Source: Campylobacteraceae bacterium
GTDB taxonomy: Bacteria; Campylobacterota; Campylobacteria; Campylobacterales; Sulfurovaceae
DNA: 64,000 nucleotides
Assembly (NCBI GenBank): GCA_027034975.1
Contig: JALVWQ010000038.1
Coordinates: 47,641-111,640 of the forward strand
Direction: 5' to 3'
Below, one piece after another: positions 1-64,000 of the stretch. The notes below the pieces were generated by a model. That model searched no databases. It had not been told where the DNA came from and saw only the letters and a list, made by a program, of their open reading frames with translations. Position numbers and translations under genes: made by a program. The stretch's first letter is position 1; each line of letters opens with the position of its first letter.

Positions 1-1
1 C

Positions 2-130
2 TATGTTAAAGGTTGGGATAAACAAGACCAACAAAGAGCAGGTGATAGAAAAGAGGAAGATATCACAACGCACGATGAGCGAAGTAAGAAAAAACCTCTT
101 GATTATTTAAATAATGGATTAGGATTGTAG
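2..130 (+). CDS. napG: NapG C-terminus (ferredoxin-type protein, truncated at window start)
   Basis: Open frame from window edge ...YVKGWDKQDQQRAGDRKEEDITTHDERSKKKPLDYLNNGLGL*, directly upstream of napH. Confidence 0.7.
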   Translation, partial: YVKGWDKQDQQRAGDRKEEDITTHDERSKKKPLDYLNNGLGL

Positions 131-131
131 T

Positions 132-959
132 ATGAAGTTCTCTAATATCAAATATTTACTCTTGAGAAGATTTACTCAATTTGGTCTATTGTTTTTATAC
201 TTTGCTGGTAACTATTGGGGATGGAGTATCTTACGAGGAGATATATCTACCTCTATGCTGTTTAACAAAGTGCCTCTTAGCGACCCTTTTGCCTTGCTGC
301 AAATATTTGCTAGTGGAGCTGTTGTTGGTGTAAATATACTGATTGGAGCTTTAATAATTGCTCTATTTTATGGAGTAATTGGTGGTAGAGCTTTCTGTAG
401 TTGGGTATGTCCTGTAAATTTAATTACAGATGCTGCTGCATGGCTTCGTAGAAAGTTAATGATTGATAAGATTGAAAGAAAGTTATGGATAAGCAGAAAT
501 ATTCGCTACTATATGATTATTGTAGTTTTAATAACTTCTGCAATAAGTGGTTTAGCAGTTTTTGAAATATTGAGTCCTATAACGATCCTGAATAGAAATA
601 TTATATTTGGTGTTGGTTCAGGCTTAGGCTTGATTGCTGCTATATTTCTTTTTGATCTATTTGTAGTTAAAAATGGTTGGTGTGGGCATATCTGTCCACT
701 TGGTGGAGTATATTCTATTATCGGAAAATACTCTCTCTTTAGAGTTAAACATATAAGTGAAAATTGTACTCTCTGTATGAAGTGTAAAGAGGTTTGTCCA
801 GAGAGTCAAGTTTTGCATATGATTGGAAAAAAGAGTATTAGTGTTAACGATATTGAGTGCACAAATTGTGGGCGATGTATCGATGTATGTGATGACGATG
901 CTCTTGCATTTTCAATTGGGAAATATATTTCAGAAAAAAAAGATAAGGAGTCAAAATGA
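132..959 (+). CDS. napH: Quinol dehydrogenase ferredoxin subunit NapH
   Basis: Multi-TM protein with CSWVCPVN, CGHICPLG and two 4Fe-4S motifs; operon context. Confidence 0.93.
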   Translation: MKFSNIKYLLLRRFTQFGLLFLYFAGNYWGWSILRGDISTSMLFNKVPLSDPFALLQIFASGAVVGVNILIGALIIALFYGVIGGRAFCSWVCPVNLITDAAAWLRRKLMIDKIERKLWISRNIRYYMIIVVLITSAISGLAVFEILSPITILNRNIIFGVGSGLGLIAAIFLFDLFVVKNGWCGHICPLGGVYSIIGKYSLFRVKHISENCTLCMKCKEVCPESQVLHMIGKKSISVNDIECTNCGRCIDVCDDDALAFSIGKYISEKKDKESK

Positions 960-1555
960 TTAAAAAGGGAATTTTATCAGTAATTGCTATAAGTTGCTTA
1001 GCAATAAGTGCTTATGCAGCTGATAAAGTAATTACACCAGAATCGTTAAGTTTAAGAAAGACAGATATTGTTGATGAGAGTAAAGCAGCACCTGTAGATG
1101 CAAAGTTTGATGCAAAAGCACCAGGTCAAGCAAAAACATTAGAACGTTCGTACGAGAATGCTCCGCCGCTTATTCCGCATAGTGTAGATGGATTAGTGCC
1201 AATTACAATAAAAAACAATCAATGTTTAGGGTGTCATATGCCAGATGTTGCAAAAGGAGTTGGTGCTACACCTATACCAGAGTCACATTTTACTGATTTT
1301 AGACCAAAAACTGAACTTAAAGATGGTAAAATAGTAAAAGATGGAAAAGTTGTAGCAAATACTACAGATGTAACTGTAGCAAAATTTAAAAAGTTAAAAA
1401 AATTAAATCCTGCAAGATTTAATTGTACACAATGCCATGTACCGCAAGCAAATGTAAAACCTTTAGTGAAAAATAACTTCAAACCTGAATTTAGTGATGA
1501 GAAATTGAAGCATAAATCAGATTTGCTTAAAGTGATTAATGAAGGTGTAAAATAG
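956..1555 (+). CDS. napB: Periplasmic nitrate reductase diheme cytochrome c subunit NapB
   Basis: Signal peptide, two CxxCH motifs (CLGCH, CTQCH). Confidence 0.93.
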   Translation: MIKKGILSVIAISCLAISAYAADKVITPESLSLRKTDIVDESKAAPVDAKFDAKAPGQAKTLERSYENAPPLIPHSVDGLVPITIKNNQCLGCHMPDVAKGVGATPIPESHFTDFRPKTELKDGKIVKDGKVVANTTDVTVAKFKKLKKLNPARFNCTQCHVPQANVKPLVKNNFKPEFSDEKLKHKSDLLKVINEGVK

Positions 1556-2056
1556 GTGGCAAGCAGAAGAGACTTTTTTAAAAAACTCATTGAACCTGTT
1601 CATAGCGTAAAAGAGGAGCCAAGACCCTCTTTTTTACGCCCTCCATATAGTGTTGATAATAGTCTTTTTGATAAAGAGTGTATAGCATGTGATTCAAAAG
1701 CGTGTGCTACTGCTTGTAAAGAGAATATAATTGTTATAGAAGCAAAAGGCACACCTATATTAAATTTTCGAAATAGTGGATGCACTTTTTGTCAAGATTG
1801 CGCGAAAGCTTGCCCAAGTGATGTATTAAAGGTAACTGAAGAGAATGAGAAAATATATGCAACTTTTTTAATTAATAAAGAGAGTTGTATGGCACATAAT
1901 GGAAGTATCTGTTTTTCATGTAAGGAGCCATGTATCGATAATGCTATTCTTTTTAAAGGAATGTTTGAACCGATAATTGATGTAGAAAAGTGTACAAGTT
2001 GTGGTTTTTGTTTAAGTAGATGCCCTACAAATGCAATAGAATATATTCTAAATTAA
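1556..2056 (+). CDS. napF: Ferredoxin-type protein NapF (GTG start)
   Basis: Several CxxCxxCxxxC clusters; follows napB directly. Confidence 0.88.
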   Translation: MASRRDFFKKLIEPVHSVKEEPRPSFLRPPYSVDNSLFDKECIACDSKACATACKENIIVIEAKGTPILNFRNSGCTFCQDCAKACPSDVLKVTEENEKIYATFLINKESCMAHNGSICFSCKEPCIDNAILFKGMFEPIIDVEKCTSCGFCLSRCPTNAIEYILN

Positions 2057-2066
2057 GGAGCGATTA

Positions 2067-2432
2067 ATGAGTAAAGTTGATATAGAGAAAGAGTACCCTT
2101 TTCTTGCTAAAAGTATTGAAGAGAAAGATTTAGATGAGTTACGGTACTTTGTTGTAGTAGATGAAAACTATGAAGATATTGATGATGAAGAGGTAGATGT
2201 TTATGATCCTCAAGATTATAACTATTTAATATATATTGTTGAGAGAGTCCAAAATGCTTTAAAGGAGGAGGGGTTAAAAAAGCTCATTGGAAGATTGTAT
2301 GATCATTCTGCATTTGAAAATTTTTTAGATTCAGAGATAGATCTTTATGGTGCGAAAAGTGAGTTAGAGAGTGAGGAGATTGCCAGAATAGTGTTAGGTG
2401 AAATAGATTCTATTTTAGGAGATGAGAGTTGA
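2067..2432 (+). CDS. Small acidic hypothetical protein within the nap operon
   Basis: 121-aa Asp/Glu-rich ORF, stop overlaps start of next gene (ATGAGAGTTGA region). Confidence 0.8.
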   Translation: MSKVDIEKEYPFLAKSIEEKDLDELRYFVVVDENYEDIDDEEVDVYDPQDYNYLIYIVERVQNALKEEGLKKLIGRLYDHSAFENFLDSEIDLYGAKSELESEEIARIVLGEIDSILGDES

Positions 2433-3382
2433 AAATATTACTATCTTTATTTATTTTATCTGTTATGATATTTGCAAAAACTCTTCAACCTGTTTTTACA
2501 ATAGATGTTAATGAAAGTGTAAAGGATATGGTTTTAGGTGATGGACACTTATTAGTAATAGGTACAGATGTAGGTAAGTTAAAAGTGTATGATTTAAATC
2601 AAAAAAAATTTATACAAGTAATACATTTACCTAAAATAAAAGATTTTATGGGTGATATTATGGATACAAGAGTATCAAGTGTCGATTACTATAAAGGAAA
2701 ACTTTTAATGTTAAGCGATAGCGGTGTAGGTGGTTATAGCGATCTACGTTTAAATGAAAACAATAAAACTACTGATATATTTACAGAAAAAGATAAACTC
2801 TCATTAGTAGAGAGTAAATTTGTTGATGAAGAGAATATATTTTTAGCTTTCTTGAGTGATGAGATTGCTTTATATAATTTAAAGAGTAAGAAATTTATCT
2901 ATAGAAAGCAGTTGAGTGAATCCAAATTTTCAGATTTTGCACTAAATAGCAAAAGAGATTTGGCTGCAATTGCAAATGAGAGCGGAGAAGTTGTTGTTGT
3001 TGCACCAAAGAGCGGAAAAATAGTGAAGCGATTAAGCGGAATAAATTTAGACAATATCTTTAAAGTAGATATAAAAAAGGATTTTGTTGTAACGGCAGGA
3101 AAAGATAGAAGGGCAGGATGGTATAATTTAGCAACAGGTGCTAAAGATTATATTCAAGCTCATTTCTTTATTTATGTTGCAGCACTCAGTCCAGATGCTA
3201 CTTTAGCAGCATTTGCAATGGATGAAAATAATAATATAACAATTATCGATTTGAGTACAAAATCGAAACTTTTTGTACTAAAAGGGCAAAAAAGCACACT
3301 CAATGCAATTATTTTTAAAGATAATAGTACCGTTTTTGCTGCAAGTGACGATAATTTTGTTAATATGTGGATATTAAAATAA
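2429..3382 (+). CDS. napL: NapL-like WD40/beta-propeller periplasmic protein
   Basis: Signal peptide, repeated WD40-like blades, position between napF and napD as in Campylobacterota nap operons. Confidence 0.75.
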   Translation: MKILLSLFILSVMIFAKTLQPVFTIDVNESVKDMVLGDGHLLVIGTDVGKLKVYDLNQKKFIQVIHLPKIKDFMGDIMDTRVSSVDYYKGKLLMLSDSGVGGYSDLRLNENNKTTDIFTEKDKLSLVESKFVDEENIFLAFLSDEIALYNLKSKKFIYRKQLSESKFSDFALNSKRDLAAIANESGEVVVVAPKSGKIVKRLSGINLDNIFKVDIKKDFVVTAGKDRRAGWYNLATGAKDYIQAHFFIYVAALSPDATLAAFAMDENNNITIIDLSTKSKLFVLKGQKSTLNAIIFKDNSTVFAASDDNFVNMWILK

Positions 3383-3391
3383 GGAGAAGAG

Positions 3392-3745
3392 ATGAATATT
3401 TCAAGTATAGTTGTTCAGTGTAAAAGCGAGAATTTCGACAAAGTAAAAGAGTGGTGCGAAAAGAGTGATATTTGTGATTACCACTTTGGCGATAAAGCTA
3501 AGGGTAAGATTATTGTAACAATCGAAGGCGAAGATGTAGGTGAAGAGATTGAGAAGTTAAAGCAAATTCAAGTAGCACCATTTGTAATTGCAGCTGATAT
3601 GATGATGACATACCAAGAGGATATGCTCGATGAAGAGATAAAGAATCTCCAAGAGCAAGACCCAGTGCCAGCCTTTTTAAATGATCCAAATACAAAGGCT
3701 GAAGATATTGTTTATCATGGTGATCTTAAGAAAAAATTGATATAA
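3392..3745 (+). CDS. napD: Nap chaperone NapD
   Basis: NapD N-terminus MNISSIVVQCKSENFDKVKEWCEKSDICDYHF; operon end. Confidence 0.85.
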   Translation: MNISSIVVQCKSENFDKVKEWCEKSDICDYHFGDKAKGKIIVTIEGEDVGEEIEKLKQIQVAPFVIAADMMMTYQEDMLDEEIKNLQEQDPVPAFLNDPNTKAEDIVYHGDLKKKLI

Positions 3746-3783
3746 ACCCAAATTTTGCGTTAGAGATTAACAACCTTTTTAGC
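3745..3783. repeat. Dispersed repeat, inverted partner of 17322-17358
   Basis: AACCCAAATTTTGCGTTAGAGATTAACAACCTTTTTAGC. Confidence 0.85.
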
Positions 3784-3844
3784 AGACTTTGATTTAAATG
3801 GCGAACTTGCCTTTTTATAGAGTTTGAATTCAATCGATATCTCC

Positions 3845-3866
3845 AAGTTTTGCGGATGCAAAACTT
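3845..3866 (-). terminator. Perfect 9-bp inverted repeat AAGTTTTGC-ggat-GCAAAACTT just downstream of the ppk2-type gene
   Basis: Seen directly; 2 nt past stop of 3869..4645; no clear U-tract, so assignment as terminator is tentative. Confidence 0.5.
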
Positions 3867-3868
3867 GA

Positions 3869-4645
3869 TTATGAAAAAATCAATCCTTGCTCATAGCATT
3901 TGGTGTTAAATTGGCATACAACAGTTTTATCGTAGTTAAGGAACTCCTCTTTTTTTCCTTCGTAACTCATTAAAGAGAGAAAATGCTTCATAGCATTAAT
4001 TCTAGCCTCCTTTTTTCTGTTGGTATGGATTACATACCAAGGGGCAAAATCGAATGTTGTTTTACTAAACATAATATCTCTAGCATCAGAGTACTCTTTC
4101 CAGAGTTTTTGAGCTTGGGCATCGATAGGGCTTAGCTTCCACTGTTTCAGAGGATCGTTTTTTCTAGCTTCGAGCCTCTCTGCCTGCTCATCTTTGGAGA
4201 TGTCGAGGTAGTATTTAATAAAAATAATATCTGAATCTACAAGAAGTTTTTCGAAGTTTCCTACATCATTAAGAAAACGCTTATGCTCCTCTTCGGTGCA
4301 GAAGTGCATTACTTTCTCGACACCAGCACGGTTGTACCAGCTTCTGTTAAAGAAGACCATCTCTCCACCCGATGGAAGGTGGGGAACATAGCGTTGGAAG
4401 TACCATGACTTTTTATCTCTATCGCTAGGCTTGCCAAGTGCTACAACTCGAGCCTCTCTTGGGCTTAAGTGCTCTACAAATCGTTTAATAGTGCCATCTT
4501 TACCAGCGGCATCTCTACCTTCGAAGATTATACAGACTTTCAGATCTTTCTCGATAACTTCTCTTTGGAACTTAACAAGTTCAACTTGCAGGTTGTAGAG
4601 CTCTCTTTTGTACTCTTTCTTAGTCATTTTTTTCCTCCTTATCAA
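3869..4645 (-). CDS. ppk2: Polyphosphate kinase 2 family protein
   Basis: FEGRDAAGKDGTIKRFVEHLSPREARVVALGKPSDRDKKSWYFQRYV Walker A/PPK2 signature. Confidence 0.93.
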   Translation of the reverse strand: MIRRKKMTKKEYKRELYNLQVELVKFQREVIEKDLKVCIIFEGRDAAGKDGTIKRFVEHLSPREARVVALGKPSDRDKKSWYFQRYVPHLPSGGEMVFFNRSWYNRAGVEKVMHFCTEEEHKRFLNDVGNFEKLLVDSDIIFIKYYLDISKDEQAERLEARKNDPLKQWKLSPIDAQAQKLWKEYSDARDIMFSKTTFDFAPWYVIHTNRKKEARINAMKHFLSLMSYEGKKEEFLNYDKTVVCQFNTKCYEQGLIFS

Positions 4646-5441
4646 TATCGTCTCGAATCCATCTTTTTGGATCTAAAAAGGTGTCGTCGTGGATATGGGA
4701 AAATGAAGCTTTAAGTGTTGTAAAGAGGTTACTATGTTGCTTCTCTAGTTCTCGTAGCCACTCTTTCGTATTTGCTCTTGCGTAAGGCATTTTGGTCTGT
4801 ATCCTCATTGTTGGGCACGCTTCGTCGCCAATAGTTATAAAGCCATTTTCAGTAGCAAAGTTTCTAAGTTGCTCTTCGCGAGCTTCGATGAGTGGGCGGA
4901 TAACATGCACCCCTCGCTTTGCTTTATAGATTGGTGGCATTGAGCGAAGGCTCCCATTATAGAGCATATTCATAAAAAAGCTCTCTACTGCATCATCTAA
5001 ATGGTGTCCAAGAGCGATTTTGTTAAATCCATGCTCTATTGCGTATGTATAGAGTGCTCCACGACGCATTCTTGAGAAGTAACTACAAAAAGAGCTATTC
5101 TCTCGCATGGTCTCTTGGGAGATGTCGTAGATCTCTGTTTTGTAGACTTCGTAAGGGAGCGAGTACTCTTTGCAGTGCTCTTTGAGAAAGCTGTAATCTT
5201 CGCCATCCATACCATAGCTTATGGTAACGGCTTGATACTCGAAATTAAATGGGGAGTGTTGGTGCATATTGGCTATTAAATGGAGCAGACTAAGGGAGTC
5301 TTTGCCACCACTAAGGGCAACTAAGACTCTATCGCCTTCACCAATTAGGCGGTATTTTGCGTTACTTCTTCCAAATACTCGTAGAAGTTTTTTAGAAATC
5401 TTTGCCCATTTACGGTTTTTTTGACTCTCTCTATTTTGCAA
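4620..5441 (-). CDS. ttcA: TtcA-family tRNA thiolation ATPase (PP-loop)
   Basis: SGGKDS PP-loop, RMRRGALY and LGHHLDDAVESFFMNM motifs. Confidence 0.85.
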   Translation of the reverse strand: MQNRESQKNRKWAKISKKLLRVFGRSNAKYRLIGEGDRVLVALSGGKDSLSLLHLIANMHQHSPFNFEYQAVTISYGMDGEDYSFLKEHCKEYSLPYEVYKTEIYDISQETMRENSSFCSYFSRMRRGALYTYAIEHGFNKIALGHHLDDAVESFFMNMLYNGSLRSMPPIYKAKRGVHVIRPLIEAREEQLRNFATENGFITIGDEACPTMRIQTKMPYARANTKEWLRELEKQHSNLFTTLKASFSHIHDDTFLDPKRWIRDDIDKEEKND

Positions 5442-6123
5442 TTTTCTCTACCATCTCTAAGATAAAATCGGCACTCACTTTTGCTGACTTCTCTAAGAAT
5501 GTATCGAAGTCAAAGCTTGCATCGCTATCGGCACTATCGCTAATTGCACGAAGTATAAAGAATGGAACATTGAGAGCATCGCAAACAAGGGCAACACTAT
5601 ACCCCTCCATCTCGAGTGCATCCGCATTAAAGGTTGTCTTTATCCACTCCTTCTTTTCGCTAGAGCTAATAAATTGATCCCCAGTTGCGATTGTTCCCTC
5701 TTTTAGGTCGATACCCTTCTCCTTTGCAACCTCTTTAGCAATAGTTATTAAATCGCTATCTGGATATATATATACTTGCCCCTCTGGAACAAAGCCATGT
5801 GGGTGCCCAAAAGCGGTAATATCTAAATCGTGTTTACAGAGCTTATTCGCATAGATTAAGTCGCCAATTTTAAGAGTCTCATTAATTGCCCCTGCAACCC
5901 CACTAAAGAGGAGTCTATCACACTTAAAATGTTCAATAAGAACGGTTGCAGTCAGTGTCGAGAAGGCACATCCAATCTTAGAGTATGCAATAACAAGCTC
6001 CACGCCTTTATACTCTGCTTTATAGTAGCTATTATCTGCATAATCGATACGGCTTATCTTTTCTAACTTCTCTAAGAGAGGTTCTATCTCTTCTGGCATT
6101 GCACCAAGTATTGCAATTCTCAT
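5431..6123 (-). CDS. mtnN: 5'-methylthioadenosine/S-adenosylhomocysteine nucleosidase family
   Basis: MRIAILGAMPEEIEPL... and METGY-like MEGYSVALVC, SDSAD. Confidence 0.93.
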   Translation of the reverse strand: MRIAILGAMPEEIEPLLEKLEKISRIDYADNSYYKAEYKGVELVIAYSKIGCAFSTLTATVLIEHFKCDRLLFSGVAGAINETLKIGDLIYANKLCKHDLDITAFGHPHGFVPEGQVYIYPDSDLITIAKEVAKEKGIDLKEGTIATGDQFISSSEKKEWIKTTFNADALEMEGYSVALVCDALNVPFFILRAISDSADSDASFDFDTFLEKSAKVSADFILEMVEKIAK

Positions 6124-6192
6124 AGTTTTCCTTTTACGCTATTTTTAATTATCTATTCACATTGTGAATTTAGTGTGAATAAATGGAACTTT

Positions 6193-7134
6193 TTACATTA
6201 ACTCTTGAATAGCTTGGATTGTTTTCTCTAGCGTTTCCATATTGCTAATATTAAAGTGTGGCTTCTTGGTAAGCTTTTTATTAAGCCCTTTTAAAACATT
6301 TCCGTGTCCGAACTCGATATAGCAATCTACTTCGTCATCGATTGTTTGGATCGATTGCTTATAGAGTACCGGTTTTACCAATTGCTCTGGGAGAAGCTCT
6401 AAAGTTTCTTCTTTAGTGTTGTATGGTTTTGCTGTTACATTTGAAACAACAGGAGCTAAGAACTCATCTTTTAAAAGATCTTCTAATGAAGCTTTAAATG
6501 GTGCTACTGCACTTGCTAGAAGTGGGCAGTGGCTTGCTACAGACATATTTAAAAGCATTGCACGGCGAGCACCTGCCTCTTTAAGTTGTGGCTCTAAGTT
6601 TACAAGATCCTCTTTAATACCTGCAATTACAATTTGCCCATCGCTATTGTAGTTTACAGCCCAAACTTGCTTACCATCTGCTCTTGCATCTTCGCAAAGT
6701 TTTTCGACAACATCATCGCTTAAACCTAAAGAGACAAGCATTCCAACCTCTTGATCTTTACAAGCATCAGCCATCAATTTACCGCGAGTATGCACTAGTG
6801 CTACAGCATCGCTACTCTCAAGTGCTCCAACGGCTGCGAGGGCACTAAGCTCCCCTAAAGAGTGCCCTAGAGCATAGAGTGGTTTTATTGGCATAGCATC
6901 TTCGAAGAGCTTATATGCCATCATACTTACAAGTAAAATTGCTGGTTGTGTGTACTCTGTTTTAGCTAAGTCATCATTTTCGTTAAAGAGTAGATTCTTA
7001 AAATCAATCCCAGTTTGAGCCTCTGCCTCTTCTAACACTTTTTTTGCTATTTCACTATTCTTATAGAAATCCTCTCCCATTCCTACAGCTTGTGAACCCT
7101 GTCCAGGGAAGAGAAATGCACACTTCATAGACAT
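6193..7134 (-). CDS. fabD: Malonyl CoA-acyl carrier protein transacylase
   Basis: FLFPGQGSQAVGMG, ALGHSLGELSAL motif. Confidence 0.97.
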   Translation of the reverse strand: MSMKCAFLFPGQGSQAVGMGEDFYKNSEIAKKVLEEAEAQTGIDFKNLLFNENDDLAKTEYTQPAILLVSMMAYKLFEDAMPIKPLYALGHSLGELSALAAVGALESSDAVALVHTRGKLMADACKDQEVGMLVSLGLSDDVVEKLCEDARADGKQVWAVNYNSDGQIVIAGIKEDLVNLEPQLKEAGARRAMLLNMSVASHCPLLASAVAPFKASLEDLLKDEFLAPVVSNVTAKPYNTKEETLELLPEQLVKPVLYKQSIQTIDDEVDCYIEFGHGNVLKGLNKKLTKKPHFNISNMETLEKTIQAIQELM

Positions 7135-7135
7135 A

Positions 7136-7519
7136 TTAATCCTTTATATGGTTTTGGTAAATTGCCCCATCGATAGAAGCTTTAGCGATACTCTCTAGAT
7201 CATTGTCGTTAGAGATTATAGCTAAAACTTTTGCATCCCATAGGTAGTTATCGGCTATACTTTGGAGCTCTTTTGCAAGTGCTGTTTGGGCAATGATATA
7301 GTTTGCGTTAAAAGCATTTGCATAGAGAGCCTCTTTTATAGTATTGACCTTTATTGCATATGGTAAATTATTGCTCGCACAATGTTTTGCAAGCGAGTAG
7401 GGTGCTTTAAACTCTTGAAGATAGAGAATATCCTTTGGGGTAGTAGCATCTATCTCCTCTATTGTAGAGATAGTTATAAAGTGTGGTGACTCTATATATT
7501 CATTTCCAAAAATAAGCAC
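7136..7519 (-). CDS. Conserved hypothetical protein
   Basis: Intact ORF tightly packed between fabD and next gene. Confidence 0.7.
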   Translation of the reverse strand: MLIFGNEYIESPHFITISTIEEIDATTPKDILYLQEFKAPYSLAKHCASNNLPYAIKVNTIKEALYANAFNANYIIAQTALAKELQSIADNYLWDAKVLAIISNDNDLESIAKASIDGAIYQNHIKD

Positions 7520-7743
7520 TATATCTCCTCTTTACACTCTTGGCAGTAGTAGCATTTTCCTTTTTTGACTGCCTCTTTTTGTGTAATATAGACTTCGCAT
7601 TTGCAACACTCTACAAGAGTATTTTCGTCATTATCATCTATGCTACTACTCTTTTTTTTTGGTAGCTTAAATTCACCACCAAGAAATTTATAGAGATAGT
7701 ATAATACAATGAGTATGAGTATAATTTTAATAAAAATCCCCAT
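7519..7743 (-). CDS. Small membrane protein with C-terminal CxxC/CxxC ribbon (PP0621-like)
   Basis: N-terminal TM, CCKC...CYYCQEC. Confidence 0.75.
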   Translation of the reverse strand: MGIFIKIILILIVLYYLYKFLGGEFKLPKKKSSSIDDNDENTLVECCKCEVYITQKEAVKKGKCYYCQECKEEI

Positions 7744-8351
7744 TATTTAATCCATAAATAGTTTCGTTTTCCTTTACGAACTATATCATATTTGAGCTGA
7801 CTATTAAGAGTCTCTATCTCTTCATAGACTTTGCTCCCTTTATAAAAGAGGTACTCTGTTTCGTTGTTACTTACTTTTGCAGTTAAATCGAGTAGTAACT
7901 TTGTATTGGTTACTGCTCGTGAGCTTATGAGCTTAAAGGGCTTTGCCTCTAAGTTTTCGACCCTATTTTTATATATGGTTACATGAGGCAACTCTAACTC
8001 TTGACTCATGAGGCGTAAAAATGAGGCTCTTTTATTGATCGGTTCAGCTAATGTAGTTGCACTCTCATCCCAAACAATGGATAAAAGGAGCCCTGGGAAC
8101 CCAGCACCTGTACCAACATCTAAAAGCGATTTTGGCTGTGGAATAAACTCTGTTGGTAAGATAGAGTCGATAATATTATCGATTATTGCCTCTTTGGTTT
8201 TTGCCCCAGTAATATTGTGTACACTGTTATACCACTGTAGTTGCTCGATAAAGAGATAGAGTTTCTCTACTTTATGATTCTCTAACTCTATATTCGAACT
8301 CTCTAACGCCTCTTTTAATGTCAAAATATTTCCTCTTTCATTTTTATTCAA
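7743..8351 (-). CDS. rsmG: 16S rRNA (guanine-N7) methyltransferase RsmG
   Basis: LLDVGTGAGFPGLLLSIV and RAVTN motifs; true start may be slightly downstream because the annotated N-terminus lies in a heptamer repeat. Confidence 0.92.
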   Translation of the reverse strand: MNKNERGNILTLKEALESSNIELENHKVEKLYLFIEQLQWYNSVHNITGAKTKEAIIDNIIDSILPTEFIPQPKSLLDVGTGAGFPGLLLSIVWDESATTLAEPINKRASFLRLMSQELELPHVTIYKNRVENLEAKPFKLISSRAVTNTKLLLDLTAKVSNNETEYLFYKGSKVYEEIETLNSQLKYDIVRKGKRNYLWIK

Positions 8352-8373
8352 AATTCAAAATTCAAAATTCATA
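8346..8373. repeat. Tandem heptamer (ATTCAAA)x3 + ATTCATA
   Basis: Read directly; begins adjacent to ribA stop. Confidence 0.9.
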
Positions 8374-8374
8374 A

Positions 8375-8938
8375 TTATAACAGGTGCCCCATCTGCTCTT
8401 TTTTTATACTAAGATACTCTTGGTTACAGCTATTGGGTTCGATGATAAGCGGAACTCTCTCGACTATCTCGAACCCCTCAAGTGCATCTAGCTTTTTAGG
8501 GTTATTGGTAAGGAGTCTCAGCTTTTTGATATTGAAATTTTTTAGTATCTCTACTACAATATCGTAGGTTCTCTCGTCTGCTTTAAAGCCGAGTTGGTGA
8601 TTTGCTTCAATGGTATCGTAGCCCTGATCTTGCAATGCATAGGCATTTACTTTATTAAAGAGCCCAATATTTCGCCCCTCTTGACGGTGGTAGATAAGCA
8701 GACCACCCTCTTTGGCAATTTGCTCTAATGAGGCGTGGAGCTGTTCGCCACAGTCACACTTTTTAGAACCTAAAACATCTCCAGTTAAACACTCGGAGTG
8801 AACTCGCACTAATGGTATATCTGGAATGGGATCGGTAAAGATTGCAAGGTGCTCTTGCATACCCTCTTTGAAGCACTGTATCTTAAAATCTCCATAGATT
8901 GTTGGAAGCTTTGCAATGCTTGATTGCTCTTGATTCAT
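8375..8938 (-). CDS. ribA: GTP cyclohydrolase II
   Basis: [23 protein letters not shown] Zn-site, RQEGRNIGL. Confidence 0.96.
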
Positions 8939-9053
8939 AAGTAGCTATTGCCTTTTTTAAAATTTTATGCAAATTATACTAATTTTTTTGCACTTTTTAG
9001 ATAAAATGTTTTAAAAAAATTTGAAATTAAGCTTATGGCTTAATTTCAGCTGT

Positions 9054-9184
9054 GAGCTAAGAGCTAAGAGTATAGAGCTAAAGATGCGGCTGCACCGCGT
9101 TTTATTATTTGCGGCGGAGCCTCTTAAAAAAGCGAAGCTACCTTATTAGCTCTAAGCTCTCTGCTCTAAGCTCTTAGCTTTTTT
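9054..9184. repeat. Intergenic inverted-heptamer element, copy 1
   Basis: Left arm GAGCTAA GAGCTAA GAGTATA GAGCTAA (9054-9081); right arm TTAGCTC TAAGCTC TCTGCTC TAAGCTC TTAGCTT (9146-9180); small hairpins between. Confidence 0.9.
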
Positions 9185-9196
9185 CAAAGGAAAATT

Positions 9197-11602
9197 TTGG
9201 CAAAAGTTTCTTGTACCCACTGTGGTTTAGAGTTTGATGAATCTGTTATGATCAAAGAGCAAGAGGGAGAGAGGGAACTCTATTTCTGCTGCAAAGGGTG
9301 CGAAGGGGTCTACCATCTTCTAAACCAAAAAGGCTTAGATGGCTTCTATGAGCAGCTTGGAAACAATAAGCTTGAGCCAGTTTCGCTAGAAGCAAGCGAT
9401 GATTTAGAGCGATTCGACTTAGAGGGCTTCCACAAAAAGTATGTAAAAACAAATAGTGAGGGCTTTAAAGAGATACATTTAATTATCGAGGGTATCCACT
9501 GTTCAGCATGTGTATGGCTTAACGAAAAGGTGCTCCACCAAACTCCTGGCATTCTAGAGGCGACTATTAACTACTCGAACAATAAGGCAAAGGTTGTTTG
9601 GGATAGCGACGAGATCAAACTCTCTAAAATTATCGAGACGATTCGGGCAATTGGGTATAACGCCTACCCATACGATCCAAAACTCCAAGAAGAGAAAGCC
9701 GTTAAACTTAGAAACGAATACTACACTCGAATTTTAGTTGGTGTCTTTGCTACAATGAACATTATGTGGATTGCCATTGCTCTCTATACTGGCTATTTTA
9801 CTGGGATGGAGCAGAGTAAAAAAAATATCTTGCATATAGCAGAGTTTGTACTGGCTACTCCGACACTCTTTTATAGTGGGTGGATCTTCTTTAGAGGTGC
9901 CTATTATGGGCTGAAGAACCGCTTTATTAATATGGATTTGCTTGTAAGTGTGGGAGCAACTTTCGCTTATATCTACTCTATTTGGGCGATGGTTACCAAA
10001 AAAGGAGAAGTCTATTTTGATTCGGTAACTATGATTATAACCTTTGTTTTAGTTGGTAAATATTTAGAGATTTTAAGTAAAAGAAAGGCTGCTGACACCC
10101 TAGATAAAATTTTAGGCTCTACTCCGACGGAAGCAATGGTTGTAGAGGGGAATAACAGAAAGCTCAAAGCGATTGAGACAATAGAGCCAGGTGAGATTAT
10201 AGAGCTCAAGGCTGGAGAGAAGGTAGTTATAGATGGTGTGCTTACAAAAGGAAAAGCTCTTTTTGATCTCAGTGTCCTTACAGGTGAGAGTGAACCTATC
10301 TTAAAAGAGCAGGGGGATGAGATTGTAAGTGGCTCTGTAGTTATTGATAGTTTAGTAGAATACAAAACTACAAAAAGAGCAAACGACTCTCTGCTGTATA
10401 ATATGACAGAGCTTCTTAGCGATGCAGTAACCAAAAAGCCAAAAATAGAGCAGTTGGCAAACCAAATAAGCGGCTATTTTAGTATAACAATTTTACTTTT
10501 GGCACTGTTGACATTTATTGGATGGTACTTTTTTATGGATGTTGGTTTTGAGAAGTCGCTAATTATTGCTATTTCGGTTATTGTAATTGCATGTCCATGT
10601 GCTTTAGGACTTGCTACACCTATGGCAACACTTATAGGAATCTCAAAAGCGGCAAAAGAGGGGATACTCTTTAAAGAAGCAAATAAAATAGAGACAATGG
10701 CAAAAGCGACTATATTGGCACTCGATAAAACTGGTACAGTTACCGTTGGCAGACCTGTGGTTGTAAACTATGCCGAGTATGATGATTACGATAAAAATCT
10801 GCTCTACTCTTTGGTAGCATCTTCGAACCATCCAGTAAGTATGGGGGTAAAGCGGTATTTGTTAGAGCATTATGAAAATTTAGAAAAGATAGATTTTGAG
10901 AGCACAAAAGAGGTACAAGCAAAGGGTGTTGAGGCGACTAAAGAGAAGCAAAAGCTTTTAGGTGGTAATATAGAGTTACTCAAAGCCAATGGGATAGAGT
11001 TTACAATAAGTAGTGAGAACACTCTCTATATTTTTGCAATTGACGGCAAAGTGGTAGCGAGTTTTGAGTTAAGAGATATAGTAAAACCGGCTGCAAAAGA
11101 GTTTATTGACTCTATAAAAGCGATGGGTATTAAGGTGGTAATGCTTACAGGCGATAGAGCTGAGGTTGCTGAAAATATAGCCAAAGAGCTTGGGATAGAT
11201 GATGTAAAAGCTAATCTGCTTCCAGCAGATAAAGCAGCTGTTATCGATAGCTACCATAAAGATGGCGAAGTTGTTGTAATGGTTGGAGATGGAATAAACG
11301 ACTCTATAGCGTTAGCAAAGAGCGATATAGCTATAGCAATGGGGAGTGGTGCCGATATAGCACTAGAGGTAAGTGATGTTGTGCTGTTAAATAGCTCTTT
11401 GAACTCTCTTAAGAGTGCATTTGCATTAGCAAAAAATGTCTATAGAGCTATAAAAGAGAATTTAGCACTGAGCTTACTCTATAATATTATTGCGGTTCCG
11501 TTAGCAATTATGGGCTATGTAACACCACTAATTGCAGCATTAGCGATGAGCTTAAGCTCTTTAACAGTGGTTGCAAATTCGTTTAGAATAAAAAAAAGCT
11601 GA
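9197..11602 (+). CDS. ccoI: Heavy-metal translocating P-type ATPase, CcoI/FixI-like (TTG start)
   Basis: N-terminal CTHCGLEF...CCKGCEGVYHLL, HMA GIHCSACVWL, CPC, DKTGTVT, GDGIND; followed by ccoS. Confidence 0.9.
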   Translation: MAKVSCTHCGLEFDESVMIKEQEGERELYFCCKGCEGVYHLLNQKGLDGFYEQLGNNKLEPVSLEASDDLERFDLEGFHKKYVKTNSEGFKEIHLIIEGIHCSACVWLNEKVLHQTPGILEATINYSNNKAKVVWDSDEIKLSKIIETIRAIGYNAYPYDPKLQEEKAVKLRNEYYTRILVGVFATMNIMWIAIALYTGYFTGMEQSKKNILHIAEFVLATPTLFYSGWIFFRGAYYGLKNRFINMDLLVSVGATFAYIYSIWAMVTKKGEVYFDSVTMIITFVLVGKYLEILSKRKAADTLDKILGSTPTEAMVVEGNNRKLKAIETIEPGEIIELKAGEKVVIDGVLTKGKALFDLSVLTGESEPILKEQGDEIVSGSVVIDSLVEYKTTKRANDSLLYNMTELLSDAVTKKPKIEQLANQISGYFSITILLLALLTFIGWYFFMDVGFEKSLIIAISVIVIACPCALGLATPMATLIGISKAAKEGILFKEANKIETMAKATILALDKTGTVTVGRPVVVNYAEYDDYDKNLLYSLVASSNHPVSMGVKRYLLEHYENLEKIDFESTKEVQAKGVEATKEKQKLLGGNIELLKANGIEFTISSENTLYIFAIDGKVVASFELRDIVKPAAKEFIDSIKAMGIKVVMLTGDRAEVAENIAKELGIDDVKANLLPADKAAVIDSYHKDGEVVVMVGDGINDSIALAKSDIAIAMGSGADIALEVSDVVLLNSSLNSLKSAFALAKNVYRAIKENLALSLLYNIIAVPLAIMGYVTPLIAALAMSLSSLTVVANSFRIKKS

Positions 11603-11612
11603 AAGCTTTTTT

Positions 11613-11767
11613 AAGCTAAGAGCACAGAGCTCAGAGCCGAGAGCTAAAGGAGGCTTCGCCTTTTTTTATGTGGCAAAGCCACAATATTTAAAAAGCAACG
11701 AAGTTGCACCACAAGCTCTTCGCTCTAGGCACTAAGCTCTCAGCTTTTTTAGCCTTTGGCTAAAAAA
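11613..11767. repeat. Intergenic inverted-heptamer element, copy 2
   Basis: AAGCTAA GAGCACA GAGCTCA GAGCCGA GAGCTAA (11613-11647) ... CAAGCTC TTCGCTC TAGGCAC TAAGCTC TCAGCTT (11712-11746); internal hairpins AGGC-ttc-GCCT, GTGGC-aaa-GCCAC, GCAAC-gaa-GTTGC; terminal stem TTTTTTAGCC-ttt-GGCTAAAAAA. Confidence 0.92.
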
Positions 11768-11781
11768 CCAAAAGGAAAGAT

Positions 11782-12021
11782 ATGAGTGATAATGTAATAA
11801 CTTTAATGATAGGTATCTCTACAGCACTTGGTGCATTTGGGCTTTTTGCTCTTATTTGGGGGATAAAGACAGGACAGTTTGATGATCAGACAAAGTTTTT
11901 AGATGGAGCCAAATTTGATAGCGAAGAGGATTACAAAGATGCTGTTATGATGGAGCAGAAGAAAAAAGAGGCACTTAAGAAAAAAAGAGAGAAAGAGAAG
12001 AACTATCGCCCAGCGGATTAG
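11782..12021 (+). CDS. ccoS: cbb3-type cytochrome oxidase assembly protein CcoS
   Basis: Small single-TM protein, ALIWGIKTGQFDDQ motif; next to ccoI. Confidence 0.88.
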   Translation: MSDNVITLMIGISTALGAFGLFALIWGIKTGQFDDQTKFLDGAKFDSEEDYKDAVMMEQKKKEALKKKREKEKNYRPAD

Positions 12022-12176
12022 GAGCTAAGAGCATAGAGCTTAGAGCCGAGAGCTAAAGGAGGCTTCGCCTTTTTTATGTGGCAAAGCCGCAAATATTAAA
12101 ACGCGGCAAAGCCGCACAACTAGCTCTTCGCTCTGTGCTCTTCGCTCTTAGCTTTTTAGCCGTTAGGCTAAAAAAA
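12022..12176. repeat. Intergenic inverted-heptamer element, copy 3
   Basis: GAGCTAA GAGCATA GAGCTTA GAGCCGA GAGCTAA (12022-12056, first base after ccoS stop) ... CTAGCTC TTCGCTC TGTGCTC TTCGCTC TTAGCTT (12120-12154); hairpins AGGC-ttc-GCCT, GCGGC-aaa-GCCGC; terminal stem TTTTTAGCC-gtta-GGCTAAAAA. Confidence 0.93.
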
Positions 12177-12190
12177 GAAAGGATGAACAA

Positions 12191-13048
12191 TTGGATCTTT
12201 TTGATTATGACTTTAGCAGCAGTGAGAGTGGCCAAAAGCCTAAGTTGATCTTTTTTGATACGGAGACAACTGGTTCAAAAGATGATGATGAGATTATAGA
12301 GATTGGTGCAATTATCGAAGAGAGTGACGGCTCTTTTGAGATTTGTGATGAGCTTTGTGCAGCGAGTGATGGTAAACTAATAGATATAGAAGCAATGGTT
12401 GTACACGGTATTCGTAACGAAGATTTAGAGGGTAAGCAGCCATTTCAGAAAAGTAAATTTTATAGCCTTTTAGAGGAGTTAAACACTCCACAAAACTACC
12501 TTGTTGCTCACAATTTACCTTTCGATTTAGGACGCTTAGAGTTTTATGGTTTTAGCTCTAAAATGCAGAGTATTGATACACTTCAGTGTGCAAAGCATCT
12601 CTTTGAGTTAGAGGAGAATCTAGGCGAGTTAGAGTATTCACTTCCAAACTATAAGCTCCAGACATTTCGTTACATACTCTTTAATAAGCAAGAGGAGTTA
12701 GAGTATGCTAAAAGATATAATATCAATATCCGTGCACATAATGCCATTAGCGATGTTGTAATTTTAAGAATGTTTTTTGATGCTTTGGTAAAGAGAGTGC
12801 AAGAAAAATATCCAGAGTATGAGTATGCTCAAGTGCTTGATGAGTTAGTAGTATTAACAAAAAAACCAATCTTGGTAAAGAAGTTTGCATTTGGTAAGTA
12901 TAAAGGAAAACTTTTAACAGAGGTTTTAGAGATCGATCGAGGCTATTTAGAGTGGCTCTATCGAGATATATCGAAGAGAAAAGATGCTGGTGAGGGTGCA
13001 GATGAGAACCTCTATCAAACACTTAAAAGTTTATTGGAGCAGCAATGA
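12191..13048 (+). CDS. DnaQ-like 3'-5' exonuclease (TTG start)
   Basis: FFDTETTGSKDDDEIIEIGAI, VAHNLPFD, HNAISDV; C-terminal FAFGKYKGKLLTEV. Confidence 0.9.
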   Translation: MDLFDYDFSSSESGQKPKLIFFDTETTGSKDDDEIIEIGAIIEESDGSFEICDELCAASDGKLIDIEAMVVHGIRNEDLEGKQPFQKSKFYSLLEELNTPQNYLVAHNLPFDLGRLEFYGFSSKMQSIDTLQCAKHLFELEENLGELEYSLPNYKLQTFRYILFNKQEELEYAKRYNINIRAHNAISDVVILRMFFDALVKRVQEKYPEYEYAQVLDELVVLTKKPILVKKFAFGKYKGKLLTEVLEIDRGYLEWLYRDISKRKDAGEGADENLYQTLKSLLEQQ

Positions 13049-13659
13049 TAGCAATAGTAAATTATAATATGGGGAACCTTGGTTCTGTAATGAATGCCTT
13101 TAAAAAGGTAGGAGCTAATGCAGTTATTGAGAGTGATCCACAGAAATTAAAAGAGTACGATAAGTTGATCCTCCCAGGTGTTGGTGCCTTTGGAGATGCG
13201 ATGGAGCACTTAAATAGTAGTGGGTTAGGAGAAGCTATAAAAGAGTTTGCAAAGAGTGGAAAGTATCTTATGGGTACCTGCCTTGGAATGCAACTACTCT
13301 TTGAGAGTAGCGAAGAGTTTGGGGTAACACAAGGATTGAGCTTAGTACCTGGCAAGGTTGTAGCTTTTGATAAAGAGAAGTTTGACAACCCTAAACTAAA
13401 AATTCCGCACATGGGGTGGAATGAGCTTTTTGTGCAAAGAGATGATAGAGTCTTTAATGGATTAGAGAGCGAGTTTTACCTCTACTTTGTCCACTCTTAC
13501 CATGCCGTATGCGAAGATCAATATGCTATTGGCAAAACCTTTTATGGGTATGAGTTTGTAAGTGCAGTAAATAAAGAGAATATCTACGGTTTCCAACCAC
13601 ACCCAGAGAAGAGCCACAATAATGGGCTAAAGATTATAGAGAATTTTGTAAATTTATAG
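13045..13659 (+). CDS. hisH: Imidazole glycerol phosphate synthase glutaminase subunit
   Basis: GTCLGMQLLFESSEE, YFVHSY, FQPHPEKS. Confidence 0.97.
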   Translation: MIAIVNYNMGNLGSVMNAFKKVGANAVIESDPQKLKEYDKLILPGVGAFGDAMEHLNSSGLGEAIKEFAKSGKYLMGTCLGMQLLFESSEEFGVTQGLSLVPGKVVAFDKEKFDNPKLKIPHMGWNELFVQRDDRVFNGLESEFYLYFVHSYHAVCEDQYAIGKTFYGYEFVSAVNKENIYGFQPHPEKSHNNGLKIIENFVNL

Positions 13660-13668
13660 GAGAACTAA

Positions 13669-14382
13669 ATGACAATACTACCAGCAATAGATTTAAAAGA
13701 TGGGAAAGCAGTAAGGTTAACAAAAGGGCTTATGGATTCGGCTAAGATTTATAGCAATGAGCCTTGGGAGGTTGCGAAGCATTTTGAGGAGCTAGGGAGC
13801 GAGTGGGTACATTTGGTAGATCTAAACGGTGCATTTGCTGGAGAGCCTAAGAATTTAGAGCAGATTAAGAAGATTCGTGAAAATACCAACTTAAAACTAG
13901 AACTTGGTGGTGGTATTCGTGATGAAGCAACTATTAAGATGTATTTAGATTTAGGGATTAATAGAGTTATTTTAGGCTCGATTGCTGTTAAAGATCCTGA
14001 GTTTGTTAAAAAGATGGCAAAGAAGTACCCAATTGTAGTTGGTATAGATGCAATAGATGGTATGGTTGCTGTTGAGGGATGGGCTGAGGTGAGTGAGTTA
14101 GAGGCGACCACTTTAGCAAAAGAGTTTGCAAATGCAGGCGTAGAGGCGATTATCTGTACCGATGTTGGACGCGATGGAATGCTAAGTGGTGTAAATGTAG
14201 CGTTTACCAAAGCGATAAAAGAGGCGAGCGGTTTGGAGACAATAGCTAGTGGTGGTCTCAAAGATATTGAAGATATTAAGAGACTGCTTGATGCAGATAT
14301 AGATGGTACAATTGTTGGAAAAGCCTTTTATGAGGGAACATTAGACCTCAAAGAGGCGTTTGCTTTGGCGAAGGGAAATTAA
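13669..14382 (+). CDS. hisA: ProFAR isomerase HisA
   Basis: [29 protein letters not shown]. Confidence 0.97.
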
Positions 14383-15179
14383 TGGAAGAGAGATATATTG
14401 AGCTTAAAGTAAATACAAAACCAGAATTTGTAGATCTCTTAGCCGATTTTATTATGAGTGCTAGCGGTGAAGCGGTAGAGTATGGAGAGGATTTTGTTAT
14501 TTTAAGAACAAGCAGCGATACTACAGAACTAGAAAAGAAGCTACAATCTTTGGATATTGAGTGTAGTATTGTAAAAGAGGAAAAAGAGAACAAAGATTGG
14601 ATTAAAATCTATCAAGACTCAGTGCAACCAATCGATGTTGCAGAGTTCTATGTACACCCTAGCTGGTATGAACCAAAAGAGGGAAAGAAGAATATCTTAA
14701 TAAACCCTGCACTCGCTTTTGGTTCGGGGCATCACGCTACCACCTATAGTTGCTTGCAAGCAATTAGCGAGAGTGTGAAGAGTGGTGACACTCTTTTAGA
14801 TGTTGGTTGCGGTAGTGGAATTTTGGCATTAGCAGCCTGTTTAAAAGGTGCAGTTGTCGATTTATGTGACACAGACCCCTTAGCAGTAGAGAGTACGCAA
14901 GAGAATTTTGCACTCAATAAGCTAAGTTATAACGAAATTTGGGTAGGCTCTGCAAATAAAACAACGAAGCGTTACGATATTGTTGTTGCAAATATCATAG
15001 CCGATGTTTTAAAGATAATTGCGAATGAATTAAAGTCTAAAGTTAAAGAGGACGGTACCCTGATAATTTCAGGTATTTTAGATAAAAAAGAGCATATAGT
15101 TACAGAGGCATTTTCTGATTTAGAGATGCTTAAACGAGTACAAAAAGATGAATGGGTAACAATCTACTATAAAGGATAA
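14382..15179 (+). CDS. prmA: Ribosomal protein L11 methyltransferase
   Basis: PALAFGSGHHATTYSCL, LLDVGCGSGILALAA. Confidence 0.93.
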   Translation: MEERYIELKVNTKPEFVDLLADFIMSASGEAVEYGEDFVILRTSSDTTELEKKLQSLDIECSIVKEEKENKDWIKIYQDSVQPIDVAEFYVHPSWYEPKEGKKNILINPALAFGSGHHATTYSCLQAISESVKSGDTLLDVGCGSGILALAACLKGAVVDLCDTDPLAVESTQENFALNKLSYNEIWVGSANKTTKRYDIVVANIIADVLKIIANELKSKVKEDGTLIISGILDKKEHIVTEAFSDLEMLKRVQKDEWVTIYYKG

Positions 15180-15181
15180 AA

Positions 15182-17134
15182 ATGGCAGATCAGAATAATA
15201 AAAATGATAATAACTTTTTTAAAGATAATCCGCTTATAGCATTTGCGGTATTTTCGATTGTTGTAATAGTTATATTTAAAGTCTTTGTTGGGGCAAATGA
15301 GGGTGTAAATACCTTTACCCAAGCAAATAGAGGTGTCGTACAGACAAAAAAGGTGAGCTACTCTGAGATAAAAGAGCTTGTAAAGAGTGATAAGATTAAA
15401 GAGCTTAAGATCACTCCTACACTTATTGAGGCAATTGGAAAAGATGGAGCTGGAAAGGTTCGATATATTGCAGAAAAGGTTCCAGCAAGTGACCCAACTT
15501 TTATACAGTTACTCGATGAGCATAAGGTTAAGTATGTTGGTGTGATGGGTGGTGGCTTGATGGCAGAATTGATTAGCTCAATTCTACCGATACTCCTCTT
15601 TTTTGGTATCTGGATCTTCCTTGCAAAGCGAATGTCGAAAGGTGTTGGTGGTGGAATTTTGGGTGTTGGAAAGGCTGGAAAGCTTATTAACTCTGAAAAG
15701 CCAGATGTAAAGTTTGATGATGTAGCAGGTGTTGATGAGGCAAAAGAGGAGGTAAAAGAGATAGTTGACTTCCTGAAGTACCCAGAGCGATATATAGAGC
15801 TTGGAGCTAAAATTCCTAAAGGAGTATTGCTTGTTGGGCCTCCAGGTACTGGTAAAACTTTACTTGCAAAGGCGGTTGCTGGTGAGGCGAGTGTTCCTTT
15901 TTTTTCAGTAAGTGGTTCGAGCTTTATAGAGATGTTTGTTGGTGTTGGTGCTAGTCGTGTGCGAGACCTTTTTGAGCAGGCGAAAAAAGAGGCTCCAGCG
16001 ATTATATTTATTGATGAGATAGATGCTATTGGGAAGAGTAGAACTGCTGGTGGCCCAATGGGTGGGAATGATGAGCGAGAGCAAACACTCAACCAGCTCT
16101 TAGCAGAGATGGATGGATTTGGTACAGATACTCCTGTGATTGTACTTGCTGCTACTAACCGTCCAGAGGTACTTGACCCAGCACTTCTAAGAGCTGGAAG
16201 ATTTGATAGACAAGTGCTTGTAGATAAACCAGATTTCGAGGGGCGTTTAGCTATTTTAAAGATACACTCTAAAGATGTTAAACTCTCACCAGAGGTTAAT
16301 TTAGAAGAGATTGCAAAAGCAACAGCAGGATTAGCAGGAGCAGATTTAGCAAATATCATTAACGAAGCAGCACTCTTAGCAGGTCGCCAAAATAAGAAAC
16401 AGATTGAGCAAAAAGATCTCATGGAAGCGATAGAGAGAGCTTTTGTTGGGCTAGAGAAGAAGAACCGTAAAATTAATGAGCTTGAGAAGAAGATAGTCTC
16501 TTACCATGAGAGTGGGCACGCATTGATGGCAGAGCTTACAAAGGGTGCAACAAGAGTTACTAAGGTTTCTATCATCCCTCGTGGATTAGGGGCACTAGGG
16601 TATACACTCCATCTTCCTGATGAAGAGAACCGCTTCTTAAAACAAAAGCATGAATTGATGGCAGAGATCGATGTACTCTTAGGTGGTAGAGCTGCCGAAG
16701 AGATTTTTGTTGGTGATATCTCTACAGGTGCAGGAAACGACCTACAAAGAGCTACAGACATTTTACGCGATATGATTACAAAATATGGTATGAGTGAAGT
16801 TGCTGGATTAATGGTGCTCGAGACAAATAGTGGCGGTGCCTTCTTAGGTGGTGGGCAAGTGATTAAAGATTATAGCGAGAAGATGGCAGAAGCGATAGAT
16901 GATACAATTAAATCTATCTTGGATGATCGCTATAAGTTTGTTAAAGAGACTCTCAGTGAATATGCAGAAGCTATTGAGAATATGACACAAGAGCTCTTAG
17001 AGAAAGAGGTTATCGAAGGAAGCAAAGTTCAAGAGATAATCCAAGTATTCGAAGAGAAGCATGGTAAAGAGTCACGATTAGCCCATGTGCAGAGAAACCA
17101 AGGGTCTGATGAGAATAAACAAGCTGAGGAGTAG
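15182..17134 (+). CDS. ftsH: ATP-dependent zinc metalloprotease FtsH
   Basis: [26 protein letters not shown] zinc site. Confidence 0.98.
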
Positions 17135-17142
17135 TTCTCCTC
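17126..17142 (+). terminator. Hairpin GAGGAG-tagtt-CTCCTC overlapping ftsH stop
   Basis: Perfect 6-bp stem, followed by ACTCATTTT. Confidence 0.5.
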
Positions 17143-17321
17143 ACTCATTTTAGAGTTAAATTCTACCAATACATTTAGAAAATTACTTTTTAATCTCAAA
17201 TTTTTCATTAAAATCAATAAAGATTTGGCAAATGCTTTAGTTTAGGTTGTTTGCAAAAATCTTGAGCTTAACCTAAAGGTTAATTGATGGATTTTTGTTA
17301 ATGCCCTAAGCTAAATGATTT

Positions 17322-17395
17322 GCTAAAGGTTGTTAATCTCTAATGCAAAATTTGGGTTAATAAAGGTTACTAATATTGAATGCAAAATTAGGATT
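17322..17395. repeat. Degenerate dispersed repeat, second degenerate tandem copy at about 17361-17394
   Basis: GCTAAAGGTTGTTAATCTCTAATGCAAAATTTGGGTT is the near-exact reverse complement of 3745-3783. Confidence 0.85.
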
Positions 17396-17452
17396 CAATT
17401 ATTTTAGAGACAGATAAGATATTGCACTTAGTAGAAGATTATATCTATTTGT

Positions 17453-17469
17453 GGGAGGAGTCTCCTCCC
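17453..17469 (-). terminator. Hairpin GGGAGGAG-t-CTCCTCCC downstream of hpf
   Basis: 8-bp inverted repeat just past the stop of 17475..17996. Confidence 0.55.
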
Positions 17470-17474
17470 TGATT

Positions 17475-17996
17475 TTAGTAGAGGCCGTAATGTCCGTCAT
17501 CAAGTTTTGTTAAAACGCGTAGGTTACCGTCGATGTCATAGAATACGAAGAAGTTCTCACCTGATTCGTCTAGGTGTGATTTTGCCTCTTCAAAGTCAAG
17601 TGGCTTGTAGAGTTTTGGCTCGAGTGGAATAATTTCATCATCGTCAATTTCAGTTGTTGTTGGGCTCTCTTCGTTTGTCTCTAAATCTTTAATACTTCCA
17701 TTGTTATTATCTTTGATTTTATCGGCATATCTTCGAAGATTCTTTTTTGCTCTCTCTAATGCTAGGTCGATTGCGGCATAGAGATCTTTATCTTTTTGTG
17801 TAATTACTACTGTGTGCTTATCTTTTACATTAATTACAAACTCAACACTAAAAATTCCTTTTTTATTTTCTGAAACTACAATATTTGCAGAGATAATATC
17901 TAAATTATATTTTTGAATCGCCTCAAAAGCTGATGTTGCGTAATTTTTTATAGGCTCTGTTAACTCTATGTTTTTTCCAACAATACTTGTATTCAT
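17475..17996 (-). CDS. hpf: Ribosome hibernation promoting factor, long form (HPF/RaiA)
   Basis: RaiA-like N-terminus plus C-terminal FFVFYDIDGNLRVLTKLDDGHYGL. Confidence 0.9.
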   Translation of the reverse strand: MNTSIVGKNIELTEPIKNYATSAFEAIQKYNLDIISANIVVSENKKGIFSVEFVINVKDKHTVVITQKDKDLYAAIDLALERAKKNLRRYADKIKDNNNGSIKDLETNEESPTTTEIDDDEIIPLEPKLYKPLDFEEAKSHLDESGENFFVFYDIDGNLRVLTKLDDGHYGLY

Positions 17997-18159
17997 ACTG
18001 TATCCTTTATATATGATTTTACTACACTTAAATTATAACTTAAAACAAATTTAAAGTAAATAGATTTAGATTAAATTTGTATCTTTTAAAGTAGAAATTT
18101 GAGAAAATAGATTATTATTGAGTCATCATAACTCAAAATTTTGAGTTTTTCGATTTTAA

Positions 18160-19566
18160 TTATAAATGTATCCAATAAATGTGAATAAATACAAGAAATG
18201 TTGTAAAAATAATCGAGGTAAATGTAAACTTTATTATCTCTTTGAAGCTAACAATTTCTACTATTCTATCAAAACCAAAATGTCGCAAAGTTAAAAGAAA
18301 ACTCATAAATCCTGTTAAAGACCCTGCAAGTGCAAGCCCCATTGCTCCTAATGGTTTAATAAGAGAAAGGGCTAAAATTGCATAGACAATAAGCGAAATT
18401 GTAGCAATTTTTGCTGCTTTTGCCTGCTCGTGGTTTGCATAGAGCCATAGTGAGAAGAGTTTATTGAGTCCATAAGGAATAAGCCCAATCATATACATTG
18501 TAAGCACATTAGCGACTATGTATGTATTTTCTCGTGTAAATGCACCGCGTTCAAAGAGGAGCCAGATGATTTCATTCGAGTAGATGATACCACCTAGAAC
18601 TGAGGCCGTTAAGAGATAAAGTAGTAGCCAAAAACCCTTTTTAAACTCTAATAGAGCACTATCGATCTCTTTTGCTTTAATCTTTTTAGAGACTGTTGGA
18701 AAGATAGCAATAGAAAGGGCAATTGCAAAAAAAGCGAGTGGTAGTTGAAAGATACGGTTTGCATAGTAGAGTGAGCTAATAGAGCCAGCGATTAAGAAAG
18801 AGGCTAGCCAAGTGTCTAAAAAGGACATAACTTGAAGTGTTGAGTTCCCCCAAATTGCAGGGAAGAAGCTATTAATGAAGCGTTTTGTATCCTCTTTAAC
18901 TGCCTCTTTTTTGCGTTTAAAGTTGTGGACTCCATAGCGAAAAAGCTTTAAGAGTCTAAATTTTTTAGCAACAATAATGTGGAGCAATAGTTGCAGGAAG
19001 CCACCAACTAAAACACCATAGCTTAGAGCTAAAATTATTTCGATTTTTGTGGCATCTTTATAGAGAAGCATTGCAATAATCATAGCGATATTTAAAAGTG
19101 TAGTTGCAAATGCTGTTGTAGCAAAGTGCTCTTTATACTGTAAGAGTGCCCCCAAATAGGTAACTAAAAAGATAAGTGGGAGGTACCAAAACTGGATAGC
19201 TACAAATTTAGCTGTAAGCTGCAGTGTCTTTGCATCAAAACCTGGTGCAAGGGCCGCACTAATTTGATAAGCAAAGAGGTTTACAAGAAGTGAGAGAGCA
19301 ATAATTACCCCTAAAAGTATAGCAATTATGCGGACAGTGAAAATCGATTTATAACGAGCAGCTATGAATGATGGCATAAAGCTTTGGCTAAAAGCACCCT
19401 CTGCAAAGATTCGCCGAAAGAAGTTTGGGAGTTTAAAGGCAACTGCAAAGATGTCACTATAGATATTTGCACCTAAAACAGATGCCATAGTAAGATCGCG
19501 TATAAAACCAAAAATTCGCGAAAAGAGGATACCACCACTATTAGAGAAAATAGCTTTTAATCTCAT
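18160..19566 (-). CDS. murJ: Lipid II flippase MurJ
   Basis: LSRIFGFIRDLTMASVLGA, multi-TM MviN profile. Confidence 0.95.
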   Translation of the reverse strand: MRLKAIFSNSGGILFSRIFGFIRDLTMASVLGANIYSDIFAVAFKLPNFFRRIFAEGAFSQSFMPSFIAARYKSIFTVRIIAILLGVIIALSLLVNLFAYQISAALAPGFDAKTLQLTAKFVAIQFWYLPLIFLVTYLGALLQYKEHFATTAFATTLLNIAMIIAMLLYKDATKIEIILALSYGVLVGGFLQLLLHIIVAKKFRLLKLFRYGVHNFKRKKEAVKEDTKRFINSFFPAIWGNSTLQVMSFLDTWLASFLIAGSISSLYYANRIFQLPLAFFAIALSIAIFPTVSKKIKAKEIDSALLEFKKGFWLLLYLLTASVLGGIIYSNEIIWLLFERGAFTRENTYIVANVLTMYMIGLIPYGLNKLFSLWLYANHEQAKAAKIATISLIVYAILALSLIKPLGAMGLALAGSLTGFMSFLLTLRHFGFDRIVEIVSFKEIIKFTFTSIIFTTFLVFIHIYWIHL

Positions 19567-19625
19567 ATTCTATCTTTTTGAAAGAATTATAACTATAAAA
19601 TACTAAAAAACTTTAAGGTAGTGAT

Positions 19626-20186
19626 ATGATTGTAGGAATAGAGGGAGAGATAGTCTATAAAGAGCCAACACTTTTGCATCTTTTGGTGCATGGCTTAACA
19701 TATGAGGTGAATGTATCGGTAAATACATCCTCTAGCATTGATGGCAAGCAAGTGCGGCTTGTTACTACACAAATTATACGAGAGGATGCAAATTTGCTCT
19801 ATGGTTTTGCAAACAAGGATGAGAAGCGAATGTTTGATACACTTTTAAAGATAAATGGAGTCGGGCCAAAGGTGGCTTTGGCAGCTTGTTCTACCTTTAC
19901 GCCAGAGACCTTTGCAAAGATTGTAAGCAGCAAAGATGTAGCGATGCTAAAGAGAGTTCCAGGTATTGGACCAAAAGCTGCGAGCAGAATCTTGGTTGAA
20001 CTAGCTGATTTTATTGTAAGAGGAAATGAAGAAGAGAGCAGTGATGACTCTGTACTTTTAGAGGCTACATTAGCATTAGAGTCTTTAGGCTTTAAAAAAG
20101 AGGCGATAAAGAAGGCACTTAGTGGCGAGAGCGGTGATGTGAGCACTCTTGTAAAGATTGCTCTTAAGAAGATGCAGCGGCTATAA
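19626..20186 (+). CDS. ruvA: Holliday junction helicase subunit RuvA
   Basis: [14 protein letters not shown], two helix-hairpin-helix motifs. Confidence 0.96.
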
Positions 20187-20190
20187 CGAA

Positions 20191-20397
20191 GCAAAAGGCA
20201 AAAAGCAAAAAAGCTTAAAGTTTTAGGAAAGGGTTATTGTAGGTAAAACTTTCATGTTTCAAAAACACAAATAAAAGTAAAAATCATGAAAGTTTCTCTC
20301 GCCAAAGGCGAAGCATAAGTTTATCCCATAAAATTTACCAATTTTATGGGAGCCCTAAACGTGAGAGGAATTTTTAAGGAGCTTTGCTTCTTAAAAA
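20191..20397. repeat. Multi-hairpin intergenic element beginning with heptamers GCAAAAG GCAAAAA GCAAAAA
   Basis: Stems: AAACTTTCATG(20246)/CATGAAAGTTT(20285); CTCTC/GAGAG; CGCC-aaa-GGCG; CCCATAAAATT(20325)/AATTTTATGGG(20340); TTTTTAAGGAGC-ttt-GCTTCTTAAAAA(20371-20397). Confidence 0.85.
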
Positions 20398-20409
20398 GGA
20401 GATTTTCAG

Positions 20410-21552
20410 GTGAAAGTTTATGAGAATATTATTATCGGTGGGGGTGCAGCTGGATTAATGTTTGCTGCTCAGTTAAGCAACAAAAAGAGAAGCGTCATTG
20501 TAGAAGGCAACAGTAAATTGGGAGCGAAGATCGAAATTTCTGGTGGTGGAGCTTGCAATTTTACAAATAAGAAGATTGCTCCTAGTGACTATTTAGCAGA
20601 GAAAAGTTTTATAAAAGAGACACTCAAAGAGTATAACAATCGATGGCTTATAAGTTGGCTTGAGGAGCGAGGTTTAGAGTATCGTATAAAAAATGGGCGT
20701 GAGTACTTTTGTAAAAAGAGTTCAAAAGAGATACTCGATATATTTAAACGAGAGATAAGAGGTGTAAAGCTAAGGTTATCTACTCGTGTAGAGAGTGTGA
20801 GTAAGAGAGATGGTAACTTTGTTGTAAAGAGCTCTCGTGGCGATATTGTAGGGAAGCGGGTAATAGTTGCTACTGGTGGTTTAAGTTTTCCTAAATTGGG
20901 AGCTACTGATATTGGCTATGAGATTGCAAAGAGCTTTGGACATAGAGTAACGCCACTACAACCGGCACTTGTTGGTTTTACCCTGCAGCCACAAGATGCT
21001 TTTTTTAAGAGCTTAAGTGGAGTAAGCGTTGCTGTTGCTTTGAAGGTTGGGCAGAGAGAGTTTAGTGGCTCATTACTCTTTGCCCATAAAGGGTTGAGTG
21101 GGCCTGTTATTCTGAATGCGTCTTTATTTTGGCAAAAGGGGCATATCGAGATAGATTTTCTACCCAATTTTAATCTTGAAAGCATAAAATCTAGTAGTAA
21201 AAGCCTCTCTAATCTTTTACCCTTGCCAAAAAGAGTTGCAAAGCACTTTTTTGATGCATTAGAGATAAAAGATAGTGCTGCGAAGTATTTAACGAAAGAG
21301 GATTGGAAGAGAGTAGAAGAGCTTAAGAGTTACTCTTTTGCACCTGCTGGAACCTTTGGTTTTAGTAAAGCAGAGGTTACAAAGGGTGGTATTGCAGTAG
21401 AAGAGATTGATCAAGAGAGTTTTATGAGTAAAAAGGTAGAGAATCTCTACTTTTTAGGTGAAGTTTTAGATGTAACTGGGAGGCTTGGAGGCTTTAATTT
21501 TCAGTGGGCATTTGCATCGGCTACAAAGTGTGCAAGAGCAATAGAGAGCTGA
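20410..21552 (+). CDS. NAD(P)/FAD-dependent oxidoreductase (YhiN/HI0933 family)
   Basis: IIGGGAAGLMFA, SGGGACNFTN, GEVLDVTGRLGGFNFQWAFASA. Confidence 0.92.
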   Translation: MKVYENIIIGGGAAGLMFAAQLSNKKRSVIVEGNSKLGAKIEISGGGACNFTNKKIAPSDYLAEKSFIKETLKEYNNRWLISWLEERGLEYRIKNGREYFCKKSSKEILDIFKREIRGVKLRLSTRVESVSKRDGNFVVKSSRGDIVGKRVIVATGGLSFPKLGATDIGYEIAKSFGHRVTPLQPALVGFTLQPQDAFFKSLSGVSVAVALKVGQREFSGSLLFAHKGLSGPVILNASLFWQKGHIEIDFLPNFNLESIKSSSKSLSNLLPLPKRVAKHFFDALEIKDSAAKYLTKEDWKRVEELKSYSFAPAGTFGFSKAEVTKGGIAVEEIDQESFMSKKVENLYFLGEVLDVTGRLGGFNFQWAFASATKCARAIES

Positions 21553-21643
21553 GATTTCTAATCAAAGTAATATTTTTTAATAAAAAAGGTAAATTTCTAT
21601 TTTTTTTGATAAAATAGAGAAATCAGAACTGGGGGATAGTTAT

Positions 21644-22909
21644 ATGAAGTTTAAGATAGGATTAACAGTTGCAGTTGGAGTCTCTCTCTTTATCTCTGGA
21701 TGCGGGGGTGTCGGTTTAGGGAGTAATTGGAGTAGTGCTCAAGAGCGAGAGTTTTTTGAAATTTTGCATGATGATACCTACTCATCATTGTGTAATTTAC
21801 GACCGATGGTTACGCAGTATCAAAAGACAAAAGATAAAAAAATCTTAAGTCAGTTGTTGGTGAAGTATACTGAGAATTTAGCAAATGGTTGTATCGATCA
21901 AGAGAGCTTTAAAGCAGCTATCCGTGCAAAAGAGGCAGAGGGAATAAATACACACTATGAGTTCTATAATGAGTATGTTAGTAGTGGTGATATAACCGCA
22001 AAATTAAAAGCAGGAAGTACTATTAAGTCGATTCTTGAGCCATATGTACCACAGATGCCTCAATTCTTCCCGCTTATAAATGCCTATAAAACTGCAGTTT
22101 CTCCTGTGCAGAAGTATAAAATAAAGCTCAATATCGAGAGAGTCAAGTTACTAAAACCTGATGGCTGGGACACTTATATAATGGTAAATGTCCCAGAGTT
22201 TAAGTTTAGGTTCTTTGAAAATAGAGAAAAGAGATTAGAGTTTAAGGTTATTGTTGGAAAGCCAACATGGCAGACTCCTATCTTTAGTAGTATGATGAAG
22301 TATATTACAGTACACCCAACTTGGAATGTGCCAGATAATATTGCAAGAAAAGAGGAGATTCCTAAAATTATTAAAGATCCAAGTTACTTAAGACGCCATA
22401 ATATGGTTGTTAAAAAAGATTATGGTTTAGACTCTCCTACGGTGGATCCAAAGAGTGTACACTGGAAACAGTATCTCTCTCCTGAGTGGGCGAATAAACC
22501 ACTTCCATATAAGATTATAGAGCAAGCAAGTTCAAGAAATGCACTTGGAAGGGTTAAGTTTATGTTTCCAAATCGATTCTCTGTCTATATGCACGATACA
22601 AATAATAAAAAGCTTTTTAACCACGACTATAGAGCATTTAGCCATGGTTGTATGCGTCTAGAGAAGCCTTTAAAACTATTGGGTTATATTGCATCATCAT
22701 ACACAAAACAGAGCTTTGAGCAAGTTGATGATATTCTTAAGAATAAAAAGACAGGATATGTGAAGCTAGAGAGAAAAATTCCAGTACATATTGTCTATTT
22801 AACTGCATATGTAGAAAATGGTGTTGTGCAGTTCTTTAACGATATATATGGCTTTGATAGAATGCAAAAGTTAAATATCCCTGCAACTATGGTGGAGACT
22901 AACAAGTAG
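21644..22909 (+). CDS. L,D-transpeptidase (YkuD) lipoprotein
   Basis: Lipobox ISGCGG; YMHDTNNKKLFNHDYRAFSHGCMRLEKP catalytic motif. Confidence 0.9.
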   Translation: MKFKIGLTVAVGVSLFISGCGGVGLGSNWSSAQEREFFEILHDDTYSSLCNLRPMVTQYQKTKDKKILSQLLVKYTENLANGCIDQESFKAAIRAKEAEGINTHYEFYNEYVSSGDITAKLKAGSTIKSILEPYVPQMPQFFPLINAYKTAVSPVQKYKIKLNIERVKLLKPDGWDTYIMVNVPEFKFRFFENREKRLEFKVIVGKPTWQTPIFSSMMKYITVHPTWNVPDNIARKEEIPKIIKDPSYLRRHNMVVKKDYGLDSPTVDPKSVHWKQYLSPEWANKPLPYKIIEQASSRNALGRVKFMFPNRFSVYMHDTNNKKLFNHDYRAFSHGCMRLEKPLKLLGYIASSYTKQSFEQVDDILKNKKTGYVKLERKIPVHIVYLTAYVENGVVQFFNDIYGFDRMQKLNIPATMVETNK

Positions 22910-22910
22910 T

Positions 22911-23645
22911 ATGGCGATATTTGATTTAGAGTATAAGGGTGAGAATTTTTCTATCTCTTATCTGCAAGAGAATATTGATAGAGAGAAAACGGCACTCTTT
23001 CTGCATGGCTGGGGAAGTAATAAAGAGATAATGCACGGTATCTTTAAATCTACTCTACCAGAGTATCGACACATCTACATAGATATGCCAGGTTTTGGTG
23101 CTTCGCAGAATGATTCTATGGTTTTGACAACGCAGGATTATAGGGCAATTGTAGCTCTTTTTTTAGAAAAACATGGTGTAGAGCCGCAAATAATTGCTGG
23201 GCACTCATTTGGTGGTAAGGTTGCAACACTTCTAAACCCACCATGCTTAGTGCTACTCTCTAGTGCAGGGATTCTTGTGCCTAAGCCTTTGAGCATTCGA
23301 CTTAAAATTGCTCTCTTTAAGCTCTTAAAACCTTTAGGGGTACAGCGAATTCGAAAGCTTTTTGTTGCAGATGATGCTAAAGAGATGAATCAAGTTATGT
23401 ATGAGACATTTAAGAATGTTGTAGATGAAGAGTTCGAAGAGAACTTTAAAAAGTATAATGGGAAAGCACTCCTCTTTTGGGGCAAAGAGGATACAGCAAC
23501 TCCACTCTGGACTGGCGAGAAGATAGAGCAACTTATTGCTAATTCAAAGCTCTATCCACTAAGTGGCGACCACTTCTTTTTTGCCAACCATGGGCAGTTT
23601 ATAAGCGAGACAATTTCGAATGAGTGTAAGGAAATAAATGGGTAA
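22911..23645 (+). CDS. Alpha/beta hydrolase
   Basis: FLHGWGSNKE, AGHSFGGKVA, GDHFFF. Confidence 0.88.
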   Translation: MAIFDLEYKGENFSISYLQENIDREKTALFLHGWGSNKEIMHGIFKSTLPEYRHIYIDMPGFGASQNDSMVLTTQDYRAIVALFLEKHGVEPQIIAGHSFGGKVATLLNPPCLVLLSSAGILVPKPLSIRLKIALFKLLKPLGVQRIRKLFVADDAKEMNQVMYETFKNVVDEEFEENFKKYNGKALLFWGKEDTATPLWTGEKIEQLIANSKLYPLSGDHFFFANHGQFISETISNECKEING

Positions 23646-25059
23646 TATAATCAACTTAGTAAGCTATCTTATTTTTCTTCTCCTCCTGGGATACTACTTT
23701 ATAACAACAGCACAGTGGTATAGCTATAAGCTCAATAGAGTCATTTTTCATCATACAAAGGCTTGGTGGAATATAGCATACTTTTTAGTTCCTTTTGCTG
23801 CCTATGAGGCTCTCAATTTTGCCCATCTCAATAAGTTCCAGCCACTAATTGTTGTGATCTATGCAATCGCACTCTTTCTGTGGTATCGAGTCTTAGATAA
23901 GCCACTTGTTTGGACTGGTCGAGTAAAAAGATTCTTTATAGCTCTCTTTATCCTTGCATTAGTAACATTTTTTGCAACAAAGAGTACACTTCTTTTTCTT
24001 CCGCTGATCACTGCATGGTTAGCATCTATTGCGATTGAAAAGCTCCTTTTTATGGGGTATAAAAACAAGGCACAAGAGAAGTTAGAGAGTAGGGATGATC
24101 TTGTAGTAGTCGGTGTTACTGCAAGTTATGGGAAGACAAGTATGAAAAACTTTATTGCTCATATTTTGTCGAAAAAATATAGTGTCTATGCAACACCTCG
24201 CTCGGTAAACACACTTGCTGGCATTGTAAAAGATATTAATGTTGATTTGCCTGATGATGCCCAAGTTTATGTTGTAGAGATGGGGGCAAGAGAGGTAGGT
24301 GATATTTACGATATTACTTCATTGGTAAACCCACACTATGCAGTTGTAGGAACAATTGGCCCAGCACATATAGAGTATTTCAGAACTCTCGAGAGAATTC
24401 GCAATACAAAGATGGAGATTATTAAGAGCAAACGCCTCAAAAGAGCGTGGGTGCATATAAGTGCGAATGTAAAATCGACGAATCCTAATATCGAACTTTT
24501 TGGGCATGATATTAAAGATATTAAATCGAGCCTTGATGGTATCTGCTTTTCGCTCGAAGATGACTACTACTGTGCTAATATTTTAGGCGATTTTAATGCC
24601 GTTAATTTAGTCGCTGCAATAAAGGTTGCTAAAGAGTTAGGGGTTGATAATGAGCTCATTAAAGAGGCACTTAAAGAGCTGCAGCCTGTAGAGCATAGGC
24701 TGCAAAAAATAGAAGCTGGTGGCAAAATAATTATAGACGATAGCTTTAATGGCAATATAGATGGTATGATGAGTGCCTTCGACTTAGCAGCAACGCACAG
24801 TGGGCGTAAAGTGGTTATTACCCCTGGATTGGTAGAGGTTGATGATGCATTAAATATCAAAGTTGCCAAAAGGGCAAATGAGGTTTTTGATCTTGTTGTA
24901 GTAACTGGCGAGCTTAACTATGAGATTTTTAAAGAGTATGTAGATGCAAGTAAGCTAATGCACCTAAAAGATAAATCGAATTTCGAAAGTTTCTTAGCCG
25001 AGAATACGAGAGCTGGCGATTTAATTCTATTTGCAAATGATGCACCAAGTTTTATTTAG
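23638..25059 (+). CDS. murF: Mur ligase family protein (MurF-like) with N-terminal TM region
   Basis: VTASYGKTSMKNFIAHIL, VVEMGAREVGDI, HRLQKIEAGGKIIIDDSFNGN. Confidence 0.85.
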   Translation: MGNIINLVSYLIFLLLLGYYFITTAQWYSYKLNRVIFHHTKAWWNIAYFLVPFAAYEALNFAHLNKFQPLIVVIYAIALFLWYRVLDKPLVWTGRVKRFFIALFILALVTFFATKSTLLFLPLITAWLASIAIEKLLFMGYKNKAQEKLESRDDLVVVGVTASYGKTSMKNFIAHILSKKYSVYATPRSVNTLAGIVKDINVDLPDDAQVYVVEMGAREVGDIYDITSLVNPHYAVVGTIGPAHIEYFRTLERIRNTKMEIIKSKRLKRAWVHISANVKSTNPNIELFGHDIKDIKSSLDGICFSLEDDYYCANILGDFNAVNLVAAIKVAKELGVDNELIKEALKELQPVEHRLQKIEAGGKIIIDDSFNGNIDGMMSAFDLAATHSGRKVVITPGLVEVDDALNIKVAKRANEVFDLVVVTGELNYEIFKEYVDASKLMHLKDKSNFESFLAENTRAGDLILFANDAPSFI

Positions 25060-25065
25060 GGAGAG

Positions 25066-25386
25066 ATGATGACATTAGATGAAATTAAAAAAGCTATAGA
25101 GACTAAAGAGGGTGTAATGCTCTATTTCTGGGGTGATAATTGTGCTGTATGCGATGTATTGAAGCCAAAGATAAAAGAGCTTTTCGAAAGAGAGTTCCCA
25201 AAAGTTGAACAGATCTATATAGATGCAAAGAGTCAGCAAGATATTGCTGCACACTTTAGTGTCTTTTCGATACCTACAACTATTGTCTTTTTGGCTGGTA
25301 AAGAGTTTGCAAGAGAGGGGAGAGCAATGAGTATTGCAGCCCTCGAAGAGAAGATACGACGACCCTATGATATTATGACCTCTTAG
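25066..25386 (+). CDS. Thioredoxin family protein
   Basis: YFWGDNCAVCDVLKP (CxxC), FSIPTTIVF. Confidence 0.88.
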   Translation: MMTLDEIKKAIETKEGVMLYFWGDNCAVCDVLKPKIKELFEREFPKVEQIYIDAKSQQDIAAHFSVFSIPTTIVFLAGKEFAREGRAMSIAALEEKIRRPYDIMTS

Positions 25387-25444
25387 CAATTGATTAATTT
25401 TCTTTTTTAGTTAGAATAGTATTTAGTAAGATTTGGAGATATAG

Positions 25445-26503
25445 ATGAATAGAAGTAGAGAATTTACAGGAAATTGCTTTGGTCGGTATTTGTTAATTGC
25501 ACTTTTACCAACACTCTTTGTGCTATTTTTGGGGTTAAACCTCTTTAATGTTATTGATTTAGTACATATTCATACACATACATTCTATATTATAGTTGCT
25601 ATCTACATTATCTTTTTGCTCTTTATTCCTCATAATGCATTTATTGCTGTTTGTAAAATCCGTAGCCAATTCGATGTGACACGCAATGAGTTAGAGATAA
25701 GTTTAGAGAAGAGTGCACTTACCATAGAGGGGAAGACAAAATCTGTTTTAAGTGTTCGTGACTTTTTAGAGGAGTATTTTCAGAATGTTCGTAACGATAA
25801 CTTCGCTCAAATTGCTTCGAGCACATTCCCAATGCTTGGAATTTTAGGTACATTTGCTGCTATTGCTATCTCTATGCCTGATTTTACTGTGAGTAGTACA
25901 CAAGAGCTTGATAGTGAGATTTCGACACTTTTAGCAGGTGTTGGTACAGCATTTTATGCATCTATTTTTGGTATTTTTCTCTCGCTTCTTTGGACATTTT
26001 TTGAGCGATTAGGGCTCTCGGGTATAGAGAAGATAACTCTTGCTCTTGAAGATCTCTATACAAATAATATATGGAGTAAAAAAGAGCTCTTAAAATTTAA
26101 GTATAATCAAAAAGCGATAATGGAGAATGAGTTTGTAAATACCCTTAAGAGTACATTCAATTTAGACTTTATTAAAAGTATCAATAAAGAGCATTTAGAG
26201 AGTTACGAAAAGATTATTGCTTTAACAAACAACACTCTAGGGCAACTAGAGAGTAGCTTAAAAAAAAGTGCATTAGAGATTGAGCAGACTGTTTCAAGAA
26301 TAACTAATGCTAACGAAACTCTAGAAGCACGAGCTACTTTAGAGGCGAATATAGCAGAGTTTAACAAGAGTGCAAAAGAGCTGCAGCAGCTACTATCGAG
26401 CTTCGATAATGGGCTCGATAAAGCTCTTCATAATATCGATGGCGAATTGGCTGCCGCAGTAAAACATATCGAAGAGATGATAAAGATTGTAAAAGAAAAT
26501 TAA
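25445..26503 (+). CDS. MotA/TolQ/ExbB (ZorA-like) proton channel family protein
   Basis: TMs plus FPMLGILGTFAAIAISMP...LLAGVGTAFYASIFGIFLSL signature; coiled-coil tail. Confidence 0.8.
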   Translation: MNRSREFTGNCFGRYLLIALLPTLFVLFLGLNLFNVIDLVHIHTHTFYIIVAIYIIFLLFIPHNAFIAVCKIRSQFDVTRNELEISLEKSALTIEGKTKSVLSVRDFLEEYFQNVRNDNFAQIASSTFPMLGILGTFAAIAISMPDFTVSSTQELDSEISTLLAGVGTAFYASIFGIFLSLLWTFFERLGLSGIEKITLALEDLYTNNIWSKKELLKFKYNQKAIMENEFVNTLKSTFNLDFIKSINKEHLESYEKIIALTNNTLGQLESSLKKSALEIEQTVSRITNANETLEARATLEANIAEFNKSAKELQQLLSSFDNGLDKALHNIDGELAAAVKHIEEMIKIVKEN

Positions 26504-26515
26504 AGAGAGTAGATT

Positions 26516-27712
26516 GTGTTTAAAAGAAAAAGTAGTAGCAATGACAGTAATTTTTGGATATCCTATGCCGATTTAATGGCTGGGTTACTCTTTGTTTTTA
26601 TACTGCTAATTGGTGCTATTATCTCAAAATCTACAATATTGAGGCAACATCTACAAAAGAAAGAGCAAGCATTAGAGAAAACTTCTCAAGATTTAAACAA
26701 GACAGCTTTGGCTCTACAGCAACAAGCCAATCGTGTTAGCAAACAAAATATAATTATTCAAAAGCAGATAGCGACAATTAAGCTTAAAGAGGATGAGATT
26801 AATCAACTCAAAGTACTTTTGGCACAGCGAAATAGTGAATTAAATAGCACAAAAGAGGTATTAGCAGTAACGAAAGATGCTCTAGAGTTAAAAGAGAATG
26901 AGATCAAACGACTCAACCAACTGTTACTTGCACGAAATAGTAAAATCGATAAACTCAATGGAAAGGTAATTATTCTACAAAATCTCTTAGAAGAGACAAA
27001 CACTACTCTGCTTGATAAAGATAAAATCATAGATGAGTATAGAGAAAAAGTTTTAGTGCTCTCAAATAGTTTAACGAAAAAAAGTGATGAGCTTAACATC
27101 ACCCAAGCAAAACTCCAAAAGCTCTTAACTGCACTCGATGAAAAACAGAGCAAATATGAAGATCTCTTACAGGAGTTACAAAGCAAAAGAGAGAAGATTA
27201 AATACCTTACAGGTATCCACCTACGCATTATTGATGAGCTTAAGAAAACACTTGGAAATAGTGTAAATGTTACAAAAGATGGGGCTTTAAAACTTAACTC
27301 TAAGATACTATTTGCAAAAGGGAGTAGTAAACTAAAAGAGGATGCAAAAGCACAACTTAAAGAGCTCTTTACAAAGTATATTTCAGCCCTTATGGGGAAT
27401 GCCGCAATTAAAAAGAATATTGATCGTATTGTTATTGAAGGACACACCGACAGTGATGGTGGTTACCTCTACAACCTAAAGCTCTCCCAAGAGAGAGCTC
27501 TTTCTGTAATGAACTATCTTTCAACGCTTCCAATTGCTAAAAAATACTCACTCGAGAAATATTTAACTGCAAGTGGTCGCTCCTACCTCGATAGAGTCAT
27601 AAAAGATGGAGTAGAAGATAAAGAAGCATCAAGAAGAATAGAGTTTAAATTTCGCCTAAAAAACCAAAATGCCTTTTATGAGATTGAGAAGATTTTAGAT
27701 GAAGATAGATAA
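26516..27712 (+). CDS. MotB/OmpA-domain (ZorB-like) protein with long coiled coil (GTG start)
   Basis: N-terminal FWISYADLMAGLLFVFILLIGAII (TM Asp), C-terminal IVIEGHTDSDGGYLYNLKLSQERALSVMNYL OmpA domain. Confidence 0.85.
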   Translation: MFKRKSSSNDSNFWISYADLMAGLLFVFILLIGAIISKSTILRQHLQKKEQALEKTSQDLNKTALALQQQANRVSKQNIIIQKQIATIKLKEDEINQLKVLLAQRNSELNSTKEVLAVTKDALELKENEIKRLNQLLLARNSKIDKLNGKVIILQNLLEETNTTLLDKDKIIDEYREKVLVLSNSLTKKSDELNITQAKLQKLLTALDEKQSKYEDLLQELQSKREKIKYLTGIHLRIIDELKKTLGNSVNVTKDGALKLNSKILFAKGSSKLKEDAKAQLKELFTKYISALMGNAAIKKNIDRIVIEGHTDSDGGYLYNLKLSQERALSVMNYLSTLPIAKKYSLEKYLTASGRSYLDRVIKDGVEDKEASRRIEFKFRLKNQNAFYEIEKILDEDR

Positions 27713-27830
27713 ATTTGAAGCAAAAGAGCTGAAGCGTGCTGTAAAAATGTTAGAAAAAGATTTAGTTTCTTTAAAGAGAAACGAACCATTGCTTAAGAAA
27801 ATAATGCGTTTTGTATTATCGTTAAAGTAG
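27699..27830 (+). CDS. Putative 43-aa small basic protein overlapping the end of the MotB-like gene
   Basis: ATG...TAG frame MKIDKFEAKELKRAVKMLEKDLVSLKRNEPLLKKIMRFVLSLK, not in the supplied ORF list (below its length cut-off). Confidence 0.4.
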   Translation: MKIDKFEAKELKRAVKMLEKDLVSLKRNEPLLKKIMRFVLSLK

Positions 27831-27973
27831 ACTTAAAGTCAAAGAAAAGATTTTTTTAACAAAATTATTGATAGAGTAACAGATATATCTCAATCTGGTT
27901 TAAGTATCCAAAATGTCTATTGATATCTAAGTTATATTTAGGAAGAGTATAGTATTTAAAATAGCCTTCTAGA

Positions 27974-30900
27974 CTATTTTGAAATAGTTACACTCTCTAT
28001 TACCGAACCATTAGGACGAATTGCTTTAAAGTAAAACTTATTATTATCAATTCTTACCTTTATAAAATGGTAAGTCCCTTCATATTTTACCACTTTTGGC
28101 TGATTCGATTTAGGGTCATAAAGAGGTGCTCCACCGCCACCTGTTGTTATGTGTTGTACACCATCTACAACAGCTCTTGCGTAGTAGTGGTTATGCCCTG
28201 CAACTACCATAGATACACCATACTGTTTACAAAGTGGCTGAATGATGTTTTGAACATCTTTATTGTTACTGTGTCCACCTGCACTCCATCCTGGCATATG
28301 TAGTAGAATGATTTTCCACTTTTTAGTACTCGATGCTAAATCGTTTTTAATCCAATTGTATTGGGCACTCCCTTTTGAGTAGTTTGTAAATTGGTCTATT
28401 ATTGTAAAGTGTACTGGTCCATAATCAAAAGAGTAGTAAAATCTATTCGCTTTATACATTGGGTATGGGTAGTATTTGGCAAAGAGTTTACCATTACCGG
28501 CATGGTTCCCTAAGCTAGCAAGATATGGTAGATTTGCAAACATATTTGTAAGATTTGTATATTTTGCATCAAAAAATTCACTATCCCACTTGCTCTCTGA
28601 CTCTCCATTTGATACTAAATCTCCTGAAGATACAATAAATGTTGCAGAAGATGGGTCTTTTGCAATCTCATTCATTACTCCTTTTGCTACTAAATCGTGG
28701 CTTTTTGGGTCACTTCTAGTATCGCCATATATATAGAAAGATACCTTTTTGGTACTACTTGTTGCTCCTGTTCTAAAGCCACCCATAAATGCCGGTTTTC
28801 CATCAATAGATATTTGATAGTAGTATTTACTATTTGGTGTTAAGTTATCTAGTAGAGCCTTTTCTAAGTGGTCGCTACTGTATTCGCTTAAAGATTTGCT
28901 ACCCTCTTCGTAACTAGTAGTTTTACCCCACGCTATCGAGGCACTATGTTTACTCTTTAATTGCCACATAATTAGCATTTGATTGTTTTTACCAGTATAT
29001 AAAAGGTATGGTGCCTTTCTAAAAATATCTTTTGCTACGCCAGAAACTACATGTACAACTCTTGTTGCAGTTGCACTATTTCCATCAGAGTCTACCACGC
29101 TATAAACAACACTATATGTTCCTATCTTATGCGTATTGACATAATTTTTAGTAACAACTTTATCGCTAATATCACCATCAATATCGTCGTATGCTTTTGC
29201 TCCTGCATCATGGTATGTAGAATTAAGTAAAATTGTTACATCGTTTTGCCCATTAAGTGTAATTTTAGGTGCTTCTGTATTACTGTTGCTACTTAAAGTA
29301 TATTCAATATGAAGCAGTGGAGCTGCCGTAGGATCACCATTATAAGATTCTGCGACTCTTTTTCCATTCCCTTTTATTACGAAAACAAGAGGATTACCAT
29401 TGCTCCATGAACTTTTATTGATAATCGGCTGAATAATAGCACTAATATTATCTGTTCTTTGTGTAAGTGATTGCTCTCCTACTTTATTCCAAGCCGGTGG
29501 GTTCCAAGCTACAGAGTTGCTTAGCAGCTTTCTGTGGCTAATGTTATATTTATCTTTACTGAATGGCTCTGCATCTGTACTGTTTTGTGTTGTAATGTAG
29601 AGGTTTGTACCTGTAGAGCTACTCTCATCTACCTGGAATTGTAGGTAAGCTTTTGTAATAGTTGCTCCTTGTGGTACATCGACACTTGCGAAACGAATAC
29701 CTACAATTTGCTTATCGTGCTCTTGAGTCATCTCTAAGTCGCTGCTTCCAATGCTTATATGCCCATTGCTATGCTCTTCGGCATCATCATATCCATCGCT
29801 TACTCTTGTCTCAAAAGTTTTCTTTATAGTAGTTGCTACTTTTTGAACCGTTACTTTTCTTATGGCAGTAGCTTTATTGCCAGCTTTATCGCTAACGCTA
29901 TATTTTACATAATAGATACCAGCTTTATGTGTATTTACACCGTTATAGATTGTAATTTTATTGCTAATATCACCATCTACATTATCATATGCTTTTGCCC
30001 CCAATTCGTGGTAGCTTTGCCCAACTTTAAGGGTAATACTGCCACCATTAAGAGTAATATGAGGAGCTGTAGTATCAGGTTTTGCTACTACATTAACAAC
30101 TCTCTGCTTCTTAGCAATATTTTTAGCCTTATCAACTGCTGTATAGGTAATAGTATATTTGCCAACTTTCGAAGTGTTTACACTACCGCTAATAGTTACA
30201 TTTACTTTACCATCTGTTTCATCAATAGCTTTTGCCCCTAGCTCTTTATAGCTAGCCCCAACATATAGCGTTACTGGATTTGAGCCATTAAGTGTAATTA
30301 CTGGTGGCGTTGTATCTGCAGTTGTTTGACCACCCCAGCTATAGTCAACATCTGCATAGCCAGCTTGGTAACCGTAGACTTTCATAATAAGCTCTTGAGT
30401 TGTCTCGCCACTTATTTTAATATACTCATGCCCTTTATTTCCATCTACTCCATTATATCCAGACCACTCGATTTTCATACCATGATAGTTAATACTCTGC
30501 TTATTTGGACCAGAGAGTTTACCGTTTGGCCAAGCAATAATTGCCTCGCCATTTGCACTATAGAGTTGAATATCTAAATCTTTATCAGAAGTTAATTGAA
30601 TGTAGACATCTTTAATATGTGGGGGAATTGTTCCAACAAGGTTAATAGCTTTTTGTAAAATTGCTTGCTTAAAATGTCCTGTACCACTCTCTGAAGCACT
30701 ACAGTTATCTTTACCGCTCCAGCTATAATTAACTGTAGCAAAACCGGCCTTGTAGCCAAAGGCTTTCATTATAAATGTTGTTGGTGTAGAGCCATCTACT
30801 TCGATATATTCATGACCCTTGTCGCCATCTACACCATTATAGCCACTATAAGTAACTAAATGGTTTTTATATTTTTTACTCTCTTTTTGTGGACCATTTA

Positions 30901-31156
30901 AAATACCATTTGGCCAATGTACGATTTTATCGCCATTTTGAGCATAGAGTCTAATATCTACATCGTTATCAGACTTTAACTCAATATGTAAGCCCTGAAT
31001 ACCTTGTGGTATCTCTCCAACAGTAATAGCATCTTCAAAAGAGGTAAATTTGTTAATTTGCTGTTCAAATGTTCCTGAGCCAGAGCATTCTCCAAAGTTA
31101 AAACCTGCCAAGAGGAATTTAAGTGTTAATAGACTCAATAGTAGAATTTTTTTCAT
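27974..31156 (-). CDS. Secreted multidomain metallophosphoesterase (PPC-like x2, bacterial Ig/DUF5011-like x3, DNRLRE-like, calcineurin-like phosphatase)
   Basis: Signal peptide MKKILLLSLLTLKFLLAG at 31156 with GGAGA upstream; GDTRSDP, SSGDLV, LGNHAG, VVAGHNHYYAR; repeated APxITLNG...YxELGAKAxDxxDG modules. Confidence 0.85.
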   Translation of the reverse strand: MKKILLLSLLTLKFLLAGFNFGECSGSGTFEQQINKFTSFEDAITVGEIPQGIQGLHIELKSDNDVDIRLYAQNGDKIVHWPNGILNGPQKESKKYKNHLVTYSGYNGVDGDKGHEYIEVDGSTPTTFIMKAFGYKAGFATVNYSWSGKDNCSASESGTGHFKQAILQKAINLVGTIPPHIKDVYIQLTSDKDLDIQLYSANGEAIIAWPNGKLSGPNKQSINYHGMKIEWSGYNGVDGNKGHEYIKISGETTQELIMKVYGYQAGYADVDYSWGGQTTADTTPPVITLNGSNPVTLYVGASYKELGAKAIDETDGKVNVTISGSVNTSKVGKYTITYTAVDKAKNIAKKQRVVNVVAKPDTTAPHITLNGGSITLKVGQSYHELGAKAYDNVDGDISNKITIYNGVNTHKAGIYYVKYSVSDKAGNKATAIRKVTVQKVATTIKKTFETRVSDGYDDAEEHSNGHISIGSSDLEMTQEHDKQIVGIRFASVDVPQGATITKAYLQFQVDESSSTGTNLYITTQNSTDAEPFSKDKYNISHRKLLSNSVAWNPPAWNKVGEQSLTQRTDNISAIIQPIINKSSWSNGNPLVFVIKGNGKRVAESYNGDPTAAPLLHIEYTLSSNSNTEAPKITLNGQNDVTILLNSTYHDAGAKAYDDIDGDISDKVVTKNYVNTHKIGTYSVVYSVVDSDGNSATATRVVHVVSGVAKDIFRKAPYLLYTGKNNQMLIMWQLKSKHSASIAWGKTTSYEEGSKSLSEYSSDHLEKALLDNLTPNSKYYYQISIDGKPAFMGGFRTGATSSTKKVSFYIYGDTRSDPKSHDLVAKGVMNEIAKDPSSATFIVSSGDLVSNGESESKWDSEFFDAKYTNLTNMFANLPYLASLGNHAGNGKLFAKYYPYPMYKANRFYYSFDYGPVHFTIIDQFTNYSKGSAQYNWIKNDLASSTKKWKIILLHMPGWSAGGHSNNKDVQNIIQPLCKQYGVSMVVAGHNHYYARAVVDGVQHITTGGGGAPLYDPKSNQPKVVKYEGTYHFIKVRIDNNKFYFKAIRPNGSVIESVTISK

Positions 31157-31306
31157 GATAGGTCTCCAAACTAATATCAATTTAAAGTATAGCATAAAAA
31201 ATAACAAGTATCGAAAATATGGACATATTGATATAATTTTTAGTTAAAAGATAGATTAAGTAGATATCTCAACATGAGTTAATAGAAAGAGAGTAATGTT
31301 TTAAAA

Positions 31307-31669
31307 TTACTCTAAATTTTGGGTTAAAAAAGTTGTAAACTCATCAAAGAGAGGTAAATCTAATTTGTACTCTCTAACTGGCTCTTCCCATGTTGTTTTT
31401 GGATAGTAGGGGTCGTTTTTGAATCTAGCAATTATATGCCAGTGAACTCTTGGGAGCATATTGCCAAAAGAGGCTATGTTGATTTTATCAGGGGTGTAAA
31501 ACTCAATGAGTGCTCTTTCTATATCTTCTAAGAGTCCATACATCTCCATTTTTCTGTCGAATGGGATTTCGCTAATCTCTTTATACTCAACTTTTGTAAA
31601 GAGCTTGAGCCATGGGAGTTTGGAGTCGTGTTTTTCAATATAAAAGTTTTCATCTTCCCAGATTCTCAT
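31307..31669 (-). CDS. HIT-family protein
   Basis: GNMLPRVHWHIIARF histidine-triad-like motif. Confidence 0.75.
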   Translation of the reverse strand: MRIWEDENFYIEKHDSKLPWLKLFTKVEYKEISEIPFDRKMEMYGLLEDIERALIEFYTPDKINIASFGNMLPRVHWHIIARFKNDPYYPKTTWEEPVREYKLDLPLFDEFTTFLTQNLE

Positions 31670-32094
31670 AATCGTAACCTTTTGAACTTATTTTTACCAA
31701 GTCTATAAATGGTAGATGGCTTTTGTGGGGCACTGAGTGGATAGATTACTATATCTGCTTTTTGGTAAGCATACTCATAATTGTACTCTTTACTGCTTTG
31801 ATTTGCAGAGCTTGTGTATGCCCAGCCCAATCTATCGATTAAGAGTTTGTGTCTTTTCTCTCTTATGACTCTAAAGGAGTAATCGTGGCTTAAAATAAAA
31901 GTAGATTTTTGAGCTACTCTTACCCTGCGTCTAAAGTATTTTGGGACTCTTTTTTTGATAGCTTTTAAAGAGGGGAGGGCTTGGATATACTCTTTATTGG
32001 GTTGTCTCTCTTTTGCTCTATCGAGCTGCTCTCTGCTCTGAGAGAGAAAGCCGATTGTTGTATCTGTATTTGTTAAGAAGAGTCTCTTATCCAT
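31666..32094 (-). CDS. Short Sua5/YciO/YrdC-family protein
   Basis: [15 protein letters not shown] and [29 protein letters not shown] resemble YrdC core; only 142 aa. Confidence 0.65.
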
Positions 32095-35000
32095 TGCTTA
32101 AGTAGTCTTGAAGAGCATTTGGCTCAATATTGCCACCATTTGCTTTGAGAGATTTGATAGCAAGTGCTGCTGCTTTTGCAGCTGCGATTGTTGTAAAGTA
32201 TGCTACATTGTTTGCTAATACACTTTGTCGAATCTTTTTAGCGTCGCTTTTGCTTGCAGTATTGTCACTTGTGTTAATTGCAATTGCAATTTCGTTATTT
32301 TTTATCATATCATCAATATTTGGGCGACCCTCACTAAGTTTAAGGACAAGTTCGCACTCTATTCCTGCTTCGCTAAGAGCTTTGTGTGTACCTTTAGTTG
32401 CTACTATCTTTAATCCTAAGTCGCTATAGAGTTTACCAATCTCACCAGCTAATGGCTTATCGTTGCTAGTTAAAGAGATAAATACAGTTCCCTCAAGTGG
32501 AATAATATTTTTAGAGGCAAATTGGCTCTTTGCAAAGCTCATCCCAAAGTCTCTACTAATACCCATTACCTCTCCGGTAGACTTCATCTCTGGTCCTAAG
32601 ATAAGGTCGGAACCTGGGAGTTTATTGAAAGGGAATACAGCCTCTTTTACTGCTACATGATCTTTTAGTTTTGGCTTCATAGGTGTTGTGTTGTAGTCGA
32701 CAACTTTAAATCTGTCGTAGAATTTAAGAGCCTCTCTAAGGTTACCTTCTACCATAACTTTTGTAGCTACTTTTGCTAGTGGAAGACCTGTTGCTTTCGA
32801 TACAAATGGTACAGTTCGTGATGCTCTTGGGTTTACCTCGATTAAGTAAACCTCATTTTCAAAAATTGCATACTGTACATTCATAAGTCCAACAACACCT
32901 AGACCTAGTGCAATATCCATAGTCTGCTTCTCTATTTTTGCTTTTAACTTATCGCTAATAGAGAGAGTAGGGAGGATACAGGCACTATCACCAGAGTGGA
33001 TACCTGCCTCTTCGATATGCTGCATAAGCGAGCCAATATAGACCTCTTTCCCATCACTAATTGCATCTATATCAAGCTCAATAGCATTATTTAAGAATTT
33101 GTCAATAAGTACAGGCGATTCGTTAGAGACTTGTACAGCTTCATCCATATACTCTTTGAGTTCACTATCGCTATAGACTGTACGCATTGCTCTACCACCA
33201 AGTACGAAGCTTGGTCGAACAAGCACAGGATAACCAATTCTATTGGCAATAATGAGAGCCTCCTCTTTTGTAAAGGCAGTACCGTTATCAGGCTGCTTTA
33301 ATCCTAGTTCTTTAATAAAGTCTGAGAACTTCTCTCTATCTTCAGCCATATCGATAACTTTAGCACTTGTTCCGATAATCTTTGCACCAATTTCAGTTAA
33401 TTTTTTTGCCAATTTTAGAGGGGTTTGCCCACCAAAGTGTACAATAATACCATCTGGGTTTTCGTGCTCGATTACATTACGCACATGCTCAAAGTCGATC
33501 GGTTCAAAGTAGAGCACATCACTTGTATCGTAATCTGTAGAAACTGTCTCAGGGTTACAGTTGTACATTATCGATTTTATGCCCATATCTTCAAGAGCAA
33601 AAGCAGCATGCACACAGCAGTAGTCAAACTCAATACCTTGTCCAATTCTGTTTGGGCCACCACCAATTACAAGTACTTTTTTATCGTTTGAGTTAGTAGG
33701 GTTAGTCTGCTCTAGCTCATTAGAGATACTAGTGCTCGAGTAGAGGTATGGCGTTAAGGCTTTAAACTCAGCAGCACAGGTATCTACTTCGTTAAAGTGC
33801 TGCTTGATGCCAAGTTTCTCTCTAGCGTTATAGATATCATTTTCTGTAAGTGCTGTACCCTCTTCTCTATTGATTAAGTGTGCAATTATCGCATCACTAA
33901 AGCCTTCGCTTTTTACCTTTCGTAAAAGTTCACTGTTGTTTAAAATTGAGATATTTATCTCTTTCTCTCTTTTTGCTAACTCTTCAAATTGATAGAGGAA
34001 CCATGGGTCTATTTTAGAGAGTTCAAAAATCTCTTCGACACTTTTGCCTCTTCTAAAGCCCTCCATTACATAGAGAATTCTATCGCTATTTGGGCGACGA
34101 ATCTCTCTATTGAGAGTCTCTTCATCGCAATCAATTTCGTTAAATCCAATAAGTCCAGTCTCTAGTGAAACAAGTGCTTTTTGGAAAGACTCTTTAAAGG
34201 TTCTACCAATACTCATAATTTCACCAACAGACTTCATCGCTGTTGTTAATGTAGAGTCAGCTAGTGGGAATTTCTCGAAAGTAAAGCGAGGAATCTTTGT
34301 TACAATATAATCTATTACAGGCTCAAAACTTGCAGGAGTTCCAGTAATATCGTTTGTAATCTCATCAAGAGTGTAGCCAACTGCTAAAAGTGTTGCAACC
34401 TTTGCAATAGGGTATCCAGTAGCCTTCGATGCAAGGGCAGATGAGCGGCTAACACGAGGGTTCATCTCGATTACTATCATTCTTCCTGTTTTTGGGTTGA
34501 TAGAGAATTGAACATTACTCCCCCCTGTATCTACACCAATCTCTCGTAAAATCTTAAAAGAGGCATCTCTCATTCTTTGGTACTCTTTATCTGTAAGAGT
34601 AAGTGCAGGTGCTATTGTTATAGAGTCGCCAGTATGCACACCCATTGGGTCTAAGTTTTCAATAGAACATACAATAATACAGTTATCTGCTCTATCACGG
34701 ATAACCTCCATCTCATACTCTTTCCAACCAAGTAGAGACTCTTCGATTAAGATTTCGTTAATTGGACTAGCTTCTAAGCCACTCTTTGCAATTTCTTTAA
34801 ATTCATCGATATTATACGCAACTCCACTACCACCGCCAGCGAGTGTATAAGAGGCTCGTATAATTAAAGGGAAGCCAATCTTTTTAGCAGCCTCTAAAGC
34901 TTCATCTATAGTATAAGCATATTGTGAAATAGGGAGATCCATACCTATTTTTATCATCGCCTCTTTAAATGCTTGTCTATCCTCTCCCATTTTGATTGCT

Positions 35001-35356
35001 GCTGGGTTAGCACCAAGAAACTCTACACCCTCAAGCATACCCTTCTCGTACATACTCATAGCAACATTTAAAGCTGTCTGCCCACCCATTGTTGGAAGAA
35101 TTGCATCTACATTCTCTTTTTTAATGATTTTTGCAATAATCTCCTCTTCAATGGGCTCTATATAGGTTCTATCGGCAAACTCAGGATCTGTCATAATAGT
35201 AGCTGGGTTGGAGTTAATTAAAACAACACGATATCCTAAACTTTTCAGTGTTTTTGCAGCTTGTGTACCGGAGTAGTCAAATTCGCAAGCTTGACCGATA
35301 ACAATCGGTCCTGATCCTATAAGTAGTATTGTGCGTATATCGGTTCTTTTTGGCAT
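32087..35356 (-). CDS. carB: Carbamoyl phosphate synthase large subunit
   Basis: [33 protein letters not shown], full length. Confidence 0.98.
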
Positions 35357-35456
35357 AGATAGATACCTCTTTTTAAGTTAGTATTATACTTAAACGATTT
35401 GAATATGAGCTTTATAAATTACTACATACTAATAAGAAAAAAAGTTCAGTAGAACA

Positions 35457-36434
35457 CTAATATTTTTTGTTAAATTGGAGTGTATTGTTTAAGAGAGATC
35501 CATAGTCGATTATCTGCTGTTTCTCTTCCTCTTTTATAAGAGAAGGCTCAACTATATTCTCTTTTGTTTGATCAGCAGAGCTGTTATTTTCGTTATTTTG
35601 TGCATCGATAGGGATATATGGATAGACTTTATTAGGAAAAGCATTTTTTGGCTGATAATCTGTAGTTAAATATGGTGCAGGGTTAGAGATTAAAAAGAAT
35701 GTCTCAGGTTTTGCAATATTTGCATAGATTCTTATCTTTGCTTGCTTGTATTGGTCAAGTGTATTTACATCTACAACTACACCTACAGGGATATCTGGAA
35801 AAAAGATATTATCTAAGCCACTTGTTTTTACAACATCTCCTATTGTAACTTTTGACCATCGTGGAATAAATTTTACAATCATACCTTTTTTGTTATCGCC
35901 TTGTGCGATACCATGTATCTCTTTTGAACCAATAGATACACCAAATGTACATTTAGGATGTGAAAGAAGATAGCCGTAAAACTTGCCATCAATATTCTGC
36001 ACAATACCGGCTGCAACATCTTCTTGAATTAAGCCATAGAGTTGTTTTTGTTTCATTTCTAACTCTTTTGGAGTTGTTAGCAGAATCTCATCTAAACGGT
36101 TTAGCTTAACATAGGAGATTGTATTGACAAGATAGATGCTTTTATAAGGTTTTTTCTCTAAAGATGGTAAAAGGTGGTAGACTTCTGAGAGTTGCTTAAT
36201 ATAGTGAGACTGCTCAATAAGAAGCTTTTTAAGCTCACTATTTTCTCTTTTTAATGAGAGAACAAGTTGGTGTTGATGTATATAGCTATCGCCCATATCA
36301 CTAAAGTTATGATAGGCATTTTTAATTGGATTTATAAGATCTAAAAAGAAGCTTTTAACGGCACCACTATATTTTGTATTTATTACAAATAGGATTATAA
36401 GAGCTAGAAGAATTAGGATGCCTCTCTTCTTCAT
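35457..36434 (-). CDS. mreC: Rod shape-determining protein MreC
   Basis: TM + coiled coil + beta domain, adjacent to mreB. Confidence 0.9.
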   Translation of the reverse strand: MKKRGILILLALIILFVINTKYSGAVKSFFLDLINPIKNAYHNFSDMGDSYIHQHQLVLSLKRENSELKKLLIEQSHYIKQLSEVYHLLPSLEKKPYKSIYLVNTISYVKLNRLDEILLTTPKELEMKQKQLYGLIQEDVAAGIVQNIDGKFYGYLLSHPKCTFGVSIGSKEIHGIAQGDNKKGMIVKFIPRWSKVTIGDVVKTSGLDNIFFPDIPVGVVVDVNTLDQYKQAKIRIYANIAKPETFFLISNPAPYLTTDYQPKNAFPNKVYPYIPIDAQNNENNSSADQTKENIVEPSLIKEEEKQQIIDYGSLLNNTLQFNKKY

Positions 36435-36442
36435 ATCTGTTC

Positions 36443-37483
36443 TTAATCCTCATATGTAGTTTGCTGTAGTAGATCAATTTGATTCAGTGCTTCACCTGTA
36501 CCTTTTGCAACAGCTAAGAGTGGCTCTTCAGCAATATAGACTGGAAGTTTTACTGTTTCTGCAAGATACTCATCTAAACCACGAATTAATGAACCACCAC
36601 CAGTTAGAACAATACCATTCTCTACAATATCACCTGCTAATTCAGGTGGCGTTTGCTCTAAAACACTTTTGAGTGCTTCAGCAATTTGGTGAAGTGAGTC
36701 TGAGATCGCCTCACGAATATGTTCACTAGTTATCTCTATCGATTTAAGGCTTCCCTCAACTTGGTCGCGCCCTTTTACTGTTGTTTTAAGAGGTTCATCA
36801 AGTTTAACTGCTGTTCCAATATCAATCTTTAATTTCTCTGCAACACGGTCACCAATAAGGAGGTTGAAGTTTTTCTTAAGATAATCCATAATAGCAGCAT
36901 CAAGCTTATCTCCAGCAACACGAATAGATTTACTAATAACTAAACCACCAAGAGAGGTTACACCAATCTCTGTAGTACCACCACCAATATCTACTACCAA
37001 GTTACCATTAGGATCTTTAACAGGTAAACCAGCACCAATAGCTGCTGCCATTGGCTCTTCAATCAAATAGACGCTTCTAGCCCCTGCATTTAAAGCAGAC
37101 TCTCGAACAGCTTTTCTCTCAACTTGAGTTAGACCATATGGTACACAGATAATAATACGAGGAGATGCAAACATCCCTTTTCCATTTACTTTTTTAATAA
37201 AGTACTCTATCATCATCTCTGTAGTGTTAAAATCTGCAATGACACCATCTCGCATAGGGCGAATAGCTTTAATAGATCCTGGAGTCTTCCCAATCATCTC
37301 TTTAGCCTCTTGCCCAACAGCTAAGATCTCCTCTTGTCCAAGTCTATTGAGTTTTACAGCAACAACTGAGGGCTCATTAATTACAATACCTTTTCCTTTA
37401 ATGAGTACAATTGTATTCGCAGTTCCTAAGTCTATCGCCATATCATGTGATAAAAAACCAAATAAATTTCTAAAAAATCCCAC
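36443..37483 (-). CDS. mreB: Rod shape-determining protein MreB
   Basis: AIDLGTANTIVLIKGKGIVINEPSVVA. Confidence 0.98.
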   Translation of the reverse strand: MGFFRNLFGFLSHDMAIDLGTANTIVLIKGKGIVINEPSVVAVKLNRLGQEEILAVGQEAKEMIGKTPGSIKAIRPMRDGVIADFNTTEMMIEYFIKKVNGKGMFASPRIIICVPYGLTQVERKAVRESALNAGARSVYLIEEPMAAAIGAGLPVKDPNGNLVVDIGGGTTEIGVTSLGGLVISKSIRVAGDKLDAAIMDYLKKNFNLLIGDRVAEKLKIDIGTAVKLDEPLKTTVKGRDQVEGSLKSIEITSEHIREAISDSLHQIAEALKSVLEQTPPELAGDIVENGIVLTGGGSLIRGLDEYLAETVKLPVYIAEEPLLAVAKGTGEALNQIDLLQQTTYED

Positions 37484-37494
37484 CTATCATCCTT

Positions 37495-38709
37495 TTACGC
37501 TGTTTTTTTATTTTTTAACAAAAGTGGCTCTGAGCCATTTTTGACAACATCTTCCGTAATTATAACTTCATACCCTTTTAAATCAGGCAATTCATACATA
37601 ATTTCGAGCAAAATAGCCTCTAAAATTGACCGTAATCCTCTTGCTCCTGTTTTTCGCTCTAAAGCCTTTTCGGCAATTGCTCTAAGTGCACTCTCCTCAA
37701 AAGTGAGGGTGACATCATCCATAGCAAAGAGTGCTTGGTACTGTTTTACTAAGGAATTTTTTGGTTCTGTTAAGATGCGAATCATATTCTCTACCGAGAT
37801 CTTCTCAAGTGTAGTAATAACATGGAGACGGCCAATAAGTTCTGGTATAAGCCCAAAAGAGACTAAGTCATCTGGTTCAACAAAAGAGAGAATATTTTTA
37901 TTATCCTCTTTGGTGCGTTTTTTATGGCCAAAGCCTAGAGTATTTCCACCAATTCTTCGCTCGATAATCTCTTCGAGACCATCAAAAGCACCGCCACAGA
38001 TAAAAAGAATATTAGAGGTGTCAATCTGAATAAAGTCTTGATTAGGATGTTTTCGCCCACCTTTTGGTGGAATATTAATTGTTGATCCCTCTATAATTTT
38101 AAGAAGTGCTTGTTGTACACCCTCTCCAGATACATCTCGTGTAATAGAACGGTTCTCACCCATTCGTGCAATTTTATCTATTTCGTCAATAAATACAATC
38201 CCTCTCTCAGCCTTTTGTACATCCCCATCGGCGGCTAGGAGCAGTTTAGTAATAATATTCTCAACATCCTCTCCAACATAGCCAGCCTCTGTAAGGTTTG
38301 TAGCATCAGCTATCGCAATAGGTACATCTAAAAATTTCGCAATCGATTGAGCTAAAAGTGTTTTTCCACTCCCAGTTGGCCCAATAAGAAGAATATTTGA
38401 TTTAGAAATCTCTGTATCATCTTCGTTATGACTCTTTTTAAGAATTCTTTTATAGTGGTTATAGACTGCAACGCTGAGTGTCTTTTTCGCACTCTCTTGG
38501 CCAATAACATAATTGTTTAAGAAGTTATTCAACTCTTTTGGAGTGAGCTCTTTTAACTCTTGCTCTATCTCTTCGTACGAACTACTCTCTTCTCCAAAGA
38601 GAATTTTGTATGCAGAAACAACACAGTTACTACAAATATATGCGTTCTGTCCTGCTACTAAGGGGAGGTCATCTTTCTCATGTGCTCCACAAAAACTACA
38701 TTGTTTCAT
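37495..38709 (-). CDS. clpX: ATP-dependent Clp protease ATP-binding subunit ClpX
   Basis: Zn finger [24 protein letters not shown]. Confidence 0.97.
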
Positions 38710-38770
38710 CTTTTACTATCCTTTTTAATTCTCTCTATATTATACTCAACTACGCTTAGAGTGCTTTCTT

Positions 38771-39571
38771 CTATTTAGTACGGTCGTATGCAATGCCACG
38801 CGTTGAGTTTAAAATAAATTGTGCTAAATTGCTTATATAACTATTTTCACTTCTACTCAACTCCTTGGCAACCTCTTTAAGTGGTCGTGTACCGCTAAAG
38901 AGTTCTTTGTAAGCAGATTTTATTCTGTTTATATCTTCAGTCGCAATATTGCGTCTTAAACCAGTTAAGTTGAGTCCTCTGAGTTTCGCTCTATTACCCT
39001 CTACTAAACAGTATGGCGGTACATCTTGGCTTACTGCACTAGCCCCTGCAATCATTGCCATATCGCCAATTTTTACAAATTGATGGATAGGTGTTAAGCC
39101 ACCAATTACAACACCACTACCAAGCTCTACATGTCCAGCAAGTGTAGCCGCATTTGCTAAGATACAGTTATTTTGAATAATCACATCATGAGCAATATGC
39201 ACATATCCCATTAAAAGGTTATTGTCGCCAATTTTTGTAACACCTCCACCGCCTTTTGTACCGGGGTTTATAAGTGTGAACTCTCGAATTTTATTATTAT
39301 TTCCAATTATAAGTTCCACTTTTTCACCACTATATTTTAAATCTTGTGGAATCGAACCAATAACTGCATGAGAGAAGATTTCGTTACCACTACCGATTGT
39401 TGTATTGCCCTCTATTAAAGTGTGGCTACCAATTTTCGTATTGTCGCCAATTGAGACATCTTTGGAAATATAGCTATAGGCACCAATAGATACATTTTTA
39501 CCAATTGTTGCACCAGCTTCGATAATAGCTGTAGGGTGAATAAAAGACATAATTTTCTTACTTATCAACAA
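38771..39571 (-). CDS. lpxA: UDP-N-acetylglucosamine acyltransferase LpxA
   Basis: Hexapeptide repeats, [20 protein letters not shown]; next to fabZ. Confidence 0.96.
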
Positions 39572-40007
39572 TCATTGCTTTAAGCTCAGCTTCTGCAACA
39601 AGTTTATCATCTACGAAAGCTTTGCCATCTAAATGCCATACAGCACCTCTATTTTTAATTACTGTTAACTTATAAATTAACTGGTCACCAGGAACTACTG
39701 GATGTCTAAATTTACACTTATCGATACTCATAAAGTAAACTACTTTATCTTTAGCAGCTTCTTGCTCCTCTTTAGAAGCACTTTGAAATGCCAAAACACC
39801 ACCAGCTTGTGCCATCCCCTCAATAATCATAACACCTGGGTAGATTGGATGGTCAGGAAAGTGCCCTTGAAAAACTGGCTCTGATATAGAGACATTTTTA
39901 TAACCTGTAATCATCTTAGATGGTTCTAGTTCAGTAATTCTATCGACTAAAAGAAAAGGGTATCTATGAGGAAGAATATCTTGTATCTGCATAACATTAT
40001 AAAGCAT
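39558..40007 (-). CDS. fabZ: 3-hydroxyacyl-ACP dehydratase FabZ
   Basis: [33 protein letters not shown]. Confidence 0.97.
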
Positions 40008-40106
40008 GGTGCTACCTTTATAAAAAACTGTTGTGTAATGGTATCGAAAGCTTTGTTAAAAATTGATTATTATGTCATTTTTTAATTTAGAGTTGTTCTA
40101 TTGGTT

Positions 40107-41204
40107 CTATGGAGTATTTAGAATTAGAAGTTCCTCTTTGACATCTTCATAGACTTTCGTTTCAACTTTTAACTCTACTTTTGACTTTGGTACCTCTTGG
40201 ACAACAAAGATAGCCGAGAGATCAAAAGGGGAGTGAACAATTTGAGAGCGGATAGCTAACTCCTCTTCAAAACGCGGTGGGCTTTCAAGAAGCTCTTTAA
40301 TTGATCTATACTCTCTGTTTCCTAAAGTGTTGTAGTGTTCAAGAGTAATAAATTTAATCTCATCACGACTAAAGTAGTACACACCGTTTATAGCTCTCTC
40401 TACTTTGCCTCGAGAGTAGCTGTTTTTGAGTGTAGAGTAGGGGAGTATATGGGTTAGTATCGGTTTTTTCTTCTCTTTTACAATACCAAAAAGGAGCCGC
40501 CAATTAAGAAATCGGTTCTTTATAATCTCGTAATTAGCCCCTTGCTCCTCAAGCTCTAGCCGTTTTTTGTAGAGTTCGATTTTTGCTTCGATAGAGTTTG
40601 GTTGAATCTGTTTAGAAACTGGGCAAAAGAGTTCATCTAAGAGTCGGTTTTGTTGCTCTCTTTGCTGTTTGAGGGCATAGAGACATCCACAGTAGTTTTG
40701 TCGATAGAGTTTTGCCTCTTTTGCTAAAATATTCTGCTCTTGGGTGCCATTTTTTTGGCGGTAATTAGGTGCTAAAAATTGAATGCCAAATCTATTGGCT
40801 AATTGATCACCACTCTGCTTTAGCTGCTCTATCGATTTTTTTGGCGAAGTTAAGAGTGTAGATGTAAAGTAGTTACACCCTAACTCTTGTGCTTTTTTGG
40901 CACTTATTTCAAAGCGACTATCAAAGCATACTGAACATCTTGCACCCTTTTCTGGCTCGTTCTCTAGCCCTCTTACTGCATCTATCCATGCATCATAGTC
41001 ATACTCACCCTCTACAAGCTCTATGCCTAACTTTTTGCAACTTCTTTGAACATCTAGGAGTCTTAGATAGTACTCGCTATAGGGGTGTATATTTGGGTCA
41101 TAAAAGAAGCCTATTAGTTTAGCATTAGGAAAATCTTTTTGCATCTTTTGTAAAAAGTAGTGACTATCTACCGAACAGCAGATATGAACTAAAATGTTTT
41201 GCAT
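40107..41204 (-). CDS. queH: Epoxyqueuosine reductase QueH with C-terminal extension
   Basis: ILVHICCSVDSHYF, CSVCFDSRFE, YCGCLYALKQQ. Confidence 0.9.
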   Translation of the reverse strand: MQNILVHICCSVDSHYFLQKMQKDFPNAKLIGFFYDPNIHPYSEYYLRLLDVQRSCKKLGIELVEGEYDYDAWIDAVRGLENEPEKGARCSVCFDSRFEISAKKAQELGCNYFTSTLLTSPKKSIEQLKQSGDQLANRFGIQFLAPNYRQKNGTQEQNILAKEAKLYRQNYCGCLYALKQQREQQNRLLDELFCPVSKQIQPNSIEAKIELYKKRLELEEQGANYEIIKNRFLNWRLLFGIVKEKKKPILTHILPYSTLKNSYSRGKVERAINGVYYFSRDEIKFITLEHYNTLGNREYRSIKELLESPPRFEEELAIRSQIVHSPFDLSAIFVVQEVPKSKVELKVETKVYEDVKEELLILNTP

Positions 41205-41290
41205 AAACTAACAACCTTCCAACTTCAAACTTTTTCTACCCTATATTTCCTCCAAAGCCCCAGCTTTAGAACAAGAGAAAAACACAAACC

Positions 41291-41339
41291 TCAACTCTTA
41301 ACTCTCAATTCTCAATTCTCAATTCTTAATTCTTAACTC
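41291..41339. repeat. Seven tandem heptamers (coding-strand GARTTRA; plus-strand TYAAYTC)
   Basis: TCAACTC TTAACTC TCAATTC TCAATTC TCAATTC TTAATTC TTAACTC; last unit contains the YggS-family stop codon. Confidence 0.95.
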
Positions 41340-42031
41340 TCAAATAGTCTCGATCCAATTCTAACCATATTGGAGCCACACTCAATTGCTAATTTAAAAT
41401 CACCACTCATTCCCATCGAGCAGATTGTGGCACCACTCTTTTGAAGCTGTTCATAAATCTTATAGGTTCTCTCGAAGCTCTCTCGTATCTCTTTAGTATC
41501 TTCGCTATGTGCACCAATTGTCATAACCCCTTTTAAGGTAAGGTTTGGACAACTCTCTTGTATCTGCTTGTAGATATCGATCGCCTCTTCTGGTTTTATA
41601 CCACTTTTGCTTGCTTCATAAGAGCTATTAATTTGTAAAAGACCACTAAGAGTTCTCCCTTTCGATTCAAGCCGTTTATTAAGCTCTTGAGCTAACTCTA
41701 AAGAGTCTATTGAGTGTATCAGCACTGGGTTAAGATCGATTAACTTATTGATCTTATTCTTTTGTAGTGTTCCAACCATATGCCAAGCTAGTGGTAATTC
41801 ATCTAAAGCTTCGACTCGTTGGGCTAGCTGCTGTACCTGATTTTCACCAAAGTTTCTCTGACCGAGTTCATAAAGTGTTTTGATATTCTCTATCTCTGTA
41901 TATTTGCTTACAACAACAAGTTGCACAATAAGGTGCTCGCTTCTTGCTACTCTTGCCTCTTCGATATCCCAAATAACTCTATCTAAGTTTGCTCTTAATT
42001 TCTCTTTCTCTAAAATCATTGTTACCCCCAA
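41333..42031 (-). CDS. YggS-family PLP-binding protein
   Basis: LVVVSKYTEIENIKTLYELGQRNFGENQVQQL, GMSGDFKLAIECGSNMVRIGSRLF. Confidence 0.95.
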   Translation of the reverse strand: MGVTMILEKEKLRANLDRVIWDIEEARVARSEHLIVQLVVVSKYTEIENIKTLYELGQRNFGENQVQQLAQRVEALDELPLAWHMVGTLQKNKINKLIDLNPVLIHSIDSLELAQELNKRLESKGRTLSGLLQINSSYEASKSGIKPEEAIDIYKQIQESCPNLTLKGVMTIGAHSEDTKEIRESFERTYKIYEQLQKSGATICSMGMSGDFKLAIECGSNMVRIGSRLFES

Positions 42032-43110
42032 ATTCTATTTATATCATTATACAAGCCAAATACCATTATACCCATTAAAAATATCCAACCAGCGATAGTT
42101 AATCGATATAAAACCTCTTCATTTGGTGGTTTTTTGGTTATCATCTCATAGATATTAAAGAGGATATGCCCACCATCAAGTGCTGGTATAGGCAATAGGT
42201 TAATAACACCTAAATTGACCGAAATAAGAGCCATAATAAAGAGTAGGTATAAAAGCCCTGCCTTTGCAAAGCTGATAAGTAGATCAAAAATTGTCAATGC
42301 ACCGGCAATATTTTTCGATTCCACCTCGCCAGTAGAGACCTTTTGTATCCCTTTTGTAATGAGAAGAGTAGATTTTTTAGTCTCATTGAGTGCATAGTGT
42401 AGTGCCTCGATAGGAGAGAAGTGAACAGTTGTGTTTTTATCAATTTTTGGAACAATTCCTATGACTCTCTGTTTGACAGTTTGGTTAAACTCGTTACTTC
42501 TCTCTTCTATCTTAGGTGTGAGTGTTAACTCTAGCTCACTATCTCCTCTTAACACATTGAGCGTAATTCTATCGCTACTATTAACAATCGCATCTTTTAG
42601 TTGGTACCAGTATCGAATAGGGGTGTTGTTAATTTTAATAATCTTATCTTCAGCCTTTAAACCAGCTTTGGCAGCAGGTGTATTTGGGACAACTTTCCCA
42701 ACGACTGGGGGAATATAGCTACTAGCAGCAATGATTGGTGCCCCTTTTATTGCAATAAAAAGATAGATAAAAAAGGCTAAAACTATATTTGCAAGAGGAC
42801 CAGCAAGAAGAATAACTATCCGCTGCCACGGCTTTTTACTATTGTAACTATCTGGATCAGTGCTTCGAGCAAGTGGGTCTGTATCGTCTTGCCCCTTGAG
42901 TTTCACATAACCACCAAGAAGAATAGGGGCAAATGCCCACTCAGTACCTAGCCACTCTTTTTTAAAAAGTATCTTACCAAAACCAATACTAAATCGTTCA
43001 ACTTTTACACCAAAAAACTTAGCAGCACTAAAGTGTCCAAGTTCATGAAAAAAAACCAAAGCAGAGAGGGCAAGAAGGGCTATAAAGACATAAATGATCA
43101 ATTCAAACAT
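42022..43110 (-). CDS. rseP: RIP metalloprotease RseP
   Basis: FFHELGHFSAAK zinc motif, PDZ, NLLPIPALDGGHILF. Confidence 0.95.
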   Translation of the reverse strand: MFELIIYVFIALLALSALVFFHELGHFSAAKFFGVKVERFSIGFGKILFKKEWLGTEWAFAPILLGGYVKLKGQDDTDPLARSTDPDSYNSKKPWQRIVILLAGPLANIVLAFFIYLFIAIKGAPIIAASSYIPPVVGKVVPNTPAAKAGLKAEDKIIKINNTPIRYWYQLKDAIVNSSDRITLNVLRGDSELELTLTPKIEERSNEFNQTVKQRVIGIVPKIDKNTTVHFSPIEALHYALNETKKSTLLITKGIQKVSTGEVESKNIAGALTIFDLLISFAKAGLLYLLFIMALISVNLGVINLLPIPALDGGHILFNIYEMITKKPPNEEVLYRLTIAGWIFLMGIMVFGLYNDINRIWG

Positions 43111-43220
43111 AGTAAACCCTTATTTTTTGCTGAATTATATAAAAAGTTACCCTAAACTATGCTATCGTAGGCTTAAAATATGTTATTATAATAAAAAATC
43201 TTTGTGAGTAAAGGATAGCC

Positions 43221-44282
43221 ATGCAAAAAGAAGAGATTAAAGAGGCTTCAGAGGTTAAAGAGCCATTAGAGGCTGCTGAGAGTGTTGCTGAAGAGAGTGT
43301 AGAAGAGCTAAGCGAAGATATCGATAATAGATCCATTGTTTTAGATAACAAAGTAGAGAGTGATCTCCACCAAAATTTAGTTGATAAGCTAACGCAATCA
43401 AAATTAACTGCTGAAATGAAGTATGATGAGTATAAAAAAGCAGATAAAGAGTTAGAAGAGACAACTATAAACTTTATGCGTCTTGAAAACGATATAGTAA
43501 AGACAACAGTAGCAACTTCTATATCACTTCTTAAAGATGTTGGTGTAGAAAATTTAGAAGAGAATATAAATGAAGCTAAAGAGATTGTGCAAGAGAATAA
43601 AGCTGAACTCATCCATATAAAACCACTCTCTAAAGGAGGCTTTGGTGCCTTTTTATTTGGAGTGCTAGGAACTCTTGCAACAGCAACTGGGCTTACACTT
43701 TTTGGTGCCAAATTAGCTGCACTTCCTTTGGCTCTCCCAACATTTATGCAAAAGGCAAACTTAGATACAATTGCTAGTAAGTTAGCAGCTCTTATTAATA
43801 TAAAGGATACTCCTATTGCTGGTTATCTGCTAGTAGCCGCTATATCTCTTTTGGTTGGTCTGATTATCTTTAACCTTGTTAAATTTATCAAGAAGAGAAA
43901 AAATCTTAAATATGTTCAGCGACTAGAGAGTGATGTAGAGAAGTATGTAGAGGAGCTGGATGAGAAGATCCAAAAGAGTAAAAACCTTACAGAGCATCTT
44001 GAACATATTAAGCAGGTAATGCAAAAGTATGATATTATTCTTCAAGAACAGAATGCAAAAATCAGAAGAATGCTCTTTATCGAGCAGCCAGAAAACGGCT
44101 TAGAGTCTCTTCAGAGAGCAAGTCAAGTTGAAGTTGAGAAGACAGTACTTATTTTAGATGAACTTCTTAAATTAATGAATACTACTGTAAATGATGGTTT
44201 AGAGATTACCCAAGAGAGCCACGAAAATCTCCATAGTGCAAATAGCATTATCAACGAAGTAATTAAAAAGCTCTATATTTAG
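43221..44282 (+). CDS. Hypothetical membrane-anchored coiled-coil protein
   Basis: Acidic N-terminus, two TM segments, long coiled coil. Confidence 0.75.
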   Translation: MQKEEIKEASEVKEPLEAAESVAEESVEELSEDIDNRSIVLDNKVESDLHQNLVDKLTQSKLTAEMKYDEYKKADKELEETTINFMRLENDIVKTTVATSISLLKDVGVENLEENINEAKEIVQENKAELIHIKPLSKGGFGAFLFGVLGTLATATGLTLFGAKLAALPLALPTFMQKANLDTIASKLAALINIKDTPIAGYLLVAAISLLVGLIIFNLVKFIKKRKNLKYVQRLESDVEKYVEELDEKIQKSKNLTEHLEHIKQVMQKYDIILQEQNAKIRRMLFIEQPENGLESLQRASQVEVEKTVLILDELLKLMNTTVNDGLEITQESHENLHSANSIINEVIKKLYI

Positions 44283-44287
44283 AGCTT

Positions 44288-44617
44288 TTATTTAAAAACA
44301 GGTCTAAAAAAACTCCGCTCATAACTTATGATGCACTCTGTTTTCTCTGCATACTCAAAAGCCTCTAAGCACTCTTTATCTTTAAAAGAGGCTTCTCTAT
44401 ACTCCTCATACTTTGCAAGAGTTGGAAATGTAAAGAGTGCAAGTGCTACATTGTTTCTACCCTCTGATGGCAAAAAATATCCATGGTGAGTGCCACCAAA
44501 TCTATTAACCAGTGGTATCCACATCTTTGCATAAGTTTCGAACTCATTAATCTTTTTTGGGTCGATTATATAGTTTAAATAACAAGTTATCATATTAGAT
44601 ACTTCCTTCTTTCTCAA
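44288..44617 (-). CDS. NIPSNAP family protein
   Basis: ITCYLNYIIDPKKINEFETYAKMWIPLVNRFGGTHHGYFLP; start probably at the internal Met (MITCYL). Confidence 0.85.
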   Translation of the reverse strand: MRKKEVSNMITCYLNYIIDPKKINEFETYAKMWIPLVNRFGGTHHGYFLPSEGRNNVALALFTFPTLAKYEEYREASFKDKECLEAFEYAEKTECIISYERSFFRPVFK

Positions 44618-44906
44618 TAACTAGAATTCTAGCTTCTCCTATTGGATGAGCGTAGTGTTCGGTTCCAACTGATGCATAGAATATATCGCCACTCTCTAAG
44701 ATGATAGATTTCTCTTTGCCATCTTCTTTGTAAAACATTTCAACCTCTCCATCAAGTACAGCAAAAACCTCTTCGCCATCATTTATATGCCAAATGTATG
44801 GCTTATTAGTCCAGTGTAGCTTAATGGTAGTTCCATTTATATTTGTAATGAGTTGGCTATCCCAAGCATTTTTTGGTCTGAAATCTCTACTTTTAATAAT
44901 ATTCAC
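44595..44906 (-). CDS. Cupin domain protein
   Basis: IWHINDGEEVFAVLDGEVEMFY...GDIFYASVGTEHYAHP. Confidence 0.88.
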   Translation of the reverse strand: MNIIKSRDFRPKNAWDSQLITNINGTTIKLHWTNKPYIWHINDGEEVFAVLDGEVEMFYKEDGKEKSIILESGDIFYASVGTEHYAHPIGEARILVIEKEGSI

Positions 44907-45385
44907 AGTTTATCAACCTCGCCACCATCAAAATAGAACTCATTTAACCCTTCTAGAAATGCTAAGAGTGTTTTATCGTCACACTCTATATATTTTGGGT
45001 GTTTGGGAGAGCGAAAGAGATTTTTAATTTTTGATTTACTAATCTTAAAATCGACAAGCTCAAATATAATTGCAATCTCATACTCTTTTAGGTTCAGTGC
45101 TACACGGATCTTTTTTAAGATTAGATTGTTTGTTAACTCTATCTCTTCATCGCTATCGGTGCTATTTGGACTCTCTTTTCGTTTGTGTAAGATTAGAGCG
45201 TCTAAAAAGAGTCCTAACTCTTCGTAAGTAGCTGTTATGCTGCGTTTGTTAGATGGATTTTTCAGTATCCCATCGAGCCGCTCTTTGCTCATAGGGTAAG
45301 ATACTAAATTGTAGAGCGAGAGTATTTGTGGTCTACTTAGATTAAGAGCATCTTTTAATGCTGTAATTACAACTGATGTCTTCAC
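44903..45385 (-). CDS. DUF1456-like (YehS-type) protein
   Basis: Two related repeats with internal similarity (ALKDALNLSRPQILSLYNL / KIRVALNLKEYEIAIIFEL). Confidence 0.75.
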   Translation of the reverse strand: MKTSVVITALKDALNLSRPQILSLYNLVSYPMSKERLDGILKNPSNKRSITATYEELGLFLDALILHKRKESPNSTDSDEEIELTNNLILKKIRVALNLKEYEIAIIFELVDFKISKSKIKNLFRSPKHPKYIECDDKTLLAFLEGLNEFYFDGGEVDKL

Positions 45386-45858
45386 TGATTATTCTCGTTA
45401 AGAAGAGATGTAGCCTCTTCTAAATCTTGCTTGATAAGAATAATGAGCTTCAGACACTCACTATCTTTAACATTATGCTTAAGACTCCAATACTCAGGAT
45501 CTGTAAAGGAGTAATAGGTAGTTCCATCAATCTTATTATAGAGCGATACTCGAATAGGAAACTCCATAGAGATACTTGGATTGCACGAAATCATCTTGGT
45601 AGCAATCTTTGAGTTGTAGATATTTACTGTTTTTGTAGGGTAGAGCATTTTTTTAAGTTTCAAAGCCTCTTTTTCATGGTCGAAAATAGATACAATAGTG
45701 TAGTTCTTTTTCTCTAAATTTGTGGCAATTCTCTCTATACTTTTCTCTATACCATAGTGGCTCTTGCCACCAATTAGAAATTTAGATTGTGCTTTCGCAG
45801 TCTTATCTGCACATGAAGTTAAGAGTAAGAGTGTGAGTAAGAGTGGTAAATACTTCAT
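45382..45858 (-). CDS. DUF302-like lipoprotein
   Basis: Lipobox LLTSCAD; DUF302-like fold sequence. Confidence 0.6.
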   Translation of the reverse strand: MKYLPLLLTLLLLTSCADKTAKAQSKFLIGGKSHYGIEKSIERIATNLEKKNYTIVSIFDHEKEALKLKKMLYPTKTVNIYNSKIATKMISCNPSISMEFPIRVSLYNKIDGTTYYSFTDPEYWSLKHNVKDSECLKLIILIKQDLEEATSLLNENNQ

Positions 45859-45867
45859 TACAGACCT

Positions 45868-46968
45868 CTACACATTGAATCTAAAGTGCATAACATCACC
45901 ATCTTGAACAATATACTCTTTGCCCTCTAGTCGCATCTTACCAGCCTCTTTAGCACCTGCTTCGCCACCATACGCTACAAAATCTTCGTAACTGATAACC
46001 TCGGCTCTAATAAAGCCCTTCTCGAAGTCATTATGGATAACTGCGGCAGCTTTTGGAGCTGTTGTGTTTTTGCGAATAGTCCAAGCACGAACCTCTTTAA
46101 CACCAGCAGTAAAGTAACTCATAAGTCCAAGTTTATCAAAGCCTTTTCGAATTATCTGGTCGAGACCAGACTCGGCTACCGCTAGAGACTCTAGCATCTC
46201 TTGCTTCTCCTCTTCGTCAAAGCCTACCATCTCCTCTTCGATTTTAGCACAAAGCTTTATAACCTCTCTATTGTGTTTAGCAGCATACTCTTTAAGAGCC
46301 TCTACATACTCATTATCTTCTGCTAAACCATCTTCATCTACATTAGCACCATAGATTATCTCTTTTGCAGTTAAAAATCGTAACTCTTTTTTAAGCGTCT
46401 CAAAAGCGTCACTATCATCTTCGAATGTAGATACAGGGTTTTCAGCCTCTAGGTGTTCTAAGAGCTTTTTGGCAACCTCTAACTGAGCTTTAGCATCTCT
46501 ATCGTTACCTTTTGCTTTACGCTCTAAGTTAGAGATTCGCTTCTCTAGTGCATCAATATCTGCGAGCAGAAGCTCAGTTTCGATAATCTCAATATCTCGC
46601 ACAGGATCTACGCTCCCCTCTACATGGGTGATATTTTCGTCATCAAAGCATCTAACAATTTGTAAAATAACCTCTGTCTCTTTAATATTAGAGAGAAACT
46701 TATTTCCTAAACCTTCCCCTTTGCTAGCACCCTTTACTAGTCCTGCAATATCTACAAAGTCTAAAGTAGAGTATTGTATTCTCTCTGGGTTAACAATCTT
46801 AGCTAACTCATCTAATCTCTTATCTGGTACTGGTACAACTGCTTTATTTGGCTCAATTGTGCAAAAAGGGTAATTTGCACTCTCTGCATTTTGTGCTTTT
46901 GTTAAAGCATTAAAAGTTGTTGATTTCCCCACATTTGGTAAGCCTACTAAACCGATTCCTAAACCCAT
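45868..46968 (-). CDS. ychF: Redox-regulated ATPase YchF
   Basis: GIGLVGLPNVGKSTTFNALT, FVDIAGLVKGASKGEGLGN. Confidence 0.97.
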   Translation of the reverse strand: MGLGIGLVGLPNVGKSTTFNALTKAQNAESANYPFCTIEPNKAVVPVPDKRLDELAKIVNPERIQYSTLDFVDIAGLVKGASKGEGLGNKFLSNIKETEVILQIVRCFDDENITHVEGSVDPVRDIEIIETELLLADIDALEKRISNLERKAKGNDRDAKAQLEVAKKLLEHLEAENPVSTFEDDSDAFETLKKELRFLTAKEIIYGANVDEDGLAEDNEYVEALKEYAAKHNREVIKLCAKIEEEMVGFDEEEKQEMLESLAVAESGLDQIIRKGFDKLGLMSYFTAGVKEVRAWTIRKNTTAPKAAAVIHNDFEKGFIRAEVISYEDFVAYGGEAGAKEAGKMRLEGKEYIVQDGDVMHFRFNV

Positions 46969-47006
46969 ATCTACTCCATATTAACAATTTTGATGCAATT
47001 ATACAA

Positions 47007-48035
47007 CTAAAGAACTATTTTTTTAGCAACATTCAACCCAAAACCACTTAAACCTACAAACTCAGTATCTTTATTTGTAGTTAATAGGTTGATCTCTTCA
47101 ATACCAAGAGACTTTAAAATTTGAGCACCTATACCAAACTCTCTTGCTTGCTCTTTCGAAATCACTTTGGTATCTAAAAATATCAAAAGTCCACCATTTC
47201 TTTTTAAATACTCTATTGAATCCATTAAAGCTCTATATTTCGCTTCGTTTGTAAGCAAGTTTAAGTCACTGCCAATGTTATGAAAGCGAACATTCTCTTT
47301 TTTGTTTGCACTGTAGAATTTAATTACAGTATGCTCTCGTCCTAAGTGGTCGCTAAAGGTTATTTTCTCAACTTTGACACCAAAAAATAACTGCTCTTTA
47401 CTACTCGTTTGCGTTACTAACTTCTCATTTGCTAGACGGAACTCAACAATGTCAGAGATATAGACAAACTTCATATTGTGCTTCTCTTTAAAGATCTCTA
47501 AATCATCTCTTCGTGCCATTGTGCCATCATCTTTTATAATCTCACAAATTACAGCAACCGGAGCAAGCCCTGCAAGTACACAGAGATCAACAGAGCCTTC
47601 GGTATGTCCAGTTCGTACTAACACACCACCATCTTTTGCAATGAGTGGAAATATATGCCCTGGGCGTACAAAGTCATCACTATGGCTAAGTGGAGAAGCC
47701 AAGAGACGAATACACTCATCTCTCTCAGCTGCTGAAATGCCTGTTTTTGCATTTGCTGTATCTATCGAGACTGTAAATGCTGTTTCGTGTGCAGAGTCGT
47801 TATTGGCAACCATCGGATTAAGATCTAATCTTGTTGCAATCTCTTTTGTCATGGGGGTACATATAAGCCCTCGTGCCTCTTTTGCCATAAAGTTGACCAT
47901 CTGGGGTGTGCTAAATGTAGCTGCATAGACAAGATCGCCCTCATTCTCGCGATCTTCATCATCTATCATAATGACCATATTCCCTTTTTTAATCTCATCT
48001 ATCGCCTCTTGAACTCGTTTAATTGCTTCTGACAT
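47007..48035 (-). CDS. ribBA: 3,4-dihydroxy-2-butanone 4-phosphate synthase with degenerate GTP cyclohydrolase II-like C-terminus
   Basis: IDDEDRENEGDLVYAA, RPGHIFPL, RTGHTEGSVDL; C-terminal domain lacks Zn cysteines. Confidence 0.9.
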   Translation of the reverse strand: MSEAIKRVQEAIDEIKKGNMVIMIDDEDRENEGDLVYAATFSTPQMVNFMAKEARGLICTPMTKEIATRLDLNPMVANNDSAHETAFTVSIDTANAKTGISAAERDECIRLLASPLSHSDDFVRPGHIFPLIAKDGGVLVRTGHTEGSVDLCVLAGLAPVAVICEIIKDDGTMARRDDLEIFKEKHNMKFVYISDIVEFRLANEKLVTQTSSKEQLFFGVKVEKITFSDHLGREHTVIKFYSANKKENVRFHNIGSDLNLLTNEAKYRALMDSIEYLKRNGGLLIFLDTKVISKEQAREFGIGAQILKSLGIEEINLLTTNKDTEFVGLSGFGLNVAKKIVL

Positions 48036-48134
48036 TAAATTCCTTATGTTTTTAGCTAATTTTCTCTAATTATATCAAAATAGAGTTAAGTAGAAAACTA
48101 CTAAATAAAAAATATATTTTTTTGGTAAAAACTC

Positions 48135-48163
48135 TTGACAAAGCCTTTTAAAATTGCTATAAT
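48135..48163 (+). promoter_or_regulatory. Sigma70-type promoter for tRNA-Gln/tRNA-fMet: TTGACA-17 bp-TATAAT
   Basis: TTGACA 48135-48140, TATAAT 48158-48163; 18 bp before tRNA. Confidence 0.85.
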
Positions 48164-48181
48164 TCCGTCACTTAAAACGAT

Positions 48182-48256
48182 TGGGGTATCGCCAAGCGGT
48201 AAGGCAACTGGTTTTGGTCCAGTCATTCGGGGGTTCGAATCCCTCTACCCCATCCA
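48182..48256 (+). tRNA. tRNA-Gln (UUG), CCA encoded
   Basis: Acceptor TGGGGTA/TACCCCA, anticodon loop TTTTGGT, T-arm GGGGGTTCGAATCCCTC. Confidence 0.96.
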
Positions 48257-48277
48257 CTTTTAAGTACTTTCTTCTAT

Positions 48278-48354
<77 letters not shown>

Positions 48355-48648
48355 ATCGTAATCATCTACTTTTAAAAAATTCTGAAATTTTTTTATTTTT
48401 AATAAAATTTAGAGTACACCAAAAATTTATTTCATATCTTGCTGCTCTTCGAGTCTGTGGAAAAACTTAGAAGATAACGGATATGAGGCTTTTTCCTCAT
48501 CTTGATGCTGCTATTTATTGGTTATGCTTTGAAAGATTAAAGTCTCACCTCCAAGAAATATCAAGTTTTTTCACACATACTTCCGCTAAGATAGAAAATC
48601 ATTATAAGATATTTGATGAATTCTATAAATGTAAAAAATTTGAAGAAT

Positions 48649-49032
48649 CTACTCTACCTCTTGTGTCCAGTAGGTAATATGTTTTATTAAGTTATCCTCT
48701 TTTATTGGCTTTATGAGTATATCATCTGCTCCATAATTGAGAACTTCTGTTTTTTTACTATCGTCTGTTGTTAATACTATAACAGGGATATTACTATTGC
48801 TTTTTTGTGATCGAAATGCTTTTAAAAAACCGCGTCCATCGAGAATTGGCATAAGTATATCGAGCAGTACTAAATCTATATCTGAGTGTGACTTAACAAT
48901 TTCTAGTGCTTCAGCACCATTATTAGCCTCTATAACCTCTTTGACGAGTTCTTTATGGTGGGCAAGTAGTGTCTTAATTAGTTTACGATTGATAGTATCA
49001 TCATCAACTAAGAGTACTTTGAGTTGTCTCAT
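48649..49032 (-). CDS. Single-domain response regulator
   Basis: LKVLLVDDDTINRKLI, VLLDILMPILDG, KPIKEDNL. Confidence 0.93.
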   Translation of the reverse strand: MRQLKVLLVDDDTINRKLIKTLLAHHKELVKEVIEANNGAEALEIVKSHSDIDLVLLDILMPILDGRGFLKAFRSQKSNSNIPVIVLTTDDSKKTEVLNYGADDILIKPIKEDNLIKHITYWTQEVE

Positions 49033-52000
49033 TACTCCTCCCTAAACTTCTTGATGATAGATGCAATCTCATCTTTGTTGGCTAACTGGTTGATAGATGC
49101 GACAGTAACACCATTCTTCTCTTCTATTTGGTTATTATTATCTTCTGTTAAAACAACTTTGATATTCTGTTTTTTAATGATTTCTAGGAGAGTTGGTGTT
49201 AATAACTCTTCATCGGTAAAGAGAATATCATACTCCTCTTTTGCAATCTTATGGGCTAGTTTTTCAGGCTCTTCGAGTAGATCGCTCTCGATTCCTAGAG
49301 ATGCAATAAGAGTCGAGAGGATTTTATTACTGAGTGGGAATTTTTTGGCAATGAGCACTTTTTTAGCTTTTTTAACTTCTTCTGATGTAGGCTCATTTGA
49401 TTGAGAGCTTTTATCTTTTTGCTTCTTCTTCTCTTGTGTCTCTAAAATATCCATTCTAATAGAGGATTTATGGCTTAAAAATTTGTGGAGTATATAGAGT
49501 AGTTCAGCCATCTCAATAGGTTTTGAGATATACTCATCTAATCCCTCTTTTAAGAGTCGTTCTCTATCGCCTTTTAATGCATTTGCTGTTAAAGCGATGA
49601 TTGGCACTTTATTTAAGCCATTCTCATCTTCGAATTTTTTAATAATTTTTGTAGCTTCAATACCATCCATTACTGGCATTTGAATATCCATAAAGATTAA
49701 ATCGTAATCTTCAACTCTCTTTCTTTTATCTACTGCCTCTTTACCATGATCAGCAACATCCACATTTAATCCAAAGCTCTTTAGAATATTTACAATTAGT
49801 TTTTGGTTAATGATATTATCTTCTACCACCAAAGCTTTACCATAATATTTTGCTTGTACTCGTGGTGTCTCTTGCTCTTTAGCTATATCGATTTTACTTA
49901 AGAACTTCAGAGTATTTAAGAAGCGTACAAAACCAATAGGTTTAAAGAGTATTCTCTCATTTGGCAGAGAGTACTCTTTGAGGCTTTCGTTATTCGTAAG
50001 TGTGCTAATTGCAATGAGTTGTTCTTTGTTCAGAGAGTGTAGAGCCTCTTTAAGCTCTTTAGTGGCTCTATTTAGATCCACAAATATATTTGCATTTGGT
50101 CTCTCTTTTATGAGAGAGAACATCTCATCTTTTGATTCAAAGAGATTATATTTAACACCATAATACTTAAGATACCCCTCAAGATAGTGTACAAGTTTGT
50201 TATCTTTATCATTTTGATACAGAAGTACTTCAAGTTTATCAAAGAGCCCTTGGTAGCTTTTATTGCCACTCTCGATCTCTTCAATTGGAAGCGTAAAATA
50301 GAATGTAGATCCAACACCCTCTTTACTATTGACCTTTAACTCTCCACCCATAAGCTCAACATACTCTTTAGTAATGGTTAAGCCAAGTCCTGTACCACCA
50401 TACTTTCTATTGATAGATGAATCGCCTTGCATGAATGGCTGGAAGATTCTCTCTATCTGTTGTTTACTCATACCAATACCAGTATCACTAACTATAAACT
50501 CTATCCAGACTCTGTTATCGTCTTGTACAGTAAAGCTTCTTTTAATCTCTACATCAATCTCACCATGTGATTTTGTAAATTTAATTGCATTATTAAGTAG
50601 GTTAGTTAGAATCTCTTTTAATTTGGTTGGGTCACCTTTTAGTTTTGGCGAAATACGAGGGTCTAAGTAGTAGTTTAACTCAATATTTTTCTCAGAAGCA
50701 ATTACTGCAAATGTATCGATAGTACTATCGAACTCTTTTGCTGTATCGAAAATTACATGCTCTAACTCAACTTTATTACTCTCTAGCTTCGAGAGATCAA
50801 GAATATTGTTGATAATATTGAGTAGGTTATCTGAACTCTTCTCTATAATCGATACATACTCTTGCTGTTCATCATCTAGTTTTGTATTCTTTAGAAGCTC
50901 GGCAAATCCGATAATACCATTCATAGGTGTTCGAATCTCATGCGACATATTCGCTAAGAAGTACGATTTTGCTTTATTTGCTTCTATCGCCTCTATCTTA
51001 TCCTCTTTTGCAGACTCTATCATTTTCTCTAGGAATTGGTAACCTCTTCGCATACCACTTGAGGTTTCAAAATCGATACTATTAATCTCTTCGAGCTCCT
51101 CTTTTATCGTCGGGTCTGTCTCTCCAAGTTCTTTAACAGCACGCTTTAGTGAGAGTTCCAACTCTTTTGAGTTAGTTTCAAGCTCCTTAGAGATTTTGTG
51201 TCCAAAGAAGATTAAAAAGAGTGAAATAAGTAAAAGCAAACCAAAAAGTGCAACTAACAGAAGGTGCTTATACATATTATTATTTAAGGTAGATTGTGCT
51301 TGATTGTAGATTACAGCAGATGTTTTTGTATAGAGTCCAATATGTTTACCTAGTACTGTAAAGAGGCGAATAGAGTCTGTTTCGTAATTACCTGTTGTAG
51401 CGTGTGTAAAGATATCGTGATATACATTAATAAACTTCTCTTTTACAATATTACTATATGAGTTATTTAAGAAAGTATCTATCTTTTCTGAGAGTGTTTT
51501 ATCTCGAATTAATTTAGGATCAAAAAGCATCGCTTTGGCATGGAAATCCATCCATTTAACTAATTTCTCTTTAGTAATTGGTTTCTTTTGCTCTATATTG
51601 AAGACTAAGAAATCGCGTAGTAATCCAGAGTACTCTTGACTTAAATAGAGATTTGAGAGTGAGTTATTGATTTTATTTAACTCTACATCAAGTGCAAATC
51701 TCTCTATCTGCAGTAGATTTTTTAAAACAGGTTTTGTCAACTTATCGCTATACATTGCAAGGTATTTAAGATAATCTTTTGGATCTGCAGAGTTAAGGTT
51801 TGCTCTTATTTTAGATAGATGGCTTAATTTTACATTAAGTTCTTTATAAGAGGCACTATCGATATTAATTGGTTCATTAAAGAGAAAATCTTTTTTTAAG
51901 AGTGTATTATTGCTTGCAATAAGATGGTTTTTATATTCACTAATTGCTTTATTCGTTCGATTATACTGTTTTTGTAAAAGTTCTCTATACGAGTTTTTAT

Positions 52001-52208
52001 TAGAAGCTAAGTAGAGAGCACTTATACCTCTCTCTCGCCCAAGTTCTACAAGGACTTTATCTAGGTATTGATTATTATTTGTAGCTACCTTATAGGCTTT
52101 TACCTTCTCGTAGTCGATATATGTTTTATAAAAGAGGTATGCAGCAGCTGCAACTAATATTATAGCAGGGAGTATCGTTATTAATTTTAACTTACTCTTA
52201 ATTTTCAT
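49032..52208 (-). CDS. Hybrid sensor histidine kinase with periplasmic NIT (nitrate/nitrite-sensing-like) domain and REC domains
   Basis: [34 protein letters not shown]-box; [23 protein letters not shown]. Confidence 0.92.
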
Positions 52209-54393
52209 TATGATTGCCTTCTATGATTTTTAATTTGTTTTCTAAACCTTTTAATTTTGCTACAAACTCTTTTAAAAGCTTCTCTGCACTACTAAGTGAT
52301 TGTAGTTTTTGGATAGTAAAGAGGTTCTCGGCTAATGGATCGATACGCAAATTACTTGCAGCACCTTTAAGCATATGAGCAGTTGTCTGGAGTGTTTTGA
52401 GATCTCCTTCCTTATATGCTTTTACCATCTGGTAAAGGTGCTCTTTCGCTTGTGCTGTAAAGTCATCTGCAAACTCAAGAATAAGTGATACAGGTAGGTT
52501 TAACTCATCAGAGGCTTTATGAGGATCGTAATCTATTGTAACTGCCGGAATTTTTGCTAAAAGTTCTTCTGGGGTAGTGATCTCTACGAGATTAAATCCA
52601 AGCTCATTTTCGTTTTCTTTTAAAGCTACTTTTTCTGGAGATTTAACAGCAGGAGCCTCTACTGGTTCAATCTTATCTGCAACTACTGTTGATTTTTTAT
52701 TACCCACTTTATCGCGTAAAAGAGAAACTAGAAGTGTTAAGTCTCTCAATGGTGTTGCAGGTTCGGTAGTGACTGCAATCTCATTAAGTTTCTTGCTTAC
52801 AACATTTAAAGAGAGTAACTCACCAGCATCGGCTAGCATGGTTATAGTTGAGTGTACTCTGTTTTTTAAATCATCGTTATAATTTTCTAACTCATCTAAG
52901 TAGTTATCTACAAGCATCTTATAGCTATCGATATCAACATTAAGATTTTGTGCATTTCTCTCTAAATCGATGCCTTTTACTTGCATCTCTATAATTTTAT
53001 AGTAGAGTTGTGAGTTATCTTTATTAAGTGCTTCTTCGCTTTTTTCTGTTGTCGATTCATCTTTGCTAACACTTACTTCTGTTGTTGTCTGGGCAATTGT
53101 ATTTTTGCTCTCATGCATTGCTTTTAGCTCTGCTAACTCTTGCTCTTCTAAAGTGAGATCCTCTTTTTCCTCTTCGATTGTTGGTACATCTGCTATCTCT
53201 TTATGGATAACAACATCTTCTTTAGTTTCATAAGTTTTAATTGTATCGGCAAGCTTCTCTTTGTCATCTTCATGGCTAATAACATCAACTGCTTCTTCGC
53301 TTTTTTCAATAATGTTTATTGTATCTATAGTATCTGTAGACTCTTTATCTCCAACACTCTCAAGAAGCTCCTCTTTTGTAGTAGTAAGCTCTTCTTTCTT
53401 CTCTTCAACTAAATCACTCGCAGGCTTTAAGATGGCACTCTCTTCTAGTTCAATATTCTCAGTATTTCGAGAACCCCACGGAAAGAGCTTCTCTTTTATT
53501 TTATCAATCGCTCTTTTCTCTTTTGGCTCTTTATCTTCTTTGATTTCACTCTCTATGGTTGTAGGAATATTAACTACTTTTTCAGTTACTATTTTATCGT
53601 TCTCATGCTCTTCTATTAATAGCTGGGTTTCATCTAGTGGTTTTGAATCACTTAAAGATATTAATTTATCAAGATCTCTATCGTGTCCAATTTCTTTCTC
53701 TTGAGGCTCTTCTTTTTCCTCTTCTAATGTTATAGTTTTTTCTTCTAGTGCAATTTTTTCTTCATTAACTTCTTGTTTCATTTGATGAGATTCAGCTACT
53801 TTATCTTCACTGCTCTCACTATCGTAATTGAATAATTTTATAGTCTCTTTCTCTTCGTCACTACTTTTTTCTGCCGAAGTATTGCTAAAGAGTCTTATTG
53901 TTTCGAAACTAGACTCTTCTTCTTTTGTCTCTTCAACCTCTTTACTTTCTGTATTTTCTATAACTTCTATACTCTTTTGATCACTCTCTATTACTTTATC
54001 TCTTCTCTCAGTTGCTTCTTCTGTAGTAGATTGCTTTTGAAGAGTCTCAATTGTAGGAATAGAGAACTCATTATCACTTGCTGCAATTTTCCCCTCTTTA
54101 AGTTGCTTAAGGTAAGTAATATTTGCATCTTCTGCTGTCGAAGTATCTATCTGTTCCTCTTTTTTCGAGATACTATAGAGTGTTAATGTACCAAATGACG
54201 AGTAGAGATCCGAAGTACTATATTCGAAATCTTCAAAGTTCTTTGCAACAAAGCTATTAGTTTCCCTCTCTAAATGAAAGACACCATCTTTTAATGACGA
54301 GGCAATTGCACAGAGATCTCTCGAACCGCACTGCTCTAAAAAATCCTTACTCGCTGCCACTATATAGTTTTCGTTATTTGCAATAAAATACAT
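52198..54393 (-). CDS. HPt-domain protein with long acidic low-complexity centre
   Basis: C-terminal [17 protein letters not shown] HPt motif; Glu/Lys/Thr-rich middle. Confidence 0.85.
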
Positions 54394-54486
54394 CTTTAAT
54401 CCTTTTATCCTACTGTGAGGCTGTTTATATTTTAAAATATCTAATTGTATGATATTATATTCCTTATTAAAGAATGTTTGATTTTT

Positions 54487-56304
54487 CTATTTTTCTACAA
54501 TATTCACACTTTTTAGTATATTTGCTATCTTTTTATTAGTAACTTTTGCAATCTCTTCATAGCTTGCATTCTCAATTGCTTCGAAAGTACCGAAGTAGTT
54601 TAGAAGTTTCTTTACAACTTGTGCTCCTACTCCTTTATGTTTATAGATCTCTAAATCCATATCCTCTTTTTGCTTCTTCTTTTTATGGTAGCTAATTGCG
54701 AATCTATGGGCTTCGTCGCGTAATTTTTGCATGAATATAAGCCGTCTATCATTAGCTTTTAATCGCACTATTTCGCCATATTGTGTATAAATTATATCTC
54801 GTGTTGCACCTTTTGCTCTGTAGGCTTTGCAATCAAGTTTCTCTTTGGCTATGGCTAAAACATCTAAATTGATATGCTCTTTCTCTAAAATAGATTGTGC
54901 TAACTTAAGTAGCGTTGCACCACCATCGATAAGCCAAAGATCTGGTGGAGACTCCTTTTTAAAGCTCTCAACGCGTCTGCTTAAGAGCTCTTTCATCTGT
55001 GCATACTCATCTTTAGCTTCTAGTTCGTAGCGTCTATAGCTACTTTTATCCCACTTGCCATCATCCCAAACAACCATTGCTCCAACGGTTGCTTGCCCCA
55101 TCATATGTGAGTTATCAAAAACCTCTATTCTATATGGTGCAAGTTGCAGACTAAAGAGCTCTTTAAGCTCATTTGTAAGAGTTTCAGATGGGCTCTCTTT
55201 ACTCTGTTTTAAGAGCTCTTTTGCATTTTTAATAGCTAAATCGACGAGCTTTGCACGATTTCCAGCTTTTGGTCGCTCTATGGGCACTTTTTTCCCAATA
55301 ACTGAGCCTATAAACTCCTCTGTAGTTTTTTGATCCTCAAACGAGTGGGCAACAAGTATCTCTTTTACATCCAAACTAATAACTCTTTGGTAATGGTCTA
55401 CTATAGCTTGCTTATAGGCACTGTTACTCTCAAACATTTGGGTATTTCGAAAGTAGTGGTGCGTAGAGGAGACTATCTTTCCATCACGCATAAAAATTTT
55501 AACCACAACCCCTCTCTTTTCGCCATTTATAATTGCAAAGATATCGTAGTTAGCACCACTTGCAATATCTATTGTGGACTTCATCTGTAAGCTCTTGATA
55601 ACCTCGATTCTATCTCGTAGTTTTGCAGCCTCTTCAAAGCGTTCGTTAGCAGCAAGTGTAAGCATTCGCTCACTCATCTTATCGATTAAAATTTTACGGT
55701 TATTAAGAGCATACTTTGCATCTTTTACAATATTGTGGTAGTTGGCTTTACTTATCTTCCCCTCACATGGGGCTAAGCACTTGCCAATTTCATAAAAGAG
55801 GCACGCTTTATTCCCTTTAATGCAGCTCTTTTTTTGTACTAGTGGGTAGAAGTCGTAAAGCGACTCTAAAAGCACCTTTGCTCCACTTGGAAAAGGGCCA
55901 TAATACTTAACTTTTGGAGCCTTAACAACCTTTCTTGTTATCTCAAATCGTGGAAAATCCTCTTGTTCGTCTATAAATATATAGGGGTATGTTTTATCGT
56001 CTCTTAGCAGGATATTATATTTTGGTTTGAGCTGCTTTATAAGCGAATTCTCTAAAATCAGAGCATCCTCTTCGGTAGAGACAACAATATAGTCTAGGTA
56101 TCTACACTCTTGCAGCATCTTTCCAATATGGGTAGTGTAGGGGTGTTTGGGGCTAATTTGGGGGGTGAGTCGCCAGTAGCTTTTAACTCTGTTATTTAAG
56201 TTTTTTGCTTTCCCTACATAGAGTAAACGACCACTGTTATCGAAATATTGGTAAACCCCTGGCTCTTTTGGGAGACTTGTTAAAGCTTCGTTAATTGGCT
56301 TCAC
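54487..56304 (-). CDS. uvrC: Excinuclease ABC subunit C
   Basis: GIY-YIG LPKEPGVYQYFDNSGRLLYVGKAKNL, full length. Confidence 0.97.
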   Translation of the reverse strand: MKPINEALTSLPKEPGVYQYFDNSGRLLYVGKAKNLNNRVKSYWRLTPQISPKHPYTTHIGKMLQECRYLDYIVVSTEEDALILENSLIKQLKPKYNILLRDDKTYPYIFIDEQEDFPRFEITRKVVKAPKVKYYGPFPSGAKVLLESLYDFYPLVQKKSCIKGNKACLFYEIGKCLAPCEGKISKANYHNIVKDAKYALNNRKILIDKMSERMLTLAANERFEEAAKLRDRIEVIKSLQMKSTIDIASGANYDIFAIINGEKRGVVVKIFMRDGKIVSSTHHYFRNTQMFESNSAYKQAIVDHYQRVISLDVKEILVAHSFEDQKTTEEFIGSVIGKKVPIERPKAGNRAKLVDLAIKNAKELLKQSKESPSETLTNELKELFSLQLAPYRIEVFDNSHMMGQATVGAMVVWDDGKWDKSSYRRYELEAKDEYAQMKELLSRRVESFKKESPPDLWLIDGGATLLKLAQSILEKEHINLDVLAIAKEKLDCKAYRAKGATRDIIYTQYGEIVRLKANDRRLIFMQKLRDEAHRFAISYHKKKKQKEDMDLEIYKHKGVGAQVVKKLLNYFGTFEAIENASYEEIAKVTNKKIANILKSVNIVEK

Positions 56305-56749
56305 GGTTTCTTACTATATCCTCTCTAATTTTTTCAAAAATTGCTCCTAACTCTCTGTTTTCTACTTCTATTGTAAAATTGCCTGTTGCAAGCTCTTTAT
56401 ATCGTGGAATACTTTGCGATCTGTACACTGGTGCTTTCGTGTGGAATTTCGAGACAAAAAATTCGATTTTATCTACATTTGCAAAGAGCTCTTGGCACGA
56501 TTGCTCGATTAAAATAAGCTCTTTTAATAGGCTTTTTACTAAATCTTTATTATAATTAAGCTCCATTTTATATCCAGGATGCGATAGAGCACCAAAGAGT
56601 GTATTGTTTCTGATATAAAAAAAAGCTATAGCCTTCTGAAACCTCGGTGGCAAAAGGGCTTTGAGCTTATTAAAACAGGAGTATTTATGAATCGATTTAA
56701 AATTGGGTCTATTTTTGACACCACTAAGAATTTCGTTCGCTTTTTTCAT
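56291..56749 (-). CDS. DUF721/DciA-like hypothetical protein
   Basis: Intact ORF with coupling to uvrC; weak DciA-like N-terminal pattern. Confidence 0.6.
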   Translation of the reverse strand: MKKANEILSGVKNRPNFKSIHKYSCFNKLKALLPPRFQKAIAFFYIRNNTLFGALSHPGYKMELNYNKDLVKSLLKELILIEQSCQELFANVDKIEFFVSKFHTKAPVYRSQSIPRYKELATGNFTIEVENRELGAIFEKIREDIVRNREAN

Positions 56750-56860
56750 CTTGCGATTATAGCATCTTTTTTACTAATTGTAACTACAACAGGGTGCGGA
56801 TACAAAACTTCTCCAGTTTGGGTAGAGAAGAGTAGCAAGGTTCAAAGTGCCAAAAACTAG
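56687..56860 (+). CDS. Small LptM-like lipoprotein
   Basis: 57-aa frame [64 protein letters not shown]; lipobox TTTGCGYK; not in supplied ORF list. Confidence 0.75.
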   Translation: MNRFKIGSIFDTTKNFVRFFHLAIIASFLLIVTTTGCGYKTSPVWVEKSSKVQSAKN

Positions 56861-58313
56861 AAAGTACGATACTATCATCATAGGGGCTGGCTTAGCTGGG
56901 CTCTATGTGGCAAGTAATATGCCCAAAGATAAAAAAGTTTTAGTACTCTGCAAAGATATTCCTTGGGAGTGCAATACTTTCTATGCTCAAGGTGGTATTG
57001 TAACTGCTCTTGACGAAAACGACATCGAACCCCATGTGCAAGATACACTCGCTGCTGGAGCTTACCACAATTTAAAAGAGGCTGTAGAGGTGATGTCGAA
57101 AGACTCTATTGCGATTCGTAAAGATTTTATAGAACGCGGTATGGAGTTTGATAAGTCAGAAGCAGGGGAGCTTCTTTTTACCAAAGAGGCGGCACACTCT
57201 ACAAGCAGAATTCTCCACGCAGGTGGTGATGCAACTGGTAGATATATGCATATGTTCTTAATGGAGCAGAATAAGCATAAACTCCAAAAGAACTCACTCG
57301 TTTACGACCTACTTATCGAAAATGGTCGCTGCTATGGTGTGCGTTTAATGCAAAATTATCTTCCAGAGACACTCTATGCAAACTCTGTAGTTATCGCAAG
57401 TGGTGGTGTAGGATCACTCTATCAATACAACACAAACTCACGAACAGTTAGTGCCGATATTCATGGAATTTGTGTCGAAAAGGGTATAGAGCTTAAAGAT
57501 ATGGAGTTTATGCAGTTTCACCCAACTGTATTTGTAAATACCCCTTTTGCAAGAAAGCTTTTACTCACCGAAGCTCTCAGAGGTGAGGGGGCTTGGATAG
57601 TAGATGAAGATGGCAAACGCTTCCTTTTTGATTACGACGAAAGAGGTGAACTTGCAAGCCGCGATATTGTCTCTCGCTCGATTTTTCTCTATAAACGAGA
57701 GACAGGCAAAAAGGTCTATTTAGATTTTAGTATGTTTGAGCCAAAGTGGTTTGCAAAGCGATTTCCAAATATCACAAAGACATTCCAAGCGTTAGGCTAC
57801 AATCTTCCAAAAGATCGAGTCGAAATCTCTCCAGCGTTCCACTACGCAAATGGTGGAATTGCGTGTGATTTAGAAGGAAGAGTACCAGGAATAAAAGGGC
57901 TCTATGTAGCTGGCGAAGCGGCTCGTACAGGGGTTCATGGTGCAAATAGACTCGCATCAAACTCTCTTTTAGAGGGTGCTGTTTTTGCTAAACGGTGTGC
58001 AGATGCTATCTTAAAAGATGACAACTGTTGGGATAAAGAGCCAACATTCGACAAAGATTACGACACCCAACTACACGAAGAGAATGATAAAGAGTATAAA
58101 CACAAACTTCGAGAGATTATGTGGAAAGATGTCGGTATTGTCAGAACAAAAAATGGTTTGCTCGAAGCAAAAAATTTTATCTACGATACGAAGAGTAAAA
58201 AGATAGGGAGGCTCTTAGAGCTCCGTTTAAACACAGCTGCTGCAATAGTAATGTCAGCACTCAGACGCGAAGAGTCTCTAGGCTCACACTATATAGAAAA
58301 TGAAAAGGAATAA
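56847..58313 (+). CDS. nadB: L-aspartate oxidase (GTG start)
   Basis: [51 protein letters not shown]. Confidence 0.95.
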
Positions 58314-59856
58314 AATGAAAGAAGTTCCAATAGTAGTATTAGATTTTGGCTCTCAATATACACAATTGATCGCTCGAAAGTTAAGAGAGAGTGGTGTCTA
58401 TACAGAGGTTGTACCATACAGAGAAGATATAGAGGCAATTAAGGCACGAAAACCAAAAGGGATCATCCTCTCAGGTGGTCCAGCCTCTGTTTATGCCGAA
58501 GATGCATATAAACCTAATGATGCTATTTGGGATCTAGGCTTACCTATTTTAGGTATCTGCTATGGTATGCAGCTCATTACCCAACACTTTGGCGGCGAAG
58601 TAGTTGCAGCAGATCACCACGAGTATGGAAAGGCGAAGTTACATATAGTAAAAGAGGATGCTCCTATCTTTAAAGATGTTTCGCAAGACTCAATAGTATG
58701 GATGAGCCATGGAGATAGAGCAGAAAAACTGCCAGATGGCTTCGAAGCAATTGGAGTGAGCGAAAACTCTCCATACGCTGCAATTGCAAACGAAGCAAAA
58801 AATATCTATGCATTCCAGTTCCACCCAGAGGTACACCACTCGGTAGAGGGTACAAAGATGCTTAAAAACTTCGCAAAGTATATTTGCGGATGTGATAGCA
58901 CTTGGAATATGGGAAGCTTTGCCAAAGAGAAGATAGCAGAGATACAAAAGCAAGTAGGCGATAAAAAGGTACTTTGTGGTGTTAGTGGCGGTGTAGATAG
59001 CTCTGTAGTGGCTGCAATGCTACACGAGGCACTCCCAAAAGAGCAGCTAGTATGTGTATTTGTAGATCAAGGCTTACTTAGAAAAGATGAAGCAAAACAA
59101 GTACAAGATATGTTTAAGCTGCTCGATATTCCACTCATTACCATCAATGCTCAAGAGGAGTTTTTAACTGCCCTCAAAGGGGTAACAGACCCAGAGCAAA
59201 AAAGAAAAATCATAGGCGAAAAGTTTATCGAAGTATTCGATAAAGAGGCAAGTAAACATACAGATGTAAGCTTTTTAGCTCAAGGCACACTCTATACAGA
59301 TGTTATCGAGTCTGTTTCAGTTAAAGGGCCTAGTAAAACGATTAAATCGCACCACAATGTTGGCGGCTTGCCAGATTGGATGACATTCGAGCTAGTAGAG
59401 CCACTTAGAGAGATCTTTAAAGACGAGGTTAGAAAACTTGGACTAGAACTAGGCTTACCAAAACATATGATAGAACGCCACCCATTCCCTGGGCCTGGTC
59501 TTGCAATTCGTGTAATGGGCGAAGTAAACGAAGAGGCACTAAGACTCCTTAGAGAGAGCGATGCAATTATGCAAGAAGAACTTAGAGCAACAGGCTACTA
59601 CACAAAAGTGTGGCAAGCATTTACAGTGCTATTAAATGTACAATCTGTTGGTGTAATGGGCGATAATAGAACTTACGACAACACAGTGTGTGTTAGAATG
59701 GTAGAGAGCGTAGATGGCATGACAGCAACCTTCGCCCATGTACCACACGATGTACTCGAAAACATTAGCCGCCGTATCATTAACGAGATAGATGGCATCA
59801 ATAGAGTAGTCTATGACATTAGCTCTAAACCACCAGCAACAATAGAGTGGGAGTAA
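58300..59856 (+). CDS. guaA: GMP synthase (glutamine-hydrolysing); start probably at 58315
   Basis: [40 protein letters not shown] end. Confidence 0.98.
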
Positions 59857-59860
59857 CATT

Positions 59861-60229
59861 TTGGCAAGTGTAAATAAACCAAAATTTAGCATATTTAAAA
59901 ATGTCACTTACGCCCTAGAGGGTGCTAAAGCTGTACTTAAAAGCGAAAAATCTTTTAAGACGCAGCTTGTAGTTATAGCACTTATTGGTACTGTACTCTA
60001 CTTCTTAAACCTCCATACTGTTACAAAACTAGTACTCTTCTTCTCAACCTGGATAATCCTCATAGCCGAAGCCTTTAATAGTGCCATAGAGCGAGTAGTA
60101 GACTTAGTAACCCAAGAGTACCACCAACTCGCCAAAGAAGCAAAAGATATAGGCTCGTTTGGTGTACTTATGGCATTTATCTTTATAGCCTCTATCTGGG
60201 CTGTTACACTCTATTTGGAGTTTACTTAA
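59861..60229 (+). CDS. dgkA: Diacylglycerol kinase
   Basis: EAFNSAIERVVDL motif, TMs. Confidence 0.93.
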   Translation: MASVNKPKFSIFKNVTYALEGAKAVLKSEKSFKTQLVVIALIGTVLYFLNLHTVTKLVLFFSTWIILIAEAFNSAIERVVDLVTQEYHQLAKEAKDIGSFGVLMAFIFIASIWAVTLYLEFT

Positions 60230-60264
60230 TTAAAATGCTATAATATAAAAAAAAGGAGTTTTCT

Positions 60265-60501
60265 ATGGAAGCAATATTTTCACTCAATAGTAATGAATTA
60301 GATATAAACTTTATTGACTCAATTAAAAAAGTATTTAAAGGGAAAGATATTAATATTATTGTTACTGATAATTCTATTGATCAAGAGAGAGCAGAAGAGT
60401 TACAAAATAGACTAAAAAGTTATAAAGAAAATCCTGATAATGTTCTTGTTTTAGATAGTGATTTTTGGGAAGAAACAAGAAAAAAATTAAAGGCACTATA
60501 G
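60265..60501 (+). CDS. Putative antitoxin (RelB/Phd-type context)
   Basis: 78-aa ORF 5 nt upstream of RelE/ParE-like toxin. Confidence 0.7.
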   Translation: MEAIFSLNSNELDINFIDSIKKVFKGKDINIIVTDNSIDQERAEELQNRLKSYKENPDNVLVLDSDFWEETRKKLKAL

Positions 60502-60506
60502 TTTAG

Positions 60507-60818
60507 ATGAAGATAGTTGCCCTTCCAGAATTTAAGATAGAATTAGATGACATTCTAGCTTATATTGCTCAAGATAGTATTGAAAATGCAATAAACTTTA
60601 ATAGAGAGTTAGAGTTTAAGATTAATAACCTCATAAATTTTCCTTATAAAAATAGACAATCGATATATTTCTCTGAAGAAAACAATAGAGATATGATTTT
60701 TAAAGGCTATACAATTACTTACCATATCGATGAAACAGATAATAAAATTGTACTTTTAGGAATCAAGAAGTATAAAAATAGATTCTTGATAGAAAATGAG
60801 AATTTTTTTGAGGGATGA
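60507..60818 (+). CDS. RelE/ParE-family toxin
   Basis: PEFKIELDDILAYIAQDSIENAINF...YTITYHIDETDNKIVLLGIKKYKNR. Confidence 0.82.
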   Translation: MKIVALPEFKIELDDILAYIAQDSIENAINFNRELEFKINNLINFPYKNRQSIYFSEENNRDMIFKGYTITYHIDETDNKIVLLGIKKYKNRFLIENENFFEG

Positions 60819-60895
60819 GCGGGAGAATCCTCAAGTAAGAGTAAGTTCTTCTTGGAGTTTTGATAAAATATTATAAAAGTAGAGAGGAGTGTTAG

Positions 60896-62020
60896 TTGCA
60901 ATATCTTTATGAAAATCAATACATTCCTCAAAATTTAGAGCAATTTATTAAAAATAGTCCAGATCTTCACCCATATTTTAGTATAGATTTTAAAGGGGTA
61001 AAACCCAATAACTATTGTGGATTTCTCTCTATAGAAAACCAAAGCTATTTTATTATTCCTAAAATATCAGATAGTAATAATCAAAATCTAAATATCTTTA
61101 TCTATATGCTCATATATGCATATGATATAGAACTAAAAAACGAAGACCTACTACAAGGGGTAAATGCCGAATATCGTATATTAGAGCTTTTTATTATACT
61201 TTTCTCTGATGCCTTACTATATGAGTTTAAAAAAGGTCTGTTTAAGCAGTATATTACAATGCAAGAGAACTTAAAAATGTTGCGAGGTAAATATATTATA
61301 GAGAAGAATTTTAATAACTTTTACCATCAAAATATCTACTGTGAATATGATGAGTTTTCTATGGATAACGAGCTTAACCGTTTTTTCTTGTACGCAATAA
61401 ATGTATTTAAAAGATACAGTTCGTATAGTAATTTATATAGATGCGAAACTGTGTTAGATGAAGTATCATATTTTAACATTGACCATAAAACCATAAATAT
61501 AAACTTTGACCGTATGAATAGCAGATATAAAAAGAGTTATGAAGTAGCACTTATGATACTGAAAAAAATTGTACCTCTAACTCAAAAAGGAGATGATAGA
61601 AGCTTTGCTTTTTTGTTTGATATGGCAGAAGTTTACGAGAACTTTGTAGGTAGATTGTATAAAGATATAGATAGCACAACGCAACTACAAGATCAGGCTA
61701 ATTTTGGCTCTTTGGTATTAAAACCAGATATTATAACAGTGTGCCAAATTATAGATACAAAGTACAAAAAAATAAAAGAAAGATCAGATTTATCGGTACA
61801 AGATAAATACCAAATGTTTGTATATGGTGCAAATTTTAATATAAAAGATACAATGTTGCTATACCCAAAACATTTAGTTGATATAGATGACAATTTAGAA
61901 CTTGGGAAAGGAGATAATTTGATAAGGTTAAGATTAAAGAGTTTGGATTTGGAGTTTGATGGCGGGTATAGTGAATATATTGAAGAAATAAAAATGAGGT
62001 TAGAGATAAATAATGAATAA
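60896..62020 (+). CDS. mcrC: McrC-like component of McrBC type IV restriction system (TTG start)
   Basis: PD-(D/E)XK-like LVLKPDIITVCQIIDTKYKK...DKYQMFVYG; 374 aa; overlaps McrB. Confidence 0.85.
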   Translation: MQYLYENQYIPQNLEQFIKNSPDLHPYFSIDFKGVKPNNYCGFLSIENQSYFIIPKISDSNNQNLNIFIYMLIYAYDIELKNEDLLQGVNAEYRILELFIILFSDALLYEFKKGLFKQYITMQENLKMLRGKYIIEKNFNNFYHQNIYCEYDEFSMDNELNRFFLYAINVFKRYSSYSNLYRCETVLDEVSYFNIDHKTININFDRMNSRYKKSYEVALMILKKIVPLTQKGDDRSFAFLFDMAEVYENFVGRLYKDIDSTTQLQDQANFGSLVLKPDIITVCQIIDTKYKKIKERSDLSVQDKYQMFVYGANFNIKDTMLLYPKHLVDIDDNLELGKGDNLIRLRLKSLDLEFDGGYSEYIEEIKMRLEINNE

Positions 62021-63641
62021 AAAAATAATTGATAGTGTTTATATTAATGGAAAAGAAGTAACAAATAAAAGAAAAGCTGTTTTGAACATAGTAAAAGAGT
62101 ATGTTAAAAATCATCCAAATATAAGTTATCGTAAGTTGAAAGAAGTATTCCCAGATAACTTGCAACCAAGTACTAAGATGGGCGTATTGAAAAACAAAAA
62201 AGATCTAGGAGAATGGGAAAATAGTAGAAGCGATCATAGACCAAGATTTTTTAAAGAACCTATTAAAATAAATGGTGATGAAATTTATGTTTGTAATCAA
62301 TGGGGTGATTCAAACGGTAGAGGGAGTTTTACACGATTTATTGAACATGTTGTCGATAAAAAATTGCATCCTTCAGTAAAAGTAATATATAAGGACGATA
62401 ATAACCTAATTGATAAAAGTATAGATATTAAAAAGGAGAATAAAAATATGGTTAAAAATATAATTCTTTATGGAGCACCGGGAGTAGGAAAAACTCATAA
62501 TGTAAATAAGCTTATTAAACTTATTGAAGATGGTAAATCAGATAAAGAGATATTTGATGCTATAAAAGTTAATGAAAATAGTGATAGAGTTGATATATCA
62601 GATATTGAAGAGAGGGTAAGATTTGTTACTTTTCATCAAAGTTTTGGATATGAAGATTTTATTGAAGGATTTAGACCTAATGAAGATGAAAAAATAATAA
62701 AGTTGGAATCTGGGATTTTTAAAAAAATCTGCCTAAATGCACAAAAGAATTTAGAAGATAGCGAAAAAACTACAAGTGAAATTGAACAGAATTTAGATTT
62801 GTTATCTATATTTAAAAACTATGTAAATTATAAAATTGAAGAAATAGAACCTATAAAACTAAAAAAAGGCGGAGAGTTTTATCTTATTAAATTTGAAGAT
62901 GACAAATTATATTTTAGTACATCTGAAGATTCTAACTATTTCCAAAGTTTCACACTATCTTTTGATGATTTTCTAAAAATTTATAATTCGGATATAAACA
63001 AGAATACTTTGCAAGATATATCCGATATTTTAGGAACAAATTCTATACAGCAAAAATATGCCTATATTTTAGCTATTTATAAAGATTTTATGGAACATAA
63101 AGATAAATTTAATATAGATTATAATAGCAATAACAGTAAAGTAGAGAAACAAAACTATTACTTGGTAATAGATGAAATAAATAGAGGAAACATATCTAAA
63201 ATTTTTGGAGAATTAATTACGCTGATAGAAGAGGATAAAAGAGATAAACTTGAAGTTATTCTGCCATACTCTAAAAAACCATTTAAAGTGCCTTCTAATT
63301 TATATATTATTGGAACAATGAATAGCACCGATAAATCGATTGCTCTTATAGATATTGCCTTGCGAAGACGCTTTACATTTGTAAAAATGGAACCAAAAGC
63401 TAATTTGATAGAAGATGAAGATGCAAGAGAGGTATTTGTAAAGTTAAATGAAAAAATTAAAGATGATTTAGGTAAAGATTACCAGCTTGGGCATAGCTAT
63501 TTTATAAATATAAAGAATAGAAATGATTTAAATTTTGTATTAGAGTATAAGATTATTTCATTACTTGAAGAATACTATTATGGCGATGATAGATTAAGTG
63601 AAGTTCTAAAGCTTTGTGAAGATATTATTGAAGTAGAGTAA
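62013..63641 (+). CDS. mcrB: McrB-like AAA+ GTPase with extra N-terminal domain
   Basis: Walker A YGAPGVGKTHN, VTFHQSFGYEDFIEGFRP, Walker B YLVIDEINRGNISKIFGELI, IGTMNSTDKSIALIDIALRRRF. Confidence 0.9.
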   Translation: MNKKIIDSVYINGKEVTNKRKAVLNIVKEYVKNHPNISYRKLKEVFPDNLQPSTKMGVLKNKKDLGEWENSRSDHRPRFFKEPIKINGDEIYVCNQWGDSNGRGSFTRFIEHVVDKKLHPSVKVIYKDDNNLIDKSIDIKKENKNMVKNIILYGAPGVGKTHNVNKLIKLIEDGKSDKEIFDAIKVNENSDRVDISDIEERVRFVTFHQSFGYEDFIEGFRPNEDEKIIKLESGIFKKICLNAQKNLEDSEKTTSEIEQNLDLLSIFKNYVNYKIEEIEPIKLKKGGEFYLIKFEDDKLYFSTSEDSNYFQSFTLSFDDFLKIYNSDINKNTLQDISDILGTNSIQQKYAYILAIYKDFMEHKDKFNIDYNSNNSKVEKQNYYLVIDEINRGNISKIFGELITLIEEDKRDKLEVILPYSKKPFKVPSNLYIIGTMNSTDKSIALIDIALRRRFTFVKMEPKANLIEDEDAREVFVKLNEKIKDDLGKDYQLGHSYFINIKNRNDLNFVLEYKIISLLEEYYYGDDRLSEVLKLCEDIIEVE

Positions 63642-63662
63642 CAAAGTGCAAACCCTTTTTAA

Positions 63663-63698
63663 CTCGTTCCCATGCTCCTGCGTGGGAATTCATACGAG
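63663..63698. repeat. REP/RAYT-type palindrome
   Basis: TTCCCATGC-tcct-GCGTGGGAA stem inside CTCGT...ACGAG. Confidence 0.7.
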
Positions 63699-63745
63699 AG
63701 ATAGATTAAAAAGATACGCTACAACCAAATAAAAGGAGTCGAGAA

Positions 63746-64000
63746 ATGACAAAAGAACAACTTTTTAATAAGCTAAAAAATAAAGGTATTTTTTGGTCAT
63801 ACTCCAAAGATTTGACTTATGAAAAAGCTGGAGACAAACTCTTTTTAGAGTATCTTCTGAAATATGGAGACTTTGATGATTTGGTGGTAGCTTTTAAGCT
63901 ATATCCAAAAGAAGAGATAAAACTAATATGGGAAGAGAGATTAAAAGATGATAAGAGGTTTATCAAATTAAATCTTATGTTGGCAAGACTCTTTTTTGGT
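63746..64000 (+). CDS. N-terminal part of an ORF cut by the window edge, possibly an AbiE-type antitoxin-like protein
   Basis: AAAAGGAG SD; MTKEQLFNKLKNKGIFWSYSKDLTYEKAGDKLFLEYLLKYGDFDDLVVAFKLYPKEEIKLIWEERLKDDKRFIKLNLMLARLFFG. Confidence 0.6.
   Translation, partial: MTKEQLFNKLKNKGIFWSYSKDLTYEKAGDKLFLEYLLKYGDFDDLVVAFKLYPKEEIKLIWEERLKDDKRFIKLNLMLARLFFG

Follow-up and report, generated by a model that had tools for sequence, protein, structure and literature searches.

Three elements in which inverted arrays of tandem heptamers enclose short hairpins lie around the ccoI and ccoS genes in the 64,000-nt stretch of DNA analysed here (the window). We asked what these elements are, how they came to lie in the gaps of this locus, and whether they serve the host.

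Three heptamer-armed elements at the cco locus

Re-inspection of the window found all three elements where a preliminary description had placed them, before ccoI, between ccoI and ccoS, and after ccoS, and located their arms (copies 1 to 3, at 9047-9180, 11613-11746 and 12022-12154; Table 1). In each copy, facing arms of four to five heptamers enclose an interior of 63-64 bp. The gene names given earlier held: the neighbours are RibA, the CcoI/FixI copper P-type ATPase, CcoS/FixS (PF03597), and an RNase_T exonuclease. With up to two mismatches allowed, GAGCNNAGAGCNNAGAGC matched the window 18 times, always within the arms of the three copies, against 0.5 matches expected from window shuffles (maximum 3). 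Every copy folded far more stably than shuffled sequences on both strands (z from −4.9 to −8.0). Rfam yielded two tRNAs above the gathering score in the window and no match for the repeat.

Table 1. Features of the three copies (positions are those of the 64,000-nt window)
Feature	Position	Strand	Remarks
Copy 1 flanking hairpin, TGAAATTAAGC-ttatg-GCTTAATTTCA	9022..9048		A/T-rich, left side
Copy 1 left arm	9047..9081	+	GAGCNNA heptamers: four good units from 9054, one degenerate from 9047
Copy 1 interior	9082..9145	-	Three mini-hairpins, orientation opposite to copies 2 and 3
Copy 1 right arm	9146..9180	+	Five TNNGCTC heptamers; ends 16 nt upstream of ccoI start codon
Copy 2 left flanking hairpin, AAAAAAGCT-gaa-AGCTTTTTT	11592..11612		Includes ccoI stop codon
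Copy 2 left arm	11613..11647	+	Five heptamers
Copy 2 hairpin H1, AGGC-ttc-GCCT	11651..11661	+	T run next
Copy 2 hairpin H2, GTGGC-aaa-GCCAC	11670..11682	+	
Copy 2 hairpin H3, GCAAC-gaa-GTTGC	11695..11707	+	
Copy 2 right arm	11712..11746	+	Five heptamers; ends 35 nt upstream of ccoS start codon
Copy 2 right flanking hairpin, TTTTTTAGCC-ttt-GGCTAAAAAA	11745..11767		
Copy 3 left arm	12022..12056	+	Five heptamers, starting immediately 3' of ccoS stop codon
Copy 3 interior	12060..12115	+	H1 12060-12070, H2 12078-12090, H3 12103-12115
Copy 3 right arm	12120..12154	+	Five heptamers; ends 36 nt upstream of exonuclease-gene start codon
Copy 3 right flanking hairpin, TTTTTAGCC-gtta-GGCTAAAAA	12153..12174		

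The hairpins quoted in the preliminary description stand in copies 2 and 3, but copy 1 holds diverged versions of them in the opposite orientation. Likewise, the A/T-rich stem that it noted at the ends of copies 2 and 3 lies to the right of copies 2 and 3, but to the left of copy 1, and copy 2 has a second hairpin on its left. The direction of its hairpins and the side of its A/T-rich stem show that copy 1 is inverted with respect to the other two; its covariance-model match (9047-9180) is on the minus strand. Copies 2 and 3 show a mosaic similarity to each other. Two other heptamer arrays were seen in the window: (TTCAAAA)n at 8329-8385, at the start of a 16S rRNA methyltransferase-like gene that adjoins ribA, one gene from the cco cluster, and a degenerate (CTCAATT)n array at 41278-41349, at and just past the 3' end of a YggS-like gene.

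The copies belong to a dispersed and patchy family

Pattern, BLAST, and covariance-model matches were combined into a catalogue of 21 two-armed copies and 23 single arrays in the source genome (G000; 1.77 Mb, 97% complete). Copy 1 as query found 33 places in its own genome, and the heptamer pattern gave 148 matches there (0 for the reversed control). The covariance model gave 62, a count that takes in both strands because the element is palindromic. The search of relatives with this model, proposed in the preliminary description, revealed many further copies: 21-111 matches in each of six sister species (G001, G004-G006, G009, and G010) and 15 in a single member of a different genus. Two sister species gave a few weak matches, and three sisters (G002, G008, and G011) and three other members of the taxonomic family gave none. 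Copies from six species (33-42 copies) aligned as one family. Arrays of four exact units were present in 2 of 299 near-complete Campylobacterota genomes, the source genome and one other.

These results confirm that the three cco copies are members of one dispersed repeat family. The idea of a non-autonomous repeat that settles in intercistronic gaps was borne out by dozens of copies here and in relatives and by sites that related genomes have without the element. A function bound up with the cbb3 oxidase locus found no support, as the copies adjoin unrelated genes and the cco genes are not special hosts. The family is patchy within its genus: six further species carry it in abundance, and others lack it. 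Since several relatives live without any copy, it is dispensable at the level of the genus.

Fixed and free positions of the arms, and covariation in the interior

The arm unit is GAGCNNA or its reverse complement: five of its letters are fixed and two are free, and each arm has 4-5 units. The GC of T--GCTC was kept in 220 of 221 units from 46 arrays, both N positions being free. The arrays are of nearly fixed length and have a defined outer end, TNAGCTT. In a 33-copy alignment, diversity in the NN columns of the middle units was 0.60-0.77, near saturation, while most core columns were near zero. Mean identity between copies was 0.96 in the core, 0.77 in the interiors, and 0.30 at NN, where 0.32 is expected by chance; in copy pairs with interiors 80-90% alike, NN identity was still 0.31. 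A subfamily has AAAGC in place of AGAGC. When 50 copies were typed arm by arm, 34 were all-AGAGC in both arms, 12 all-AAAGC, and 4 mixed by one unit (r = 0.98 between arms).

The interior consists of three mini-hairpins, with 96.5% of stem cells in the alignment paired. H1 reads GTAGC, GTGGC, or AGGC, and a GTAG/CGTC tag is not conserved. The stems contained 44 two-sided compensatory cells, compared with 13.6 in shuffles, none of which, out of 500, reached that count; the signal was lost when the stem partners were slid out of register. The preliminary description had staked itself on further copies and on covariation in the stems, and both were found. Pairing of the arms through their NN letters was rejected, since the match between left and right arms at these positions was no higher than shuffled. 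Opposed NN letters in the folded arms were in fact less complementary than shuffled ones (33% versus 43%), with p = 0.004 counting G-T pairs and p = 0.048 without them, in one of several tests.

Empty sites, turnover, and flanking hairpins

A check of related genomes for empty sites, as suggested earlier, showed that the ccoI-ccoS gap is empty in G006, G007, G008, G011, and G012. The ribA-ccoI gap is element-free in G003 and G011, and no element precedes ccoI in G002, G007, or G008; the gap between ccoS and the exonuclease gene is empty in G003, G004, G006, G007, G008, G010, and G011. In G005 each of the three gaps holds an AAAGC-type element, and in two of them a further inverted heptamer array, GAAAACN, is nested in the interior. 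This second inverted heptamer family was observed in neighbouring gaps at positions 862-939 and 3620-3746 of locus L161 (G005:C9).

G000 and G001 are about 90% alike. In 16 aligned loci both have the filled site, and at L185/L217 and L179/L222 the element is in G001 only. At L178/L070 the same site with the same flanking hairpin holds interiors in opposite orientations in different species; the inner units moved with the interior, which places the crossover within the arms. Arms gain or lose single units between species, and the same site is filled by different subtypes in different species. At L198 (G001) and L215 (G000), a single AGAGC array in one species corresponds to a full AAAGC-type element in the other. 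Single arrays are also kept in place between species. The orthologous single arrays of L192 and L216 have about 60 bp of identical downstream flank, yet about half of their NN positions differ. A separate observation concerns L061 (G000:C47:1-4700), where repeated fragments of one gene end each start right after a single heptamer array, with small genes in between, among them a RelE-like and HTH pair, as if the arrays mark recombination joints.

Of 59 outer flanks, 9 contained a perfect stem of at least 8 bp with a loop of 3-5 nt; the control frequency, measured on stretches of these loci, was 0.28%. Their sequences are specific to each locus. The stem at L200 repeats, in inverted form, the final codons of the gene upstream, the hairpin beside copy 3 has a nearly identical counterpart in the G005 orthologue, and both hairpin arms changed together between species at L187/L071 and L186/L044. 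The hairpins are missing at empty cco gaps, that of copy 1 from the orthologous gaps of G003 and G011, yet short hairpins are present at two other empty sites; they may be targets, products, or scars of insertion. Two comparisons bear on target-site duplication. In L179 versus L222, the empty site has a single hairpin, and in the filled site a hairpin flanks the element both left and right; in L185 versus L217, no clear duplication was seen beside the element.

Constraint on the element in place

Substitutions between G000 and G001 were counted at shared sites ascertained on G000, and ascertainment on G001 gave a like picture. The interior was substituted at 14 of 320 positions (4.4%) and the NN letters at 34 of 240 (14.2%), the latter equal to intergenic DNA (485 of 3425, 14.2%); codon positions 2 and 3 were substituted at 3.8% and 26%. 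The arm core was substituted at 27 of 604 positions (4.5%), a value biased downwards because the arrays are recognised by their core, but one that would stay below that of NN even if doubled; the interior is free of this bias. Core and interior thus diverge about one third as fast as intergenic DNA, and NN diverges at the intergenic rate. Since low divergence of core and interior is not what mere decay after insertion would leave, and NN has not been homogenised by conversion, selection probably acts on the element where it stands, although gene conversion between copies could imitate part of the constraint.

Placement relative to genes

The 21 two-armed copies were distributed over 15 co-directional gaps, 6 divergent gaps, and no convergent gap. 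Their outer edge usually lay 13-36 nt upstream of a start codon, with gene starts set by a simple ORF rule, a position that the short gaps of a compact genome partly impose. The interior ran along transcription in 10 cases and against it in 5, a bias that is not significant. Such placement agrees with an element that is symmetric between strands. A scan of the region for terminator-like sites found 7 against 2.8 expected, a mild enrichment.

Searches for a means of spread

No reverse transcriptase (RVT_1) match was found in G000, G001, G005, G006, G010, or G014, and arrays written by such an enzyme (DGR or DRT10-like) were rejected for lack of a match in the genome. Y1 transposases do not track the family, Y1 genes being present also in relatives without copies. 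Identity with RAYT/REP was rejected on this mismatch in distribution and on the missing GTAG tag. The only Y1 (IS200-type) match of the source genome, L233 (G000:C10:120266-120622), is interrupted by an in-frame stop. Within the loci read, no transposase lay between the arms of a pair, and an autonomous transposon between distant arms was discarded, as the only pair 1.4 kb apart in the genome flanks two ordinary host genes. A phage origin was likewise dropped, the two-armed GAGCNNA pattern being found on one viral contig only (IMGVR_UViG_3300044960_000747; L239 and L240), which carries two copies of it. Slippage alone does not account for arrays of nearly fixed length with a defined outer end, though one-unit gains and losses occur.

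Heptamer arrays in other phyla and in known systems

In GTDB genomes, 69 stretches were found to carry the same core as a pair of inverted arrays with a spacing of 50-80 bp. Besides Campylobacterota, the carriers include Opitutae and other Verrucomicrobia, Planctomycetota, Fibrella isolates, Alphaproteobacteria, Nitrospira, Actinomycetota, Anaerolinea, Omnitrophota, and others, and the interiors in other phyla are unrelated. Array matches in eighteen such genomes ranged from 4 to 166 per genome, and most controls gave zero. Many other heptamers lie near the arrays. In a lag scan with GAGC arrays removed, period 7 dominated among periods 5 to 11, with 19 of 23 arrays in loci of the genus, 27 of 41 in other phyla, and 4 of 6 in the window; the sample is biased, as its loci were selected for the presence of one heptamer array. 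The cultured Bacteroidota species Fibrella rubiginis has a perfect inverted pair of GGATT-type heptamer arrays (L095, 7819-7942).

Heptamers are the most abundant class of long simple repeats, with polymerase slippage as the guessed origin (PMC4692102, PMC4679880). Degenerate intergenic arrays have been described as GGGAATC/(GGGANTN)n in Xanthomonas and GGGGA(C/T)T in Nostoc (PMC4692102), and TAACTGA arrays in Beggiatoaceae, Cyanobacteria, and Bacteroidetes (PMC4679880). These arrays, and the three tandem heptanucleotides of Calothrix, resemble ours in their 7-nt step, fixed and free positions, and mostly about four units; they too are intergenic, often near start codons, sometimes in inverted pairs, and patchy across phyla. 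In our elements, unlike these arrays, a conserved interior whose three hairpins covary lies between two arms that each have a defined length and outer end, and the copies form one alignable, dispersed family with two subtypes.

REP, BIME, and REPIN sequences (PMC3733652, PMC3116915) are also short intergenic palindromes with small loops, dozens of copies, and proposed roles in RNA and DNA, but their units are 20-40 bp, whereas ours are about 130 bp, lack a conserved GTAG/CGTC tag, and have no matching RAYT in the genome. The MITEs Correia of Neisseria (PMC2649163) and BrickBuilt of Porphyromonas (PMC4596501) are likewise non-autonomous and intergenic with inverted ends, and can act on neighbouring genes. 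BrickBuilt carries tandem repeats, as here, in the form of a 23-nt minisatellite inside the MITE. In our family, by contrast, the tandem repeats form the inverted ends, and no parent transposase was found in the loci read. Terminal inverted repeats, many dispersed copies, and empty sites are MITE traits that it shares. No report of this heptamer-armed family was found in a literature search that covered few subscription papers.

Discussion

The comparisons demonstrate common ancestry of the copies, presence/absence polymorphism, covariation of the stems, and constraint on core and interior with free NN letters. The interpretation that we tentatively favour, at somewhat short of even chances, is a non-coding, near-palindromic MITE- or REP-like repeat of about 130 bp that spread patchily in one genus, has been held for long at its sites, and acts as an interrupted hairpin before cistrons. 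In mRNA, the two arms would pair in 5-bp blocks with 2x2 NN mismatches between them, and the resulting long, interrupted hairpin would stand immediately 5' of the Shine-Dalgarno sequence of the gene that follows. In either orientation, such a hairpin could serve as a spacer or stabiliser that separates the expression of two neighbouring cistrons. The NN mismatches would keep the arms from forming a perfect duplex, a target of RNase III or, at the DNA level, of SbcCD. Judged from sequence comparison, a host function of some form is likely, and an RNA-level role of the repeat, suggested in the preliminary description, is plausible and compatible with the constraint in place.

It is possible, though on balance unlikely, that the element is a selfish non-autonomous transposon without host function, whose heptamers are bound by a transposase acting in trans that reads a GC every 7 bp and leaves NN unread, with conversion keeping core and interior alike. 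Inverted arms of defined length ending in TNAGCTT, empty sites, arms matched in subtype within a copy, different subtypes at one site in different species, and the mosaic similarity of copies 2 and 3 all fit such an element. Conversion should, however, even out the NN letters, and their identity is at chance (0.30 versus 0.32 expected); moreover, no locus read has a transposase between arms, and Y1 transposases do not follow the family.

A heptad-reading protein might instead cover both arms as a DNA-level site and bridge or insulate neighbouring genes, RNA folding being incidental. Ribbon-helix-helix repressors such as omega of pSM19035 read 7-bp heptads. The near-invariant GC (220 of 221 units), the strict 7-bp step with two free positions, independence of orientation, and the keeping of single arrays in place agree with this proposal, which we nevertheless consider rather improbable: the interior stems and the flanking hairpins both show compensatory changes, which point to single-strand folding, and no candidate for the hypothetical binding protein was found.

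A broader proposal, which we regard as improbable, is that one unrecognised process writes heptamer-armed inserts into bacterial genomes and forms its own class of genome-writing or mobility system. Its traces would be the degenerate heptamer core shared by distant phyla, the strict 7-nt step, the chance-level NN identity of sister copies, and the foldback hairpins of local DNA.

A transcription attenuator or terminator pair, also raised in the preliminary description, is very unlikely. The T run after H1 and the mildly enriched terminator-like sites would suit it, but the H1 stem has only 3-4 bp, no copy lies in a convergent gap, and most stand just before a start codon. The lack of a significant orientation bias (10 versus 5), together with an interior inverted between two species, argues against a strand-specific attenuator.

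Least probable of all is a template-copying enzyme (telomerase-like or a diversity-generating RT) that writes the arrays with random NN letters and makes hairpins by foldback copying of flanks; NN at chance even between copies with interiors close to 90% alike, NN as the sole adenines of a TAAGCTC template, and perfect foldback hairpins of local DNA such as that of L200 would be expected of it, but the 97%-complete genome and most carriers have no RVT_1 match, adenines elsewhere in the interior are conserved, and NN in place drifts as fast as ordinary intergenic DNA. The repeats produced by the main DRT10 system studied are 9 nt long and are not genomic (PMC12632851).

Over-representation of heptamers in bacteria has been reported since 2007, its origin explained only by the guess of slippage. 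The present family offers a tractable case: its sites can be compared empty and filled, it has orthologous copies and two subtypes, one unit combines fixed with free letters, and the constraint in place can be measured. It makes testable what enforces the 7-nt step and whether the arrays serve the host as RNA or DNA elements. If the arrays do act on gene expression, dozens of operons in these bacteria would bear an unannotated regulator.
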